The notes beneath the pieces were generated by a model. The model had not been told where the DNA came from. It ran no database searches and worked only from the letters and a program-made list of their open reading frames with translations. Both the position numbers and the translations under genes were made by a program. From positions 5,022,001 through 5,086,000 of the forward strand of contig NZ_CP011273.1 in the NCBI RefSeq assembly GCF_001610895.1: a DNA stretch of 64,000 bases, written 5' to 3'. Positions 1 through 64,000 of this stretch are shown here, in pieces; the stretch's first letter is position 1; every line of letters starts with the position of its first letter. The DNA comes from Planctomyces sp. SH-PL62. Lineage in GTDB: Bacteria; Planctomycetota; Planctomycetia; Isosphaerales; Isosphaeraceae.

Positions 1-43
1 TGAAGGAACTGGCGTCCACTGAGTCTCGAGCGACGATCGGGAA

Positions 44-382
44 TTATTTCGGGCTGCGCGAGGCCTTCTCGGTCAGGCCGCTGGTGCCGAATCGACGAGC
101 GAGCTCGGCCTCGACGTCGCCCCAGGCCAGGTCGCGGAAGCCGAGCAGGACGGCGGTGTGGAAGACCAGGTCGGCGACCTCCTTCACGAGATGCTCGCGG
201 CCGGCGTCGCCCGGCGCGTCGCTGGCCTCGACGACCTCGGCGGCCTCCTCGATGATCTTCGCACTGATGGCCGCCGCGCCCCCCTTCATGAGGTTGGCGA
301 CGTACGACGGCTTCCCCTCGGTCTGGGCCTTGCGCTCGGCGATCACCTTCATCAGCGCGTCCATGATCGATGCTTCCGCCAT
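44..382 (-). CDS. hisE: Phosphoribosyl-ATP pyrophosphatase HisE
   Basis: This 112-residue protein should hydrolyse phosphoribosyl-ATP to phosphoribosyl-AMP and pyrophosphate, the second step of histidine synthesis, in the cytoplasm. The all-alpha MazG-like fold is recognisable: KVIAERKA near the start, KIIEEAAEVVEA around residues 42-53 with the acidic metal-binding residues, and EVADLVFHTAVLL near residues 68-80. It is a free-standing HisE rather than a HisIE fusion, of normal length. The ATG start is set by a strong GAGGAGGAG ribosome site just upstream. No other his gene lies in the window. The N-terminus and motif order fit the family well, so confidence is high. Confidence 0.9.
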   Translation of the reverse strand: MAEASIMDALMKVIAERKAQTEGKPSYVANLMKGGAAAISAKIIEEAAEVVEASDAPGDAGREHLVKEVADLVFHTAVLLGFRDLAWGDVEAELARRFGTSGLTEKASRSPK

Positions 383-461
383 GACGACTCCTCCTCAAGA
401 CTGAAGCCCCCGACCGGGGATTCGCGTCGAACCTCGCCCGTCAGGGAGCTGAGCGGCCCCA

Positions 462-491
462 AGGATACCATCGCCGATCGCGTCTCGGCAA
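462..491 (-). promoter_or_regulatory. Candidate sigma70-like promoter of hisE
   Basis: On the minus strand TTGCCG (486-491) and TATCCT (462-467) are separated by 18 bases and point at hisE about 80 bases downstream. The match is by eye only. The rest of the 354-base gap up to 736 shows no convincing gene. Confidence 0.4.
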
Positions 492-736
492 TGGTCTCTC
501 CATCCGGTTCCAATTCCCCATAAACGACTTACGACGAGATCGAAGCCGCCGCCGACTGGTCGCGATGAAGTTTCGCGGCCGGCTATCGCCCCAGCGAGGC
601 GGCACTGCGTCGAGAAACCGGGCGATGCGCCGGCGAACCGTTGGAGGCGGACCGTCCAGGCCGTAAACTTGCAGCCGGTCCGTGTGATCGATCGACGAAG
701 GACCGGCCCCGGCCTGCAGTACAAAGGCGAGCGCGC

Positions 737-982
737 ATGCACGACGAAGATCAGATTCCGATCTGGCTTTTCATCGGCGGGATCCTGGTGGTCTACGGGA
801 TCCTGATCCTGGGAGCCGGTTTGTACGCCCTGGCCTTCCCCCCCCCGCCCGAGGCCCGAGTCGCACTTTTCCACCTGCACGCCGACGTCTGGTGGGGGAT
901 CATCATGACGGCCATCGGCCTCATTTACTGCGTGCGTTTCCGTCCGAGGCACCACAAGCCGGAAGCCTCGCATCCGGCCTGA
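737..982 (+). CDS. Small two-helix membrane protein of unknown function
   Basis: An 81-residue protein starting at the ATG in MHDEDQIPIWLF. It has two hydrophobic stretches, about residues 8-33 and 51-65, joined by a short proline-rich loop (PPPPEAR) and ends in a basic His/Arg-rich tail, so it is probably an inner-membrane hairpin. I do not recognise the family. It stands alone between hisE (opposite strand) and the flippase. An upstream in-frame ATG at 641 would add 32 residues of unconvincing arginine-rich sequence, so the later start is preferred. Confidence 0.6.
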   Translation: MHDEDQIPIWLFIGGILVVYGILILGAGLYALAFPPPPEARVALFHLHADVWWGIIMTAIGLIYCVRFRPRHHKPEASHPA

Positions 983-1015
983 CGCCGATTCGGCGGCCGT
1001 GATGGTGAAACCGAA

Positions 1016-1044
1016 TTGACAGTATGAGGGCCCACTCCTACGAT
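1016..1044 (+). promoter_or_regulatory. Sigma70-like promoter upstream of flippase gene
   Basis: A perfect TTGACA (1016-1021), a 17-base spacer and TACGAT (1039-1044) lie in the otherwise empty gap 983-1332. Transcription starting near 1051 would give a leader of about 280 bases before the flippase start. Nothing else is recognisable in that leader. Confidence 0.5.
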
Positions 1045-1332
1045 GCGCGAGCTTTGGGGCGACGGGTCCGCGCGAAATCTTCGACGTCGACCTGCGCCTC
1101 GAGTGCCCGATTTTCGATTCGTCATGGCAGCCCTTCGACCCGCTTCGCGATGCGAAGAAGACGAAGGTGACGAAAATCGAGCCTGAGCACGGATCGCGGG
1201 GCGGCGGCATGGCGAACCCAGCTAAGGTGGGGAAACCTGAAAAGCCGATAAGTCCTGGCAATCTGAGTGCGGGCTGCTAAGGCTCGCAAGGAAGCGAGCT
1301 GTGCTCGAGCCTTCAAGGAAGTTCCTTCTCGA

Positions 1333-2907
1333 ATGGCAAGCCCGACCCTCAGCCAGCGAAGGCGGCCCTTGACGCCGCTGAAGCGTCCTTTGCGATCGCG
1401 TCCGCCGCTGCCGGCGGAGGTGACGTGTCCCCGCGCCCGCGGGCGGCGGATCGCTTCGAACGTCGCCTACTTGAGTCTGGCCGAGCTGTTCTGCCGGGCC
1501 TGCTCGGTGTTCGTGACGCTCGCCCTGATGAAGCGACTGGGGGGGAGCGGTTACGGCCGGGTGGAGTTCGCGTTCAGCGTGGTCTTCTGGCTCGTCCTCC
1601 TGGTGCGGGACAGCAGCGACGTGATGGTGGCGCGGGAACTCTCGCGACATCCTCGGCTGATCCGGCCGCTCGTCGATCACGTCCTGGCGTTCAAGACGTT
1701 CCTGGCGGTGACGCTCTTCTCCGTTTTGACGCTGGTCGGCTGGTTCACGCTCAAGGACCGCTCGGACTGGTCGATCCTGACGCTGTACGGCCTGATGCTG
1801 TTCACGACGGCGATCGGGCTGGACTTCGTCTATCGGGGTACGGAGCGGATGGGCCTGCTGGCCGTTTCGCTCTGCCTGCGGACGATCTTCTACGGGGCGG
1901 GCGTCCTCGCGTTCGTCGGCGACGCTTCCCGGATCACCTGGGTGCCGATCTTCCTGACGGTCGGCGAGGCGGGCGGGATCGGCCTGATCTGGCTGAGTTA
2001 CCTCCGCACGTACCGCATGCCCCGGCCCCGCTTCAGCTTCCGGTTCATCAGCATCCTGGTCCAGCGGGGGAAGATCGTCTGCGCGATCCAGCTCTCGCAG
2101 GCGTTGATCATCGCCGCCGACGTGCTGGTGGTGGGGATGATGAGCCTGAGCACCTGGGGGGACGTCGGACGGTACGGGGCCCAGTACCGCATGGTGACGA
2201 TCATCCTGACCTTCGGGATGATCGTGCAGCACGCGACCTTCCCGACGCTCGCCCGCCTCTGGCGGCACCATCCGGACGCCGGCCGCGACGCCCTGGACTC
2301 GCTGGTCGAGGCCCTGATGACCACCCTGACGCCGCTGGCGGTGGGGGTCACGCTGCTGGCCGAGCCGCTGGTCGGGCTGCTCGGGTCGTCGGACTACGAC
2401 GGCGCGGGGCTGCTCCTGGCGGTCGGGATCTGGCGGGCCCCGCTTTTGAACGTGGCCTTCTGCTACCAGACGACGCTGATCGCGCTCAATCGGGAGACGG
2501 TCGGCGTCGGCTCGTTGATCGTGGCCGCCATCGGGATCGGCCCGCTGGTCTATCTGATGCGGACCCAGTTCGGGCTCGTCGGCGCGACCGCCGCCGTGCT
2601 GATCGTCGCCCTGGCGCTGGTGATCGCCGGCTTCCACAGCCTGGCCCGCGAGGGGCGGCAGCCGGCCTGGCATCATCACCTGGGGCGGCCCCTGTTCGCC
2701 TCGCTGGCCATGGCCCCCGTCTGCCTTTTCCTGGTCCAGTGGCACGTCGTGCTGGCGGTGTTCGGCGGGGCCGCGACCTATCTGCTGGTGTTGCTGGCGA
2801 CCGGGGGCCTGGATCGGACCCGGCACTGGCGCGCCGCCTTCCACCCGATTGAATCGCCCGCCCCCTCGCCGGCGCGGGCCGAGGTCTCGCCCGGTTCCAA
2901 GATGTGA
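1333..2907 (+). CDS. Polysaccharide biosynthesis flippase (Wzx/RfbX-like, MATE superfamily)
   Basis: A 524-residue polytopic membrane protein with about a dozen hydrophobic helices. The first part shows the polysaccharide-flippase pattern: a helix with AYLSLAELFCRACSVFVT, then GGSGYGRVEFAFSVVFWLVLL, followed by paired helices. It should flip lipid-linked oligosaccharide across the inner membrane. The ATG at 1333 has an AAGGAAG site 11 bases upstream; a GTG at 1267 would add 22 poorly hydrophobic residues and is less likely. A GT4 glycosyltransferase follows 38 bases after its stop, so the two probably form a surface-polysaccharide operon. The exact substrate cannot be told. Confidence 0.8.
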   Translation: MASPTLSQRRRPLTPLKRPLRSRPPLPAEVTCPRARGRRIASNVAYLSLAELFCRACSVFVTLALMKRLGGSGYGRVEFAFSVVFWLVLLVRDSSDVMVARELSRHPRLIRPLVDHVLAFKTFLAVTLFSVLTLVGWFTLKDRSDWSILTLYGLMLFTTAIGLDFVYRGTERMGLLAVSLCLRTIFYGAGVLAFVGDASRITWVPIFLTVGEAGGIGLIWLSYLRTYRMPRPRFSFRFISILVQRGKIVCAIQLSQALIIAADVLVVGMMSLSTWGDVGRYGAQYRMVTIILTFGMIVQHATFPTLARLWRHHPDAGRDALDSLVEALMTTLTPLAVGVTLLAEPLVGLLGSSDYDGAGLLLAVGIWRAPLLNVAFCYQTTLIALNRETVGVGSLIVAAIGIGPLVYLMRTQFGLVGATAAVLIVALALVIAGFHSLAREGRQPAWHHHLGRPLFASLAMAPVCLFLVQWHVVLAVFGGAATYLLVLLATGGLDRTRHWRAAFHPIESPAPSPARAEVSPGSKM

Positions 2908-2945
2908 CGCTCGCGCCCGCGAGTCAGCGACAGGAGGTCGCCCCT

Positions 2946-4274
2946 TTGAAATTCTGCATGATCACCACCTTCTTCGGGCCGCACAGCTTCGGCGGCGACG
3001 CCGCCTACGTCGACCGGCTCTGCCAGGCGCTTTGCCGACGCGGCCATGAGGTCCACGTCTTCTACTGCGTGGACGCCTTCAATGCGGTCCGAGGCGATCA
3101 CCCCCTCCGATCGTACACCCCCACGCCCGGCCTGCATCTCCACCCGCTGGAGAGCGGCTACGGGACGTTGTCGCCGCTGGCGACCCAGGCGACCGGGCTC
3201 CCCCTGTTCAAGTCGAAGGCGCTCCGCGAGGTGCTCGACGCCGACGACCTCGACGTGGTCCATTTCCATAACATCTCGCTCGTCGGCGGCCCCGGCGTGC
3301 TCGGCCTGGGCGCCAACACCCGCGCGGTGCGGATCATGACGGCGCATGAGCACTGGCTCATCTGCCCGATGCACCTGCTCTGGAAGTACGACCGCAAGCC
3401 CTGCGACGGCGCGAGCTGCCTCCGGTGCACCGTGGCGGGGGGCCGCCCGCCCCAGGCCTGGCGGTACACGAACGCGATCCCCAAGGCCCTCGGCCACCTC
3501 GACGCCCTGCTCTTCCCGAGCGCCCACGCGCTGGAGGAACACCGGAGTCGAGGCGTGGACCGCTGGGCCCCGCTCGTCCACCTCCCGTACTTCCTCCCCG
3601 ACGACTGGTCGCAGGGGATCGAGGACGAGGAACCGACGCCCACGGAGCGCCCGTACCTGGCCGCCGCCGGCCGCCTGGTCGCGATGAAGGGCTTTCAGCG
3701 ACTGATCCCGCTGATGCGGAACCTCCCCGAGGCCGACCTGCGGATCGCGGGGACCGGCCCTTACGAGGCCAGCCTCCGGAAGCTGGCCGAGGGGCTGCCG
3801 AACGTCCATTTCGAGGGGCTGCTGGGAGGCCAGGGACTCGCCCGGCTGTTCCGGGGCTCGCGGGCCGTGGTGGTCCCTTCGCTCTTCCCGGAGACCTTCG
3901 GCTACGTCGTGCTCGAAGCCTTCGCGACCGGCACGCCTGTGATCGTCCACGAAGGGGGAGGCGCGATCCTCGAGACGGGCGTCGCCAGCGGCGGCGGACT
4001 CGGCTACCGGACCGACACCGAGCTACTCACGGCCATGCGGCGGATGGTCCACGACGAGGACCTCCGCTCCGGGCTGGCCGCCCAGGGCTTTTCGCAGCGG
4101 ATCGGCCCGTGGTCCGAGACCGAGCACGTCCACCGCTACCTGGAGCTGATCGCCGGCCGTCGGGCCGCCCGCGACTCCGGCGTGAAGACCCGCCTCGACC
4201 CCGCGGCCGGCTCGCTCGCCGCCCGCCACGCCACCCGGGCGACGTCCAGCTCGCCGGCGACGAAGGCCCGCTGA
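2946..4274 (+). CDS. Glycosyltransferase family 4 (GT-B fold)
   Basis: Transfers a sugar from a nucleotide donor to a growing glycan or lipid carrier, in the cytoplasm or at the membrane. The N-terminal Rossmann half starts FCMITTFFGPHSFGGDAAYV with the glycine-rich loop; the C-terminal half has PYLAAAGRLVAMKGFQRLI and the donor-binding PSLFPETFGYVVLEAFATG (the E-x7-E pattern). A Cys cluster, residues about 139-160 (CPMHLLW and CDGASCLRC), resembles a small metal-binding insert seen in some GT4 enzymes. The TTG start at 2946 is preferred to the ATG frame start at 2904 because AGGAGG sits 8 bases upstream and the sequence KFCMITTF is the expected N-terminus. It follows the flippase closely. 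Confidence 0.85.
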   Translation: MKFCMITTFFGPHSFGGDAAYVDRLCQALCRRGHEVHVFYCVDAFNAVRGDHPLRSYTPTPGLHLHPLESGYGTLSPLATQATGLPLFKSKALREVLDADDLDVVHFHNISLVGGPGVLGLGANTRAVRIMTAHEHWLICPMHLLWKYDRKPCDGASCLRCTVAGGRPPQAWRYTNAIPKALGHLDALLFPSAHALEEHRSRGVDRWAPLVHLPYFLPDDWSQGIEDEEPTPTERPYLAAAGRLVAMKGFQRLIPLMRNLPEADLRIAGTGPYEASLRKLAEGLPNVHFEGLLGGQGLARLFRGSRAVVVPSLFPETFGYVVLEAFATGTPVIVHEGGGAILETGVASGGGLGYRTDTELLTAMRRMVHDEDLRSGLAAQGFSQRIGPWSETEHVHRYLELIAGRRAARDSGVKTRLDPAAGSLAARHATRATSSSPATKAR

Positions 4275-4289
4275 ATCGGGCCTGACCGT

Positions 4290-4311
4290 CCGGGCTCGAT
4301 CGCGAGCCCGG
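4290..4311. terminator. Hairpin between convergent genes
   Basis: CCGGGCTCG (4290-4298) and CGAGCCCGG (4303-4311) form a perfect 9-bp stem with an ATCG loop, in the 65-base gap between the convergent GT4 and phosphatase genes. No T-run follows on either strand, so termination is likely but not shown. Confidence 0.5.
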
Positions 4312-4339
4312 TTCGGTCGTTCGATCGGCCCTTTCGGAC

Positions 4340-5704
4340 TCAGCGACGCTCCGGGGGCGCCTCGACGTTCGCGGCGGCTTGCGGGGCCGACGCTCCGAGC
4401 CGTTTGAGGAGCTGCTCAAGAGGGTCGGGAGTGCCGACGGCGTTCTCTCGAAGCAGGAGCGCCGTGGGGTCCTCGGCCGCCCGTTCGGGGGCGAGGCGGG
4501 GGAGCATGCGGTTGTAGAGCAAGGTCACGGAAGACTTGGGACGCGAACCGCGGTGCTGCTCGATCTCTCGGATCGCATCGGCCAGGGGCCAGCCCTGGTT
4601 GGCGAACCGATACATGCCGACCCAGGCCGGCGAGCGGTCCATGCTGGCGTGGCAATGGACCAGGACCGGCCAGTTCTCGGGCTGGTTGGCGAATTCCAGG
4701 GTCTCCGGCACGCACCGGACCCCGGTCGGATCCTCGGGCGGCTGGTTGTACAGCGTGATGCCGTGTTCGCGGGAGAACCGCTGTTCGTCGGGCCAGTGCG
4801 GGCTCCCCTCCGGGGTGAACTCGGGGAACAGATTGATGATCGTCTTGAAGTGATGGCGCTCCTGGGCGATCTTCAGGCCGCGGTACGTCGGCATCGCGCT
4901 GAGGTAGAGCCGTCCCGGGATGATCTCGCGGAGGCGGGCGATCGGGCGTTGATACCAGAAGATCCCGCGGCCGACGAAATCGAGGCCGATCGAGACCGCG
5001 ATCAACGCCACGGCCACCCACATCCCCCGCCGTCCCGGCTGCGCCCGAGGCGCGAGCCTCAGCATGGCGAAGGCCCAGGCGAGCAATCCCCAGACATAGA
5101 CCCAACGGGGCCAGAAGCCGAACGGCTCGCGGTCGATCCAGGGGAGTTGACGGACCACCATCAGGACGAGCGAGACGGCCAGCAGGCCGAGCACCCCGCG
5201 TCGCTTCGCCTCGGACGTCAGCGAGCCGAGCCGCCAGGGACGTCCCGCGACGAGCACGACCGCCGCCAGGGTCAGCGCGCAAACGGCCAGCGTAAGGCGC
5301 TGGGGCTGGGACACGCTCGGGTCGAACATCGTCCGCCAGCCCAGGCCGTGCCATCCGTTGAGGAGCGGGCCCGGAGTCGCGGCGTGCCAGAAGGCTGCGA
5401 GCGAGAGGGCGAGCGCGGCATATCGCAGGCGTCCCCGAGGGTCGCGCAGGCATCCCCAGGCGGCGAGCACCAGGGCCGCCGAGGAGACGTAGACCGCCAC
5501 GCAGTCGATCGTGTCGCCGGCCTCGGCGAAGCGATACGCCGCCGGCGGGTAGGCGCTATACGTCTGGCGGACGACGCGCGGGAACTCCGGGTCGAGCGCC
5601 TTCTCGTAGGCGAGGATGAGCCAGATCGCCGGCGTCACGGCGAGCGCCAGCGCGATCCACGGCCAGAGCCTGCGTCGCGACGGAATGGAGTGGTGATCGG
5701 TCAA
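4340..5704 (-). CDS. Membrane protein with C-terminal tyrosine/dual-specificity phosphatase domain
   Basis: A 454-residue protein made of two parts. Residues about 12-255 hold six or seven hydrophobic helices. The C-terminal part, from IIPGRLYLSAMPTYRGLKI on, is a dual-specificity phosphatase domain with the CX5R signature HCHASMDRS near residue 350, a preceding PVLV strand and an upstream Asp/Pro loop (QPPEDP) that could carry the general acid. It should remove phosphate from a protein or lipid at the inner face of the membrane. The start is TTG with GGGAAGGGG about 10 bases upstream. The membrane/phosphatase fusion is unusual; the substrate is unknown. The N-terminal helices match no family I can name. 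Confidence 0.75.
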   Translation of the reverse strand: MTDHHSIPSRRRLWPWIALALAVTPAIWLILAYEKALDPEFPRVVRQTYSAYPPAAYRFAEAGDTIDCVAVYVSSAALVLAAWGCLRDPRGRLRYAALALSLAAFWHAATPGPLLNGWHGLGWRTMFDPSVSQPQRLTLAVCALTLAAVVLVAGRPWRLGSLTSEAKRRGVLGLLAVSLVLMVVRQLPWIDREPFGFWPRWVYVWGLLAWAFAMLRLAPRAQPGRRGMWVAVALIAVSIGLDFVGRGIFWYQRPIARLREIIPGRLYLSAMPTYRGLKIAQERHHFKTIINLFPEFTPEGSPHWPDEQRFSREHGITLYNQPPEDPTGVRCVPETLEFANQPENWPVLVHCHASMDRSPAWVGMYRFANQGWPLADAIREIEQHRGSRPKSSVTLLYNRMLPRLAPERAAEDPTALLLRENAVGTPDPLEQLLKRLGASAPQAAANVEAPPERR

Positions 5705-5807
5705 AGCTCGTCGCCCCTTCCCTGGACTTCGTCGCCGTGGCCGCGCGCGACGACGCGCGAGGTCGCCCCGAGGACGTGACGCGATGATCCAGATCCGGGC
5801 GATTTCG

Positions 5808-6677
5808 TCAAGCCGCCCGGCGGTCGGCCCCTGCGTCGTCCGCCCTCAGCGCGTGCTCGGCGAACTGCTCGGACTCGACCCGGCCCCGGCCCGTGCGGAC
5901 GCCGAGACGGACCAGGAGCCGCCGCCGCATCTCGCGAATGGGCCTGGCGATCAGGCGATGCGCCCGGATCCACCAGGGCCGCCTCGCCGCCATCTCGCCT
6001 TCGGCGAAGCCGCACTGGTCGGGTCGACAGCGTGACCAGTGCTTCTGGAGATGATATTCGTCGCTCCCCGAGAGGATGGGGAAGATCGGCCGGAGGGGCA
6101 GCCATCGCGGCCAGGAGACGCTGATCTGGAAGTCGAACAGGCAAGGTCGGCCGTGGACGTCGACCAGGACGTTCTCTCGCTTATGGAGATCGACGTAGAC
6201 CATCCGCCGGCCGTGCATGGCCCGGAGCAGCGACTGCAACTCGGGAAAGAATCCATCGTCGACCGGCTCGCGGTCGCCCAGGGGGTGACCTTCGAGGTAG
6301 GCGCGGGCGACCCCGTTGCGCTGGAGGACCCCGTCGATCGAGACCGGCCCGGCGAGTTCCGGGATCCCCGGAAGGTCGGCCAGGCTGCGGAGCATCGTCG
6401 ATTCGCGACGCGCCGTCATCAGACCGATCAACCGCAACGGGACGCCGAAGGCGGAGGCCTTGCGGTGGAGCTTGACCACCCGTCGGACCCCGTCGCCATC
6501 TTCATAAAGGGCGGTGGCCGCCCAGGAGTCGTGCTTGAACAGCTCGACGAGGCGATGTTCGACGCCGCCGACGTCCAGCCGATCCGGCGGGGCGTCGCCG
6601 CCCAGCGCCCTCAGCCATCGGGGCCGCGGCTTCGGTTGGGTGGCGGATCCGCGACGCTCTGGGGTCGTCCTTGACAT
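5808..6677 (-). CDS. Lipopolysaccharide-kinase-like (WaaP/RIO-type) protein
   Basis: A 289-residue kinase-fold protein. VVKLHRK near residue 70 fits the ATP-binding lysine, YVDLHKRENVLVD (about residues 158-170) the catalytic loop with D and N, and CLFDFQIS the metal-binding DFG-like motif, here DFQ. This pattern is typical of Kdo/LPS core kinases and related small sugar kinases. The usual HRD histidine is replaced by tyrosine-valine before the Asp. The start at 6677 has AGGAAG nine bases upstream; longer in-frame starts give non-kinase sequence. Together with the nearby phosphatase and glycosyltransferase this suggests envelope glycolipid modification, which is an inference. Confidence 0.7.
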   Translation of the reverse strand: MSRTTPERRGSATQPKPRPRWLRALGGDAPPDRLDVGGVEHRLVELFKHDSWAATALYEDGDGVRRVVKLHRKASAFGVPLRLIGLMTARRESTMLRSLADLPGIPELAGPVSIDGVLQRNGVARAYLEGHPLGDREPVDDGFFPELQSLLRAMHGRRMVYVDLHKRENVLVDVHGRPCLFDFQISVSWPRWLPLRPIFPILSGSDEYHLQKHWSRCRPDQCGFAEGEMAARRPWWIRAHRLIARPIREMRRRLLVRLGVRTGRGRVESEQFAEHALRADDAGADRRAA

Positions 6678-6857
6678 GCGGGCACACTTCCTGAATTCAT
6701 CGTCCGCGCACACGAATCCACGAGGCACGCACGACTCTTCTTCGGCCTGGGACGCCTGTTCCGTGAGCTTCCGTGCCCGGAACTTCGCGTCGACCGCCTT
6801 CATCCCGCAATTCGACCTTTTCGGCAAGGCCGAGACCGCGAATCCGGCTCGGCGCGC

Positions 6858-6889
6858 AAAAAAACCGCCAGGGAAGGCCCCCGACGGTT
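6858..6889 (-). terminator. Rho-independent terminator of the small lipoprotein gene
   Basis: On the minus strand a stem beginning ACCG and closing CGGT, with further G-C and G-T pairs around a CCTT loop, runs straight into seven T residues (6858-6864 read on the plus strand as A). It sits about 40 bases past the lipoprotein stop and keeps its transcript from reading into the kinase gene. Confidence 0.75.
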
Positions 6890-6926
6890 CATTCGCTTCC
6901 TCATCAGATCGCCCGGAGATCGGCGA

Positions 6927-7145
6927 TCAGGGGGTGGCGGGCGTGGCCGGCGTTTCGGCCGGGGCGACGACCGGCGGGGCCTCGCCCGTGGTCTCGACCT
7001 TCTTCTCTTCGGTGACCGTCGCGGTCCCCTTGGGGGTCTCGACTTCGGTCGTCTTGGTGACGCTGTCGGTCTCGCCGCAGCCGATCGCGATCAGAGAGAC
7101 CGACAGGACGCCGACGGAGGCCAGGGAGGTGAGCAGCTTCTTCAT
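6927..7145 (-). CDS. Small secreted lipoprotein, unknown function
   Basis: A 72-residue protein with a lipoprotein signal: MKKLL, a hydrophobic run and the lipobox IAIGC, so the mature chain starts at the cysteine near residue 23. The rest is a low-complexity stretch rich in Thr, Glu, Val and Pro (TKTTEVETPKGTATVTEEK), probably unstructured and exposed. The ATG has a GAGGAAG ribosome site eight bases upstream. Such short Thr/Pro/Glu-rich lipoproteins are common in planctomycetes; no function can be assigned. A clear terminator follows, so it is a single-gene unit. Confidence 0.7.
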   Translation of the reverse strand: MKKLLTSLASVGVLSVSLIAIGCGETDSVTKTTEVETPKGTATVTEEKKVETTGEAPPVVAPAETPATPATP

Positions 7146-7571
7146 AACAGGATCTTCCTCGATACTCGTCCAACTCAGCAACCCATGACCTCGCGAGAGG
7201 GTCATGACAACGGCCGCCGACTTCAGACGCTAGAATCCGCAATCGGCGCGCCCAAGTCAAAGGATTGACGGGAGAATGTAGGAATTCCTTCGTAGACGAG
7301 CTCGCCCGCCCGCTTCGCCTGTCTGATGGAGCGTGTCGCGTCCTCGCGATTCAAGGTGATGAGCATGCCCATTCCCACCCCCGGGCGATCGAGTCTCCAG
7401 CGTCCATGTCCGGCCCCGGGTTCCCATTTCCCCAGGGACGACGACTGGCGGGGAGAAGACGGCATGATTTAAACTGGAGCCCGCAGAACATGGAACCGGG
7501 TGTGAAGGCGTGGGCGCCCGACCGCCCGTCCCGATCGCCACGGCCCCCCGGTCCCGAGGGTGTTCCGAAAC
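7146..7571. other. Intergenic region without a recognisable gene
   Basis: This 426-base gap separates the divergent lipoprotein and DHH genes. On the minus strand TTGACT (7255-7260) lies 18 bases before ATTCTA, a weak promoter candidate for the lipoprotein. A short minus-strand frame around 7223-7465 loses coding-like codon use towards its end and has no ribosome site, so I do not call it. Confidence 0.5.
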
Positions 7572-8660
7572 ATGACCGGCGACAATGACGAACGAGATCC
7601 CGTCAGCGAATTCGACTCCAAGCGCCGCGTGCGGTCGGACAGGCTGCTGTCGGTCCTGGAGCCGTACGGGCGAGTGGTCGCCGTGTCGCACGTGAATCCG
7701 GATCCGGACTCGCTGGCGAGCATGCTGGGGATCCGCGAGTTGATCCAGAAGTGCCAGCCCGGCAAGCCGGTGATCATGACGGTCGACGGGATCATCGCCA
7801 GGGCCGAGAACCGGGCGATGGTCGACCTGATCCCGATCCCGCTGGTCCCCGTCAAGTCGGTGGCCATCGACCGCGAGACGGCCGTGGTCATGGTCGACAC
7901 CCAGCCGCACACCGGACGCCGGAGCAGCGAGAGCGCCACACCGCACGCGGTGATCGACCATCACGAGACCGGCGGCGATCTCGGCGGCGTCCTCTATCAC
8001 GACATTCGCACCCATATGGGGGCGTCCAGCACGATCGTCACCGGCTACCTGCTGGAGCAAAAGGTCGTCATCTCGCCCCAACTCGCCACGGCGCTCCTCT
8101 ACGGCATCGAGTCGGAGACCACCGGATACCCGCGCGAGGCCTGCTCGCTCGACGACGGCGCGCTGGTTTGGCTGTTCCCGAGAGCCGACAAGGAATTACT
8201 GGCGCGAATCCGCAATCCCAAGCTTCCGCAGAGCCATTTCGCGACCTTCCAGCGAGCCCTCGCGAATGCGTTCCTCTACCGCGACCTGATTTTCACCTGG
8301 TGCGGCGAAGTCTCCCAGCCGGATATCGTCGCCGAGATCGCCGACTTCTTCAGCCGCTTCGATCAGGTGAACTGGGTCCTTTCCGTGGGGCTCTATGAAG
8401 GGGGACTGAAGATCTCCCTCCGGGCCAACGAGTTGGGGCGGCAGGCCGGCGAAATCCTTCGCGACGTGGTCGACGGCCTGGGCAACGCCGGCGGTCATGA
8501 CAAACGGGCCGGCGGCCTCGTCGCCCTCGCCGACGCCAGCCCCCAGACGGTCGACCAGACCCTCACCGAACTGCGCCGCCGCCTCCTCGCCGAACTCGAG
8601 GTCGACGAACACCAAGGGCGTCGGCTCCTGAACGATTTCTCCAGAATCCCCGCCCCCTGA
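7572..8660 (+). CDS. DHH-family phosphoesterase (NrnA-like nanoRNase/pAp phosphatase)
   Basis: A 362-residue protein with the ordered DHH motifs: VSHVNPDPDSLAS near residue 41 (metal ligands), VMVDTQ near residue 108, DHHETGG near residue 128, and the C-terminal DHHA1 substrate-binding motif NAGGHDKRAGG near residue 306. The family degrades very short RNAs or dephosphorylates pAp with Mn2+. An N-terminal extension of about 35 residues precedes the first motif. ATG 7572 is preferred because the GAGGG site is placed for it; a GTG at 7560 would overlap that site. A role in pAp removal would fit the PAPS-making genes at 18 kb, but this is a guess. Confidence 0.8.
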   Translation: MTGDNDERDPVSEFDSKRRVRSDRLLSVLEPYGRVVAVSHVNPDPDSLASMLGIRELIQKCQPGKPVIMTVDGIIARAENRAMVDLIPIPLVPVKSVAIDRETAVVMVDTQPHTGRRSSESATPHAVIDHHETGGDLGGVLYHDIRTHMGASSTIVTGYLLEQKVVISPQLATALLYGIESETTGYPREACSLDDGALVWLFPRADKELLARIRNPKLPQSHFATFQRALANAFLYRDLIFTWCGEVSQPDIVAEIADFFSRFDQVNWVLSVGLYEGGLKISLRANELGRQAGEILRDVVDGLGNAGGHDKRAGGLVALADASPQTVDQTLTELRRRLLAELEVDEHQGRRLLNDFSRIPAP

Positions 8661-9122
8661 ACCTCCCCCACCGCGACGCCGACGACCCATCCACGCTGGC
8701 ACGCGCATTCAAGCCACCGGACCATGTTCTCGGTTCGCTTGTACCCTTGACCCGGTTATACTCTGGCCAGGGGTGGCTTTTCTTCGGAGATCGCCGGGAA
8801 GCCGTGATACGCCGCAGATCCCCCTCCTTCCCTGAAATCGTGCATTCGGCAAGAAAAATCTGGAAGTTCTGACCGCAGAAATCGAACAGTATTAGCGCTG
8901 CCCGCGTCGAAGCCTCAAGTATTTCCGGCGTTGATCATCACGATGAGGACGCAGGCCGGCCGAGAGCCGCCGCCCCGTCCAAGTCCCTGTTTTCGGTCGC
9001 CACGGGAGAGGTCGACCGACCGACCGGCACCTGACCGTAGAGCCCGTTACGCTCGGATTGCTTGATCTTGGAAGGCGGACGACCTCTTTCCTTCATCATG
9101 ACCGCGATGGAGTCGGCCTGAG
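8661..9122. other. Long leader/intergenic region with one promoter candidate
   Basis: No gene is visible in this 462-base stretch. TTCGCT (8734-8739), a 17-base spacer and TATACT (8757-8762) form a possible promoter for the DUF1559 gene, which would leave a leader of about 350 bases. I saw no conserved RNA motif in that leader. Confidence 0.4.
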
Positions 9123-10157
9123 ATGAAATCGAGACGAGCCGCTTTCACCCTGATCGAGATGCTCGTCGTCATCGTGGTGATCGCGATTTTGCTTGGGCTG
9201 CTACTGCCGGCCGTCCAGTCGGCCCGCGAGTCCGCTCGGCGGATTCATTGCACGTCTAATTTCAAGCAATTAGGCGTGGCGATGCACAACTACGAATCGG
9301 CCTGGGGGGCTCTCCCGCCCCCCGTACTGCTGGGCGTCAGGCCGGGGAACGTCACGGCCTCCAAGGGGTGGAGCGCCCAGACGCGGTTGCTGCCGTTCCT
9401 GGAGCTGAGCAGTCTCTTCGACGCCGTCAACTTCTCGTTCAGCTTTGAAGATTCGAGCAACCTGACCGTGTCGGGGACCGGCGTGAGCGTCTTCGCATGC
9501 CCGAGCGAGGTGAACCGGCAGGTCCAGTATGGGCCGTCCGCCTATACCTCGTTGCCGACGGCCGCGGCGACCAATTACGCCGTCGCCTCGGGCGATTGGT
9601 ACGTCTGGGGCGGATTCGGCCTGAGCCCGAGCCGATCGGCGTTCTCGCCGAACCTGAGCCGTCGGGCCTCGGAATTCGGCGACGGCCTTGGCGGGACGAT
9701 CCTCATGAGCGAGGTGATGTCGCGCCAGAATCAGGTCACGGAATGCGGGGGCCAACTGGTGAAACTGAGCCCGGCCGACGTTCCAGGGACGGACGTCCCG
9801 ATCGACAAGCGGCTGATCGTCAGGGATGAGAGCGCCTGCTCCTCCTGGCAGTCGGGCCATACCCTGTGGGCGGCCGGCGGCGTGGACCAGACCGGATTCA
9901 CGACGTCGCTGCCCCCGAATTTCGCGCTGGTGTCCACCTTCTCCCGAGGCCTTGAGACCGACATCATCGGCTATCGCGAGTGGTTGGGCGGCCCGACCTA
10001 CGCGGCGGTCCTGGCGCGGAGCCAGCACCCGGGAGGGGTGAACGCCCTGATGGGGGACGGCTCCGCCCGGTTCGTGACGAGCACGATCGCCCCCACGGTC
10101 TGGCGGGCGCTGGGGACCGTCAACGGCGGTGAGGTCGTCGATTCGTCGAGTTACTAG
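9123..10157 (+). CDS. DUF1559 pseudopilin-like protein (prepilin N-terminal motif, H-X9-DG)
   Basis: A 344-residue protein of the family greatly expanded in planctomycetes. It begins with a type IV prepilin/pseudopilin signal, RRAAFTLIEMLVVIVVIAIL, with the methylated Phe and Glu5, followed by the DUF1559 hallmark SARESARRIHCTSNFKQLG and ends with the H-X9-DG motif HPGGVNALMGDG near residue 305. It should be processed by prepilin peptidase and assembled in, or anchored to, the envelope; the exact role of the family is not known. It is monocistronic here, with GGAG a few bases before the ATG and lipB starting 124 bases after. Confidence 0.9.
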   Translation: MKSRRAAFTLIEMLVVIVVIAILLGLLLPAVQSARESARRIHCTSNFKQLGVAMHNYESAWGALPPPVLLGVRPGNVTASKGWSAQTRLLPFLELSSLFDAVNFSFSFEDSSNLTVSGTGVSVFACPSEVNRQVQYGPSAYTSLPTAAATNYAVASGDWYVWGGFGLSPSRSAFSPNLSRRASEFGDGLGGTILMSEVMSRQNQVTECGGQLVKLSPADVPGTDVPIDKRLIVRDESACSSWQSGHTLWAAGGVDQTGFTTSLPPNFALVSTFSRGLETDIIGYREWLGGPTYAAVLARSQHPGGVNALMGDGSARFVTSTIAPTVWRALGTVNGGEVVDSSSY

Positions 10158-10198
10158 GAGGCGAGCCGAAGGTTCTCGGATCTTCGCGACGCCGCGCC

Positions 10199-10204
10199 TA
10201 TAAT
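10199..10204 (+). promoter_or_regulatory. Consensus -10 box upstream of lipB-lipA
   Basis: A perfect TATAAT lies 78 bases before the lipB start. The best -35 candidate, TTCTCG at 10173-10178, is weak and 20 bases away, so only the -10 is called. Confidence 0.35.
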
Positions 10205-10281
10205 ATCGGTGTGGAACCGCCGCTTCCCGCGATCGGATCGCTCGGAGCGGCGTCGCCGATTCTCGGAGACGCTCCCTCTCG

Positions 10282-11016
10282 ATGACGATACCGCACTCGA
10301 ATTCCTCGCTGGAGATCTACCTTCTCGGCGCGGTCGATTTCGGCGAGGTCCAGCAGCTCCAACGTCGGCTCGTCTACGAGCATGGGGAGCGCGGCGGTGC
10401 GACCCTGCTGCTCTGCGAGCACCCGCCGACCCTGAGCGTCGGCCGTACCGGGAGCCGTGCGCATGTCGCCCTGGACGACGCGGGGCTGGCCGGGATGGGG
10501 ATCCGAACGCACTGGGTCAACCGGGGCGGGGGCTGCGTGCTCCACGTGCCGGGGCAACTCTCCGGCTATTTCGTCACCCCCCTGGACCCGGCCGCCGTCC
10601 CCGCGATGCGGCACGTCGAACGGCTTCAGGAGGCGCTTCTCGCCGTGCTCGAGGAGTTCGAGCTCCGGGGGGAGGCGCGTTACTTCCCCCACGGGATTTT
10701 CCTGGGCGCGGCCAGGGTGGCGTCGATCGGGGTGGCGGTCAGCCGCGGGATCGCCTACCATGGATTTACGCTCAACGTCGGTCCGTATCTCGACCTGTTC
10801 GACGTGCTCGTCGAGCCGGGCTTCGCCGGCTCCCCACTGCGTCAGACGTCGATGGAGTCGCGGCGCCAGCGTCCAACCCTGATGTCCAAGGTGCGTGAGG
10901 CGCTGGTCCGCCAGATCGAACGGGTGTTCGAACTGGACCGCCATCATCTCTACACGCATCATCCGCGACTTAGGCGGAAGGTCCTCACCCATGCTTACGC
11001 TCCCAGTCCTGGATGA
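10282..11016 (+). CDS. lipB: LipB-family octanoyltransferase homologue lacking the catalytic Cys and Lys
   Basis: A 244-residue protein of the LipB family, which moves the octanoyl group from acyl carrier protein to lipoate-dependent enzymes. Recognisable family blocks are LLLCEHPPTLSVGRTG, VNRGGGCVLHVPGQLSGYFV and YHGFTLNV, and its 3' end overlaps lipA by 26 bases. The catalytic dyad known from M. tuberculosis LipB (Cys176, Lys142) is not conserved: the usual PCG block reads VEPGFAG, and the usual RK or KK before the AIG/SLG motif reads AARVASIG, giving Arg instead of Lys. It may be catalytically different, or inactive with another ligase elsewhere. Several residues differ, so a sequencing slip is not the cause. 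Confidence 0.75.
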   Translation: MTIPHSNSSLEIYLLGAVDFGEVQQLQRRLVYEHGERGGATLLLCEHPPTLSVGRTGSRAHVALDDAGLAGMGIRTHWVNRGGGCVLHVPGQLSGYFVTPLDPAAVPAMRHVERLQEALLAVLEEFELRGEARYFPHGIFLGAARVASIGVAVSRGIAYHGFTLNVGPYLDLFDVLVEPGFAGSPLRQTSMESRRQRPTLMSKVREALVRQIERVFELDRHHLYTHHPRLRRKVLTHAYAPSPG

Positions 11017-11929
11017 ACGTCCGGACGATCGGGATTCGAAATCGTGCGGCTCGGCCCCCCAGGTCCTCGAGATCGCCCGCAAGCCCCGTCGGCTCCCCGA
11101 ATGGCTGAAGCGGCCGATCCCCTCCGGGGGCGGCATGTACTTCGCCCAGAGCCTGATCGGAGAGCTGGGCCTGGAGACGATCTGCGAGTCTGGGAAATGT
11201 CCGAATCGCTCCGAGTGCTGGAGCCGCCGCACCGCCACGTTCATGATCCTGGGCGAGACCTGCACCCGACCGTGCGGCTTCTGCGCGGTGAAGCGGGGCA
11301 AGCCCGAGGCCGTGGCGGCCGATGAGCCCGAACGCGTGGCCGAGGCGTGCGCCCGGCTGAATCTCCGCCACGTCGTCATCACGTCGGTCACCCGGGACGA
11401 CCTCCCCGATGGCGGCGCCGACCACTTCCGCCGTTGCATCCTCGCCGTGCGCGAGCGCACCGGGGCCACGATCGAGGTCCTGACCCCCGACTTCAACGGC
11501 CGCGAAGACCAGATCGCGACGGTGCTCGACGCCCGCCCCGAGGTCTTCAACCACAACATGGAAACCGTCGCCCGGCTCCAGCAGCACGTCCGCCGCAAGA
11601 GCCAGTACGAGGTCAGCCTCCGCGTTCTGGAGACCGCCAAAAAGCTCTGCCCGGAGACCCGCACCAAGAGCGGCTTCATGCTCGGGCTGGGAGAGACCAC
11701 CGGCGAGTTGCTGGACACCCTGGCCGACCTGCGTACCGTGGGCTGCAACCTGCTGACGCTGGGCCAGTACCTTCAGCCCTCGCCGCGCCACCTGCCGCCG
11801 GAGCGCTACCTGCCCCCGGCCGAATTCGACGAGCTGGGCCGGTTGGCCCGGCTCATGGGCTTCGACGAAGTGGCCAGCGGGCCGTTCGTCCGCTCCAGCT
11901 ACCACGCCGACGAGATGGCCCGCGCGTGA
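10991..11929 (+). CDS. lipA: Lipoyl synthase
   Basis: A 312-residue radical SAM enzyme that inserts two sulfurs into protein-bound octanoyl groups. Both [4Fe-4S] sites are visible: the auxiliary cluster [12 protein letters not shown] from residue 64 and the radical [11 protein letters not shown] at about residues 90-97; the C-terminal RSSYH motif, which supplies the serine ligand of the auxiliary cluster, is also present. ATG 10991 lies inside the 3' end of lipB with GGAAGG upstream, so the two are translationally linked. The N-terminal 50 residues are variable, as usual in this family. Complete and apparently functional, in contrast to its odd LipB neighbour. Confidence 0.95.
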
Positions 11930-12005
11930 ACCCATGAGCCCGCAAGGGGCTCTACTTCTTCGTTTCGAATTCCCCTATTCGACGATCTTCCGAGGTGGAT
12001 CGGGC

Positions 12006-13412
12006 ATGCCAGCTACATTGTTTCAGAAGGTCTGGGACCGTCACGTCCTCACGAACACCAACGAGGCGACGCTCCTCTACATCGACCGCCACCTCGTCCA
12101 TGAAGTCACCAGCCCGCAGGCCTTCGACGGCCTCCGACTCGCGGGCCGCAAGGTCCGCCGGCCCGAGCTGACCTTCGCCACCATCGACCACAACGTCCCG
12201 ACCGAGAACCAGCTCGATATCAGCGATCCGCTCTCGCGCCGCCAGATCGAGACGCTCCGGGCCAACGCCCGCGAGTTCGGGGTGAACTTCTACGACATCC
12301 AAAGCGGTCGACAAGGGATCGTCCACGTCATCGGCCCCGAGCTGGGACTGACCCTGCCGGGCACGACGATCGTCTGCGGCGACAGCCATACCAGCACCCA
12401 CGGCGCGTTCGGGGCGCTGGCGTTCGGCATCGGCACCAGCGAGGTCGAGCACGTCCTGGCCACCCAGACCCTCTGGCAGGGAAAGCGGCCGACCGCGCTG
12501 GGCGTCGAGGTGACCGGGGTCCTCTCCCCGGGCCTGGAGCCCAAGGACATCATCCTGGCCGTCATCCGCGCCATCGGCACCGCCGGCGGCACCGGGACGG
12601 TGATCGAATATTACGGCCCGGCCATCCGCGCCCTTTCGATGGAAGGCCGGATGACGATCTGCAACATGTCGATCGAGGCGGGCGCCCGCGCGGGCCTCAT
12701 CGCCCCGGACGACGTGACCTTCGAGTACTTCACCCGCACCGAGCGGCCGTACGCCCCCAAGGGCGCCGCGCTCGACGCCGCGATCGAGGACTGGAGGACG
12801 CTCCAGACCGACCCCGACGCCCAGTTCGATTCGCACGTCTCGATCGACGCCTCCAAGCTCGCCCCCCAGGTGACCTGGGGCACGAACCCGGCGATGACCG
12901 TGGACGCCGACGGACGCATCCCGACGCTCGAAGAGCTGCCTTCGTCGCTCCGCGAGGAAGCCGGCCGCGCCTTCCAGTACATGGGTCTGACCCCCGGCAC
13001 GCCGCTGTCGGAGATCCCGATCGACGTGGTCTTCATCGGCTCGTGCACCAACGGCCGGATCGAGGACCTCCGGGCCGCGGCCCAGGTCATGAAGGGCCGG
13101 AAGGTCGCGCCGGGCGTCCGCACGCTCGTCGTGCCGGGGAGCGAACAGGTCCGCAGCCAGGCCCACGCCGAAGGGCTCGACCGCGTGTTCGAGGAAGCCG
13201 GCGCCGAGTGGCGGCAGGCCGGTTGCAGCATGTGCCTGGCCATGAACCCGGACCGGCTCCAGCCGGGACAGCGGGCCGCCAGCACCAGCAACCGGAACTT
13301 CGAAGGCCGACAGGGGCCCGGCGGGCGGACCCACCTCGTCAGCCCGTCGATGGCCGCCGCCGCCGCCGTCACCGGCCGTTTCGTCGACGTCCGCCGGCTG
13401 CTCGACCGCTGA
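12006..13412 (+). CDS. leuC: 3-Isopropylmalate dehydratase large subunit
   Basis: A 468-residue aconitase-family protein that, with LeuD, converts 2-isopropylmalate to 3-isopropylmalate in leucine synthesis. The start [15 protein letters not shown] is typical of LeuC, and the ATG has GAGGTGG upstream. The cluster cysteines are present in FIGSCTNGR near residue 345 and in [11 protein letters not shown] near residue 406; [20 protein letters not shown] is the conserved substrate block. leuD follows 65 bases later, so the two form an operon. No T-box or leader peptide was seen upstream. Confidence 0.95.
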
Positions 13413-13477
13413 AGTCGTCCCAAGTCGCTGCTCGCATGGCCTGAAACACGAACGATCGAACGAGAGACGAGATCCCC

Positions 13478-14140
13478 ATGAAGCCGTTCACCGTCCATCG
13501 GGGCAAGGTCGCCGTCCTGGACTGGACCGACGTCAACACCGACCTGATCATCCCCGCGCGCTACCTCAAGCGGATCGAGCGCATCGGCTACGGCCCGCTG
13601 CTGTTCGCCGACAAGCGCTACGCCCCCGGCGGGGCGCCGCCGATCGACGAGCCCGAGAAGCACGGGCCGCTCGATCCCGACTTCCCGCTCAACCGTCCCG
13701 AGCAGCAGGGGGCGTCGGTCCTCGTCGTCGGCCGCAACTTCGGCTGCGGCTCCAGCCGCGAGCACGCCGTCTGGGCGGTCGCGCAAGGGGGCTACTCGGT
13801 CGTCATCGCCCCCGGCAAGGACGAGGGCTTCGCCGACATCTTCGAGGGCAACGCCCTGAACAACGGCCTGCTCGCCGTCGAGGTCCCCCAGGCCGACTGG
13901 GACCGCATCGTCGAGCTCGCCGGGACGGGGGGCGCGGAGGCCGTCGTCGACCTCCACTCGCTGACCATCACCGTCCAGAAGGGCGGGGCGACCGTCGAGG
14001 TCCCCTTCTTCATCCCCGAGACCCGTCGCGAGCGCCTGCTCCAGGGCCTCGACGCGATCTCTGAGACGCTTTTGCTCGAGAAGGACATCGCCCGCTACGA
14101 ACAGACCAGCCCTGCGTGGCTCAAGCCGGTTTCGGCCTGA
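13478..14140 (+). CDS. leuD: 3-Isopropylmalate dehydratase small subunit
   Basis: A 220-residue swivelling-domain partner of LeuC. NTDLIIPARYLKRI near the start and GRNFGCGSSREHAVWA at about residues 84-99 are the family signatures. Start ATG follows a purine-rich GAGACGAG site. The last 20 bases overlap, tail to tail, with the end of cydB on the other strand, so the two operons share their 3' ends and no separate terminator fits between them. Confidence 0.95.
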   Translation: MKPFTVHRGKVAVLDWTDVNTDLIIPARYLKRIERIGYGPLLFADKRYAPGGAPPIDEPEKHGPLDPDFPLNRPEQQGASVLVVGRNFGCGSSREHAVWAVAQGGYSVVIAPGKDEGFADIFEGNALNNGLLAVEVPQADWDRIVELAGTGGAEAVVDLHSLTITVQKGGATVEVPFFIPETRRERLLQGLDAISETLLLEKDIARYEQTSPAWLKPVSA

Positions 14141-15185
14141 CCGGCTCGTCACCGGCCGGTCGCCCAGGCCGGAACGTGTGCCCCTTGAAGACGCGAAACA
14201 GGTAGATCAGCGAGGGGATGAGGATCAACGATCCGCATCCCAGCGCGATCAGCAGCAACTTCTGGACGATCGGCGGCGCGGCCCCGTGGGCGACGTCGAT
14301 GTCGGGGGGGACGAGGTACGGGAACTGCGCCGTGCCCGCCCCCCAGAGAATCAGGGCCGACTGAAACATCGCCGCGAGCCGGGCCGCGGAGTACCACCGC
14401 AGCCACAAGGCGGCGATGGCCATGATCGCGAACGCGCCCGTCGCATACCTCACGGACGCCCCCCACGAGGATCGACTCAGCCCCGCGAAGACCAGCGGCG
14501 CTTCTGTCCTCGCGAGCAGGTACACGACCCACGCCACCCCTCCCAGCGTGATCGCCGACGCCAGCGCCTTGAAGCGGAAAGCCTCCTGCAAGCCGGAGTC
14601 CGACGTCTCCAGCGTCAGGTAGACCGCGGCCAGATAGGCGAAAAGGTTCAGCGCGAAGAGCCCGACGGCGATCGGGAACGGCCGGAGCCAGGTCGAGAAC
14701 AGCGGGATCGCCCCGTCGGCCATCATGGCGCGCCCCGGCTCGCCCGTGGCGATCGCCCCGATGACGGCGCCCAGCAAGACGGGCGTCACCACGCTGGGAA
14801 TTGAGAACACCCGGTTCCAGCGCTTCCTGGCCGCCTCGGTCGCATCGTAGCTGCGGAACGTGAAGGCCGAGCCTCGCAGCACGATCCCGATCAGCAGCAG
14901 CGACAAGGGGACGTGCAGGGTCGTCATGACGGCCGCGAACGCCGTGGGGAATCCGGTGAACAGGAGCACGACCACCACGATCAACCAGACGTGGTTCGCC
15001 TCCCACACCGGCCCGATCGCCCCGGCGATCAACTCGCGCTGGTCCTCCGCGCGAGGTCCCCGCGCGAGGAGGTCCCAGACCCCCGCGCCGTAATCGGCGC
15101 CGCCCAGCAGGGCGTACGCGATGAGTGAGATCAACATCGCCGCCGCGACGCCCTCGGCGGGCGTCAACATGGTCAGGAAGGCCAT
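14121..15185 (-). CDS. cydB: Cytochrome bd-type quinol oxidase subunit II
   Basis: A 354-residue membrane protein with eight to nine helices, the second subunit of a bd-type quinol oxidase. Family blocks are LLGGADYGAGVWDLLARGPR near the start, AIGPVWEANHVWLIVVVVLLFTGFP and LRGSAFTFR. Its ATG shares one base with the cydA stop (TGATG), so translation is coupled. Earlier in-frame starts would run antisense-like sequence through cydA and are rejected. No cydX or cydDC lies nearby. Confidence 0.9.
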   Translation of the reverse strand: MAFLTMLTPAEGVAAAMLISLIAYALLGGADYGAGVWDLLARGPRAEDQRELIAGAIGPVWEANHVWLIVVVVLLFTGFPTAFAAVMTTLHVPLSLLLIGIVLRGSAFTFRSYDATEAARKRWNRVFSIPSVVTPVLLGAVIGAIATGEPGRAMMADGAIPLFSTWLRPFPIAVGLFALNLFAYLAAVYLTLETSDSGLQEAFRFKALASAITLGGVAWVVYLLARTEAPLVFAGLSRSSWGASVRYATGAFAIMAIAALWLRWYSAARLAAMFQSALILWGAGTAQFPYLVPPDIDVAHGAAPPIVQKLLLIALGCGSLILIPSLIYLFRVFKGHTFRPGRPAGDEPVRPKPA

Positions 15186-16519
15186 CAGTGCGATTCCTTG
15201 GTCAAGGCCCGGGCGAGCTCGCCCGCGCGGGGACTGCTCCGGAACTGGTGCAGCAACAGCAGGACCACGATCACGCCGAGCCCGGCGTACAGGGCGGTGT
15301 ACACCGTAAGCGAGATCCAGAGGCCGGGGACGGTCGTCACGGCGTCGGTCGTCCGCATGACGTTCTGAATGATCCAGGGCTGACGTCCGACCTCCGTCAC
15401 CGTCCAGCCGGCCTCGATGGCGATCATACCCAGCGGGCTGACCATCGCCGCCGCCCAGAGGAACGCCGTCCCCGTCGGGGCCTTTCGCGTCCGCCACCAG
15501 GAGATCGCGCCCCAGAGGGAAACGGCCGCCATCGCCATCCCGCAGGCCACCATCAGCTGGAACGCCAGGTGGACCACCACGACCGGCGGGTGAACGTCGG
15601 CCGGGAACGCGTCGAGCCCCTTCACCTCGGCGTTCGGGTCGTTGTAGGCCAGGATGCTCAGCGCGGCGGGAATCTCCAGGGCGTATCGCGTTACGCCCGC
15701 CTTCGGATCCGGCAGCCCGCCGATCCGCAGCGGCGCCCGCCGCTCCGTCGCGAACTGGCCCTCCATCGCCGCCAGCTTGATCGGCTGCGTCTCGGCCACG
15801 ACGTGCGCCGCGTAGTGACCGACCAGGGGCTGGAGCAGCGAGGCCGCCCCGCCGACCAGCAGGGCGATCCCCATCGCCCGACGGTGGAACGGATTCTCGC
15901 GGTCCTTCAGGAGCAGGATCGCATGGACCCCGGCCACCAGCAGGCCGGTCGCGGCGTACGCCGCCAGGGTCATGTGCATCGCCTCGGAGAGCACGGAGGG
16001 GCTCAGCAGGGCCGCGATCGGATCCACGTCCACCGCCTGGCCGTCGACCAGCCGGAACCCGGCCGGCGTGTTCATCCAGGCGTTCACCGACAGCACCAGC
16101 ATCCCCGAGAGCGCGCCGCTCGCCGCCACGACGGCCCCCGCGAGCCAGTGGGCCAGCGGAGGGACCCGGTCCCAACCGTAGATGTAGACGCCCAGGAAGA
16201 TGGCCTCCGTGAAAAACGCGAAGCCCTCCAGCCCGAACCCCACCCCGATGATCGGGCCGGCGAACTTCATGAACTCCGGCCAGAGGAGGCCCAGCTCGAA
16301 CGAGAGCACAGTTCCCGACACCGCACCGACTGCGAAGAGGATCGCCGCCCCCTTCGCCCAGCGCTGGGCGAGCACTCGATAGACCGGATTACGGGTCCGC
16401 AACCAGCACGCTTCTGAGATGGTCATCATCAACGGCAAGGCGATCCCGATCGCCGCGAAGATGATGTGGAATCCGAGCGACATCGCCATCTGGAGGCGGG
16501 CGGCCATCAGGTTCGTCAT
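15185..16519 (-). CDS. cydA: Cytochrome bd-type quinol oxidase subunit I (short Q-loop, CIO-like)
   Basis: A 444-residue heme-bearing subunit that oxidises quinol and reduces oxygen to water. Typical blocks are MSLGFHIIFAAIGIALP (the first heme-ligand region), FAFFTEAIFLGVYIYGWDR and the quinol-site motif EVGRQPW near residue 385. The loop between helices 6 and 7 is short, which marks the cyanide-insensitive/short-Q-loop branch rather than the E. coli long-loop type. It forms an operon with cydB. The bd oxidase would serve respiration at low oxygen or under sulfide stress; the divergent sulfate-assimilation genes make the latter worth noting but this is not proof. Confidence 0.9.
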   Translation of the reverse strand: MTNLMAARLQMAMSLGFHIIFAAIGIALPLMMTISEACWLRTRNPVYRVLAQRWAKGAAILFAVGAVSGTVLSFELGLLWPEFMKFAGPIIGVGFGLEGFAFFTEAIFLGVYIYGWDRVPPLAHWLAGAVVAASGALSGMLVLSVNAWMNTPAGFRLVDGQAVDVDPIAALLSPSVLSEAMHMTLAAYAATGLLVAGVHAILLLKDRENPFHRRAMGIALLVGGAASLLQPLVGHYAAHVVAETQPIKLAAMEGQFATERRAPLRIGGLPDPKAGVTRYALEIPAALSILAYNDPNAEVKGLDAFPADVHPPVVVVHLAFQLMVACGMAMAAVSLWGAISWWRTRKAPTGTAFLWAAAMVSPLGMIAIEAGWTVTEVGRQPWIIQNVMRTTDAVTTVPGLWISLTVYTALYAGLGVIVVLLLLHQFRSSPRAGELARALTKESH

Positions 16520-16622
16520 GTCACGGTGAATCTCAAAAGGACGCTACGGTGGGTCTTTACCCGGGGCAGCTCGAAATCGGGTGGTCCCAGAGGAGGACTC
16601 GCCTGTTTCGTCGGTCTTTTCC

Positions 16623-16650
16623 ATTGTAACAGTCTCAACTCCATTTTGAA
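16623..16650 (-). promoter_or_regulatory. Candidate promoter of cydAB
   Basis: On the minus strand TTCAAA (16645-16650) and TACAAT (16623-16628) are 16 bases apart, about 100 bases before cydA. The -10 is good, the -35 weak. It lies back to back with the cysH promoter. Confidence 0.35.
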
Positions 16651-16698
16651 TAGCGACCTGATACCGGGCAGCGGCCGGGAGATCTCCCCCGACGAATG

Positions 16699-16727
16699 TT
16701 GACTTTGATGCGCAAGTTACTTATCAT
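16699..16727 (+). promoter_or_regulatory. Sigma70-like promoter of cysH
   Basis: TTGACT (16699-16704), a 17-base spacer and TATCAT (16722-16727) match the consensus closely and stand 40 bases before the cysH ATG. This is one of the best promoters in the window. A CymR-like repressor from the next gene could act here, though no palindrome is obvious. Confidence 0.65.
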
Positions 16728-16766
16728 TGCCTCGGTTCGAACGCTTTTCCGGAGTCTCGACGAGCC

Positions 16767-17489
16767 ATGGCTACGGTGACGGAATCATTTTCGGCGGAAC
16801 AACTTGCGGAATCCAACGCGGCCCTCGCCGGAGCTACTCCGGTGGAGATCCTGAGTTGGGGGGTGGAACGCTTCGGGTCGCGGCTGACGATGGCCACGGC
16901 GTTCGGACCCGAAGGCTGTATCCTGATCCATATGCTGGCGGGGATCGGGGCTGGGACCCGGCTTTTCAATCTCGACACCGGCTATCAGTTCCCGGAGACG
17001 CTGGCGCTCCGCGAGCAGCTGATGGAACGATACGGACTCGAGATCGAGCTGGTGGGTGCCGAGAAGACGGTGGCCGAGTACGAACGCGAGCACGGCGGTC
17101 CGTTGTACGTCAAGAATTCCGACCAGTGCTGCCATGATCGGAAGATCGTGCCGCTGCGTCGCGCCCTCGCGGGATACGAGGCCTGGATCACGGCGATTCG
17201 GGCCGATCAGTCCGCACACCGGGCCCAGGCGAAGATCGTCGGCTGGGACGCCAAGTTCGGGCTGGTGAAGCTCAACCCGCTGTTGAAGTGGACGCGACGC
17301 GACGTCTGGGCGTTCATCGTGGCCAACAAGATCCCATACAACCCGCTGCACGATCGGGGTTATCCCTCGGTCGGCTGCTTCCCGTGCACAAGGTCCGTGA
17401 CCGCCGGAGACGACGAGCGCGCCGGTCGTTGGGCGGGCCAGGCCAAGACCGAATGCGGCCTGCACTCGCTCGACAGCAGCCAGCTCTGA
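16767..17489 (+). CDS. cysH: Assimilatory adenylyl-sulfate (APS) reductase, iron-sulfur type
   Basis: A 240-residue enzyme that reduces APS to sulfite and AMP with thioredoxin. The PP-loop region ATAFGPEGCILIHM and LDTGYQFPET bind the nucleotide; DQCCHDRK near residue 120 and CFPC at about residue 203 give the CC...CxxC pattern that binds a [4Fe-4S] cluster and marks the APS-specific branch; ECGLH near residue 229 carries the catalytic cysteine. It leads the cluster cysH - Rrf2 regulator - sat/cysC. The ribosome site is weak. Because it uses APS directly, the APS kinase fused to the downstream sulfurylase is not needed for this route. Confidence 0.92.
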   Translation: MATVTESFSAEQLAESNAALAGATPVEILSWGVERFGSRLTMATAFGPEGCILIHMLAGIGAGTRLFNLDTGYQFPETLALREQLMERYGLEIELVGAEKTVAEYEREHGGPLYVKNSDQCCHDRKIVPLRRALAGYEAWITAIRADQSAHRAQAKIVGWDAKFGLVKLNPLLKWTRRDVWAFIVANKIPYNPLHDRGYPSVGCFPCTRSVTAGDDERAGRWAGQAKTECGLHSLDSSQL

Positions 17490-17538
17490 CAGTGCTTCGA
17501 GGCATCGACCGCCGCGCGATTTCGAGGTCCCGGGTCCG

Positions 17539-17958
17539 ATGAAGGTCTCCGCCAAAGCCGAGTATGCCTGTTTGGCGCTCCTGGCGCTCGCCCAGCAGGG
17601 GCCGAACGCCCCTCCGCTGCGGATCCGGGACATCTCGGAGGCCCACGGCATCCCCGAGCGTTATCTCGTGCAGATCCTCTTGCACCTCAAGGGGGGGGGC
17701 CTGGTCGTCAGCACGCGGGGGGCCTCCGGCGGCTACCAGCTGGCTCGCCCCCCTGAGGACATCTCGGTCCGAGAGGTCCTCACGGCCGTCGACGGGCCCG
17801 ACGACACGACCCGCGAGTCTCCCTCGACCGACCGCCGCGCCGCCCAGATCCTCAGCCTCCTCTGGGACCGCGTACGCGAGGCCGAACGGGCCGTGCTCGA
17901 TCAGACCACCGTGGCGGAACTCGTCGCTCAGGCCACGCCGCACGAGTGGACGATCTGA
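17539..17958 (+). CDS. Rrf2-family transcriptional regulator (CymR-like, no Fe-S cysteines)
   Basis: A 139-residue winged-helix regulator. MKVSAKAEYACLALLALAQ, the helix-turn-helix with HGIPERYLVQILLHLKGGGLV and the wing RGASGGYQLARPPEDISV are characteristic of Rrf2. The three cysteines that bind a cluster in IscR or NsrR are absent, as in CymR, the cysteine-metabolism repressor. Its place between cysH and sat/cysC (50 and 75 bases away) suggests that it controls this sulfur cluster and itself. That assignment rests on family and position only. Confidence 0.85.
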   Translation: MKVSAKAEYACLALLALAQQGPNAPPLRIRDISEAHGIPERYLVQILLHLKGGGLVVSTRGASGGYQLARPPEDISVREVLTAVDGPDDTTRESPSTDRRAAQILSLLWDRVREAERAVLDQTTVAELVAQATPHEWTI

Positions 17959-18033
17959 CGTCCCAACCGCCCCTTTCCCGCCCCACCGAAGGGAGACCTT
18001 GAGATTAGCGCCGCGACCGGCTCGAAAGGGACT

Positions 18034-19743
18034 TTGAACTCACCGTACGGCGGCCCCCTGGTCGATCTGCTGGTCGATGAAGCCCGAGCCTCGGAAATGA
18101 AGGCCGCCGCCAAGGACCACGCCGACGTCACGCTGGACGAGCGAGGCGTCTGCGACCTCGAACTCCTGAGCGTGGGCGGGTTCTCACCCCTGAAGAGCTT
18201 CCTGGGCAAGGCCGATTACGAGCGCGTCGTGCAGGAGCAGCGGCTCGCCGACGGCACCCTCTGGCCGTTGCCGGTCGTCCTCCCCGTGACGCCGGGCGAA
18301 GGCGCCGCCGAGGGGAAGACCCTGGCCCTCCGCGACGTCTACGGCAACCTGCTCGCCTTCCTCCACGTCGAGGAGATCTACAGGGCCGACAAGCAGGCCG
18401 AGGCGCGGCACGCCTACGGTACGCTCGACAGGACGCACCCGGCCGTCGCCTACCTCGACCGCGTCTCCGACCACTACGCCGCCGGCCGACTCGAGGTCGT
18501 CCGCACCCCTCCCCACTACGACTTCGTCGACCTCCGCCGGACCCCCGCCGAGCTTCGCGAGCGCTTCCGGTCGCTGGGGTGGTCGCGGATCGTCGCCTTC
18601 CAGGCTCGCGGCCCGCTGCATCGCGCTCAGGAAGAACTGACCAGGCGGGCGGCCGAGCAGATCGGCGGCGGGCTGTTGATCCACCCGATCGTCGGCGTGA
18701 CGAAGCCGGGCGACGTGGACCATTACACCCGCGTCCGCTGCTATCGCGCCCTGGTCGACAACGATTACGAGCCGGGGACCGTGGTCCTCAGCCTGCTGCC
18801 GCTGGCCACCCGGTTGGCCGGCCCGCGCGAGGTCTTGCTGCAGGCGATCATCGCCCGGAACTACGGCTGCACCGACTTCCTCGTCGGCCCCGATCGGGAC
18901 TCGGGCGGTCAGACCTTCTACGAGCCTGACGCCGCCCAGGAGGCGATGGCGAAGTACAAGGACGAGATCGGCGTCGGGCTGCTCGACCTCCCGCCCATGG
19001 TCTACCTGCCTGACGAGGATCGCTACGAGTCCATCGACCTGGTGCCGAAGGGGATCGCGACGGCCGACATCTCGGACGTCCAGGTGCGCGACGACTACCT
19101 CGCCCGGGGCCTGCGACTTCCCGAGTGGTTCACCCGCCCGGCCGTCGCCGAGATTCTCAACGAGACCCACCCCCCCCGCTTCCGCCAGGGCCTGACCATC
19201 TGGTTCACGGGGCTCTCCGGCTCGGGGAAAAGCACGGTCGCCCAGGCTCTCGTCGAACGCCTGGCCGAGTACGGCCGGAACTGCTCGTTCCTGGACGGCG
19301 ACGAGATCCGCACCCACCTGTCGAAGGGGCTCAGCTTCAGCAAGGAAGACCGCGACGTCAACATCCGCCGCGTCGGCTACGTCGCCGGCCTGATCGCGCA
19401 GCATGGCGGCACCACGCTCTGCTCCGTCATCAGCCCGTACAGGGCCGTCCGCGACGAGGCCCGCCAGATGTCCCGGGGGAACTTCGTCGAGGTCCACTGC
19501 TCGACCCCCGTCGACGTCTGCGAGCAGCGCGACGTGAAAGGGCTCTACTCCAGGGCCCGAGCCGCCGTCGCGGACGGCAAGGGCCTGGGCTTCACCGGCG
19601 TCGACGACCCGTACGAAGCCCCCGAGAACGCCGAGGTCACCCTCGACACCAGCAAGCTCGGCGTTTCCGAATGCGTCGATGCGATCGTCGAGAAGCTTCT
19701 CGCCCTGGGCTACATCCTGACCCACGGTCACATCAACGTCTGA
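18034..19743 (+). CDS. Bifunctional ATP sulfurylase / APS kinase with altered sulfurylase motifs
   Basis: A 569-residue fusion. Residues 1-380 are a sulfate adenylyltransferase (SPYGGPLVDLLVDE, then FSPLKSFLGKADYE), making APS from ATP and sulfate; residues about 385-569 are an APS kinase with P-loop GLSGSGKST, DGDEIRTHLSKGL and RRVGYVAGLI, making PAPS. In the sulfurylase the usual QxRNPxHxxH reads QARGPLHRAQ near residue 189 and the usual GRDHAG reads GPDRDSG near residue 287, so two catalytic residues differ. The TTG at 18034 has a poor ribosome site; a GAAGGGAG at 17988-17995 is instead placed for an in-frame ATT at 18004, adding ten residues. Last gene of the sulfur cluster, followed by a terminator. 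Confidence 0.88.
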   Translation: MNSPYGGPLVDLLVDEARASEMKAAAKDHADVTLDERGVCDLELLSVGGFSPLKSFLGKADYERVVQEQRLADGTLWPLPVVLPVTPGEGAAEGKTLALRDVYGNLLAFLHVEEIYRADKQAEARHAYGTLDRTHPAVAYLDRVSDHYAAGRLEVVRTPPHYDFVDLRRTPAELRERFRSLGWSRIVAFQARGPLHRAQEELTRRAAEQIGGGLLIHPIVGVTKPGDVDHYTRVRCYRALVDNDYEPGTVVLSLLPLATRLAGPREVLLQAIIARNYGCTDFLVGPDRDSGGQTFYEPDAAQEAMAKYKDEIGVGLLDLPPMVYLPDEDRYESIDLVPKGIATADISDVQVRDDYLARGLRLPEWFTRPAVAEILNETHPPRFRQGLTIWFTGLSGSGKSTVAQALVERLAEYGRNCSFLDGDEIRTHLSKGLSFSKEDRDVNIRRVGYVAGLIAQHGGTTLCSVISPYRAVRDEARQMSRGNFVEVHCSTPVDVCEQRDVKGLYSRARAAVADGKGLGFTGVDDPYEAPENAEVTLDTSKLGVSECVDAIVEKLLALGYILTHGHINV

Positions 19744-19775
19744 TCGCGGGACTTGCCCAGCCTCCCGACGTTCAA

Positions 19776-19815
19776 CGCCCGCCCTGGGTCCGGCGACTCA
19801 GGGTGGGCGTTTCTT
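19776..19815 (+). terminator. Rho-independent terminator after sat/cysC
   Basis: CGCCCGCCCTG (19776-19786) pairs with CAGGGTGGGCG (19799-19809) with one G-T pair, followed by TTTCTT. It lies between convergent genes and could serve both. Confidence 0.75.
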
Positions 19816-19845
19816 CGTTCCATCCGCCGCAGAGTGACGGATTCG

Positions 19846-20157
19846 TCAGGAGGGGAGCAGGTCGGCGTCGAAGATGCGGACCTGCTTCCACTTCGGCTTG
19901 TTCTCCTCGACGAACTGGAGATGCCGAGGCGCGACCTGATAAGCGTCGTGCGAGGCCTTCGAATCGAAGACGAGGTGCAGGGCGACGTCGAACGCCTGGT
20001 CGTTCACCGGCCGCGTGAGTTCCTTGTTCAGGGTTCCCACCCCGAAGAAGACCACGCCCGGGTGATCCGTCAGGTAGGTCTTGCAGGCTTCGATCAGGGC
20101 GTCGATGGAAGCCTGCGAGGAGTCGGCGAGCGAGAAGAAGACGCTGTGGGCGAGCAT
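19846..20157 (-). CDS. Dabb (stress-responsive A/B barrel) domain protein
   Basis: A 103-residue single-domain ferredoxin-like barrel, usually a dimer. Typical features are the opening MLAHSVFFSLAD, a central FDVALHLVFDSKASHDAYQVAPRH block and the C-terminal strand VRIFDADLL. The domain is found in stress proteins and in small aromatic-compound enzymes; the specific role cannot be read from sequence. Many planctomycete genomes carry several. It stands 37 bases before mtnA's end on the same strand and may be cotranscribed with it. Confidence 0.85.
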   Translation of the reverse strand: MLAHSVFFSLADSSQASIDALIEACKTYLTDHPGVVFFGVGTLNKELTRPVNDQAFDVALHLVFDSKASHDAYQVAPRHLQFVEENKPKWKQVRIFDADLLPS

Positions 20158-20194
20158 GGCGGATCGGTTCCGGTGGGAGGAAAGGATCGGGTGG

Positions 20195-21346
20195 TCAGGA
20201 CTCGAGCTTCGGCGTCCCGAGCACGCGGCGGACGGAGTCGGCGTCGACCGGCCGGATCACGCCGCGCTCCGTGATGATGCCGGTGATGAGGTCGGCCGGG
20301 GTGACGTCGAACGCGGGGTTGTAGACGGCGACCCCCTCGGGCGCGGTGCGGAGGCCGAAGCCTTCGGTCACCTCGCGCGGGTCGCGCTCCTCGATGGGGA
20401 TGCCCGAGCCGTCGGCCAGCGTCAGGTCGAACGTGCTCGACGGCGCGGCGACGTAGAAGGGGATGCCATGCGCCTTCGCCAGGAGGGCCACGCCGTAGGT
20501 GCCGATCTTGTTGGCGGCGTCGCCGTTGGCCGCGATCCGGTCCGCCCCGACGACGACCTTGCGGACCTTGCCTTCCTTCATGACCTGGGCGGCCATGTTG
20601 TCGCAGATCAGGGTGACGTCGATCCCGCGGTTGACCAGCTCCCAGGCCGTGAGCCGGGCCCCCTGAAGCAAAGGCCGGGTCTCGTCGGCGAACACGCGGA
20701 GCGACTTGCCCTGCTCGTGGGCCGAGAAGATGACGGCGAGCGCCGTGCCGTAATCGGCCGTGGCCAGCCCGCCGGCGTTGCAGTGTGTCAGGACGCCGTC
20801 GTCGTCCTCGATCAGTTCGGCGCCGAACCGACCGATCTCGCGACACATGGCGCGGTCTTCCCGCGCGATCGCGTGGGCCTCGTCCAGCAGCCGCTCCAGG
20901 AGCGGGCCGCGCGGCTCGCGGATCGCGGCGTCGGCGGCGGCCTCCATGCGGTCGAGCGCCCAGAAGAGGTTCACGGCGGTGGGCCGGCTGGTCCTCAGGT
21001 GGGCGGCGGCCGTGCGGAGGGCTTCGCGAATCGCGCCGGGGTCGGCGTGATCGCCCGAGCGGGCGCCGATGACGGCCCCGTACGCGGCGGCGACCCCGAT
21101 AGCCGGGGCCCCCCGGACGCTCAGACGCTTGATCGCCCCCCAGACCGACTCGACGTCGTCGCAGTCGATCTCGACGAACTGGGAAGGCAGCCGCGTCTGG
21201 TCGATCATGCGGAGCCGCCCGGCGGCGGCGTCGCCGACCCAGTGCACTGTCCGGAAGACGCCCGGATCGCGGCGATCCGCGTCCCCGGACGGGGCGGCCT
21301 CCTTGCGAAGGCCGCCCGCGGTCTCCCCGTCCTGGGAGATGGTCAT
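20195..21346 (-). CDS. mtnA: S-methyl-5-thioribose-1-phosphate isomerase
   Basis: A 383-residue enzyme that converts methylthioribose-1-phosphate to methylthioribulose-1-phosphate in the methionine salvage pathway, in the cytoplasm. The eIF2B-like fold is clear: SVRGAPAIGVAAAYG, the catalytic cysteine in THCNAGGLAT near residue 190, and the catalytic Asp in VGADRIAANGDAANKIGTY near residue 267. The ATG at 21346 overlaps the preceding acidic gene's stop as ATGA, so the two are coupled. A longer start at 21406 would lie inside that gene. No mtnB/K/D genes are nearby. Confidence 0.92.
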   Translation of the reverse strand: MTISQDGETAGGLRKEAAPSGDADRRDPGVFRTVHWVGDAAAGRLRMIDQTRLPSQFVEIDCDDVESVWGAIKRLSVRGAPAIGVAAAYGAVIGARSGDHADPGAIREALRTAAAHLRTSRPTAVNLFWALDRMEAAADAAIREPRGPLLERLLDEAHAIAREDRAMCREIGRFGAELIEDDDGVLTHCNAGGLATADYGTALAVIFSAHEQGKSLRVFADETRPLLQGARLTAWELVNRGIDVTLICDNMAAQVMKEGKVRKVVVGADRIAANGDAANKIGTYGVALLAKAHGIPFYVAAPSSTFDLTLADGSGIPIEERDPREVTEGFGLRTAPEGVAVYNPAFDVTPADLITGIITERGVIRPVDADSVRRVLGTPKLES

Positions 21347-21654
21347 TCGTCGTCCTCGTCCGACTCCTCCTCGTCGTCCTCCTGAGTCTCCTCGGGGTCG
21401 ATCCACGAGTAGAACTCGGCGAAGACGTCCCAGATGCTCCGCAGCGCGTTGCGGACGTCGCCGGGCTTGAGCGGGCCGTGGGGGCCGGAGTAGCCGGCCA
21501 CTTCGGAGGCGATCTTCAGCAGTTCAAGGTTCTGCCGACGCATCTCCAGGAAGATCTGGCTCTGGGTGTCGAGCTCGAGGGCTTCTTCCAAAGCCTCCTC
21601 GACGTCGTGCTCCTGCTCGTTCTCGGGACTGATGTCGGTTTCGTCGTGGCTCAT
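21343..21654 (-). CDS. Acidic small protein coupled to mtnA, unknown function
   Basis: A 103-residue protein with Glu/Asp-rich ends (EEALEEALELD near the start, a tail EEESDEDDE) and a more ordered middle: FLEMRRQNLELLKIASEVA, a likely amphipathic helix, then GPHGPLKPGDVRNALRSIWDVFAEFYSWID. I recognise no family. Its stop overlaps the mtnA ATG by four bases, so it is translated just before mtnA and might be a partner or regulator; that is only positional. Confidence 0.7.
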   Translation of the reverse strand: MSHDETDISPENEQEHDVEEALEEALELDTQSQIFLEMRRQNLELLKIASEVAGYSGPHGPLKPGDVRNALRSIWDVFAEFYSWIDPEETQEDDEEESDEDDE

Positions 21655-21775
21655 CGGCGTTTCTACTCCCTAGAGGATCGTGGAAACAGGGGGATGTCGA
21701 ACCGGCGCCGTGATCCGAGATCGGGCGGCGCCGGACGACGTGGTCAACGTGGTTTCGTGGTTGATTGCGGCGGAC

Positions 21776-22900
21776 TCATCCTCGGTCGGTCGAGGCGTCC
21801 TTCCACTCTACGTACGGGAAGCCGAAGGTCTTCGCGACGGCCTGATTGGTCACCCGCCCCTCGTGAACGTTCACGCCCGCCGCGACGCCCGGGTCCTTCT
21901 CGGCGACGGCCCGCCATCCCAGGTTCGCGAGCTGGAGGACGTACGGCAGCGTGACGTTGCAGAGCGCGTAGGTGCTCGTCCGCCCGACCGCCCCCGGCAT
22001 GTTGGTGACGCAGTAGTGGACGACGCCGTCGACGATGAAGATGGGCTCGTGGTGGGTGGTGGGGCGGCTGGTCTCGACGCAGCCCCCCTGGTCGATGGCG
22101 ACGTCGACGACGACGGAGCCCGGCTTCATCCGCCCGAGATCCTCCCGTCGCACCAGTCGCGGCGCACGGGCGCCGACGACGAGGACGGCGCCGACCACAA
22201 GATCGGCCGCCTCGACGGCCTCCCGGACGGTGTGGCGGTCGGAGTAGAGGGTCGTCGCGTTGGGCGGTAGGGAATCGTCCAGGTGGCGAAGCCGGTCGAG
22301 GTTGACGTCGAGGATCTTGACGTTCGCCCCCATCCCGGCGGCGACCTTCGCCGCGTTCGAGCCGACCACGCCGCCGCCGAGGATGACGACCTCGGCGGGC
22401 GCGACGCCGGGGACCCCGCCGAGCAGGACGCCGCGGCCCCCCTGGGGACGCTCGAGGAATTTGGCCCCTTGCTGGATGCTCATCCGGCCGGCGACCTCGC
22501 TCATCGGCGTGAGCAGCGGCAGCGAGCCGCGGGGGTCGCGGACGGTCTCGTAGGCGATCGCCGTCGCACCGCTCTCGACGACGGCCCGGGTCAGGGCCTC
22601 GTCGGCGGCGAAGTGGAAGTAGGCGAACAAGGTCTGCCCGGACCGGATGTGGGACCACTCGGACGGCAGGGGCTCCTTCACCTTGACCACCAGATCCGCC
22701 CGCGCCCAGATCTCGGCCGCGTCGGCCGCGATGGTCGCGCCGGCGGCCTGGTACTGGGCGTCGGTCAGACCGCTCCCCTGCCCCGCGCCGGCCTCGACGA
22801 GGACCTGATGGCCGACCTCGGTCAGTTCCTCGACGCCGACCGGGAGCATCGCGACGCGGTATTCGTCGGGCTTGATCTCCCTGGGCACCCCAACAATCAT
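21776..22900 (-). CDS. ald: Alanine dehydrogenase
   Basis: A 374-residue NAD-dependent enzyme that interconverts alanine and pyruvate plus ammonia. Family blocks are MIVGVPREIKPDEYRVAMLP, VVKVKEPLPSEW (substrate lysine), FAYFHFAADEALT, the NAD Rossmann motif VVILGGGVVGSNAAKVAAGMG and VDVAIDQGGCVETSRPTTH. The length matches the family. It is monocistronic, with its own candidate promoter upstream and a separate transcription unit after it. The C-terminal tail is ordinary. Confidence 0.95.
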   Translation of the reverse strand: MIVGVPREIKPDEYRVAMLPVGVEELTEVGHQVLVEAGAGQGSGLTDAQYQAAGATIAADAAEIWARADLVVKVKEPLPSEWSHIRSGQTLFAYFHFAADEALTRAVVESGATAIAYETVRDPRGSLPLLTPMSEVAGRMSIQQGAKFLERPQGGRGVLLGGVPGVAPAEVVILGGGVVGSNAAKVAAGMGANVKILDVNLDRLRHLDDSLPPNATTLYSDRHTVREAVEAADLVVGAVLVVGARAPRLVRREDLGRMKPGSVVVDVAIDQGGCVETSRPTTHHEPIFIVDGVVHYCVTNMPGAVGRTSTYALCNVTLPYVLQLANLGWRAVAEKDPGVAAGVNVHEGRVTNQAVAKTFGFPYVEWKDASTDRG

Positions 22901-22976
22901 CGGCTCGATACCCCCTGCACCGGAACCTCGCCTCGATCACTCCGGCGCGCGTCCTCGCCCACTTATCGCCATAAAC

Positions 22977-23005
22977 ATTCGATCAGACTTGGCTTCCCGA
23001 ATCAA
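22977..23005 (-). promoter_or_regulatory. Candidate promoter of ald
   Basis: On the minus strand TTGATT (23000-23005), 17 bases, TCGAAT (22977-22982), about 75 bases before the ald ATG. It is back to back with the DUF1080 promoter. Confidence 0.4.
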
Positions 23006-23079
23006 GGGACCGTCCCGCAATCGACGGGGCCGCCCGACGGGGTGTGGCGACGGCGTGGGGAATGAGGCCGCCCGCACGG

Positions 23080-23109
23080 TTGTGGCGCCCCGTCCGCCGC
23101 GCCTAGACT
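23080..23109 (+). promoter_or_regulatory. Candidate promoter of the DUF1080 gene
   Basis: TTGTGG (23080-23085), an 18-base spacer and TAGACT (23104-23109) lie 76 bases before the start. The same TAGACT -10 is used in the riboswitch promoter at 29849. Confidence 0.45.
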
Positions 23110-23185
23110 GGAGGGGAGCCCTCCGAGGCAGATCCGACGACGAAGCGTCGGCCGACTTCGGGGGTCGGACTGAGGAGCTTTCACG

Positions 23186-23878
23186 ATGCGCGAGTTGAGC
23201 GTGCGGCGTCGCCTGGCGATCGTCGCCTCATCGGCGATTCTGTTGATGCTGGGGGCCCAGAAGCCCGGCGACGTCCCGAGCGCCCTGGAATCCGCCCCGG
23301 CTGGATGGAGCGACCTCCTCGCCCCATCGGGCGCGGGGCTGGACGCGTGGACCCGAGAGCCGATCCCGGCGGGCGGCGACCTCGTGGAGGACTCGCCCTG
23401 GAAGCTCGACGCCTCGACCGGCGTCCTGACCGCCTCCGCTCCGGGCGCCGACCGCGAATGGCTGCGGCTCGATCAGGTCCTGCTCGACTTCATCGTCCAC
23501 GTCGAATGGCGGATCGTCCCCGATCCGGCCGCGAAGTCCACCGGCGGGGGCGTCTACTTCCGCAACTCCAACGACGCCGGCATGTGGCACAAGGCCCAGA
23601 TCGGCGACGCCAAGGGGGGCTATCTCGTCGGGTCCACCTTCGCCGGGTTCACCGCCAAGCCGTTCAACCTCGAAGCCGAGGTCAAGGATCAGCGCGTGAA
23701 GCCCGCCGGGGAGTGGAACACGTTCGAGCTGACCTGCAAGGGGCGGTCGGTCGCGCTCTGGGTCAACGGAGCCGTGGCCAATGAGTGGAAGGGCTGCGGC
23801 GTGCCCCGCGGCTACATCGGCCTGGAAGTCGAAGGCGGCAGGGTCGAGTTCCGCAACCTCAAGCTGAAGGCGCTCTGA
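23186..23878 (+). CDS. Secreted DUF1080 (3-keto-disaccharide hydrolase-like) protein
   Basis: A 230-residue exported protein: an N-terminal signal (RRLAIVASSAILLMLGAQ) and one DUF1080 concanavalin-like beta-sandwich. Family features are GLDAWTREP near the start, the central FIVHVEWRIV, GGVYFRNSNDAGMWHKAQIGDAKGG shortened here, and the closing GYIGLEVEGGRVEFRNLKLKAL. DUF1080 proteins are highly expanded in planctomycetes and act on, or bind, sugars outside the cytoplasm. The start is the ATG at 23186 (MRELSVRRRLAIV); GAGGAG lies about ten bases upstream. Confidence 0.85.
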   Translation: MRELSVRRRLAIVASSAILLMLGAQKPGDVPSALESAPAGWSDLLAPSGAGLDAWTREPIPAGGDLVEDSPWKLDASTGVLTASAPGADREWLRLDQVLLDFIVHVEWRIVPDPAAKSTGGGVYFRNSNDAGMWHKAQIGDAKGGYLVGSTFAGFTAKPFNLEAEVKDQRVKPAGEWNTFELTCKGRSVALWVNGAVANEWKGCGVPRGYIGLEVEGGRVEFRNLKLKAL

Positions 23879-23903
23879 GACCCGCACCGCCCGTTCGAGG
23901 GTT

Positions 23904-26213
23904 TCAGGACAGGTCGAAGTCCAGGCCGAACGCCCGGAGCGCGGCGCGGAGGCGGTCGACCGATTCCTCGGGCACGACGACCGAGACCGGGCCGAGGCGA
24001 TCTCCCAGCAAGGGCCGCGTCTCCGGGTGCTGGAGGACGCCGTCGAGCAGGTCGGCGGACGGGGCGGTGAGGACCAGGAGCCGCTTCGCGAGCCAGGGCT
24101 TCGCCGTCGAGGCGGCCGGCGAGGAACGCATCATCAGCCGGACGGCCGGGGGGGGGCCCTCCCCCGTCCGGCGCCGAAACCAGTCGGCCAGGATGGCCGG
24201 GGTCAGGCCCGATTCGGCCGCCCGATCCAGCGACGGGGCGCTCACCAGGAAGCGTCGACGCGCCCCTCCGGCCCGCCCTGGGGCCGAGGTCGACGCCGCG
24301 CCCTCGTCGGCGAACTTCGCCAGCTCGGCCTCGACGAGGAGGTCGGAGCGGGCGGGGTCGAGAGTCAGCGTGACGCCGTCGGCCTCCACGGTCACGCAGC
24401 GTTCGGGGGGGAGGCGATAGTCGCGCGAAGCGGTCGTGCTGATCTTGGAGGTGGGGATCTCCTGTGCGTTCTCGACCAGGAGGAAACGGTCGGCGACGGC
24501 GAGGGACGGCCGCCGGTCGGGAGCTTCGGCGTCCCAGGTGGCCAGGGCGTGGTCGCGCTCCTGGCGGGTGTTGAACTCGATCAGGGTCGCGGCGGAGTAG
24601 AACGTCACCTGCTCGCGGCGGTCGGCCCAGCGGTCGACGGCGTCCTTCACGCTTCCCGGCAGCGCACGTTGGCTGTGCTTCGCCAGGACCTCGAGGATCT
24701 GCGGGGCGGTCAGCCCCCATTCCAGGCCGAGCGCGATCGATTCCTGCGTCAGCCTCAATTCGACCGCCGCGCCGATCTTGGACCACCAGGCGAACCGACT
24801 GAGCCGGCCGATGATCGGAGGCGTCAGCCCCTGGCGGTAGGCGATGACCTCCAGGTTGGGCTGGACGAAGAGAAAGTGCTCGAACGTCGGCCGGGGGGGC
24901 GGCGGCGGTCCCGTCGCCAGGACGTAGCGGCCCAGCGGCGTGAGCTGGACCGCCCGCCGGCTCGTCGTCTTTTCCTCGCCGACCCGGACCAGCCCCAGGG
25001 CGTAGGCGCCTCCGAGAAGGATGCGCTCCAGGACGCGGGCCGACTGGACCTCGCGAGAGAGAGACTGGCCGCGGCGGGCGGGGTTCTTCACCCGTTTCGG
25101 GTTCGTCGCCGTCGGGTTCGCCGGCTCGTCGAAAGTCGTCCGCTCCCAGCCGGGGGCGTCGGCGTCCAGCCTCGCGGCGAGGTCTTCTAGCGTCGTCCAG
25201 GCGTCGGGCTCGATCGACGCGAGCCAGAGGAGAGCGGCGGGGCGGAGGAAGGCCAGGGGGAGGCCGAAGGTCGGGCTTTCGGGCGTCGGTTCCGACCACT
25301 CGTTCCAGGAGCGCAGGCCGAGCCAGGCCGAGGCGATCATCTGGGGGAGGTGGACGGCGTTCTCGGTCCAGAACTCGGCGGGCGCGGCCTGGAGGGATTC
25401 GTCGGCGGGGTCGACGTGGATCAGGCCCACCCGGCGGGCCAGGCCGATCCAGAGCGCCGGGAGCGACGGCTGCTCGACGAGCGCGTCGTCCACCGCCGCG
25501 GAAAGCACGCCGTCCTCCTCGATCCGCTCGCGGTCGCGCTTGTACAGGACCCCTTGCTGAGTCCGGCGCAGCGGGCCGGCACCGGTCCGCTGCCAGAGCG
25601 CGGCCAGCCGGAGGATCGGCTCCAGGCCGTCGGATTCGCGAATCTGCACGACGCCCTCGGAGATGGCGGGCAAGGGCTCGGCGGGGATGCGGGGACGGCC
25701 GCCGAAGGTCAGCGAGGGGTGGGCCCAGATCTCAAGGTCGCCCGAACTCGGCGAGGTGATCGCCAGGGCGGGGTCGGCCGTCTCACTCTCCGGCGGAAGG
25801 TCGACGGCCAGCAGCCCGCGCCGGACGAGGCTGGCGACGACCGCGTCGGCGTCGACCGCCAGGGCACGCAGGGCGTGCCGAAGCCCGGCAAGGGGCCAAC
25901 TCCTGGACTCGGTAAGCCCATAGAGGCCGAGGGCCAGCCGGTCCTCGTCGGACAGCCCCTTGCGGGCGGCGGCCAGCGCGAGCGGGTCGTCGAGCAGGTC
26001 CGTCAATTCGGCGGCGAGGGTCGCGGCCCGGACCGCGTCGGATTCGTGCCCCCGCTCGGCCGCGAGGGCGCGGAGGAAGGCCAACGGGGTGCGGCCGAGC
26101 AGGCTCCGGAAGACGAACCGGGGGTCGGCGTCCTCGGCGAACAGGCTGGCGGGGCGTCCTGGTCGATCGGCGGACGCCCCGGTGCTGGAGCTGGGGCTGG
26201 GTGTCGAGGCCAT
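23904..26213 (-). CDS. Helicase-associated protein (Helicase_C_3/XPB-partner family)
   Basis: A 769-residue protein with no helicase motifs of its own. The middle region, TFEHFLFVQPNLEVIAYRQGLTPP followed by LSRFAWWSKIGAAVELRLTQESI, is the mark of the helicase-associated family (the type encoded beside the XPB helicase in mycobacteria, Rv0862c with Rv0861c). The N-terminal 350 residues are winged-helix-like and low in motifs; a later stretch (FLLVENAQEIPTSKI) fits the DNA-binding domain seen in the family. The C-terminal 60 residues form a small alpha/beta module that resembles the next small gene. With XPB 300 bases away on the same strand it probably works in DNA repair or unwinding. Confidence 0.75.
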   Translation of the reverse strand: MASTPSPSSSTGASADRPGRPASLFAEDADPRFVFRSLLGRTPLAFLRALAAERGHESDAVRAATLAAELTDLLDDPLALAAARKGLSDEDRLALGLYGLTESRSWPLAGLRHALRALAVDADAVVASLVRRGLLAVDLPPESETADPALAITSPSSGDLEIWAHPSLTFGGRPRIPAEPLPAISEGVVQIRESDGLEPILRLAALWQRTGAGPLRRTQQGVLYKRDRERIEEDGVLSAAVDDALVEQPSLPALWIGLARRVGLIHVDPADESLQAAPAEFWTENAVHLPQMIASAWLGLRSWNEWSEPTPESPTFGLPLAFLRPAALLWLASIEPDAWTTLEDLAARLDADAPGWERTTFDEPANPTATNPKRVKNPARRGQSLSREVQSARVLERILLGGAYALGLVRVGEEKTTSRRAVQLTPLGRYVLATGPPPPPRPTFEHFLFVQPNLEVIAYRQGLTPPIIGRLSRFAWWSKIGAAVELRLTQESIALGLEWGLTAPQILEVLAKHSQRALPGSVKDAVDRWADRREQVTFYSAATLIEFNTRQERDHALATWDAEAPDRRPSLAVADRFLLVENAQEIPTSKISTTASRDYRLPPERCVTVEADGVTLTLDPARSDLLVEAELAKFADEGAASTSAPGRAGGARRRFLVSAPSLDRAAESGLTPAILADWFRRRTGEGPPPAVRLMMRSSPAASTAKPWLAKRLLVLTAPSADLLDGVLQHPETRPLLGDRLGPVSVVVPEESVDRLRAALRAFGLDFDLS

Positions 26214-26233
26214 GGTCGTGGTTCCACCTCGCC

Positions 26234-26458
26234 TCAGCGAGCGATCCGGGGGGTGTGGCCCATCTTCCGCAGCTCGTCGACGGCGGCGTCGGCCTCGTCG
26301 GGCTTCACCAGGAGGACCGTCTCCGACAGCCTGGCGAGCACGAGGCGGCCGAGCGACTTCCGCGCCAGCAGTTCCTCCGCGATCACCGGCTCCGAGGTGC
26401 GGATCAGGGTCACATTCCTGTGGAGCTTGACGGGGGTCCGAGTATTGGCTCGCGTCAT
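26234..26458 (-). CDS. Small protein resembling the C-terminal module of its neighbour
   Basis: A 74-residue protein between the XPB helicase and the helicase-associated gene. Its pattern, LIRTSEPVIAEELLARKSLG then LVLARLSETVLLVKPDEADA and VDELRKMGHTP, follows the same strand-helix order as the last 60 residues of the larger neighbour (LLVLTAPSADLLDGVLQHP to LRAALRAFGLDF). It may be a free-standing copy of that module. The ribosome site is poor. Conservation in other genomes would decide whether it is real. Confidence 0.6.
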   Translation of the reverse strand: MTRANTRTPVKLHRNVTLIRTSEPVIAEELLARKSLGRLVLARLSETVLLVKPDEADAAVDELRKMGHTPRIAR

Positions 26459-26520
26459 CGGGCGGGTCCAGGTCGGTTTCGGTAAGAGGTCGAGACGATC
26501 GGGTCGAGTCGGGAGTCAGG

Positions 26521-28239
26521 TCACCCTGCGGACTTGGATTCGTCCAGAATCTGGGCGCACAATTCGGACTCGTCGAGGATCTCGTAGCTGTAGCCTTGCT
26601 CGGTGAGGAAGAGCTGGCGATGGTGGGCGAAGTCCATCTCGCGGGTGTCGCGGGTGATCAGCGAGTAGAAGCAGGCGGCGCGTTCTTCTTCCTTGGGTCG
26701 GAGGATGCGGCCCAGCCGCTGGGCCTCTTCCTGGCGGCTGCCGAAGGTGCCGGAGACCTGGATCATCACGTTGGCGTCCGGGAGGTCGATCGCGAAGTTG
26801 CCCACCTTGGAGAGGACCAGGCGGCGGACCGCACCGGTGCGGAAGCGACCGTAGAGGTCCTCTCGCTCCGAATTGGTCGTCGCTCCGGTGATCAGCGGGA
26901 TGTCGAACCGATCGGCGATCCGCCGGAGCTGCTTGATGTACTGGCCGATGATGAGCACGCGGTCTTCCGGGTGGTCGTGGCGGACCAGCAGTTGCTCGAT
27001 CAGGTCTTCCTTGACGGGGTTCTCGCTGGCCAGTCGGAACTTGTCGCGCCACTCGGCGATCGCGTACTCCATCCGGAGGGCCGGCGGGAGGCTGAGACGG
27101 ATCTCGTGGCACTGGGCCTCGGCGATCCAGCCTCGGGACTCCAGGACCCGCCAGGGGACGTCGTACTTCTTGGGGCCGATCAGGCTGAAGACGTCCTCCT
27201 CGCGGTGGTCTTCCCGGACGAGGGTCGCGGTCAGGCCGAGCCGACGGCGGGCCTGGATGTCGGCCGTGATCCGGAAGACGGGGGCGGGGAGCAGGTGGAC
27301 CTCGTCATAGATGATCAGGCCCCAGTCGCGGCTGTTGAACAGTCCGAAGTGGGGGAAGTCGCCGTCCTTCTTAGGGCGGTAGGTGACGATCTGGTAGGTC
27401 GCCAGGGTCACCGGCGCGATGTTCTTGGATTCGCCGGTGTAGGTGGCGACCTGGGACTCGTCGAGGTCGGTCTTGTCGAGGATCTCCCGCCGCCACTGCT
27501 CGACCGAGGTCGTGCTGGTGGTCAGGACGAGGGTCTCGGTCTTGATGGCGGCCAGGGCCGCGATGCCGACGATCGTCTTGCCCGCGCCGCAGGGGAGGAC
27601 GATGACGCCCGAGCCCCCCTTGACGTCGCCGCCGGCGTGGAAGGTGTCGACCGCTCCGCGCTGGTAGTCGCGGACCGTGAAGGGGCTCCCCGACTTCGCG
27701 ACCTCGCGCAGCTCGACCGCCAGGGCGGCGCCCTGGGCATAGCCCGCAAGGTCCTCGGCGGGGTAGCCGACGGCGATCAGCCCTTGCTTGAGGACGCCTC
27801 GGTCCAGGTCGTCGACGGCGAAGCTCGTCGGGTCGATCCGCTCGCCCAGGTACTCGCGAACCCCCTTCTGCCTCGCCAGCTCCTCGATCAGGGGCTGGTC
27901 GCCGGCGATCAGGCGGAGCGCCCCCTCGATCCGCTGGAGCTTCACCCGCCCGTAGCGGCCCACCATGTCGCGGAGGTCGGCCGGGAGACTCGTCGGCAGC
28001 GGGAACTTCGAGTAGGTCTCCAGCGCCCCGACCATGCCGTCCGCGGTCATCCCGGCCGCCGCTGCGTTCCAGAGCGAGAGCGGGGTCAGGCGATACGTGT
28101 GGATATGCTCGGGGCTCTTTTCCAGTTCCGCGAACGGGGCGATCGCGTCGCGGGCCTCGGCGTGCAGCGGGTTGTCCACCTCCAGGAGGATCGTCTTGTC
28201 CCCCTGGACGATCAGCGGGTTGGCCGGGTTGTACTGCAT
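26521..28239 (-). CDS. XPB/Ssl2-family DNA repair helicase
   Basis: A 572-residue superfamily 2 helicase that should unwind DNA 3'-5' with ATP. N-terminal residues 1-180 carry the XPB damage-recognition/N-terminal region; then FTVRDYQRGAVDTF (Q-motif region), Walker A PCGAGKT near residue 220, the DEVH box near residue 311, LGLTATLVREDHREEDVF with the XPB-specific RED motif, and QRLGRILRPKEEE (motif VI). The C-terminal DEREM-like stretch is short. ATG 28239 has AAGGAG seven bases upstream. Bacterial XPBs are scattered, best known in actinobacteria; this copy keeps the partner gene there. Confidence 0.93.
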   Translation of the reverse strand: MQYNPANPLIVQGDKTILLEVDNPLHAEARDAIAPFAELEKSPEHIHTYRLTPLSLWNAAAAGMTADGMVGALETYSKFPLPTSLPADLRDMVGRYGRVKLQRIEGALRLIAGDQPLIEELARQKGVREYLGERIDPTSFAVDDLDRGVLKQGLIAVGYPAEDLAGYAQGAALAVELREVAKSGSPFTVRDYQRGAVDTFHAGGDVKGGSGVIVLPCGAGKTIVGIAALAAIKTETLVLTTSTTSVEQWRREILDKTDLDESQVATYTGESKNIAPVTLATYQIVTYRPKKDGDFPHFGLFNSRDWGLIIYDEVHLLPAPVFRITADIQARRRLGLTATLVREDHREEDVFSLIGPKKYDVPWRVLESRGWIAEAQCHEIRLSLPPALRMEYAIAEWRDKFRLASENPVKEDLIEQLLVRHDHPEDRVLIIGQYIKQLRRIADRFDIPLITGATTNSEREDLYGRFRTGAVRRLVLSKVGNFAIDLPDANVMIQVSGTFGSRQEEAQRLGRILRPKEEERAACFYSLITRDTREMDFAHHRQLFLTEQGYSYEILDESELCAQILDESKSAG

Positions 28240-28323
28240 GGGCTCCTTGCCGGGTCGATCGAGTGAGCAGGACGAGCAGGCCGTCGGCGGTGCGTGACCG
28301 TGACCTCGGAACGCGAACGCTCC

Positions 28324-28352
28324 ATGTTAGACGGAGCCCGCGGGGGCCGCAA
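28324..28352 (-). promoter_or_regulatory. Candidate promoter of the XPB operon
   Basis: On the minus strand TTGCGG (28347-28352), 17 bases, TAACAT (28324-28329), about 85 bases before the helicase start and just downstream of the preceding gene's stop. Confidence 0.45.
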
Positions 28353-28354
28353 GG

Positions 28355-29689
28355 TCACGACCGCACGCCGAGGATCTCCACCCGCATGCGGTTCCGATAC
28401 CTCCCTGCCCGATGGCCGACGCAGTCCCAGCCCCGACCGACCGACGTGGCGGCGAGCGTGAGGTAGATCGAGGCCGTCGACGTGGGCTCGTCGCCGGCCA
28501 GGGAGAACTCGATCGCGTTGACCGGGGCCCCCCAGCCGGCCGTCGGCGAAAGCTGCGTCCCCAACTGGGCCGACCAGTCCTCCAGGGTGATCCGGGCCGC
28601 CGCCTCGTCCCCGTCGTACAGCGTGATCGCCAGCGGTTCTCCTCTCGCCAGCGGCCCGGCGGCCAGTTCGCGGAACGGCCCCTTCTCGCCGCTCGCGGCC
28701 TCGACGACGCGAAACCGCCCGCCCGCGTCCAGGAAGGCGAACCGCAACGGCCGACCGATCGGGTAGTCCATCGGCCGGACCTCGATCCGCTCGCCCGGGC
28801 AGGGCGAGAACGCCAGCGAGAGACGATGATGACCTGAAACGTCGATGTCGCTGTACGAGTTCAGGTGCGACCAGATCGGCGCGGGGAGGAAGGCCGAGGC
28901 GTCCAGGCGAATCAGCCCGTCTCCCTCCGTCTCCACGCGGACCGCGGCTTCGTGGTCGGCCCGATAGCGCAGGTCGAGCCCTCCCGAGATCGGAGCGGCG
29001 GCGACGAGTCGAAAGCCGGGGACCTCGCGCACGCGGCGCGGGACGAGGACGGTGGGAGCCCCGTCGGGCGCGTGGTCGAGGAACCGGAGCATCGGCTGGA
29101 TCGACAGGGTCAGCGGCCTGGCCTTGATCGACGCCGAGCCGTCGCCGACGTGGACGAACAATCGAGGGGCGATCCCCCCATCCACCGCGACCGTCCCGAC
29201 GATCGTCCCCGGCGTCGGACCGTCCAGGGGCCTGGTATCCGGCCCCGGCGGCCGAAACGCCATCGGCGTCAGGCCGCCGAATAGGGCCGCCGGCACCACG
29301 ACGAGAGCGATCACCCGCCGCGACGCCGAGGCCCGGCCTCGGAACGCCAAAACCCCGGCGAGGGCCATCAGAACGGAGCCGAACAGGGGGGCCAGAAGGA
29401 GTCGCTCGAACGTGATCGGGAATTCGAATCGAAACGACGCCGCCCCGGCCGCCCAGCCGGCGGGGAACGCCGCGAGCGAGGCGCGGAAGACGTCGATCCG
29501 ATCCCGACGCGCCGCCCAGACGGCCGTCGCGACGGTGGCCAGGACGATCCCCGGCGCGACGCGGTTACTCCAGAACCTCGGATGAGAGACGGCGAACCCC
29601 CCAGGCGCCAGCCACCACCAGCCAAGCGCCGCGACGACGTGGACGCCCAGCACGAACAGCCAGAACATCCGCCACGGAGCCGGCATCAT
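28355..29689 (-). CDS. Membrane protein with large extracytoplasmic domain, unknown function
   Basis: A 444-residue protein starting MMPAPWRMFWLFVLG. Residues about 8-160 contain five hydrophobic helices; the remaining 280 residues are soluble and beta-rich, with no signature I recognise (LSLAFSPCPGERIEVRPMDY; the C-terminal block DWSAQLGTQLSPTAGWGAP and AIEFSLAGDEPTSTASIYL looks like a carbohydrate-binding or jelly-roll edge). Two adjacent ATG codons follow GGAGAGG; either may be used. It stands alone between the helicase operon and the riboswitch operon, which diverges from it. Confidence 0.65.
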   Translation of the reverse strand: MMPAPWRMFWLFVLGVHVVAALGWWWLAPGGFAVSHPRFWSNRVAPGIVLATVATAVWAARRDRIDVFRASLAAFPAGWAAGAASFRFEFPITFERLLLAPLFGSVLMALAGVLAFRGRASASRRVIALVVVPAALFGGLTPMAFRPPGPDTRPLDGPTPGTIVGTVAVDGGIAPRLFVHVGDGSASIKARPLTLSIQPMLRFLDHAPDGAPTVLVPRRVREVPGFRLVAAAPISGGLDLRYRADHEAAVRVETEGDGLIRLDASAFLPAPIWSHLNSYSDIDVSGHHRLSLAFSPCPGERIEVRPMDYPIGRPLRFAFLDAGGRFRVVEAASGEKGPFRELAAGPLARGEPLAITLYDGDEAAARITLEDWSAQLGTQLSPTAGWGAPVNAIEFSLAGDEPTSTASIYLTLAATSVGRGWDCVGHRAGRYRNRMRVEILGVRS

Positions 29690-29824
29690 CGCACCTCTCC
29701 CCCTTCGGATCCAGATGCGAACCACAACGAGGCCCGCCTGAAACGACAACTGTAACACATCCCCCGCGCGCGACCAGCCGGTCGCGCCTCGCCGGGCGAA
29801 TCCGCGAGACCCCCGAAGCGTCCC

Positions 29825-29854
29825 TTGACGTCGTGATCCGGCGTCCGCTAGACT
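29825..29854 (+). promoter_or_regulatory. Promoter of the SAM-riboswitch operon
   Basis: TTGACG (29825-29830), an 18-base spacer and TAGACT (29849-29854). The expected transcript start near 29861 falls 16 bases before the riboswitch P1 stem, as it should. Confidence 0.65.
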
Positions 29855-29876
29855 CGGGCCTCACAATTCGGCGCGT

Positions 29877-30034
29877 ATCTTATCCAGAGTGGCTGAGGGA
29901 AGGGCCCTATGACGCCACAGCAACCGGTCCACCGTTTTGGTGGACGCTGGTGCTAACTCCTGCCGAGCGCCCGTTCGGGCGAGACCGGGGAAATCCCCCG
30001 GATCGCCGATCGCGGTTCATCGGACAGATAAGAT
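29877..30034 (+). ncRNA. SAM-I (S-box) riboswitch
   Basis: The leader folds as a class I S-adenosylmethionine aptamer. P1 is a perfect 8-bp helix, ATCTTATC (29877-29884) with GATAAGAT (30027-30034). P2 pairs GTGGC (29889-29893) with GCCAC (29914-29918) and holds the core GAGGGAAGGGCCCTATGA with its GGG/CCC arm and the GG loop used in the pseudoknot. P3 pairs GTCCACC (29927-29933) with GGTGGAC (29939-29945), followed by GGTGCTAACTCC, the conserved J3/4 element. The P4 region is longer than usual and holds two extra hairpins (CGCCCG/CGGGCG and CCGGGG/CCCCGG). It controls the threonine-synthase-like operon, so SAM should switch that operon off. Confidence 0.9.
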
Positions 30035-30115
30035 GGTTTTCGGCGGCGGCGCTGCATCTCGGCCCGTCCCCGACCCCACCTGTTCGCCCCACCCCCTGAT
30101 CGACACTCTGGTTTC

Positions 30116-30168
30116 GAGACGCCCCGAAGCGAGCGAGCGGATCGTCCGCTCGAATCGACTGGCGTCTC
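30116..30168 (+). promoter_or_regulatory. Long leader hairpin downstream of the riboswitch (possible expression platform)
   Basis: GAGACGCC (30116-30123) pairs with GGCGTCTC (30161-30168), and inside it GAGCGGA (30135-30141) with TCCGCTC (30145-30151). No T-run follows, so a translational rather than a termination switch, or a plain stabilising stem, is more likely. The G-rich ribosome site at 30207-30212 lies just after it. Confidence 0.5.
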
Positions 30169-30220
30169 CGAGCCGCGGCGAGGATGTATCGCATCTTTCG
30201 CATGATGGGGGGTTAATCCG

Positions 30221-31501
30221 GTGTCAGGTCAACTGGTGACGGGTCTGAAGTGTCGACTCTGCGGCAAGCTCTACCCCAAGGAAGCGCTCAACTTCTGCAC
30301 CGACGACTTCGGGCCGCTGGAAGTGGCCTATGACTATGAAGCCGTCGGCCGCACCCTGACCCGCGAAGCGATCGCGGCCCGCCCCCGCACCATGTGGCGC
30401 TATCGCGAGCTGCTGCCGATCGACGGCGAGCCGACCGTCGGCAGACACGTCGGCTGCACCCCCCTGATCCGCGCCGACCGGCTCGCGAAGGAACTGGGGG
30501 TCGCCGAGCTGTACCTCAAGAACGACGCCGTCAATTATCCGAGCCTGTCGTTCAAGGATCGGGTGGTGGCGGTTGCCTTGTCCAAGGCCGTGGAGCTGGG
30601 CTTCGAGACCGTGGGCTGCGCGTCGACGGGGAACCTCGCCGGCAGCGTCGCCGCCAACGCCGCGGCGGCCGGGCTGGAGGCCTACGTCCTGATCCCGGAC
30701 GGCCTCGAACAGGGGAAGATCCTGGGTGCCACGATCTATGGCGCGAAGGTCGTCGCCGTGAAGGGGAACTACGACCACGTCAACCGGCTCTGCTCGCAGA
30801 TCGCCTTCCGCTACGGTTGGGGCTTTGTGAACGTCAACCTCCGGCCGTTCTACGCCGAGGGGTCGAAGACGATGGGCTACGAGATCGCCGAGGACCTCGG
30901 CTGGCGGGCCCCCGACCACGTCGTCGCGCCGATGGCCGGCGGCAGCCTGATCGGCAAGCTCCACAAGTCGTTCCGGGAGTTGGAAACGCTCGGCCTGATC
31001 GACGGCCCCGTGAAGACGAAGATGTTCGGCGCCCAGGCCGCCGGCTGCAATCCGATCGCGAACACGGTCAAGACGGGCGCGGGCAAGGTCAAGCCGATCC
31101 GCAACCCGGAGACCATCGCCAAGAGCCTCGCGATCGGCGACCCCGCCGACGGCTGGTTCGCCTCCAAGATGATCCGCGAGACCGGCGGCTGGAGCGAGGA
31201 CGTGAGCGACGACGCCATCGTCGACGCCATGCGGCTGCTCGCCGAGACCGAAGGCATCTGGGCCGAGACCGCCGGTGGCGTCACCCTGGCCGTCGCCCGC
31301 AAGCTGATCGAAGAGGGCCGGATCGACCGCGATGGATCCACGGTCCTCTGCATCACCGGCAACGGCCTGAAGACCCAGGAAGCGCTCGTCGACCACCTCC
31401 CCCGGCCGGTCGTCATCAGGCCCACGCTCGCAGATTTCGAGGCCCTCGTCGAGGACGGCGCCGAGGCTTTCGCCGGGCTCACCTCGACGTCATTCGCTTG
31501 A
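30221..31501 (+). CDS. Threonine-synthase-like PLP enzyme under SAM riboswitch control
   Basis: A 426-residue fold-type II PLP enzyme. A short N-terminal metal ribbon (CRLCGKLYP and a later FCTDDFGPLEV, with the fourth Cys replaced) is followed by the PLP-lysine block YPSLSFKDRVV with K112, GCASTGNLAGSVAANAAAAG (phosphate cup), and the C-terminal TITGNGLK-type glycine loop seen here as CITGNGLKTQEA. By family it would turn O-phosphohomoserine into threonine. Its place after a SAM-I riboswitch and before a sulfur carrier, an E1 enzyme and a cysteine desulfurase points instead, or in addition, to homocysteine formation from O-phosphohomoserine. GTG 30221 has a G-rich site ten bases upstream; GTG 30236 is an alternative. 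Confidence 0.88.
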   Translation: MSGQLVTGLKCRLCGKLYPKEALNFCTDDFGPLEVAYDYEAVGRTLTREAIAARPRTMWRYRELLPIDGEPTVGRHVGCTPLIRADRLAKELGVAELYLKNDAVNYPSLSFKDRVVAVALSKAVELGFETVGCASTGNLAGSVAANAAAAGLEAYVLIPDGLEQGKILGATIYGAKVVAVKGNYDHVNRLCSQIAFRYGWGFVNVNLRPFYAEGSKTMGYEIAEDLGWRAPDHVVAPMAGGSLIGKLHKSFRELETLGLIDGPVKTKMFGAQAAGCNPIANTVKTGAGKVKPIRNPETIAKSLAIGDPADGWFASKMIRETGGWSEDVSDDAIVDAMRLLAETEGIWAETAGGVTLAVARKLIEEGRIDRDGSTVLCITGNGLKTQEALVDHLPRPVVIRPTLADFEALVEDGAEAFAGLTSTSFA

Positions 31502-31570
31502 TCACAGGCGAGGACTGGCGTCCGTCTCGTCTCTTATTCTATACAGTCCCCCCAGGCAGGAACTCCTCAG

Positions 31571-31840
31571 ATGGCACTGGTCCGCATCCCCACCCCCCTC
31601 CGCCCTCAGACCGCCGGGCTCGACAAGGTCCAGGCCTCGGGCGCGACGGTCGGCGAAGTTCTGGCCGACCTCGGCCGCCAGCACCCGGCGATCCAGGATC
31701 GCCTCTTCGACGGCGCGGAAATCCGGCGGTTCGTCAACATCTACGTCAACAACGAGGACGTCCGCTACCTCGAAGACCTGGAGACCCCGGTCGCCGAGAA
31801 GGACGAGGTCAGCATCATCCCGGCCGTCGCCGGCGGCTGA
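31571..31840 (+). CDS. ThiS/MoaD-family sulfur carrier protein
   Basis: An 89-residue beta-grasp protein ending in the carrier C-terminus VAGG, the Gly-Gly that is adenylated and converted to a thiocarboxylate. Other family marks are VRIPTPLRPQT, ATVGEVLADLGRQHP and VNIYVNNEDVRYLEDLETPV with DEVSIIPAVAGG closing. It lies 69 bases after the PLP enzyme and 57 before the E1 enzyme, in one operon. Associations of such carriers with threonine-synthase-like genes are known in actinobacteria (Streptomyces). It is not next to thiamine or molybdopterin genes, so a role in amino-acid sulfur transfer is inferred. Confidence 0.92.
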   Translation: MALVRIPTPLRPQTAGLDKVQASGATVGEVLADLGRQHPAIQDRLFDGAEIRRFVNIYVNNEDVRYLEDLETPVAEKDEVSIIPAVAGG

Positions 31841-31897
31841 TCCACGGCCCACGCCCCCGACCGCGCCCGCGAACGACGCACGCCCCCGGAGCCCGAT

Positions 31898-32953
31898 ATG
31901 TCCGCCGCCTCGACGACCCCCGACCCGCTGCTCGACCGCTACTCCCGACAGATCCGCTTCCCGGCCCTCGGCGAGGACGGCCAGCGCGCCTTGATGAAGA
32001 GCCGGGTGACGCTCTGCGGCTGCGGCGCGCTGGGGACCGTCCTGGCCAACCACCTGGCCCGAGCGGGCGTCGGCCACCTGCGGATCATCGACCGCGACTT
32101 CATCGAGACCCACAACCTCCAGCGGCAGATCCTCTTCGACGAGCAGGACGTCTCCGACAATCTCCCCAAGGCCGAGGCCGCCGCTCGGAAGCTCCGGCGC
32201 ATCAACAGCACGATCGAGATCGAGCCGGTGGTCACCGACATCGACCACACCAACGCGCTCGACCTCATGGGCGACGCCGACCTGATCCTCGACGGCACCG
32301 ACAACTTCGAGACCCGCTACCTCATCAACGACGCGGCGGTGAAGCTGGGCAAGCCCTGGATCTTCGGCGGGGTCATCGGCTCCGAAGGCCAGACGATGAC
32401 CATCCTCCCCGGCGAGACCCCCTGCCTGCGCTGCGTGATCGAGACCGCGCCGCCGCCGGGCATGACCCCCACCTGCGAGACGGCCGGCGTCCTCGGGCCC
32501 GCAGTCGCCGTCATCGCCTCGTTCGAGGCCGTCGAGGCGATCAAGGTCCTCACCGGGGCGAAGGAAGCGCTCAACCGCGACCTGATCATGGTCGACCTCT
32601 GGGACTGGACCTTCCGGCAGCTCAAGGTCTCGGGCCTGTTCGGCAAGGTCGACTGCCCCTGCTGCAAGCACCGCAAGTTCGAGTGGCTGGAGGGGGAGAT
32701 GGGCTCGCACACGACGGCCCTCTGCGGACGCAACGCCGTCCAGATCGCCAGCCGTCGCCCCGAGCCGCTGAAGTTCGCCGAGATGGCAGAGCGACTGCAG
32801 GGCGTCGGCGAGGTCCGCCACAACGCCTTCATGCTCCGGTTCGCCACCGAGGGCTACGAATTCACCGTCTTCCCCGACGGCCGCGCCATCATCAAGGGGA
32901 CCAACGACATCGCCAAGGCGCGAACGCTCTACGCCCAGTTCGTCGGCGCCTGA
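31898..32953 (+). CDS. ThiF/MoeB-like E1 adenylyltransferase for the sulfur carrier
   Basis: A 351-residue enzyme that adenylates the Gly-Gly end of the carrier. The ATP site GCGALGTVLANHLARAGVG, the D-loop RIIDRDFIE, the crossover DGTDNFETRYLIND, zinc cysteines CLRC (about 175-178) and CPCC (about 252-255), and the active cysteine in TPTCETAGVLGP near residue 192 are all visible. After residue 265 there is an extra domain of about 85 residues (HTTALCGRN then FTVFPDGRAIIKGTNDI), as in some ThiF-like E1 proteins, without a rhodanese. The sulfur should come from the cysteine desulfurase encoded next. Confidence 0.92.
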   Translation: MSAASTTPDPLLDRYSRQIRFPALGEDGQRALMKSRVTLCGCGALGTVLANHLARAGVGHLRIIDRDFIETHNLQRQILFDEQDVSDNLPKAEAAARKLRRINSTIEIEPVVTDIDHTNALDLMGDADLILDGTDNFETRYLINDAAVKLGKPWIFGGVIGSEGQTMTILPGETPCLRCVIETAPPPGMTPTCETAGVLGPAVAVIASFEAVEAIKVLTGAKEALNRDLIMVDLWDWTFRQLKVSGLFGKVDCPCCKHRKFEWLEGEMGSHTTALCGRNAVQIASRRPEPLKFAEMAERLQGVGEVRHNAFMLRFATEGYEFTVFPDGRAIIKGTNDIAKARTLYAQFVGA

Positions 32954-33029
32954 CAAACGCCCTCTCCCGCCCGCCTTCTCGACCGCACCGCGACCAGACC
33001 GTCGTGGACGGCCCTTCTCGGAGCCTCCG

Positions 33030-34184
33030 ATGATCTATCTGGACAACGCCGCCACCAGCTTCCCGAAACCCGAGCCGGTCTATCAGACGCTGGACCGCTT
33101 CGCGCGCACCGCGCTGGCCAATCCCGGCCGCGCCGGCCACCGGATGGCGATGGCGGCCGAGAAGGCGCTCGACGACGTCCGACACGCACTGAACCAGTTC
33201 TTCCGGGGCGAGTCGCCCGACCGCTGGGTCTTCACGTTGAACTGCACCGACGCCCTGAACATGGCGATCAAGGGGATCGTCCAGGAGGGGGACCACGTCG
33301 TCCTGACCGACCTCGAACACAACTCGATCAGCCGGCCGATCCGCGCGCTCGAGAAGGCGGGGAAGATCACGACCACGCGCGTCGTCTCTCGCGAGGGCTA
33401 CGTCACGGCCGAGGAAGTCTCGGCCGCCCTCACCCCCCGAACGAGCCTCGTCGCGATCACCCAGGCGAGCAACGTCCTGGGGACGGTCCAGCCGATCGCG
33501 GCGGTCGCCCAGGCCGTCCGCACCGCCGGCGCGCTCCTTTTGGTCGACGCCGCCCAGTCGGCGGGCGTCGTGCCGATCGACCTCAAGTCGACCCCGATCG
33601 ACCTGCTAGCCCTCCCCGGCCACAAGGGGCTTTACGGCCCGACCGGGACCGGAGCGCTCTACACCGGGCCTCGGGCCGACGGCCGCGTCCGCGCCTGGCG
33701 AGAAGGGGGGACCGGCGGCGATTCGTCTTCGGAGTCGCAACCCACGCTCCGCCCCTACTTCCTCGAAGCCGGCTCGCCCAACGTCCTCGGGATCGCCGGC
33801 CTGGGCGCGGGGATCGCCTGGGTCGCCGAACGCGGGCCCGGCGCCCTCCGCAAGCATGAGGTCGACCTGCTCCAGCAGGCCGTCGACTGGGCCGAGCGTA
33901 ACGACGCCTGGCGAATCGCCGGACGCTGGGAGCCCGAGACCCACGCGGGCGCCCTCTCGCTCTTCACCCCCGAGGGGCTCTCCCCCCAGGACCTGGCCGC
34001 CGTGCTCGACGTGACGTTCGACATCGCCGTTCGGCCGGGCCTCCACTGCGCCCCCTACATCCACCGCAACCTGGGCTCGTTCCCGGACGGCCTGCTGCGG
34101 CTCTCCCCCTCGCCGTTCACCACCCATGACGACATCGCCCAGTTCCTGGACGCGCTCTCCGAGATCACCGCGGGCGTCGTCTGA
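33030..34184 (+). CDS. Cysteine desulfurase (class V aminotransferase family)
   Basis: A 384-residue PLP enzyme that draws sulfur from cysteine as a persulfide. It opens IYLDNAATSFPKPEPV; the PLP lysine is in LPGHKGLYGPTGTGALY near residue 198 and the active-site cysteine in VRPGLHCAPYIHR near residue 340. The closest named group is the NifS-like family often seen with selenium or carrier genes rather than IscS or SufS. It is the last gene of the riboswitch operon, 76 bases after the E1 gene. It should feed the thiocarboxylate of the carrier. Confidence 0.92.
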   Translation: MIYLDNAATSFPKPEPVYQTLDRFARTALANPGRAGHRMAMAAEKALDDVRHALNQFFRGESPDRWVFTLNCTDALNMAIKGIVQEGDHVVLTDLEHNSISRPIRALEKAGKITTTRVVSREGYVTAEEVSAALTPRTSLVAITQASNVLGTVQPIAAVAQAVRTAGALLLVDAAQSAGVVPIDLKSTPIDLLALPGHKGLYGPTGTGALYTGPRADGRVRAWREGGTGGDSSSESQPTLRPYFLEAGSPNVLGIAGLGAGIAWVAERGPGALRKHEVDLLQQAVDWAERNDAWRIAGRWEPETHAGALSLFTPEGLSPQDLAAVLDVTFDIAVRPGLHCAPYIHRNLGSFPDGLLRLSPSPFTTHDDIAQFLDALSEITAGVV

Positions 34185-34349
34185 GTCCGGCCGGAGTCTC
34201 CTCAGGCGCGTCCGTCGCGGCCGGTCGTCGCGAACTCGACGGTTTCCAAACGACGAACGCGCGATTAGACTCTTACCCGGCCGCCTCTCCTTTTGTAAAC
34301 GGCCGAGCACGCAGCCAAGCCATCACCGCCTCCTGGGATATCCACCTTC

Positions 34350-35573
34350 ATGTCGTTCGCCGGTCTGCTCGCGGCGGTGGCCATCGGACTGAACCTCCTG
34401 GCCCTGCCGTTCCTCGTGATGCTCCTCCTGTCGTCCGTCGCGGCCATCGTATCTCCGCGTAAGACCAAAACGCCCGCAACCCCCGCGTCCCGGTTCCTGA
34501 TCGCGATCCCGGCCCATGACGAGCGGAGCGGCGTCGCGCGGACCGTGCGAAGCTGCCTGGCCCTGGACTATCCCCGCGAGATGTTCCAGGTCCTGGTGAT
34601 CGCCGACAACTGCAGCGACGACACCGCCGAGATCGCCGCCGCCGAGGGCGCCGAGGTGCTCGTCCGCACCCACGACGTGAAGAAATCCAAGGGCTATGCG
34701 CTGGAACATCTGATCGAGCAGCTCGATCAGTCAGGCCGGCTGGCGGACCTGGACGCCCTCGTGGTCATCGACGCCGACAGCACCGCGTCGGCCGACCTGC
34801 TGCGGAAGTTCGACGCCAAGATCCTCGAAGGCTGCGACTGGATCCAGTGCTACGACATCGTCGACAACGCCGGCGCCTCCTGGCGGACCCGACTGATGAC
34901 GTACGCCTTCAGCCTGATCAACGGCGTCGGGCCCTGGGGTCGCTACCGGCTGGGCCTGAGCTCGCCGCTGCACGGCAACGGCATGTGCTTCACCGTGAAC
35001 GGGCTGAAGCGCGTCCCCTGGCGGGCGTACGGGCTGGCCGAAGACTACGAATACTCCTGGGTCGTCCGGATGGCCGGCGAGCGGATCGCCTTCGTGCCCG
35101 ACGCCTCGGTCCACGCGACCATGCTCGAAGGGGGCGGGGAGGCCGCGGCCAACCAGCGCCGGCGTTGGGAGTTCGGACGCAAGGAGATCAAGGGCCGCCT
35201 GTTCGGGCCGATGATCCGCGACCGCAAGCTGAGCCTCGTCGAGCGTCTGACCTCGGCCATCGAGATGAAGACGCCGCCGATGATGACGCTGCTCGGGCTG
35301 CTCGTGCTGCTGGCGATCCTGAACGTCGCCGCGGCGTCGGCGTTCCCCCACCCGCTCTCCCACCCGGCGACGTGGGTCCTGCTGGGGGCGAGCGTGCTGA
35401 TGGTCCTCTCGGTCGGGATCTACGCGCTGAGCCCGTTCCTGGTCTTCAATCTCCCCTGGAGCTACCTGGGAACGCTGGCCTACGTGCCGATCTACGCGGT
35501 GTGGAAGTTGATGGTCCGGTTGGGGGGGAAACCGACCCAATGGGTCCGGACGACGCGGTCGGTCGGGCGTTGA
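34350..35573 (+). CDS. Glycosyltransferase family 2, membrane-bound
   Basis: A 407-residue processive-type GT2. An N-terminal helix (about residues 4-34) is followed by the GT-A domain: IAIPAHDER, LVIADNCSDDT, the first DxD in VVIDADSTAS near residue 140, GNGMCFT, AEDYEYSWV near 231 and NQRRRWEFGR near 268, the QxxRW-type motif of cellulose-synthase-like enzymes. Two or three helices follow in the C-terminal part. It should synthesise or extend an extracellular polysaccharide. TAGACT at 34265 may be its -10 box, but no good -35 pairs with it. Confidence 0.85.
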   Translation: MSFAGLLAAVAIGLNLLALPFLVMLLLSSVAAIVSPRKTKTPATPASRFLIAIPAHDERSGVARTVRSCLALDYPREMFQVLVIADNCSDDTAEIAAAEGAEVLVRTHDVKKSKGYALEHLIEQLDQSGRLADLDALVVIDADSTASADLLRKFDAKILEGCDWIQCYDIVDNAGASWRTRLMTYAFSLINGVGPWGRYRLGLSSPLHGNGMCFTVNGLKRVPWRAYGLAEDYEYSWVVRMAGERIAFVPDASVHATMLEGGGEAAANQRRRWEFGRKEIKGRLFGPMIRDRKLSLVERLTSAIEMKTPPMMTLLGLLVLLAILNVAAASAFPHPLSHPATWVLLGASVLMVLSVGIYALSPFLVFNLPWSYLGTLAYVPIYAVWKLMVRLGGKPTQWVRTTRSVGR

Positions 35574-35610
35574 ACAGAGCCCGGGGCTCGCGGCCTCGGA
35601 GAACGACGTC

Positions 35611-35639
35611 TTGCCAATTCGTCGAAAATGCTGTCTGAT
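35611..35639 (+). promoter_or_regulatory. Candidate promoter of gapA
   Basis: TTGCCA (35611-35616), 17 bases, TCTGAT (35634-35639), 200 bases before gapA. The gap 35574-35838 holds nothing else clear. Confidence 0.35.
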
Positions 35640-35838
35640 TTAGTCTTGGAGAGAGGGTACAGGAAGGGGCGGGTCGGGGCCATGAGTTCGAGGACCATGC
35701 CGAAAGGCGGACGTCCCGACCGAAGCGCCCCCTCGATCGATTTGGAACACCGTCCCGACGAAATTGTGGGTTGGAAAAGGCTCAGGCGGACTCCCGTTCT
35801 CGTGGATCGAGCCCGCCGGGCGTGTCAGGAGATCTTCG

Positions 35839-36843
35839 ATGTCTGTCCGCGTCGGTATCAATGGTTTCGGTCGCATCGGGCGCCTCGTCTTCCGCGTGCT
35901 CGCCCAGAAGCCTGAGCAGTTCGACGTCGTTGCGATCAACGACCTGGCCGATCCCAAGCACCTGGCCTACCTGCTGAAGTACGACAGCGTGCACGGCCGC
36001 TTCAACGGCACGGTCGAGGCCGCCGAGAAGGCGCTCGTCGTCAACGGCAAGAAGATCGCCATCACGTCCGAGAAGGACCCGGTCAACCTGCCCTGGAAGT
36101 CGCTGGGCTGCCAGGTCGCGCTCGAGTCGACCGGCTTCTTCACGAGCAAGGAACAGCTCCAGAAGCACATCGACGCCGGCGCCGACCGCGTCATCCTGAG
36201 CGCCCCGGCCAAGGACAAGCTGGACGCCACCATCGTCCTCGGCGTGAACGACTCGGTCATCAACAAGGACCTGAGGATCGTCTCGAACGCCTCGTGCACG
36301 ACCAACTGCCTCGCCCCGCTCGCCAAGGTGATCAATGACACCTTCGGCATCGAGAAGGGCCTGATGACGACGATCCACGCGTACACGAACGACCAGCGCG
36401 TGGCCGACCAGATCCACAGCGACCTCTACCGCTCCCGCGCCGCGGCGATCAACATGATCCCGACCAAGACGGGTGCGGCCAAGGCCGTCGGCGAGGTCAT
36501 CCCCGAGCTCAACGGCAAGCTCACCGGCTTCGCCATGCGGGTCCCCGTGCCCGACGGCTCGGTCGTCGACCTGACCGCGATCCTCAAGAAGAGCGTCACC
36601 AGGGACGAGCTGAATGCGGCCGTCAAGGCGGCCGCCGACGGCCCCCTGAAGGGCATCCTCGAGTACAACGCCGACCCGATCGTCTCCACCGACATCATCG
36701 GCAACCCGCACTCCTCGATCTTCGTGCCCGACCAGACGATCGTCCTGGACGGCAACTTCGTCAAGGTCCTCTCGTGGTACGACAACGAGTGGGGCTACTC
36801 GAACCGGACCGTCGAGCTGATCGCCAAGCTGGGCGCCCTCTGA
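35839..36843 (+). CDS. gapA: Glyceraldehyde-3-phosphate dehydrogenase, type I
   Basis: A 334-residue glycolytic enzyme making 1,3-bisphosphoglycerate with NAD. It opens with the NAD motif [15 protein letters not shown]; the active cysteine is in [16 protein letters not shown] near residue 152; the C-terminal [12 protein letters not shown] is typical. The ATG at 35839 has AGGAG seven bases upstream; an upstream frame start at 35764 would add 25 non-family residues. pgk follows at 130 bases, separated by a hairpin with a T-run. This is the ordinary gap-pgk pair. Confidence 0.97.
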
Positions 36844-36919
36844 AACCGCTGAGCCGGGCGTGAACGCCCGCCGCGTCCCAACCCATCGGCCCGCTTCGAC
36901 GCCGTCCCCGGCCCGCCGG

Positions 36920-36946
36920 GGCCCGTGACGGAGCGGGCCTTTTTTT
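36920..36946 (+). terminator. Terminator-like hairpin between gapA and pgk
   Basis: GGCCCG (36920-36925), loop TGACGGAG, CGGGCC (36934-36939) and seven T residues (36940-36946). It ends only 26 bases before the pgk ATG, so it may uncouple or attenuate pgk expression. Confidence 0.65.
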
Positions 36947-36972
36947 CTTCCAGGCCCCATCAGGATACAACG

Positions 36973-38163
36973 ATGCCCAAGCAGACGGTCCGCGACCTCG
37001 ACGTGAAGGGGAAGAAGGTCCTCGTCCGGGTCGACTTCAACGTGCCCCAGACCAAGGACGGCGAGGTCGCCGACGACCGCCGCATCCGTTCGGCCTTGCC
37101 GACGCTGAAGGACGTCCTCGATCGCGGCGGGTCGCTGATCCTCATCAGCCATCTCGGCCGTCCCAAGGGGGATCCGACCGTCGACGCCCCGTTCAAGCTC
37201 GACAAGGTCGCCGCCAAGCTCCAGGACCTCCTCGGCAAGCCCGTCGAGAAGGCCGACGACACGGTCGGCCCGAGCGCCCAGAAGCTCGCCGCCGACCTCA
37301 AGCCGGGCGGAGTGCTCGTGCTCGAGAACGTGCGGTTCAACAAGGGCGAGAAGAAGGGCGACCCCGAGTTCGCCAAGGCCCTGGCGAGCCTGGGCGACGC
37401 CTACGTCAACGACGCCTTCGGCACCTGCCACCGGGACGAGGCGTCGATGGTCGCCGTCCCCGAGCAGTTCCCCGCCGAGAAGCGCGCGATCGGCTTCCTC
37501 GTCGAGAAGGAGCTGAACATCCTCGACACCCTGCTCAAGAACCCCAAGCACCCGTACGTCGCGGTGATGGGCGGGGCCAAGGTCTCCGACAAGATCCTCG
37601 TCATGGAGAGCCTGCTCGCCCAGGTCGACAAGCTGCTCGTCGGCGGGGCCATGACCTACACGTTCCTGAAGGCCAAAGGGATCGAGATCGGCAAGAGCCG
37701 CGTCGAGCTGGACAAGCTGGACGTCGCGAAGAAGCTGCTGGAGACGGCCGGCGACAAGATCGTCCTGCCGGTCGACCACCTCATCGCCGACAAGCCCGAG
37801 GCGGGCGCCGAGACCCGCGCGACCGAGGGCCAGGAGATTCCCGAGGGCTGGTTCGGCATGGACATCGGCCCCAAGACGATCGAGGAATATTCCAGAATCG
37901 TCCGCGAGGCCGGCGCCGTGGTCTGGAACGGCCCGATGGGCATGTTCGAAGTGGAAGCCTTCGCCGACGGGACCAAGGCCGTGGCGCTGGCGATGGCCGA
38001 GTCGTCTGGCGTGACGGCCGTCGGCGGCGGCGAATCGGCCGAGGCGATCCAGAAGTTCGGCTACGCCGAGAAGGTGAGCCACGTCTCTACCGGCGGCGGC
38101 GCGTTCCTCGAATCGCTCGAGGGCAAGGAGTTCAACTCGATCAAGGTCATCCCCGACCGTTGA
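36973..38163 (+). CDS. pgk: Phosphoglycerate kinase
   Basis: A 396-residue two-domain enzyme transferring phosphate from 1,3-bisphosphoglycerate to ADP. Family blocks are KKVLVRVDFNVPQ near the start, LISHLGRPKG, NDAFGTCHRDEASM, GGAKVSDKI, VWNGPMGMFE and GGGESAEAIQKFG. ATG 36973 (MPKQTVRDLDVKGKKV) has an AGGA site and the expected N-terminus. Convergent to a lipoprotein gene with a stem-loop between them. Confidence 0.97.
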   Translation: MPKQTVRDLDVKGKKVLVRVDFNVPQTKDGEVADDRRIRSALPTLKDVLDRGGSLILISHLGRPKGDPTVDAPFKLDKVAAKLQDLLGKPVEKADDTVGPSAQKLAADLKPGGVLVLENVRFNKGEKKGDPEFAKALASLGDAYVNDAFGTCHRDEASMVAVPEQFPAEKRAIGFLVEKELNILDTLLKNPKHPYVAVMGGAKVSDKILVMESLLAQVDKLLVGGAMTYTFLKAKGIEIGKSRVELDKLDVAKKLLETAGDKIVLPVDHLIADKPEAGAETRATEGQEIPEGWFGMDIGPKTIEEYSRIVREAGAVVWNGPMGMFEVEAFADGTKAVALAMAESSGVTAVGGGESAEAIQKFGYAEKVSHVSTGGGAFLESLEGKEFNSIKVIPDR

Positions 38164-38196
38164 TCCCTCGTCGAGCATACGGCTCCGATCAAGGCG

Positions 38197-38225
38197 CGGA
38201 CGCTCCGGAGATTCCGGGGCGTCCG
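38197..38225. terminator. Stem-loop between convergent pgk and lipoprotein genes
   Basis: CGGACGC-T-CCGGA (38197-38209) pairs with TCCGG-G-GCGTCCG (38213-38225) around a GAT loop; one T-G pair interrupts the stem. There is no T-run, so the role as a two-way terminator is inferred from position. Confidence 0.55.
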
Positions 38226-38241
38226 GCCGATCGTGGGGCGA

Positions 38242-38583
38242 TCATTGCAGCGTGGTCGTCGGCGGGGCGCCGACGAAGATCTGCTTGACCTCTCCGTAAA
38301 GGCCCGCCGGCACGCCGATGAACGTCGCCGCGGCGGCTTTCACGATCCGGTTGTCGCCGGAATTCTCCCAGTATTCGCGCGGTTTGTAGAGCAGCGGGTG
38401 GCGGTCCACCGTGGAGATCGGCCGCGCCGCCGGGGCGTCGAGATACGCCTGGTCCTCGGCGTCGAGCCCGGAGAGGGTCGGCTCGTCGGCGATGGAACGC
38501 CGCCCCCCCGTGCCGTGGCAGCCGGACGTCGCCAGGATCGTCGCCGCCAGCATCAGGAACGCGAAAAGCTTCAGTCTGATCAT
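38242..38583 (-). CDS. Lipoprotein of unknown function
   Basis: A 113-residue protein with a lipoprotein signal (MIRLKLFAFLMLAATILATSG) and lipobox ATSGC near residues 18-22. The mature part, about 90 residues, carries DAEDQAYLDAPAARPISTVDR and the block LYKPREYWENSGDNRIVKAAAATFIGVP, which suggests a compact domain near a membrane. I do not know the family. It stands just before a CAP-domain lipoprotein gene on the same strand, about 100 bases away. Confidence 0.65.
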   Translation of the reverse strand: MIRLKLFAFLMLAATILATSGCHGTGGRRSIADEPTLSGLDAEDQAYLDAPAARPISTVDRHPLLYKPREYWENSGDNRIVKAAAATFIGVPAGLYGEVKQIFVGAPPTTTLQ

Positions 38584-38686
38584 GGTCCTTGATCCTCACG
38601 TCGGGTCGACGCGCAGCGATGGTCGATCCGGTGTTCCGTCACGGATCCTCCCAAGGATACCCGACGGAATCGAGATCGGTCGGCGA

Positions 38687-39241
38687 TCATCGGGTTGCGG
38701 GGAGTCCGAATGTGACGCACCAGTACGGCGTACCGTCTTTAGCGGTCGCGTAGCCCAGACCCACCTGGCGGTAATCGCCGAGGATGTTCTTGCGGTGGGG
38801 GGGGCTGGTCAGCCATCCCCGCATGACCAACTCGGGGGAGTAATGGCCATACGCGACGTTCTCTCCACAGCGCCGGTAGCGATACCCGAGATTTTGCACC
38901 CGATCCGCGACCGACGAGCCGTCGGCCCCCTTGTGCGTCATCTGGCCGCGTCCGGCCATCTCCTCGGCGTGGAGCTGTGCGGCCTCTTGAAGCTCCGGGC
39001 TGATCTCCACACGGGTCCGCTTCCGCTCGGCGCGAGCCCGGTTGTGCAGCCTGAGCAACGATTCACGGACCCCGTCCAGCTCCATATCTCCCGGTGCGTC
39101 GGGAGTCGGCCAGGGGCGGGCCTCGCCGGGGACGGTCAACGGCCGGGGCCACACGTCGACGCCGGCGCAGCCCTGGAACAGGACGAGCGTCGCGACGGCC
39201 CCCGCGAGTCGGCGAAGCGTACGCATCCTGACGAAGATCAT
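38687..39241 (-). CDS. CAP/SCP (YkwD-like) domain lipoprotein
   Basis: A 184-residue exported protein. The N-terminus (LRRLAGAVATLVLFQGCAG) holds a lipobox LFQGC. The CAP domain follows: LLRLHNRARAE, LQEAAQLHAEEMAGRGQMTHKG, RCGENVAYGH and a final WLTSPPHRKNILGDYRQVGLG. Bacterial CAP proteins of this type are common and poorly understood; secreted protease, lipid-binding or wall roles have been proposed. ATG 39241 is preferred to the internal ATG 39226 because GGAG lies at a workable distance. Confidence 0.82.
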   Translation of the reverse strand: MIFVRMRTLRRLAGAVATLVLFQGCAGVDVWPRPLTVPGEARPWPTPDAPGDMELDGVRESLLRLHNRARAERKRTRVEISPELQEAAQLHAEEMAGRGQMTHKGADGSSVADRVQNLGYRYRRCGENVAYGHYSPELVMRGWLTSPPHRKNILGDYRQVGLGYATAKDGTPYWCVTFGLPATR

Positions 39242-39364
39242 GGTCGTTCCATCTCCGCCCGCATTCGAGGCCTCGCGACGACTGGGAACCAGTGTCGCAC
39301 CCCCTATCATACCTGAGGATCGAGCGGCCGAGCCCTTCGCCCTTCGTGAGACCCCACCGGAACC

Positions 39365-40210
39365 ATGACGCACGCCCCGTCGCTCATCTCGTTCGACCTG
39401 GAGACCACCGGACTCGACCCCGCCGTGGACCGCATCGTGGAGGTCGGCGCCCTGGTGCTCGACGGGGACGGGAACATCGTGGACCGGTTCGAGCGGTTGA
39501 TCAATCCCGGCCGCCCCATCGCGGCGACCGCCAGCGCGGTCAGCGGCATTCATGACTCCGACGTCGCCGAATGCCCGTTCGCGGCCGAAGTCCTGCCCGA
39601 CTTCCTCCGCCTCCTCGACCGGGCCGCCGACGCCCCGCTGATCGCCCACAACGCCGCGTTCGACGCCGGTTTCCTCGGCATGGAGCTGGCTCGCGCGGGT
39701 CTGCCGATTCCTGCCCGCCCGGTGGTGGACACACTCCCCCTGGCCCGCGCCAGGCTCCCGGAATTGCGGAGCCATCGGCTGGACCTGCTGGTCGCTCACT
39801 TCGGGATCGCGCCCCGGGCTCGGCATCGGGCCTTCGAAGACGCGGCGGCCGTGGCGGCGCTGTGGTTTCGGCTCGACGGTCCCAACCTGGATTCGCGGGC
39901 GATGGTCTCGTATCCTATCCGCGACGGATCGAAAGCGATCCGTCCGCCCCTCGGCTGGGAGCGGCTCGACGAGGCCCTGTTCCGATGCCTTCCCGTCCGG
40001 ATCGCCTATGTCGGCGGTTCGCGAGGCGACGCCCCCCGACTGGTCACGCCGAGGCGATTCGCCCATCGAGGCGGCATCGCCTACCTCGTGGCGACTTGCC
40101 ATCTCGACTCGATCGAGAAGTCGTTCCGGCTCGACCGGATTCGCACATATGAAGTCCTGGACGAGTCCCGTCCCCCGGAGGTCGCGACGCCGTGCCCCGA
40201 CTGCTCGTAA
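39365..40210 (+). CDS. DnaQ-like 3'-5' exonuclease fused to a WYL domain
   Basis: A 281-residue protein with two domains. Residues 1-175 are a DEDDh exonuclease: SFDLETTGLD (residues 9-18) with the first D and E, IAHNAAFDAGFLG with the middle D, and HRAFEDAAAVAALW with the last H and D; this resembles the DNA polymerase III epsilon subunit. Residues about 210-275 form a WYL-type module, VRIAYVGGSRG, TPRRFAHRGGIAYLVATCH and KSFRLDRIRTYEVLDES. WYL domains bind nucleic acid or small ligands and are usually found in regulators, so this joining is uncommon. The stop overlaps the next start by 19 bases. Confidence 0.82.
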   Translation: MTHAPSLISFDLETTGLDPAVDRIVEVGALVLDGDGNIVDRFERLINPGRPIAATASAVSGIHDSDVAECPFAAEVLPDFLRLLDRAADAPLIAHNAAFDAGFLGMELARAGLPIPARPVVDTLPLARARLPELRSHRLDLLVAHFGIAPRARHRAFEDAAAVAALWFRLDGPNLDSRAMVSYPIRDGSKAIRPPLGWERLDEALFRCLPVRIAYVGGSRGDAPRLVTPRRFAHRGGIAYLVATCHLDSIEKSFRLDRIRTYEVLDESRPPEVATPCPDCS

Positions 40211-40896
40211 GCGTGAGATCGGCCGACGAGGCCCGCAGGGCCCTGGCCGGAGGCGCGTCCATCCTCGACGTCAAGGAGCCCGCGAACGGCCCGCTCGGCC
40301 GCGCCTCGTTCGAGACCTGGCGCGAGATCCGTAGCGTCCTGCCGGGGGGCGTCGCGCTCAGCGTCGCCCTGGGCGAACTGCCCGAATGGCTCGACGAGCG
40401 TCGCCCCGACGTGCCCGACGACGCCTTCGAGGACGTGACGTTCTGCAAGGTCGGCCTGGCGGGCGCGGGACCCGGATGGGAATCGGCCTGGCGCGAGCTG
40501 CGCGCGACCCTCCCGACGAGGGGCTGCCGATGGATCGCCGTCGCCTATACCGACTGGCGGGCGGCCGGTTCGCCCCCCCCTTCGGAAATCCTTGATGGGA
40601 CGCCGCCCGAGTGTGCGGGCGTCCTGTTCGACACCTGGGACAAATCCAGCCCGGCGGCGTGGACTCCGGAACTCGCCGCCATCGCGGGCCGGGTGATCGA
40701 AAAGGGCCTGATGCTGGCGGTCGCCGGCAGCGTCACCGCTGCGACGGTCGATCGGCTTGCTGTGCTCCGACCGCACGTGATCGCGGTGCGCGGGGCCGCC
40801 TGCGAGGACGGCGACCGCATGCGGGACCTCGATTTACATCGGGTCGAGGAGTTGGCCGAGATCGTCGGCAAGCTGCCGGACGCCCGCCTCCCCTAG
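40192..40896 (+). CDS. mfnB: MfnB-like (5-formylfuran-3-yl)methyl phosphate synthase
   Basis: A 234-residue (beta/alpha)8-barrel protein of the DUF556 family, which in methanogens makes a furan precursor of methanofuran from two glyceraldehyde-3-phosphates. LLVSVRSADEARRALAGGA opens the barrel; the lysines expected in the active site are present in LDVKEPANG (K28) and FCKVGLAGAG (near residue 86); AGVLFDTWDKSS and VAGSVTAATV are further blocks. Planctomycetes carry other methanopterin/methanofuran genes, but none is in this window. The start overlaps the exonuclease gene, so they are co-translated. Confidence 0.8.
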   Translation: MPRLLVSVRSADEARRALAGGASILDVKEPANGPLGRASFETWREIRSVLPGGVALSVALGELPEWLDERRPDVPDDAFEDVTFCKVGLAGAGPGWESAWRELRATLPTRGCRWIAVAYTDWRAAGSPPPSEILDGTPPECAGVLFDTWDKSSPAAWTPELAAIAGRVIEKGLMLAVAGSVTAATVDRLAVLRPHVIAVRGAACEDGDRMRDLDLHRVEELAEIVGKLPDARLP

Positions 40897-42413
40897 CCGA
40901 TGTCGAAGCGGATCCCCTGGGCGAGGGGGAGGTCGGCGCCGTAGTTGATGGTGCAGGTCTGCCGGCGCATGTAGGCCTTCCACGAGTCGGAGCCGGCCTC
41001 GCGGCCGCCGCCGGTGGCCTTCTCGCCGCCGAAGGCCCCGCCGATCTCCGCGCCCGACGTGCCGATGTTGACGTTGGCGATGCCGCAGTCCGATCCCTGC
41101 GGCGAGAGGAACCTCTCGGCCTCGATCAGGTCGCGGGTGAAGATGGCCGAGGTCAGCCCCTGTTCGACCTCGTTCTGGATCGCGATCGCCTCGTCGATGT
41201 CCCGATACGGAATCGCATACAGGATCGGCGCGAACGTCTCCTCGCCGACGATCGCCATGCCACGCTTCGCCTTCACCAAGGCGGGCCGGACGAAACAGCC
41301 GGGGCGATCCAAACGCTCGCCGCCGACGACGACCTCCCCCCCCTGCTCCACCGAGCGATCCAGGGCGTTCTTCATGGCCTCCACGGCCTGCTCGTGGATG
41401 AGAGGGCCGACCAGGACGCCGTCGTCCCAGGGGTTGCCGATCGGCAAGGTCGCGTACGCCCGGGCGAGCCGCTCGACGACCGTCTCATAAAGCGATTCAT
41501 GGACGATCAGGCGGCGGGCCGTCGTGCAGCGCTGGCCGGCGGTCCCCACGGCGGCGAAGGCGATGCCCCGGATCGCCAGGTCCAGGTCCGCGCTCGGGGC
41601 GACGATGACGGCGTTGTTGCCCCCCAACTCCAGGATCGTCCGGCCCACACGGCGGCCCACGACCTCTGCGACGCGACAGCCCAGCCGGCAGCTCCCGGTG
41701 GCCGAGATCAAGGGGAGCCGTTTATCGTTGAGCATCGGCTCGCCGACGTCTTCGATCGAGCCCAGGCAGAGGTTGAACACGCCCGGAAAGCCTTCGTCCT
41801 CGGCGACCCTGGCGACGAGCTTCTGGACCGCCGTCGCCGTCAGCGCGGCGAGCGGCGAAGGCTTCCAGACGACCGTGTCGCCGCAGACCGCCGCGACCAT
41901 CGCGTTCCAGGCCCAGACGGCGGCCGGGAAGTTGAACGCGGTGATCACGCCGATCGGCCCCAGCGGATGCCACTGCTCCATCATCCGATGTCGAGGCCGC
42001 TCGCTGGCGATCGTCAGCCCGTAAAGCTGGCGCGACAACCCAACGGAGAAATCGCACATGTCGATCATTTCCTGGACCTCGCCCTCCCCCTCGGAGCGGA
42101 TCTTGCCGGTCTCCAGGGTGATCAGCAGGCCCAGGTCGGCCTTGTGCTTGCGTAACTCCTCGCCAATCTTCCGGACCACCTCTCCCCGGCGCGGGCCGGG
42201 CGTCGTCCGCCATCTCGTGAAGGCGTCGGCCGCGTGCCGGACGACCTCGTCGTACACGGCCCGGCTCGCGAGCTTGACCCGCCCCAGGGGCTTGCCGTCG
42301 GCGGGGTTGAAGGACTCGATCTCCTCGCCCCCGGGGTCTTCGATCCAGCGGACGTGACAGGCGCCCGACTCGACCGGCCCCAGTCCCAGCCGCTTCAGGA
42401 GGTCTTCGAACAT
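40893..42413 (-). CDS. Aldehyde dehydrogenase, ALDH7 (aminoadipate-semialdehyde dehydrogenase-like)
   Basis: A 506-residue NAD-dependent aldehyde dehydrogenase. The block LELGGNNAVIV near residue 262 and VGTAGQRCTTARRL with the catalytic Cys near residue 297 are specific to the antiquitin/ALDH7 group, as is the C-terminal FGGEKATGGGREAGSDSWK. That family oxidises aminoadipate semialdehyde in lysine breakdown; other aldehydes are possible. ATG 42413 has AGGAG nine bases upstream; earlier in-frame starts add non-family arginine-rich sequence. It ends four bases inside the mfnB end, on the other strand. Confidence 0.9.
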   Translation of the reverse strand: MFEDLLKRLGLGPVESGACHVRWIEDPGGEEIESFNPADGKPLGRVKLASRAVYDEVVRHAADAFTRWRTTPGPRRGEVVRKIGEELRKHKADLGLLITLETGKIRSEGEGEVQEMIDMCDFSVGLSRQLYGLTIASERPRHRMMEQWHPLGPIGVITAFNFPAAVWAWNAMVAAVCGDTVVWKPSPLAALTATAVQKLVARVAEDEGFPGVFNLCLGSIEDVGEPMLNDKRLPLISATGSCRLGCRVAEVVGRRVGRTILELGGNNAVIVAPSADLDLAIRGIAFAAVGTAGQRCTTARRLIVHESLYETVVERLARAYATLPIGNPWDDGVLVGPLIHEQAVEAMKNALDRSVEQGGEVVVGGERLDRPGCFVRPALVKAKRGMAIVGEETFAPILYAIPYRDIDEAIAIQNEVEQGLTSAIFTRDLIEAERFLSPQGSDCGIANVNIGTSGAEIGGAFGGEKATGGGREAGSDSWKAYMRRQTCTINYGADLPLAQGIRFDIG

Positions 42414-42534
42414 CGTGAGGAGCTCCTCATGTCCCGGACCGGGCGAATCCCTTTCCCATTCTACTGCGTCCCGCCGGCTTCGGGGATAAGATGCAGGAGT
42501 CGCGACGTCCACGACCCGAGCGAGAACGTCCACC

Positions 42535-43887
42535 GTGCCCCATTCCCGCCCACCTCGATGGCTCCGACTTCGCCCCAGGTTCCGCCAGCGGTCGTTCCGC
42601 TTCATCGAGCGCGGCGAGCGACTCGCCCGGCGGTTCAAGCAAGTCATCCTGGGTTTCACCACCTGCCTGGTCGTCGGCCTCCTGGTGGGGACGTCGACCG
42701 GGCGCTACGCGGCGTCCTGGACGATGGCCAAGGGGCGACGGGCGGTCGCTTCGCTGGTCGGCGACGCCGGCTCGCGCGAGGGGGTCGAGGCCGACTGGCG
42801 ACGCCGCCGCGAATTCGACATGGAGCAGGCGCGAGGCAAGCTCTACGCCGCCTACGAGCACTATGACCCGAAGGTCAGGACGCTGCTCGATGCGACGGGA
42901 CTGGACCCCGATCACGCCCTCTTGAGATGGGGGAACTTCGACAAGGCGCTGCTGCTCCCCTCCACCGTCTTCGAACCCGACGACTCGGGGCGATCCTACC
43001 GCTTCCGACCGAACACCCGCTCGATCTGGGTCCGGAATCTCAAGAGCCAGGGGGGCGTCCTCGCCTATTTCCCGATCCCGGACACGCCTCGGCTCCTCGA
43101 GCTCGCCGAAGCCGCCGGGGCCGCGATCGTCCGGGAGTCGGTCCAGACGACGAACTCCTGGGGCTGTCGCGGCGACGAGCCGAACCTGACGGCGGAGCAC
43201 CGCGGCCTCGTCCTCGGCGACTCCTACATGCAGGGTCTGTTCGTCGGCGACGACCAGACGCCGACTGAGTGTCTGAAACGCGCGCTGGCGACAGGTTTCG
43301 GGACCAGCGTGGAGATCCTGAACACGGGCCACCTGGGCTATTCGCCCGAGCAGGAGTATTTCACCCTGCTGGAATACGCCGACCGGTTCAGGCCCCAGTT
43401 CGTCATCCTCAGCCTCTTCGCCAACGACTTCGGCGACCTGTTTGAGGTCCTCGACGGCCGCGCCGATTGGGAAGAGAATCGCTACTGGATCGCGAAGATC
43501 GCCGGCTACTGCAACGACCTGGGTATCCCCTGCCTGGTCGTCCCCGCCCCCTGGGTCAATCATGTGGAAGGCCCACGCAAGACGGCCCACTATCCCGGCC
43601 GGATTCCCGACATCCTCGACGACCCCGGCCTGACGTATTTCGACCCGATCGAGGACTTCATCGCGGCCAACGACCGCCAGGCCCTGATTCGACTGGCTCG
43701 TGGAGAGCCGACGACCCCGAGCCCCCTCTTCAACGGCAAGCTCGGCGACGGCCACTTCTCCCCGCTGGGCTGCGAGGTCTGGGGCGATGCGGTGGGACGG
43801 CGGCTGGCGCGGCTCCTGGAATCTCGACGGCCGCGTGGGGAAGTCGAAGCAAAGGTCGGCGCGGGCCTCAATCTCCGATCACCTTGA
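42535..43887 (+). CDS. Membrane-anchored SGNH/GDSL hydrolase-like protein
   Basis: A 450-residue protein with one N-terminal membrane segment (about residues 37-55) and an extracytoplasmic SGNH domain. The catalytic serine is in [10 protein letters not shown] near residue 229, the Asn block is SLFANDFGD and the Asp-His pair is in [15 protein letters not shown] near residue 405. These enzymes (DHHW/ALG-like) remove or add acyl groups on polysaccharides; the substrate is not known. It starts at GTG 42535 and diverges from the ALDH gene; its end overlaps the YjbQ gene on the opposite strand by 20 bases. Confidence 0.8.
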
Positions 43888-44290
43888 CCAGGACCCGCTT
43901 GGACCGTCGGCCGTCGAACTCGCCGTAGAAGATCTGTTCCCAGGGCCCGAAGTCCAGCTTGCCCTTGGTGACGGCGACGACCACCTCACGGCCCATGATC
44001 TGTCGTTTCATGTGCGCGTCGGCGTTGTCCTCCCCAGTCCGATTATGTTGGTAGCGAGCGGGTGAGGCGTCGAACGGGGCGAGGGCTTCGAGCCACCGCT
44101 TGTAATCCTCGTGCAGCCCGGGCTCGTCGTCGTTGATGAAGACGCTTGCGGTGATGTGCATGGCGTTGACCAGGACCAGCCCTTCCTGGACCCCGCTCTT
44201 GCGGACGATCTCCTCGACCTCGCGGGTGATGTTCAGGAAGCCCATTCGGTCGGGCAGGTTGAACGTCAGGTGCTCGGTCTGCGATTTCAT
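43868..44290 (-). CDS. YjbQ-family protein (secondary thiamine-phosphate synthase-like)
   Basis: A 140-residue protein of the YjbQ/UPF0047 family. Typical blocks are [40 protein letters not shown] with the conserved His, and [20 protein letters not shown] then [13 protein letters not shown]. Some members have weak thiamine-phosphate synthase activity, but the physiological role is unsettled. The frame also runs to a GTG at 44347, adding 19 residues; the shorter start agrees with the family length. Terminal overlap with the SGNH gene. Confidence 0.88.
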
Positions 44291-44382
44291 CAGGGGGTTC
44301 TCACGCGGGCTTGCGGGGAGGACGGGGACGACCTCCTTGTCGTCCACCGGCGGACCTCAGGCAAGAAAGGTCCGCCGATCCT

Positions 44383-44421
44383 CTCTCCTGAATGCGAAGC
44401 GAAGCCCGATTCAGGGGAGAG
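44383..44421. repeat. Imperfect inverted repeat (possible dispersed palindrome)
   Basis: CTCTCCTGAAT at 44383-44393 faces ATTCAGGGGAGAG at 44409-44421 with one unpaired G. The spacer, GCGAAGCGAAGCCCG, itself holds a direct repeat GCGAA GCGAA. It may be a REP-like intergenic element; only genome-wide search could tell. Confidence 0.5.
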
Positions 44422-44848
44422 GGCCGAACTCTGGTACGCATAAAATTGGGGGACGGTCTTCCATTCCCGAGAGCAAACCCCGCGCCCGGCCTGGGGTCGA
44501 TCCTGGGATGGAAAGGTGCTCAGGCGACGTCGCGCTCGTTCGGGTTGATCTTGTCCGCCTTGCGGGCGCCGGCGATGAATGGCATACGACGCGTCGGGCT
44601 TGCGAGCCTGATCTCGCTCGCTGGCCTTCAGGTCGCTCATCGACGCCGGGCCTGACCGCGAGGGTCGAAAATGCCCGGTTCGTCGCCCCTTGTCAAGAAT
44701 GCATCGGTCGCCGCAAGACGCCACCTGATGAACGCTCCGACAGGCGTCCCGCCGCTAAAGCCGCTCGGCCGAATGTCTTGAGATTTTGCCGGGCAATCCC
44801 ACGAAGTGGAAGGCGTTGCAGCGGGTGGAGGGGTAGGCGGGGAGTGCC

Positions 44849-44885
44849 CGTCCCGTCCGTCGGCCCTGGGCCGACGGACGGGACG
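44849..44885. terminator. Perfect 18-bp palindrome after the SbtA-like gene
   Basis: The arms CGTCCCGTCCGTCGGCCC (44849-44866) and GGGCCGACGGACGGGACG (44868-44885) match exactly with a single T between, 13 bases past the transporter stop on the minus strand. The hairpin must open a few pairs for the loop. No T-run follows, so it may stop RNA decay or transcription. Confidence 0.6.
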
Positions 44886-44898
44886 ACGAGACGCGGGA

Positions 44899-46440
44899 TC
44901 AGCCGATCGGGAAGGAGCGGGTGATGGCCTTGGCGATCTCCATGTAGATCGGGATGCCGATCGTGACGTTGTAAGAAAACGTCAGGCCGAGCGACGCGGC
45001 GAGCGGCAAGGTCGGGCTGGCCTCGGGGATCGCCAGTCGCTGCACGGCCGGGACGGCGATGTACGACGCGGACCCGCAGAGCACCGAGAACAGCACGTAG
45101 GTGCCAAGCTCGAAGTGCGTGCCGGTCACCCACGCATAAGTGTGGGCGATCATGATCCCCAGAGTGGCGAAGAGGTTGGGGGCGAGGAGGCCGAAGGCCA
45201 CGAAGTTCCACCCGGCGGTCTTCAGGTCCTTCAACTTGCGGCTCGCCGTCATACCCATTTCCAGCAGGAAGAGGCAGAGCACGCCCTGGAACAGGGTGAC
45301 GAAGAAGCTATCGTCGGCGCGGGTCACTTCCGGCCCCTGAAGCCCGCTGATCAGTCCAATGATGATCCCGCCGAATAGGAGATATAAACCGGTGTTCAGG
45401 AAGACTTCGTGCAGCAGCTTGCCGTTGATGAAGCCCTTCTTGCGGCCGTTGCCCACGTCCTCGCTCTCGTGCTCCATCCGCTCCAGCGACATCTCCGCCT
45501 CGGTCTGGACGGCCGAGGCATGCTGGTCGCGACCATGCTCGTCGATCAAGATCGGCGGCGCTTCGGCGGAGGGATCGTAGCCCGGTTCGTAGGGCATGTT
45601 GCCCAACGCGTCCATCCCCTGGGCGCGGTAGTGGGAGACGAGATACAGGGCGACAAGGCAGCCGGGGATCTCCATAATCGCCAGCATGACCGGCATGTAG
45701 GCGTCGAAAGCGATGTGCGCCGAGCCCAGCACGCCCAGGGCCGTCACGAACGTGCCGGCCGAGTCAGACCCGTAATATCCCGCGACCGTCGCCTGATCCA
45801 CCCGCCGCATCCGGGTGACCGACCGGAGGATGCCGAACGCGATCAGTCCTATGAGCGTGTTGGCCAGGAAGCCGACCCCCATGAACCCGACGATCGACTT
45901 GATCGAGTCGGGGTTCAGATGCGCCAGCTCCTCGCCACCATGCCAGCCGATGGCGATCAGCAGATAGATCGTCAACGCTTGATACATCACGTAGGGGAAC
46001 TCGAATTGCACGCGGAGGATCGGGACGAGGAATCCCAGGTAGAAAAACAACAGCAGCGGCTTGAACAGATTGTGCCGGAAGTTGTACCAGAATTCGTGGA
46101 GCATCGAAGAGAAGGACGAGGACGAGGGCGTGGTCGGTTGGCTGTCGACCGTGATCCTGGAGGCCGTGATTGAGTCGGAGACCGTGATGACCATCCCGAC
46201 CTTGAGGGCTTGGAGCGGCTGAACCGGACCGTCCGCCCGATTGATGGTCGTCCCCCTGTCGTAGTGGACCACCACGTCTCGCTGGCCGGACTCGTCGCGG
46301 ATGGTGAGGGTCGAGTTGGCAGCGTCGATCGACTTGATCGGCCCGCGGAGATCGTCAGCCCGCGACGGGCCGGCGATCGCAAGGACCGCAAGGGAAAGGA
46401 CGATGATCGTCGCGAGGCGTGGGGGGCGGAATCGGCTCAT
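44899..46440 (-). CDS. SbtA-type sodium-dependent bicarbonate transporter with secreted N-terminal domain
   Basis: A 513-residue inner-membrane protein. Residues 1-28 are a signal peptide ending SRA; residues 29-105 form a small beta-rich module (GPIKSIDAANSTLTIRDESGQ and VHYDRGTTI, resembling DUF5666). From residue 115 the SbtA core begins, with GWHGGEELAHLNPDS, YYGSDSAGTFVTALG, MTASRKLKDLKTAG and the characteristic ASYIAVPAVQRLAIPEASPT and TFSYNVTIGIPIYMEIA. SbtA imports bicarbonate with sodium and is known from cyanobacteria; the N-terminal module is not part of that family. No sbtB-like regulator is nearby. Start has AAGGAG upstream. Confidence 0.85.
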   Translation of the reverse strand: MSRFRPPRLATIIVLSLAVLAIAGPSRADDLRGPIKSIDAANSTLTIRDESGQRDVVVHYDRGTTINRADGPVQPLQALKVGMVITVSDSITASRITVDSQPTTPSSSSFSSMLHEFWYNFRHNLFKPLLLFFYLGFLVPILRVQFEFPYVMYQALTIYLLIAIGWHGGEELAHLNPDSIKSIVGFMGVGFLANTLIGLIAFGILRSVTRMRRVDQATVAGYYGSDSAGTFVTALGVLGSAHIAFDAYMPVMLAIMEIPGCLVALYLVSHYRAQGMDALGNMPYEPGYDPSAEAPPILIDEHGRDQHASAVQTEAEMSLERMEHESEDVGNGRKKGFINGKLLHEVFLNTGLYLLFGGIIIGLISGLQGPEVTRADDSFFVTLFQGVLCLFLLEMGMTASRKLKDLKTAGWNFVAFGLLAPNLFATLGIMIAHTYAWVTGTHFELGTYVLFSVLCGSASYIAVPAVQRLAIPEASPTLPLAASLGLTFSYNVTIGIPIYMEIAKAITRSFPIG

Positions 46441-46760
46441 CGGACACTCCTTCTAGAGCGTTGCGGGCGGGACGGCAGGGGGTCCCAGCGCATCGCCGGA
46501 CGACCACCTCGCAGATCGGGAAGGGGACGGAAAACTGACTGATCGGAGCGACGCCGTCCGCGGCGAGTGGACGCATCCGACTTCAACGCCAGGTCGTCGT
46601 CGAGAATCCGCAACGAGCCCACACGAGGCGAGGGGACTGGCGGCGCACGGTCAAGATCAGGTCGGCGGCGGAGAGGCCCAGGAGGGATGAGGCCGTCACT
46701 CGCCTACGTTGATCAGGGAGGGCGGGGGTCAGGCGTTCAAAGCCTGAGGGGGGGGCCGAC
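46441..46760. other. Intergenic region without a recognisable gene
   Basis: A 320-base gap between the transporter start and the end of a small minus-strand gene. I see only the AAGGAG ribosome site of the transporter; no promoter is convincing. Confidence 0.4.
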
Positions 46761-47111
46761 TTAGCACCTCAGGGAAGTGGCGAGCCTTGCGGAAAGCAAC
46801 GCCGCCGAGCTTTCGTGCATGGCGAAAGGGCGTGCTGGCGGGAGGCGAAACACCTCGAAGAAACGGGCTTCCGCGATGGCGAGAGCGATTGAATCCTTGG
46901 GATCCTTCTCGTTCTTCTCTCGCTCCAAGACCTGGTCGACGTCCCTGCGCAGCGACGGCCCAGGATCCGAATGGGGAGGCGTACAGCCGATCAGATCTCC
47001 CGAAATCGCGATATCGCTGCGCAGCCCTTGAATCGTCCAGGCGGCCGTCTCGGGAGACGTCGCACAGTGGAAGGCCAGCACAGCGAAGACGATCAGAAGG
47101 ATCTCTCTCAT
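46761..47111 (-). CDS. Small exported protein of unknown function
   Basis: A 116-residue protein that opens with a signal-like segment (MREILLIVFAVLAFHCAT), followed by a soluble part with two cysteines (one in IGCTPPHSDPG) and a charged stretch RRDVDQVLEREKNEKDP. I cannot place it in a family. The base composition is less GC-rich than in its neighbours and the ribosome site is weak, so it may be a recent or poorly conserved gene. Confidence 0.45.
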   Translation of the reverse strand: MREILLIVFAVLAFHCATSPETAAWTIQGLRSDIAISGDLIGCTPPHSDPGPSLRRDVDQVLEREKNEKDPKDSIALAIAEARFFEVFRLPPARPFAMHESSAALLSARLATSLRC

Positions 47112-47466
47112 GAATCCGGAATCGGCGGCTACCGTAAGGTAAGGGGACCAGATCTTCGCCATGAGGCTCGATGCGATCGGCCTGGGGCGGATTCATCCGG
47201 CGTAAGCGATGTTCCCTGCGGAACCGCTGCGTTCGCCGACATGAATAATTTTTACGAATCGACCGCCAAAGTCCAGTGGGTTCCGCCTGCCGTGCCAAAT
47301 TCGAGGCCCTGGAAACCTGATCGGCCGGGGAGTCTCGATCGCCTGGATCGAGCCGCTTCGGGCTTGGAATCTTTCCCAATCCGGATTAAGATCCCAGCCG
47401 TCTCGATCGCGAGATCCGGACTCCACGCTCCAAGGGATGCCCGCTTGAACCGTCACGGAGGACGGG
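47112..47466. other. Intergenic region upstream of the GT4 gene
   Basis: This 355-base gap shows no frame with planctomycete-like codon use. A GGAGGACGGG ribosome site sits directly before the GT4 ATG. The sequence is locally less GC-rich, as in the gene to its left. Confidence 0.4.
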
Positions 47467-48618
47467 ATGAGATTACTCGCCCTGGTGGATTCGACAGATC
47501 ACGTCTGCTGCCGATACCGAATCCGGGCGTTCGAACCGGCCCTCCTGAACGCGGGATGCACCCTGCGTTGCGAGCCGCTGGAGCCTGGGCTCCTGCCCCG
47601 ACTGCGCCAACTCCGGACGGCCGCCGCCTACGACGCGGTCATCCTCCAGCGCAAGCTCCTGCCCGGCTGGCAGTTCGCCGTCCTTCGCAGAAGCGCACGC
47701 CACCTGGCATTCGATTTCGACGACGCCGTCCTCTACCGCGATTCTTACGATCGCCGGGGCCAGGATTCGTCTCGCCGCGCGTCCCGGTTTGCGAGAACCG
47801 TCCGATCCTCCGATGTCGTGATCGCCGGCAACGACTTCCTGGCCGACTGCGCCCTTCGGGCCGGAGCCTCGGCGGAGCGCGTCCGCATCATCCCGACGTG
47901 CGTCGAGCCAGGCCGTTATACCCCCAGGACGCCGACGACCGGGGAGCGACCGCTGGAACTGGTCTGGATCGGGTCGTCGAGCACGCTCAAAGGGATCGAG
48001 GCGAGACGCCCCCTCTGGGAACGCCTGGGGCGCGAGATCCCCGGGCTGAAGCTCAGGATCATCTGCGATCGGTTCCCCGAATTCGAGCATCTCGAAATCG
48101 TCCCCATCCCCTGGAGCGAAGCGACGGAGGCCGACGACCTGGCGCGGGGGGACGTGGGCGTGGGCCTGATCCCCGACGACGATTGGAGTCGGGGCAAGTG
48201 CGGCCTGAAGATCCTCCAGTACCAGGCGGCGGGCCTCCCCGTGATCGCCAACCCGGTCGGCTCGCACGTCGAAATGATCGAGCCCGGCGAGACTGGATTC
48301 CTGGCGACGACGGACGACGAATGGCTGGCCGCCGTCCGGGCCTCGGTCGACGCCGCCGCCCGCGCCCGGATGGGACGCGAGGCGCGTCGGCGGGTGGAGG
48401 CGCACTATTCGATCGCCGCCTGGGGGGCCACGTTCGCCGCCTCCGCGACGGGGACCGACCGGCCGCACCGTGATCGTCGCGAACCGGGTCCGGGGGAGGT
48501 CGCCGACTTCGCCCCCGCGCCATGCTTCACCAGGGAGAGGACCCGGGCCGTCGGGAGCCCGCATGCGACGGCCGCCCCGCCCCGCGCGCCGCGGCGGGGC
48601 CGACATGGATCGGAATAG
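47467..48618 (+). CDS. Glycosyltransferase family 4
   Basis: A 383-residue GT-B enzyme. It opens RLLALVDSTDHVCCRYRIRA; the acceptor half contains HLAFDFDDAVLYRD, a pattern typical of one group of GT4 enzymes; the donor half has LVWIGSSSTLKGIEA and GLKILQYQAAGLPVIANPVGSHVEMI with the E/N of the sugar site. It probably works on a surface glycan. The last 70 residues are low-complexity arginine/proline and may be unstructured. It overlaps the next start by 14 bases, forming an operon with the double-kinase and a metalloprotease. Confidence 0.85.
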   Translation: MRLLALVDSTDHVCCRYRIRAFEPALLNAGCTLRCEPLEPGLLPRLRQLRTAAAYDAVILQRKLLPGWQFAVLRRSARHLAFDFDDAVLYRDSYDRRGQDSSRRASRFARTVRSSDVVIAGNDFLADCALRAGASAERVRIIPTCVEPGRYTPRTPTTGERPLELVWIGSSSTLKGIEARRPLWERLGREIPGLKLRIICDRFPEFEHLEIVPIPWSEATEADDLARGDVGVGLIPDDDWSRGKCGLKILQYQAAGLPVIANPVGSHVEMIEPGETGFLATTDDEWLAAVRASVDAAARARMGREARRRVEAHYSIAAWGATFAASATGTDRPHRDRREPGPGEVADFAPAPCFTRERTRAVGSPHATAAPPRAPRRGRHGSE

Positions 48619-50398
48619 GCTCATGACTGTATTACTCCCCAGCACCCGGCCGCAGACGACGGCCGGCCGCATGTTCAAGCCCCCGGAGTGGAGCTTCGAG
48701 CAGGCCGGCGACGTCGGCTGGTGGCTCCAGGGCCGCTGGCGCGAGGCCCTCCTCGGCCCGAACGGGCTCCGGCTCGACGAATGGAAGGCCGAGGGCCGGG
48801 TCGAGACGATCAAGTCGGGCCCCCACCGCGTCGTCTACCGGGTTCAGCTCCCGGACTCGGCGATCTTCATCAAGCACTACCTGGTGCCCGACCGACGGGC
48901 CAAGTACCGCCAGTGGTTCCGCCGCGGCAAGGGCCGGAACGAGGGCAAACGCTCGTTGAACCTGGCCTCGATCGGCGTCCCGACCATCACCCCCATCGCC
49001 CTGGGCGAGCGCCGGAAGCGCGGGTTCCTGTTCGACAACTTCTTGATCACCGGCGAGATCCCCGACGCGGTCCCTCTCGACGCGTTCGTCGAGCGCGACC
49101 TGCCCGAGATCCCCGAACCGCGGCGGTCCCGGCTGCGCCAGAGCCTGGCCCTGGCGCTGGGGGTGCTGACGGCGCGGTTGCACAACGCCAAGATGCAGCA
49201 CATCGACTTTCATCCCGGCAACATCCTGGTCCGGCTCGACGAGGACGACGCGCCCCGGCTGGCGATGATCGACCTGGACGCCCTCCGCACGGAGAAGAGC
49301 CTCGACTGGGGCAAGGCCCGACGCAACCTCGCCCTGCTCGACCACTACTTCTGGACCCGGAGCAGCCGCGTCGACCGCGGCCGGTTCCTCAAAGCGTACC
49401 TGGAAGCCCGGGACGGCTCCCCCGATTCGGCCCGGGAGTTCGCCCTGGGCGTCGAGGAATCCACCCGGCTCTGGGCCGAGCGCCTCTGGCGGCGCTGGGG
49501 CAAGCGCTGTCGATCGACCAACAAGTACTTTCAGGTTTACAAGTCGAACAACGCCCTGTGCATCGCCTCGCGCGACCTCGACCCCTCGGAGGTCGCGCCG
49601 CTGCTGATCGACCCGGACGCTCCGTTCGCCGCCCCCGGGGCGCGGCTCATGAAGGATTCGCGGACGACCCGGCTCGTCGAGACGACCATGCTCGTCGACG
49701 GCCGGCCGACCTCCGTGGTCTACAAGCGGTTCAATCGCAAGAAGTGGATCGATCCGGTCCTGGCGATCTTCCGCCCCTCCCGCGCCTGGCGGTCCTGGCA
49801 AGCGGGCCAGCACCTGGCCAGCCGGGGCGTCCCCACCCCCCAGAACCTGGCGTTCGTGGCCCGCCGGCGCAAGCCCTGGTTCTCGCCGTTCCAGGGCGTC
49901 CTCCCCTACGAGACCTACCTGATCACCGTCAAGCAACCCAATGCCGCGACCCTCTCGGAGCACGTCTTCCAGGAACTGCCGAATCTCGACGAGACGGCCC
50001 TCCAGCCGGAAGTCCGACGGCTGACGTCGGCCCTCGCGGGGCTCGTCCGGCAACTTCACGAGCGGTCGCTTTCGCATCGGGACTTGAAGGCGTCGAACAT
50101 CCTCATCAGTCGCGACGCCGGGCCGAACGAGGACCTGTTCTCCCTGATCGACCTGGTCGGCGTCCGGCTCAAGAACCCGTTGCCCATGCACCGCCGCGTC
50201 CAGAACCTGGCGAGGCTCAGCGTCAGCCTCGCCGACGCCCCCGGACGGACGCGGACGACCTCGCTCCGCTTCCTCCGCGCCTACCTCCCCCCGCGTCTCA
50301 TGCATTCTGGGGAATGGAAGATGTTCTGGCGGGCGATCGAGGCCGCGTCTCGCACCAAGCAGGCCCGGAACCAGCGCCGGGGGCGCCCGCTTTCCTGA
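48605..50398 (+). CDS. Tandem LPS-kinase-like protein (two kinase-fold domains)
   Basis: A 597-residue protein with two kinase-fold domains in a row. The first has HRVVYRVQLPDSAIFIKHY (ATP-site lysine), QHIDFHPGNILVRLDE near residue 198 and LAMIDLDAL; the second has TSVVYKRFNRKKW, SHRDLKASNILISRD near residue 491 and SLIDLVGV. Both keep the catalytic Asp and the following Asn; the second Asp motif reads IDL instead of DFG. The WaaP-like family phosphorylates LPS core sugars. Two copies in one chain may allow two sites or a regulatory pairing. ATG 48605 gives a short overlap with the GT4 gene; 48623 is an alternative. Confidence 0.75.
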   Translation: MDRNRLMTVLLPSTRPQTTAGRMFKPPEWSFEQAGDVGWWLQGRWREALLGPNGLRLDEWKAEGRVETIKSGPHRVVYRVQLPDSAIFIKHYLVPDRRAKYRQWFRRGKGRNEGKRSLNLASIGVPTITPIALGERRKRGFLFDNFLITGEIPDAVPLDAFVERDLPEIPEPRRSRLRQSLALALGVLTARLHNAKMQHIDFHPGNILVRLDEDDAPRLAMIDLDALRTEKSLDWGKARRNLALLDHYFWTRSSRVDRGRFLKAYLEARDGSPDSAREFALGVEESTRLWAERLWRRWGKRCRSTNKYFQVYKSNNALCIASRDLDPSEVAPLLIDPDAPFAAPGARLMKDSRTTRLVETTMLVDGRPTSVVYKRFNRKKWIDPVLAIFRPSRAWRSWQAGQHLASRGVPTPQNLAFVARRRKPWFSPFQGVLPYETYLITVKQPNAATLSEHVFQELPNLDETALQPEVRRLTSALAGLVRQLHERSLSHRDLKASNILISRDAGPNEDLFSLIDLVGVRLKNPLPMHRRVQNLARLSVSLADAPGRTRTTSLRFLRAYLPPRLMHSGEWKMFWRAIEAASRTKQARNQRRGRPLS

Positions 50399-50421
50399 TC
50401 GACTCCCTGGAGGGACCGGAC

Positions 50422-51399
50422 GTGAACAGGCCCCGCAACTCGACCCGACCGCCCAGGCTCCGCCTCGCCGCCCGGCTCGCTTTGGCGGCCGCGCTCCTCG
50501 CGTCCGGATGCTCGACCGTCGCCAAGCGCGGGCCGACCCTCCTGCCCACCTCCCAGCAACTGAAGACCGGCCCGTTCGTCCTCTACTCGAACGCGCCCAT
50601 GGAGCGCGAGGCCCCCGCCGTCCAGGCGCTCGACCACCTCCGAAGCGACCTGGCGACCCGCCTGAACGGCTCCGAGGACGAGGACCAGGGGCCGATCGAG
50701 GTCTACGTCCTCGACGACCGGAACGCGTTCCTCCACCTCCTCCGGTTCTACTTCCCCGAACTCCCCCCCCGCCGCGCCTTCTTCCTGGCCCAGGACGACC
50801 AGCGGATCGTCTATACCTACCAGGGGCCGATGCTGGAGGAGGACCTGCGTCACGAGGCCGCCCACGCACTCCTTCGCGGACGATTCGGCGACATCCCGCT
50901 CTGGCTCGACGAGGGGCTCGCCGAATACTTCGAGGTCGGCCCGGACGACCCCGGCGACCGCGAGCGGCGCCTCGATCGACTCACGGCCGACGTCAAGGAA
51001 GGATGGCGTCCCGACCTCCGGCGACTGGAGACGCTCGACGAGGTTCACCAGATGGAACCACGCGATTATCGCGAATCCTGGGCGTGGGTCGACATGCTGC
51101 TCAGCGACGCCAAAACCGGCGCGCCGTTGCTGCTGAGCCATCTCAGGTCACGAGGCGTCGCAGGGGCCGCGACGTTGGCCGAGACCCTGGCTGCGCGCGG
51201 AACCGACGACTCGGCGCTGCTGGCGCACCTCGGCGTCGAGCCCGCGCGGCTCGTCGCCCGGAAGCCGACAGCTGCCGACAAGTCGCACGACCGCGTCGTG
51301 AGGCTCCAGGACCGCTCCGCGGAGCCGTCTCCGCGGCCCGCCGCCGACCCCCGACGGCCAGGCCTGCTCCGCCGCCTCGGCACGTTCCTGGGCCTCTGA
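50422..51399 (+). CDS. Lipoprotein with a gluzincin-type metalloprotease domain (DUF1570-like)
   Basis: A 325-residue lipoprotein. The signal (LAARLALAAALLASGC) ends in lipobox ASGC near residue 30. The domain carries the zinc-binding HEAAH (residues about 144-148) in EEDLRHEAAHALLRGRF and the third ligand in WLDEGLAEYFEVG about 20 residues on, the gluzincin layout of the DUF1570/peptidase-MA group. The substrate is unknown. GTG 50422 is supported by GGAGG eight bases upstream and by the signal peptide. It follows the kinase gene by 23 bases and is the last gene of that operon. Confidence 0.82.
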   Translation: MNRPRNSTRPPRLRLAARLALAAALLASGCSTVAKRGPTLLPTSQQLKTGPFVLYSNAPMEREAPAVQALDHLRSDLATRLNGSEDEDQGPIEVYVLDDRNAFLHLLRFYFPELPPRRAFFLAQDDQRIVYTYQGPMLEEDLRHEAAHALLRGRFGDIPLWLDEGLAEYFEVGPDDPGDRERRLDRLTADVKEGWRPDLRRLETLDEVHQMEPRDYRESWAWVDMLLSDAKTGAPLLLSHLRSRGVAGAATLAETLAARGTDDSALLAHLGVEPARLVARKPTAADKSHDRVVRLQDRSAEPSPRPAADPRRPGLLRRLGTFLGL

Positions 51400-51410
51400 T
51401 CGGGTCGCGA

Positions 51411-51776
51411 TCAGCTTCGCTTGACCTCGATCGGGATGGCGTTGATCTTGGCCGCGAGGATGAAATCGTTCTCGCTCAGTCCGCCGATCGCGTGCGTCGT
51501 GATCTCGATCGCGACGTTGCGATAACCTTCCAGGTGCAGGTCGGGATGGTGGCCCTCTTCCTCGGCCAGTTCGCCCACCTTATCCAGGAAATGCAGGCCG
51601 GCGACGAAGTTCCGGGCCGTCCAGCCTCGGTGGATCCGCTTGCCGTCCTCGTCGAGCGTCCAGCCGGGGACGGTCCGGATCAGGGCGTCCACGACGTCCG
51701 GCTCAAGCGGTGGGACTCCCCCTTCGCAGGGGACGCACTTCTTGGAGGTCAGCTCGGTCAGCGTCGGGATGCTCAT
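51411..51776 (-). CDS. phhB: Pterin-4a-carbinolamine dehydratase
   Basis: A 121-residue enzyme of the PCD/DCoH family, which removes water from 4a-hydroxytetrahydropterin. The catalytic histidines are in EEEGHHPDLHLEGYRN near residue 75, and TTHAIGGLSENDFILAAKI is the usual C-terminal block. Here it may support aromatic amino-acid hydroxylation or a pterin cofactor pathway. ATG 51776 has AGGAG seven bases upstream; a GTG two codons earlier is less likely. It follows panB on the minus strand by 75 bases. Confidence 0.93.
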   Translation of the reverse strand: MSIPTLTELTSKKCVPCEGGVPPLEPDVVDALIRTVPGWTLDEDGKRIHRGWTARNFVAGLHFLDKVGELAEEEGHHPDLHLEGYRNVAIEITTHAIGGLSENDFILAAKINAIPIEVKRS

Positions 51777-51851
51777 GGCCACGCTCCTGGAAGACGAACG
51801 AACACGCCCCGGATTCGAAGCATGCGAAGTCGGCGCCGACGCTGCGTCGTC

Positions 51852-52658
51852 TCAGTGGAAACTCTCGGAATCGCCGGGAAAGTCGCCCGATTGGACGTCG
51901 GCGATGAACCGCGCGGCGGCCTGCTGGACGGCGTCGCCGATCTCGGCGTACCGGCGGGCGAATCGGGGCCGGAAGCCCTGGATGAGGCCGAGCATGTCAT
52001 GGACGACGAGCACCTGGCCGTCGCATCCCGCCCCCGCGCCGATGCCGATGGTCGGGATCGGGACCTCGGCCGTGATCGTCTCGGCGAGCGCCGCGGGGAC
52101 GCATTCCAGGACCAGGGCGAACGCGCCGGCCTCGACGACCGCCTGGGCGTCGGCCCGGATCGCGTCGGCCTCGCGCTGGACCTTGTAGCCGCCGAACCTC
52201 CGCACGGATTGCGGGGTCAGGCCGACGTGGCCCATGACCGGGATCTCGGCGTCGACGACCGCGCGGATGGTCGCGGCGATCCGCCGCCCCCCCTCCATCT
52301 TCACGGCCTGGCAGCGCGTCTCCTTGAGGATGCGGCCGGCGGATCGGATGGCCTGCGGGCGGGACGCCTGATAGGCAAGGAAGGGAAGGTCGGCCACGAC
52401 GAAGGCGCGACGGCAGGCCCGGCCGACCATCTCGGCGTGGTAGACCATCTGGTCGAGCGTCACCCCCAGGGTCGTCTCACAGCCCTGGACGGCCGTGCCG
52501 AGGGAGTCGCCCACGAGCAGGCAGTCGACCCCGGCGTCGTCGAGCCAGCGGGCCGTGGCGTGGTCGTAAGCCGTGAGGACCGAGATCTTCCGTCCTTGCT
52601 TCTTCCAGGCGTCGAAGTCGAGGATCGTGACGGGGCGTTCGCGATCGTCAGTCGGCAT
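51852..52658 (-). CDS. panB: 3-Methyl-2-oxobutanoate hydroxymethyltransferase
   Basis: A 268-residue enzyme that makes ketopantoate from alpha-ketoisovalerate and methylenetetrahydrofolate in pantothenate synthesis. The family blocks are VLTAYDHATARWLDDAG, LLVGDSLGTAVQG, VKMEGGRRIAATIRA, GHVGLTPQS and TIGIGAGAGCDGQVLVVHDMLG. The length is normal. Its start overlaps the end of the frameshifted GT39 gene by 11 bases on the same strand, so the three genes GT39, panB and phhB may be one transcript. Confidence 0.95.
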   Translation of the reverse strand: MPTDDRERPVTILDFDAWKKQGRKISVLTAYDHATARWLDDAGVDCLLVGDSLGTAVQGCETTLGVTLDQMVYHAEMVGRACRRAFVVADLPFLAYQASRPQAIRSAGRILKETRCQAVKMEGGRRIAATIRAVVDAEIPVMGHVGLTPQSVRRFGGYKVQREADAIRADAQAVVEAGAFALVLECVPAALAETITAEVPIPTIGIGAGAGCDGQVLVVHDMLGLIQGFRPRFARRYAEIGDAVQQAAARFIADVQSGDFPGDSESFH

Positions 52659-54179
52659 GGCCGGCAGGCTCTCCGGGGGCGAGTTCGGCCAGTAGGACTT
52701 CGGGCCGGTCGATCAGGACTTTGTAACGCCGCCGGATCGCGTCGTGCAAGTCCAGTCGCGCGAGGTCGCCGGCCTCCGCGCCGACGTCGGCGACCCAACG
52801 CGCGCCGTGGGCCCGATAGAACTCGATCAAATCGGCGGGGGTCAGGCCGGACGAGCCCGGCTCCCACTCCGAGGCCGCGCGAGTCGCCGCCGCGAACGTG
52901 TATTCGAGACGGCAGCCGCGACGATCGGCGCGATACAGGAGCGCCTCGGGGGCGACGACCAGGCCGTCGCGCGTGGTCGCCTCCGCCACCGCGCGACCGG
53001 CCGCGTCGAGGGTCTCCCACTCGTCGGGGACGCGCCAGGTCGAATTTGAGAGGATCAAGGACAGCCCGGCGAACGACACCGCCGCGGCGAAGGCGGCGCC
53101 CGGCCTCCAGGCGTCGAGCCGATGCCAGGCCAGGCCCAGGCCCGCCGCCACCGCCGGAGCGAGGCAAAGCCAGTAATACTCGTGGTGCAGCTTCCGCGCG
53201 AGCAGGGCCATCGCGATCGTCGCGAAACCGGCCCAGGTCCACCAGAGGTAGGCCCCCCGATCCCGCCTCCCACACGAGCCGAGCCCCCAGATCGCCCCGA
53301 TCAATCCCACCGGCGTGAACGCGCGGACGACCAGGAAGCGGACGATGTAACGCCACGTCTCGCCCGAGGCCAGCGCCCCCAGGCCGATCAGTCCCAGCCA
53401 GATGGCCCGATTGTCCGTCGCCGCCCGCGAGCCCCCGGCCGTGGCCGCGAGCCGGTCCGCCCAGACGTACCACGCGAGCACCGGCAGGAGCGTGGAAACG
53501 CATAGGACGAAGGTCTTCCAGGTGCGCTTCGGGAAGACGGCGAGGAAGGCCACGATCGGCAGGTAGGCCGCGGTCGCCTTCGCCGCAAGGCCCGCGGCCA
53601 TGAGCAGCCAGCCGAGCGCGAGGCGGCGGCGGCCCCCCCCCGCGCGACCGCCTGATCCCACAGGGCCAGGCCGGCGGTGCACGCGCCGATCATCAGCGCG
53701 TCGGGCTGGAACGCCCGCCCGTATCGGATGGTGACCGGCAACATCGAGAAGACGGCCGCCGCCGCCAGCGCCGGGTTCTCGCCGAATCGACGAAGCATCA
53801 AGGCGTAGACGCCCCAGGCCGCCAGGGCCGCGGCGGCGGCCGACGTGAGCCGCCCGCAGACGTCCAGCGGAAGCCCGGTCAACCTCCGGACGCCGACCGT
53901 CAGCCCTTGATAAAGCGGGGGCTCGACCACGAAATAGTTCGGGAACGGGGCCGTGTCCAGCTGGGGCCGCAGGAAGCCGGAGCCTCGTTCGAGGTTCCGG
54001 GCCACCATCGCCGTGGGCGTCTGGCGACCGACGTAGTTCTCGACGATCGGCTGGCCGGGGTGCAGCGACCGGAGCAATCCGCCTGCGAGGAGCACCAGCG
54101 CCAGGCGGGCCGCTCGGCCCCTCCCCACGCCCGGGCCCTCTCCGACCGACGGGTCCTTCGGGATCATCGGATTCGTCAT
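52648..54179 (-). pseudogene. GT39 (ArnT/PMT-like) glycosyltransferase, frameshifted at a 9-base homopolymer
   Basis: The gene reads as a membrane glycosyltransferase using a polyprenyl-phosphate sugar: ENYVGRQTPTAMVARNLER, PNYFVVEPPLYQGLTV and further helices in the first part, then AAKATAAYLPIVAFLAVFPKR, RKLHHEYYWLCLAP and helices in the second. The two parts lie in different frames and change at a run of nine C (53633-53641, nine G in the coding strand) after LALWDQAVARGG. One more or two fewer G would join them into about 510 residues. This may be a sequencing error, a phase-variable tract or a true mutation. The start is taken at ATG 54179. Confidence 0.75.
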
Positions 54180-54367
54180 GGCGCTCGTCGGATCACCTTT
54201 CAGGCTGGTGAAAATCTCTTCATTCGCCGATCCAGGTCCGAATTGCATTGCGTCGGCCGAATCGGCGCGTCACGATACCGGTGATCCCATCTCGATCTCA
54301 GCCAAGGCCGCGGGCCCATCCCATCTCCGCGCCGGGCTCCCCACGAACGCTACGTCTGGAGGTCGCC

Positions 54368-54802
54368 ATGCTTGTGAGCGAGGTACTCGACCTGAAGGGC
54401 CGACGAGTGGTGACGATCGATCCCGAGGCGACCGTCGAACAGGCCGCCGCCCGCCTGGTCCAGAACGACGTCGGCTCGCTGCCGGTGGTCGACGCCGAGG
54501 GGAAGCTCGTCGGCGTCCTGTCCGAACGCGACGTCCTCCGGCTGGCCCACCACCGCGGCGAAGGATTCGGCCGGCTCCTGGTCTCGGACGTCATGACCTG
54601 CAACCCCAGCACCTGCCGCGTCGACGATTCCGTCGACGAGGTCATGGGCCTGATGAGCGAGCGCCGGATCGCCAAGGTCCCGGTCCTCGAGGCCGGCTCG
54701 CTGGTCGGCGTCATCTCCGTCGGCGACGTGGTGAAGCTCATGTACGACAAGGTCTCTTCAGAGAACCGCCACCTGATGTCCTACATCCACGGAGACCTTT
54801 GA
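54368..54802 (+). CDS. Two-CBS-domain protein
   Basis: A 144-residue protein made of a CBS pair: MLVSEVLDLKGRRVVTIDPEATVEQAA with LPVVDAEGKLVGVLSERDVLRL in the first, and VSDVMTCNPSTCRVDDSVDEVMGLM with KVPVLEAGSLVGVISVGDVVKL in the second. CBS pairs bind adenine nucleotides and act as sensors. It is free-standing, so its target protein is not known. GGAGG is five bases before the ATG; an earlier in-frame ATG at 54248 adds non-family sequence. It faces malQ tail to tail. Confidence 0.9.
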   Translation: MLVSEVLDLKGRRVVTIDPEATVEQAAARLVQNDVGSLPVVDAEGKLVGVLSERDVLRLAHHRGEGFGRLLVSDVMTCNPSTCRVDDSVDEVMGLMSERRIAKVPVLEAGSLVGVISVGDVVKLMYDKVSSENRHLMSYIHGDL

Positions 54803-54810
54803 GGAGGACC

Positions 54811-56433
54811 TCACGTCGGGCCGAGGTCCGCGTCGTGGTCGCCCCCCGACGCGGACTCGGGCCTCAAGTCGGGCGGCAGCTTGACGATCGCCTTGCGGTG
54901 CAGGTCGTGAGACTCGGGGAGCCTCCCGTTCCATCGGCCGTAGAGAGCCGTCAGGTCGGCGAGACGGTCGATCTCGGAAGCCGTCGGCCTGTCGGGCAGC
55001 ATCCGCCACTTCCAGTTCCCCTCGCCGCGGCCGGGGATGTTCATCCTCGCCTTGCTGTCGAGGCCTAGCACATCCTGCATGGGGGCGACGGCGACGTCGG
55101 CGACCGAACTCAGCGCCAGGCGGATCAGGTCCCAGCCGAACTCCTTCCCATCGCCGCCGACGAACCTAAGCGCGAAGAGGCGTTCCTCCTCGATCTCCGC
55201 GAGCGACTGCGTCGTGTCGACGTGCTGGTTCGAGATCCAGCCGTAGCTCGTGTCGTTGTCGTGCGTGCCGGTGTAGACGACGCAGTTGGGGACGTGCCGA
55301 TAGGGAAGGTGCTTCTCGGCCTCGGGATCGATCGCGAATCCGAACTGGAGGACGCGCATCCCCGGCAGATCGAACTCGTCCCGGAGCGCCTCGACCGGGG
55401 GGGTGATGACCCCGAGGTCCTCGGCGATGAACGGCAGCTCGGGGAACTCCTTCCGCAGCGCATGAAAAAGCGCCGGGCCGGGTCCTGGGACCCAGCGGCC
55501 GTTTTCGGCCGTCTCGGCGCCGCCGCGAACCTCCCAGTACGCCTCGAAACCCCGGAAGTGGTCGATGCGGATCAGGTCCACCTGCTTCAACAGCGCGCCG
55601 ATGCGGCGGGTCCACCAGGCGTAATCCTCGGCGGCGTGCGCCTCCCAGTCGTAGAGAGGATTGCCCCAGAGCTGTCCGGTCTCGCTGAAGTAGTCCGGCG
55701 GCACCCCCGCGACGTACGTCGGCAGGCCGTCGACCCCGAGGAAGAACAGGTCGGGTCGCGCCCAGACGTCGGCGCTGTCGTGGGCGACGAAGATGGGGAT
55801 GTCGCCGACCAGCTTCACGTCGTGCTTCCGGCAAGTCTCTCGGAGCGCGTTCCACTGCTGGTAGAACACGAACTGGACGAACTCATGGAATCGGACCGCT
55901 TCGGCGGCCTCGCGGGCGAACGCCTCCATCGCCTCGGGCCGTCGAGAGACCAGCTCTGGCTCCCAGGTGAACCAGGCGCTCCCCTGACGGACCTCCTTGA
56001 TCGCCATGAACAGGGCGTAATCCTGGAGCCAGTGCTTCTCCGCGACGACGAAGCGATGGAACTCCGGGTCGGCCGCCGAGAACCGGCCGAACGCCTTGGC
56101 GAGCAGGGCGTTCTTGACCGTGATCACCTCCAGGTAGTCGACCTCCTCCGACGGCTCGACCGGCTCGGGCAGGTCGGACTCAGCCAGCCATCCCCTGGCC
56201 ACAAGGCCCTCGGGACTGATCAGAAGAGGATTGCCGGCGAACGAGGAGTGGGACTGGTACGGCGAATTCCCCGCCCCCGTCGGGCCGAGGGGGAGCATCT
56301 GCCACCAGCGCTGGCCGGCTTCGGCGAGGAAGCCGACGAACTTGTGAGCCTCGGGGCCGATGTCGCCGACGCCGAACCGCCCCGGCAGCGATGTCGGGTG
56401 CATGAGGATGCCGCTTGACCTGGGATATCGCAT
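54811..56433 (-). CDS. malQ: 4-alpha-glucanotransferase (amylomaltase)
   Basis: A 540-residue GH77 enzyme moving alpha-1,4-glucan segments in glycogen or maltodextrin metabolism. Family blocks are SSGILMHPTSLPGRFGVGDIG, WWQMLPLGPTGAGNSPYQSHS, IFVAHDSADVWARPDLF, LIRIDHFRGFEAYWEV with the nucleophile Asp, and FIAEDLGVI with the acid Glu, and THDNDT. ATG 56433 with GAGGTTGAG upstream gives the expected N-terminus; the frame continues upstream into the next gene. It overlaps nothing and ends eight bases from the CBS gene. Confidence 0.95.
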   Translation of the reverse strand: MRYPRSSGILMHPTSLPGRFGVGDIGPEAHKFVGFLAEAGQRWWQMLPLGPTGAGNSPYQSHSSFAGNPLLISPEGLVARGWLAESDLPEPVEPSEEVDYLEVITVKNALLAKAFGRFSAADPEFHRFVVAEKHWLQDYALFMAIKEVRQGSAWFTWEPELVSRRPEAMEAFAREAAEAVRFHEFVQFVFYQQWNALRETCRKHDVKLVGDIPIFVAHDSADVWARPDLFFLGVDGLPTYVAGVPPDYFSETGQLWGNPLYDWEAHAAEDYAWWTRRIGALLKQVDLIRIDHFRGFEAYWEVRGGAETAENGRWVPGPGPALFHALRKEFPELPFIAEDLGVITPPVEALRDEFDLPGMRVLQFGFAIDPEAEKHLPYRHVPNCVVYTGTHDNDTSYGWISNQHVDTTQSLAEIEEERLFALRFVGGDGKEFGWDLIRLALSSVADVAVAPMQDVLGLDSKARMNIPGRGEGNWKWRMLPDRPTASEIDRLADLTALYGRWNGRLPESHDLHRKAIVKLPPDLRPESASGGDHDADLGPT

Positions 56434-56497
56434 TCTCAACCTCGTGAGGATCCTCGACTCGACCAACCGGCTCCGCTCGTCCCGACGTCCCTCGGGT

Positions 56498-57304
56498 TCA
56501 GCGAGTCCCTTGCAGGAACCGTTCCAGCTCGTCCCGAAAATCGGCCTTGTTCTCAATGTGGGGCATATGCCCCACCCCTGGCAGGACTTGCAGCCGAGCC
56601 CCTGGGATACCCTCGGCCAGTTTCCGGGCCACGGCGGGGGGGTTGACGAGATCCCGCTCCCCGACCAGCACCAGGCAGGGCGCCGTGATCCGGCCGATCC
56701 GCTCGCGGGCGTCGTGCTCGATCGCCGCGCGGGCCTGGCGGGTGAACGCCGCCGCGTCCTGGGGCCACTGGTTGCGCTCGGCGAACCGGACGAGCCCCTG
56801 GATCAGCTCGGGATGCTCGAAGAACGGAGGGGCCACGAGCCATGGGAGCGTCCCTTGCGAGAACCGGACGACGTCGGGACCGGTCAGCTCCCGCAGGCGG
56901 ATCCACGACTCGATCACGGCCTTACGCCAGGGGTTCGACCCGGCGTGGGTGGAGGCCAGGACCAGCGATTTCACCAGGTCGGGCCGCCGGATGGCCGTCT
57001 CCTGGGCGACCAGGCCGCCGAGCGAATGGCCGACCACGTGCGCCGAATCGATCCCCAGGGCGTCGAGCCAGGCGGCGACGTCGTCGGCCATGTCGGCCGT
57101 CGTGTAGGGCGCGTCCGCCCGCCAGCTTCGGCCGGCGTCGCGGGAGTCGAACGCCAGCGTCCGGAAGCCCCCGGCGAAATGTCGCTGGGCCAGGCTGAAG
57201 GCGCGGTGGTCGCCCCCCAGGCCGCTCAGAAAGACCAGCGGCTCGCCGGACTCGCCGGCTTCCTCGTAATAGAATTCGCGATCATTCAGCGAGATGGTGG
57301 CCAT
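56498..57304 (-). CDS. Alpha/beta hydrolase
   Basis: A 268-residue serine hydrolase of the alpha/beta fold. The oxyanion HG-type region is [15 protein letters not shown], the nucleophile is in [13 protein letters not shown] near residue 94, the acid in [11 protein letters not shown] and the His in [10 protein letters not shown] near residue 246. The DR segment DSRDAGRS resembles epoxide/ring-cleavage and ester hydrolases of the 3-oxoadipate lactonase type. The substrate cannot be assigned. It lies 64 bases upstream of malQ on the same strand. Confidence 0.88.
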
Positions 57305-57465
57305 CGCCGATCCGCCAGGCGCCCATGTTCGATCCGCGAGCGTCCCGCCCTCGCGTCGTCTATATCGTAAGTCGACAGCCTAAATCGAATCGGCCGCCGA
57401 TTAAAGTCATCCGATCGCGGTTCCCCGCGATTCATACCGATTTCCCAGGGAAAACCACCGGACCC

Positions 57466-57494
57466 TTGACCCGCCCAGGCCCCTGGAGTAATAT
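57466..57494 (+). promoter_or_regulatory. Strong sigma70 promoter of tRNA-Glu
   Basis: TTGACC (57466-57471), exactly 17 bases, TAATAT (57489-57494). The tRNA starts 17 bases further on. This is one of the closest matches to consensus in the window. Confidence 0.75.
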
Positions 57495-57510
57495 TGCGTA
57501 CGTCTTAGCT

Positions 57511-57583
57511 GCCCCCATCGTCTAGCGGCCTAGGATACTTGGTTCTCAGCCAAGGGACCGGGGTTCGAGTCCCCGTGGGGGTA
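57511..57583 (+). tRNA. tRNA-Glu (CUC anticodon)
   Basis: A 73-base cloverleaf. Acceptor GCCCCCA pairs with TGGGGGT (one G-U), the anticodon arm CTTGG-TTCTCAG-CCAAG carries CTC, and the T arm CGGGG-TTCGAGT-CCCCG is complete. The discriminator is A; CCA is not encoded. It reads GAG codons, in keeping with the high GC of the genome. A promoter precedes it and a terminator follows. Confidence 0.95.
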
Positions 57584-57594
57584 CTAGAAACGAA

Positions 57595-57622
57595 AACGAC
57601 GCCCACGCGGCGTCGTTTTTTT
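57595..57622 (+). terminator. Rho-independent terminator after tRNA-Glu
   Basis: AACGACGCC (57595-57603) pairs with GGCGTCGTT (57609-57617) around CACGC, and the T-run continues to 57622. A textbook intrinsic terminator. Confidence 0.88.
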
Positions 57623-57758
57623 ATGCGCATTCATCTTGCGGCGTCGATCAAAAAGTCGCCCCTCCGTCGCCGTCCCCTCGCCCCCCTCGCGCGGCCGACC
57701 TTATCTTGGATGATGGACAGGCCGAAGCGCCCCGACCCCATCGTCCGGGAGGCCCGCC

Positions 57759-59299
57759 GTGAGTGAGAACCTGTTGCGAGCGATCGCTAGCCTGGCGGAG
57801 CGGCTGCTCGCCGAGTCGGAGCGCGACGACGCGTTTCGAGGCGACCTCCGGAACCTGGCGACGGCGATCCTGGCGGCCACCGAAAGGCCCGCGCTCGTCG
57901 GGGAAGCCCTCGAAGCCGTCGCCCTCGCCTCGACGGCCCCGGCTGCGCCGGCGGCCCCGGTCGTCGCACCATCCCGGACCGCCGAACCGCTCCCCGAGCT
58001 GACGCTGGGACGGACGATACGACAGCCCTCCCCGGCCACTCTCGAAATCCCGACGGCCTACGCCGCGCCGGGGACCTCGGACGACGATCTCGCGGGGATC
58101 GAGGTCCGCTGTCGGCTGAAGGCGGAGGGCCTCAGATGGGCGGCGATCCGCGAACGTCAAATCAAGGAGGGTGCGGACTTCGCCGTCGAGATCGCCCCGA
58201 GGGACCGCGAGATCCTCGACCGCGCCCGCGACGCGGACTGCTTTCTGTGGATGAACACGCCCGACTTCAGCCTCCCGCTGGACCCTGCCGCTCTCGAAGA
58301 CGTGGCGAGCTGCTTCGACGCGGTCGCGGACGCCGTCTCGCTGATCCGAGGCATGCTGCCGGACGTCGAAACGAACCGGAGATTCTTCGAGCCCGCCCTC
58401 GACCTCCTCGCCGAGGCCCAATCCGCCCTCCGGGTGGCCGCCGAACGGATCGACGGCCGCAACGACCCCGACCAGTTCGCGGCCTATGACTGGCTCCGGG
58501 GCGCGGCGGCGCGAGAAAAGATCTACATCCGCCGCTACATGCAACTCGACGACCCGGCCTCGCCGAGCGGCCACGCCCGCGTACAGGCCCGGATCGAGGA
58601 TCTCGACGCCAGCTTGCAAGACCTCCGGCGGCAGGGCAAGAAGCGAAAGTCGCTCCTCAGCCGGCTCCGCTACCATACCCGCCGGATCGACGCCGACCAG
58701 GGCGACGCCCACGACTGGAACAAGATCCTCGCGACGATCGACGAGCTGGTCGACGAAGGGGAACCGACCAGCAGCGTCGAGGTCCGCGAAGCCCTCTTGC
58801 CGATCCTGGAGCGAATGCCGGACCTGGACGAAACGTCGCGGGGCCTTCGATTGGTCCTCCGCGAGATCGACCGCTATCTGGCCACGCGGCGGCCGCCCCC
58901 GGAGTCCGCCCCCCCGAGCCCCCCAGCCCCGAGGTCGCCGAGGCGGCGCGGCTCCTCGCCGGCAAGGCCGTCGTGCTGATAGGCGGGGACCGTCGGTCCG
59001 AGGCGCACGCCTCGCTCCGCTCCGCCCTGAAACTCGCCGAGCTGATCTGGATCGAGACCCGCGAGCACGAGTCTATCGAGCGGTTCGAGCCCTCGATCGC
59101 CAGGCCCGACGTCGCCCTGGTGATCCTGGCCATCCGCTGGTCCAGCCACGCCTTCGGCGAGGTGAAATCCTTCTGCGACGAATACGGCAAGCCCCTGCTG
59201 AGGCTCCCGGGCGGCTACAACCCGAACCAAGTCGCCCGCCAGATCCTCCAGCAGTGCAGCGATCGACTGCAAGACGGCGAGCAGCCGCCCGCGACTTGA
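57759..59299 (+). pseudogene. DUF2325 protein, reading frame broken at a C-run
   Basis: The first part (57759-58979, about 400 residues) has a charged helical central region (REKIYIRRYMQLDD, LQDLRRQGKKRKSLLSRL) with no domain that I recognise. The second part, in another frame, gives a DUF2325 Rossmann-like domain: EAARLLAGKAVVLIGGDRR and LVILAIRWSSHAFGEVKSF then GKPLLRLPGGYN. The break is in the run GCCCCCCCGAGCCCCCC around 58909-58924, with seven and six C. One more or two fewer C joins them. GTG 57759 has GGGAGG upstream. Function unknown; a sequence error is possible. Confidence 0.65.
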
Positions 59300-59486
59300 T
59301 CCGGTCGCGGTGGTCAGGCGGGGTCCCCTTCGTTTATGCTGGATGGGTGGCCCCGCGCGGAATTGGAGAGCGCAGACCGAGTCCTCGCCGTCGAGACGTG
59401 CGGCCGGACCCTCCTGCGACCGGCGCGTTCGATCGACACCCGCCGGGAGGCCCCCGGCCCGCAACGCAACCCTTCAGGAAGCCGGA

Positions 59487-60092
59487 ATGTCTGAGAATCA
59501 AACCGCATCGGAATCCCCGGAGCCCTCGACGCCGACCCCGCGCACCCGTGCGATCAAGACGCGCTCCATCAACGAGGCCCAGGACGCGATGGTCCCCGTG
59601 GCCGTGGATCGGCGGAGCCCGGACAGGCTCGCCCGCGCCCTGGAGCACGCGAGGCTCGCGGCCCGGATCGCCGAGGACAACCGGGCGAAGGACATCCAGC
59701 TCCTGGACCTCCGCCAGGTCACCCCCCTGCTCGACTACTTCGTGATCGCCACGGCGACCTCGCGACGGCAGGCCAACGCCATCGCCATCGAGATCGACGC
59801 CGAGATGAAGAAGCTCGGCGAGCTCAAGCTCGGCATGGAGGGCTCCGAGGAAGGCGTCTGGATCCTGATCGACTACGGCGACTTCGTCGTCCACGTCTTC
59901 TCGGGTGACGGCCGCTCCTACTACGCGCTCGAGGAAATCTGGGGAGACGCCCCCCAGATCCCGCTGCGTGAAGGCGACCCGCCCGTCGCGGCCGGATCGA
60001 ACGAACGGCCCATACCGGCCCCCGAGCAATCCGAGTCCGAGCTGGAACCCGAGTCCGACCCGGAGCCCGAGTCGACCGAGCCCTCGGCCTGA
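59487..60092 (+). CDS. rsfS: Ribosomal silencing factor RsfS
   Basis: A 201-residue protein. Residues about 45-150 are the RsfS/Iojap domain: KDIQLLDLRQVTPLLDYFVIA, TSRRQANAIAIEI and GVWILIDYGDFVVHVFSGDGR with YYALEEIWGDAP. It binds ribosomal protein uL14 and keeps the two subunits apart during slow growth. A preceding 44-residue tail is Ser/Thr/Pro-rich, and the C-terminal 45 residues are acidic repeats (ESELEPESDPEPESTEP). ATG 59487 has AGGAAG upstream; an earlier in-frame ATG is not supported. argS follows after 56 bases. Confidence 0.9.
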   Translation: MSENQTASESPEPSTPTPRTRAIKTRSINEAQDAMVPVAVDRRSPDRLARALEHARLAARIAEDNRAKDIQLLDLRQVTPLLDYFVIATATSRRQANAIAIEIDAEMKKLGELKLGMEGSEEGVWILIDYGDFVVHVFSGDGRSYYALEEIWGDAPQIPLREGDPPVAAGSNERPIPAPEQSESELEPESDPEPESTEPSA

Positions 60093-60148
60093 CCGGCCGC
60101 CCCCCACGGATCGCGAATCGTACTGGACCTCCTCGCGGACGACGCTCA

Positions 60149-61867
60149 ATGAATGTTCTCAACCGACTGCGGGCCGCCTTCGGCGCCGTCACGCCCGAAG
60201 GGGGCGACCCGCAGGTCTTCCGGGGGGCCGTCCGGGCGACGGCCGACCCCAAGTTCGGCGACTACCAGGCCAACGGCTGCATGGCGCTGGCGAAGTCCCT
60301 CCAGAAGAACCCCCGCGAGCTGGCCGCGGCCGTTCGCGAGGCCGTCGACCTGGAGCCGACCGCCGGCAAGCCCGAGATCGCCGGGCCCGGATTTCTCAAC
60401 ATCCGCCTGCACGACGAATGGATCGCGGTGCAGCTCGCCGACCTGGCGAACGACCCGGCGATCGGCCTCACGCCGCCCGAGTCCCCTCGCACCGTCGTGG
60501 TCGACTTCTCCTCGCCCAACGTCGCCAAGCCGATGCACGTCGGCCACATCCGATCGACGGTGATCGGCGACGCCCTGGCGCGGATCTTCGAGGCCCTGGG
60601 CCACAAGGTGGTCCGCGACAACCACCTGGGCGACTGGGGCTCGCAGTTCGGCATGATCCTCTGGGGCTGGAAGACGGCCCGCGACGACTCGGCCTTCGCC
60701 GCCGACCCGGTGGCCGAACTGGCCCGCCTCTATCGCCTGGCCCAGTCCCGCATCAAGGCCGGGGACAAGGACGTGGAGGACGCCGCCCGCGCCGAGACCG
60801 CCAGGCTCCACGCCGGCGACCCCGAGAACCGCGAACTCTGGACGCGGTTCATGCCCCACTGCCTCAAGGCGCTCCAGACGATCTACGATCGGCTCGGCGT
60901 CCGATTCGACGTCGAACTGGGCGAGAGCTTCTACGACCCGATGCTCGCCGAGGTCGTCGCCGACCTTGAGCGGAAGGGGCTCGCCGAGGAGAGCGAAGGG
61001 GCGACCGTGGCGTTCGTCGCGGGCATGAAGGCCCCGTTCATCATCCGCAAGCGCGACGGCGCGTACAACTACGGCACGACCGACCTGGCGACGATCCGCT
61101 ACCGCGCCCAGACTTGGAATCCGGAGCAGATCCTCTACGTCGTCGACCACCGCCAGGGCGACCACTTCAAACAGCTTTTCGACGTCGCACGCCGCTGGGG
61201 GTACGACCAGGTCGACCTGGAGCACGTCGCGTTCGGGACGATCCTGGGGGCCGACCGCAAGCCTTTCAAGACCCGCGACGGCGACGTGGTGGGCCTGGAG
61301 TCCCTCCTCGACGAGGCCGTCGCCGAGGCCCGCAAGATCGTCGACGCCAACAGCCCGAACCTCGACCCCGAGGAACGCGCCCGGATCGCCGAGATCGTCG
61401 GCCTGGGAGCCATCAAGTACGCCGACCTCTCGCAGAATCGGCTGAGCGACTACGTCTTCGACTGGTCGAAGATGCTCGCCATGAACGGCAACACCGCCAC
61501 CTACCTCCAGTACGCCTACGCCCGCATCCAGAGCATCTTCCGGCGCGGGGAGATCCGCCCCGAGCAGATCCGCGAGCGACGGCCGCCCTTGCTGGTCAGC
61601 CACCCCGCCGAACGGGCGCTGGGGATCCTTCTGCTCCGCCTCCCCGAGACCCTGGAACTGGCCGCCCTGGAGCTGAAGCCGAACATCCTGACCGACTATC
61701 TTTTCGTCCTGGCCAGCGCCTACAGCACGTTCTTCGAGGAATGCCCCGTGCTGAAGGCCGAGTCGGCCGAGCGGCGAGACAGCCGCCTGGCCCTCAGCGA
61801 CCTGACGGCTCGGACCCTCCGGTTCGGCCTGGGCCTGCTCGGCATCGACGTCGTCGACCAGATGTGA
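60149..61867 (+). CDS. argS: Arginyl-tRNA synthetase
   Basis: A 572-residue class I enzyme charging tRNA-Arg. The N-terminal Add-1 domain (FGDYQANGCMALAKSLQKNP) recognises the tRNA D-loop; the HIGH motif is SSPNVAKPMHVGHIRST near residue 130; RDNHLGDWGSQFGMI and the KMSK-region FKTRDGDVVGLESLL follow, the latter without a KMSK sequence as in many ArgRS; the DALR anticodon domain closes the chain. Length is normal. Housekeeping gene, co-directional with rsfS. Confidence 0.96.
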   Translation: MNVLNRLRAAFGAVTPEGGDPQVFRGAVRATADPKFGDYQANGCMALAKSLQKNPRELAAAVREAVDLEPTAGKPEIAGPGFLNIRLHDEWIAVQLADLANDPAIGLTPPESPRTVVVDFSSPNVAKPMHVGHIRSTVIGDALARIFEALGHKVVRDNHLGDWGSQFGMILWGWKTARDDSAFAADPVAELARLYRLAQSRIKAGDKDVEDAARAETARLHAGDPENRELWTRFMPHCLKALQTIYDRLGVRFDVELGESFYDPMLAEVVADLERKGLAEESEGATVAFVAGMKAPFIIRKRDGAYNYGTTDLATIRYRAQTWNPEQILYVVDHRQGDHFKQLFDVARRWGYDQVDLEHVAFGTILGADRKPFKTRDGDVVGLESLLDEAVAEARKIVDANSPNLDPEERARIAEIVGLGAIKYADLSQNRLSDYVFDWSKMLAMNGNTATYLQYAYARIQSIFRRGEIRPEQIRERRPPLLVSHPAERALGILLLRLPETLELAALELKPNILTDYLFVLASAYSTFFEECPVLKAESAERRDSRLALSDLTARTLRFGLGLLGIDVVDQM

Positions 61868-61904
61868 ACCCCGCCCTGCCCCCCCGCGAGACGGAGTCCC
61901 GCCC

Positions 61905-63734
61905 ATGCGCCCGATCGGCCGACCGACGCTTGGAACCCTCGTCGTCCTGATGACGACGACCCTCGGCATCCCCGCCCACGGCGACGACGGCGAGGCGGCC
62001 CCGCATCGCTCGCCGGTCGCGCTCGCCCTCTCCGCGGACGGGACGCGGCTCCTGACCGCGAACCAGACGGCGGGGACCGTCAGCCTGATCGACACGGCCT
62101 CGCGGACGGTGCTCGACGAGACGGTCGTCGGCGACAAGCCGGCGGGGGTGGCCTTCGCCCCCGACGGCCGCCGGGCGATCGTCGCCAACTGGTACGGCTA
62201 TGACCTCGCCGTGCTGGAGATCGACGGCGACAAGCTCCGCGTCGCCAGCCGGATCGAGGTGGGCCCCGAACCCCGAGGTACGGCGATCGCCGCCGACGGC
62301 AAGACCGCCTACGTCGCCGTCGGCGTCGCCGACGAGGTCGCCCGCGTCGACCTGGACGCCCTCCAGGTCACCGGCCGGGTCGGCGTCGGTCGGGAGCCGC
62401 GCGGCCTGGCCCTCTCGCCCGACGGCAAGACCCTCGTGGTCGGCAACGCGCGGTCTCAGAACGTGTCGGTGATCGACGTCGACGGCTTCCAGGTGGCGAA
62501 GACCGTCGCCATCGAGGGGGAGAACCTGAGACAGCTCTCGATCGCGGCCGACGGCCGGTACGCCTACCTCGCCAACATGAAAGACCGCCAGTTCGCCACG
62601 ACTCGCAACAACATCGACCAGGGCTGGGTCGTCGGCCAGCGACTGACCCGCATCGACCTGAAAGAGCCCGAGCCCTACGCGACGATCTCGCTCGACGTGC
62701 GGGGCAAGGCCGCCGCCGACGCGCACGGCGTCGCCATCAGCCCGGACGGCGCCTTGCTGGTCGTCGGCCTCGGCGGGACGCATGAAATCATGATCTTCCG
62801 GGCCGCGCCGAAACGCCTCCCCTGGCGCATCGACGGCTCCCGCGACCTGATCCAGGCCGAATTGCAGAACGACGAGGGGGGCCGCTTTCGGCGCGTCGCC
62901 CTCGGCGGACGGCCGACCGAGCTGGCGTTCGCACCCGACGCGAGGACCCTCTACGTCGCAAACTACCTGGACGACTCCGTCCAGGTCGTCGACGCCGAAA
63001 CCGCGACCCTGGTCGCGACGATCCCCCTGGGGTCCCCCTCGACCCTCTCGCTGGCCCGTCGCGGCGAGATCCTCTTTCACGACGCGACCCGCTCCTTCAA
63101 CCAGTGGTACAGCTGCAACACCTGCCACAGCGACGGCCACACCAACGGCCTCCACTTCGACACCCTCAACGACGGCCGTCAGGATCTCCGCAACACCCAC
63201 GAACGCAGCCGCAAGAAATCCCCGACCCTCCGGCGCGTGACCCACACCGCCCCCTGGACCTGGCACGGCTGGCAGACGAGCCTCGAACACGCCACGTCCG
63301 AATCGTTCACCAAGAGCATGCAGGGGACGATGCCGACCGACGAGGAAGCCCGCGCGGTCGTCGCCTATCTCGAGACCCTCGACTTCCCTCGGAACCCCTA
63401 CACCCGCCCGGACGGCTCTCTCACCCCCGAGGCCGAGCGCGGGAAGGCCGTCTTCAAGTCCGCGAAGGCCGCCTGCAACACCTGCCACCGGGGGCCCGAG
63501 TTCACCGACGGCAAGATCCACGTCGTCGGCCTTGAAGAGCCCGATGACGCCTACGAGGGCTACAACCCGCCCTCGCTGCGAGGGGCTTACGACAAGTATC
63601 CCTACCTGCACGACGCCCGCTCGCCGACCCTTCACGACGCCCTCACCGGCCCCCACAGTCCCGAGATGGTCGGCGGCGAGAGCCTGAGCGAGCAGGAACT
63701 CTCCGACCTGATCGCCTTCGTCAAGAGCCTCTGA
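61905..63734 (+). CDS. Secreted beta-propeller fused to a diheme cytochrome c domain
   Basis: A 609-residue exported protein. After a signal (LGTLVVLMTTTLGIPAHG), residues 35-370 form a YncE-like propeller of about seven repeats, each with a pattern such as ALSPDGKTLVVGNARSQNVSVID and AFAPDARTLYVANYLDDSV. Residues about 385-609 carry two heme sites, YSCNTCHSDGH near residue 403 and ACNTCHRGPEF near 523, with distal His/Met candidates, as in MauG/cytochrome c peroxidase-like proteins. A periplasmic electron-transfer or peroxidase role is likely. Such fusions are frequent in planctomycetes. The argS gene precedes it by 37 bases. Confidence 0.82.
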   Translation: MRPIGRPTLGTLVVLMTTTLGIPAHGDDGEAAPHRSPVALALSADGTRLLTANQTAGTVSLIDTASRTVLDETVVGDKPAGVAFAPDGRRAIVANWYGYDLAVLEIDGDKLRVASRIEVGPEPRGTAIAADGKTAYVAVGVADEVARVDLDALQVTGRVGVGREPRGLALSPDGKTLVVGNARSQNVSVIDVDGFQVAKTVAIEGENLRQLSIAADGRYAYLANMKDRQFATTRNNIDQGWVVGQRLTRIDLKEPEPYATISLDVRGKAAADAHGVAISPDGALLVVGLGGTHEIMIFRAAPKRLPWRIDGSRDLIQAELQNDEGGRFRRVALGGRPTELAFAPDARTLYVANYLDDSVQVVDAETATLVATIPLGSPSTLSLARRGEILFHDATRSFNQWYSCNTCHSDGHTNGLHFDTLNDGRQDLRNTHERSRKKSPTLRRVTHTAPWTWHGWQTSLEHATSESFTKSMQGTMPTDEEARAVVAYLETLDFPRNPYTRPDGSLTPEAERGKAVFKSAKAACNTCHRGPEFTDGKIHVVGLEEPDDAYEGYNPPSLRGAYDKYPYLHDARSPTLHDALTGPHSPEMVGGESLSEQELSDLIAFVKSL

Positions 63735-63750
63735 CGCGGTCGGTGCGCCG

Positions 63751-63779
63751 TTGCCTTCCGGTCGGCGGCGCATCAGAAT
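63751..63779 (+). promoter_or_regulatory. Candidate promoter of eutB
   Basis: TTGCCT (63751-63756), 17 bases, CAGAAT (63774-63779). It would give a leader of about 50 bases. The match is moderate. Confidence 0.35.
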
Positions 63780-63838
63780 AAGCCCTCCTCTCACGCGGAC
63801 GACGGATCCGACAGGCCGCAGAACCCGGGGTGGGCCCC

Positions 63839-64000
63839 TTGAACCTGACCACGACGCTCCGGGGCGAGCGCTTCGCGTTCGGCGACCTCGCCGAAGTGCT
63901 CGCGAAGGCCAACGAGGAGAAGTCCGGCGACCAGCTCGCCGGCCTGGCCGCGCGCACCGAGCGCGAGCGCGTCGCCGCCAAGATCGTCCTCGCCGAGATC
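63839..64000 (+). CDS. eutB: Ethanolamine ammonia-lyase large subunit, N-terminal part (cut by window edge)
   Basis: Only the first 54 residues are in the window. The sequence TTTLRGERFAFGDLAEVLAKA and the following SGDQLAGLAARTERERVAAK match the N-terminus of EutB, the B12-dependent enzyme that splits ethanolamine into acetaldehyde and ammonia. The start may be the TTG at 63839 or the in-frame GTG at 63830; neither has a clear ribosome site. Whether eutC follows cannot be seen. Confidence 0.75.
   Translation, partial: MNLTTTLRGERFAFGDLAEVLAKANEEKSGDQLAGLAARTERERVAAKIVLAEI

Follow-up and report, generated by a model that had tools for sequence, protein, structure and literature searches.

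Most work on WYL domains concerns their role as sensors in transcription factors; what does one do at the end of an exonuclease? The question is raised by a gene at 39365..40210 (+ strand) of the stretch of DNA analysed here (64,000 nucleotides from Planctomyces sp. SH-PL62; the window), an open reading frame that runs from ATG to TAA and encodes 281 amino acids. A preliminary description had read it as a DEDDh exonuclease followed by a WYL domain in one frame, and had suggested that the WYL part could gate the activity of the nuclease.

The domain pair was recovered by using Pfam. The DEDDh exonuclease domain (DnaQ-like; RNase_T, PF00929) covers residues 9-166 (39389..39862, + strand; 1.6e-31, 110.5 bits against a cut-off of 24) and the WYL domain (PF13280) residues 199-264 (39959..40156, + strand; 4.7e-11, 43 bits against a cut-off of 21.8 for the whole protein, and 45.6 bits against the same cut-off when the C-terminal 101 amino acids were searched alone); nothing else in the protein scored above a Pfam cut-off. 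The HMM comparison that had been proposed as a check thus placed the C-terminal part in the WYL family. The domain had been put at residues 210-275; it is present, but its Pfam limits lie about ten residues earlier at both ends. The two domains are joined by a weakly conserved linker (residues 167-198; 39863..39958, + strand) and followed by a C-terminal tail (residues 265-281; 40157..40207, + strand), of which residues 269-281 were modelled with a pLDDT below 50. The WYL match is followed by a mere 17 residues, too few for a WCX domain like that of PafBC or DriD. Pfam gave no HTH match in the protein, the N-terminus of which is the nuclease. In NCBIfam, TIGR00573 (dnaq) was matched above its own cut-off (88.9 vs. 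71.5), and the PRK07883 and PolC models were ranked at the top, yet far below theirs; none of the best 25 of 31 NCBIfam matches reached the WYL part, all of them stopping by residue 177.

The architecture is already known. A fusion of WYL with a "3'->5' exoRNase" was listed by Makarova et al. in 2014 (PMC4012209; this and the other papers are cited here from excerpts of their text). By its wording it has the same domain pair, given there without sequence, domain order or function, and it is likely to be the DnaQ-WYL family described here. The fusion is not stated in the corresponding excerpts of PMC6789036, PMC11804915, PMC12340889, PMC12458937, PMC9964779, PMC4319927, PMC6547453 and PMC4275035. 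The words 'exonuclease', 'RNase T' and 'nuclease' are absent from the main text of the WYL architecture survey (PMC6789036), a figure of which omits architectures with fewer than 100 sequences; more than 90 % of the WYL proteins surveyed there fall into classes with an HTH before the WYL domain. No functional study of a WYL-exonuclease fusion came to light among the literature results examined.

The host and 58 relatives (59 genomes) were searched for the gene. A full-length fusion, chromosomal in each case, was found in 21 of the 37 genomes of the host's family and in no other of the 59; the full-length gene is missing from the remaining 16 family genomes, some of which are incomplete. A survey of domain architectures had been suggested beforehand; each of the 21 full-length copies could be aligned through the nuclease as well as the WYL part, a pairing beyond chance. 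Another 45 ORFs matching both profiles were identified in 110 loci (L032-L141). One of them was the window's copy and another was incomplete; without these two, 43 remained, which together with the 21 family copies gave a set of 64 fusions. The 43 comprise 27 from the host's class or phylum, four records placed in Planctomycetota and 12 from elsewhere, the last assigned to Desulfobacteraceae (1), Cyanobacteria UBA7694 (1), Bdellovibrionota (4), Myxococcota/Deltaproteobacteria (2), Omnitrophota (1), Armatimonadota (1) and Synergistota (2); these 12 records are mostly metagenome-assembled, so that single placements may be wrong. The fusion is present elsewhere in the host's phylum and in seven further phyla (eight phyla overall). 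In a Pfam scan of nine distant fusions, WYL scored above its cut-off in seven; L101 fell just under it (21.2 against 21.8), and in L070 the domain was not found at E 0.01.

Averaged over all pairs of the 64 fusions, identity was 42 % for the nuclease, 31 % for the WYL part and 16 % for the linker; for the 21 family fusions the values were 55, 52 and 39 %. Within the genus, dN was computed for four pairs, each of them including the window's copy; it was 0.109-0.145 for WYL vs. 0.154-0.318 for the nuclease, at a dS of 0.57-1.44. By these figures the WYL part is more constrained than the nuclease at close range and less so at long range. It is no decaying appendage at either range, and both domains are under purifying selection. 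A tree of the DnaQ domain, built from the 64 fused rows and 45 of the 64 available single-domain rows and with a bootstrap that had not fully settled, needed five changes of the fused/single label vs. 35 for shuffled labels; the DnaQ-WYL fusion may have had a single origin. The 21 family copies form one clade in this tree (100/99), and the fusions of the host's family and class branch with the records placed in Planctomycetota. The host carries a second DnaQ-type exonuclease (L002, 1132-1899, - strand; G000:C1 near 313,500), 255 amino acids long and with a different C-terminal extension.

The catalytic residues of the nuclease, D11 (39395), E13 (39401), D100 (39662), H154 (39824) and D159 (39839), are all five kept in 64 of 64 fusions; judged by these residues, the DEDDh active site is intact, and 3'-5' exonuclease activity is predicted. 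Among solved structures the nuclease matched DNA-type enzymes, namely PolC (2.2e-40), Pol III epsilon (1.6e-28) and DinG (9.5e-21), and also Cas2-DEDDh (3.3e-20); the matches to RNase T (5.8e-10) and oligoribonuclease (2.1e-05) were weaker. PolC-type and epsilon-type DnaQ exonucleases share the nuclease fold and active site of the fusion, but they lack a WYL domain and are parts of DNA polymerase III enzymes.

For the WYL part, a profile was built from 15 relatives and searched against solved structures. PafBC was nearest (2.3e-13); PafC and further WYL proteins, including DriD chains, were also matched, as were an AAA-family ATPase (8bnv, 8.8e-04), which is probably Pif1, and BrxR (1.2e-03). 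PafBC and DriD bind ssDNA through the WYL domain. They belong to the same WYL family, and their ssDNA-site positions are largely kept in the fusion; unlike it, they carry HTH and WCX domains and act as transcription factors. In mycobacterial PafB, ssDNA binding was lost in the mutants R181A, Y196A, R211A/R214A and R181A/R204A/R208A. The PafB spacing 181-196-204-208-211-214 corresponds to 225-240-248-252-255-258 in the fusion (R, Y, D, K, R and R), a mapping made by spacing and WYL-profile alignments; five of the six positions fit, and the equivalent of PafB R204 is the acidic D248. The double exchange R201A/R204A in PafC left ssDNA binding by PafBC intact, so that ligand-site residues alone prove nothing.

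The WYL ligand groove has been described as four conserved basic residues and a position that is often cysteine (PMC4012209). The ligand-site positions predicted for the fusion are Y215 (40007), R225 (40037), Y240 (40082), C245 (40097), K252 (40118), R255 (40127) and R258 (40136); the four basic residues (R225, K252, R255 and R258) and a cysteine are all present, and C245 would be the groove cysteine of that description. Across the 64 fusions, Y215 and P229 are each kept in 62, C245 in 63, K/R252 in 63, R255 in 57 and R/K258 in 63; R225 (46/64) and Y240 (41/64) are less constant. Judged from its residues, the ligand site is largely intact and of the ssDNA type, and contact of the WYL domain with nucleic acid in the fusion is supported indirectly. 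As a single letter, C245 (codon at 40097-40099) is more constant across phyla than the ligand-site arginines.

The reading that we prefer, held tentatively and with somewhat less than even confidence, is that of a chromosomal DEDDh 3'-5' exonuclease, likely acting on ssDNA, the WYL barrel of which would hold the substrate strand. The DEDDh domain would trim ssDNA from its 3' end, and the WYL barrel would bind the same strand behind that end; a strand held in this way could give the enzyme a higher affinity, a higher processivity or a choice of substrate. We infer here that the ligand is ssDNA, that this ssDNA is the substrate strand and that processivity or affinity is affected. The nearness of the nuclease to DNA-type exonucleases and of the WYL part to PafBC was counted for ssDNA; the acidic D248, the limited constancy of R225 and Y240 and the second structural model described below, in which the arrangement of exonuclease I is not repeated, were counted against the reading. 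A precedent is offered by the Pif1-WYL helicases (Thermotoga elfii, Deferribacter), which like the fusion act on nucleic acid and have their WYL domain at the C-terminus; this domain of bacterial Pif1 has been described as an accessory ssDNA-binding module, and an effect on affinity, processivity or substrate choice is ascribed to it. The arginine spacing of the ligand site (R464, R491, R495, R498 and R501 in DdPif1) matches the fusion in its last four positions, although Pif1-WYL is a helicase and not a nuclease, and R491 stands where the fusion has D248.

In E. coli exonuclease I (SbcB) a DEDDh exonuclease at the N-terminus precedes an SH3-like domain, the same order as in the fusion, and this SH3-like domain is thought to raise affinity, processivity or substrate choice. 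The second part of exonuclease I is, however, PF08411, another family than WYL, and a third helical region is added; in the Methylocaldum enzyme the nuclease (1-197) is followed by the SH3-like domain (198-355) and then by the helical region. An AlphaFold2 model of the window protein (21 family sequences; pLDDT 86.7, pTM 0.77) has five strands predicted at residues 211-264, and its best structure matches were PolC (Foldseek) and epsilon exonucleases (VIA). Residues 4-274 of this model were aligned with residues 8-329 of exonuclease I (4js4_B) over 243 residues (Z 19.4, rmsd 4.4), spanning the nuclease and extending into the SH3-like domain; Foldseek's longer exonuclease I alignments of the same model had an rmsd of 5.4-7.3. 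With a second model, that of the Synergistota homologue L130 (57 sequences; pLDDT 93.5, pTM 0.80), only the nuclease was aligned with 4js4_B (175 residues, 6-192), and the longer exonuclease I alignments by Foldseek had an rmsd of 6.9-9.5; the linker of L130 has extra helices at 180-197, and one structure matched by this model is that of the exonuclease Cap18 (Z 16.9). Hits to the nuclease domain took up the fold-search lists, so that the WYL part was barely probed; no WYL chain is among the matches listed, an outcome that does not speak against the fold. The likeness to exonuclease I in domain order stands; a likeness in arrangement is predicted in one of the two models only.

No PF08411 was found in the fusion protein by Pfam, even with E values as high as 10 admitted; the protein is not a member of the exonuclease I family, though it may work alike. 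PF08411 was also found in none of the 59 genomes of the host and its relatives; E. coli was the only one of 14 control genomes in which it was found, so that its absence from 59 of 59 says little. RecJ was found in 56 and exonuclease VII in 54 of the 59 genomes, both of them in the host, and an ssDNA exonuclease is thus not obviously missing. A wider proposal, possible but doubtful, is that DnaQ-WYL is the counterpart of exonuclease I, with WYL in place of the SH3-like clamp: a small processive 3'-5' ssDNA exonuclease of lineages without SbcB, with WYL serving nucleic-acid enzymes in general as a module that holds strands, and not as a sensor only. DnaQ-WYL, in which much of the ligand site varies little more than the active site does, is a clean two-part system for asking whether WYL is basically a strand-holding domain and whether it can set the processivity of an enzyme, and it would provide a testable function for an exonuclease gene present in eight phyla.

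The gating suggested in the preliminary description would make the WYL domain an allosteric sensor of a separate signal (an ssDNA fragment or a nucleotide) that switches the nuclease on or off. Such switching has parallels in PafBC and DriD, in which ssDNA acts at the WYL domains, and ligand sensing was suggested for WYL-enzyme fusions by Makarova et al. (PMC4012209). The switch of PafBC and DriD, however, uses HTH and WCX domains (in DriD also a three-helix bundle), for which the fusion protein has no match or room, and the nearest enzyme precedent, Pif1-WYL, has its WYL domain as an accessory module. The linker, as the least conserved part (16 % over the 64 fusions), and the differing exonuclease I fit of the two models would both argue, weakly, against a fixed allosteric interface. 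Gating is unlikely on this evidence and, by analogy with these systems, would not be the most economical reading; strand holding would be simpler.

RNA is a possible substrate of DnaQ-fold enzymes, and the gene product might be a 3'-5' exoribonuclease, its WYL domain binding ssRNA, that serves RNA decay or end trimming. This alternative, no more probable than gating, would agree with the name exoRNase given to the fused domain by Makarova et al., with the Sm/Hfq-like fold of the WYL barrel (PMC4012209) and with the protein WYL1, which prefers ssRNA over ssDNA and dsDNA. It fits less well with a nuclease whose structure matches favour PolC, epsilon and DinG over RNase T and oligoribonuclease, and with a WYL part that is closest to the ssDNA-binding PafBC, which was not activated by ssRNA.

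A role as an anti-phage or CRISPR-linked effector is improbable. The PADLOC models for a CRISPR-associated DEDDh protein (8.1e-37) and for WYL (8e-10) each matched part of the protein, and the candidate family PDC-S48 matched residues 10-168 (4.6e-38); Cas2-DEDDh and Cap18, the latter belonging to CBASS, are among the structures matched by the nuclease and by the L130 model, respectively. WYL fusions were, moreover, linked to defence by Makarova et al. (PMC4012209). PADLOC nevertheless gave no whole-protein match, each of its seven matches covering one part only, and Pfam found no defence gene among six neighbouring ORFs; the neighbours look housekeeping, and their order is partly shared with genome G028. 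None of 65 matching phage records covered 80 % of the protein, the nuclease part being present there without the fusion, and one of 412 matching plasmid records did so (Methylobacterium, query 8-235, 30.5 % identity). Of at least 199 confirmed viral contigs 80 were kept, and in none of these 80 did the match reach the WYL part. The single clade of the 21 family copies also speaks against defence. A defence role was set low, as gene context and the PADLOC, phage, plasmid and viral-contig searches gave it no support.

Within the window, the fusion gene overlaps by 19 bases with a 4-HFC-P synthase homologue (PF04476; 40192..40896, + strand) that has a GTG start. Four NCBIfam family models matched this homologue far below their cut-offs, so that the window's form is divergent. 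Two genes on the other side are divergent from the fusion gene: a CAP-domain protein (38687-39241, - strand; Pfam) and a small ORF (38242-38583, - strand) that Pfam does not match and that looks lipoprotein-like by eye. The two are found again close to the fusion in further family genomes, the CAP gene upstream and on the opposite strand in 16 of 21 family loci. A UPF0047 ORF (Pfam) and an SbtA-type bicarbonate transporter homologue (44899-46440, - strand; PF05982, 2.4e-101) are also nearby, as are ORFs that, by the look of their sequences, we take to encode GAPDH, PGK and an aldehyde dehydrogenase. Around the fusion, the window and G028 agree in gene order, with some genes differing. In five of six genomes of the genus, alignment shows an overlap of the synthase gene with the fusion gene, and in 19 of 21 family loci the synthase gene lies at most 1.5 kb downstream on the same strand; in two loci a membrane-protein-like gene of about 200 codons stands between them (L017, 2334-2936, + strand; L007, 2376-2969, + strand), identified in L017 as DUF6580 by Pfam.

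Neighbours were clustered over 37 loci; the gene caller used was crude and found the fusion gene itself in no more than 27 of these. The printed clusters (at least three loci) outside the family consisted of an ABC ATPase-like gene and a few genes mainly of Bdellovibrionota, presumably, by the look of their sequences, of the pyruvate-dehydrogenase type and radical-SAM aminomutase-like. No conserved functional partner of the fusion emerged from these clusters across phyla. In fusion loci outside the family, with flanks of at most about 9 kb and often at most 1.5 kb, neither the synthase nor the CAP gene was matched at E 1e-6. A function tied to the overlapping synthase gene (methanofuran or C1 metabolism) would account for the overlap and the recurrent downstream position, but it is the least credible alternative and very improbable, given the loci without a synthase match and those with an intervening gene, and shared transcription explains the proximity; the synthase is a neighbour conserved within the family. 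In G011 a remnant of the WYL part is all that is left of the fusion gene (L028, 1501-1644), a short frame with a stop that is flanked by a PGK-like and a DUF6580-like ORF; the gene appears, from this remnant, to have been lost there.
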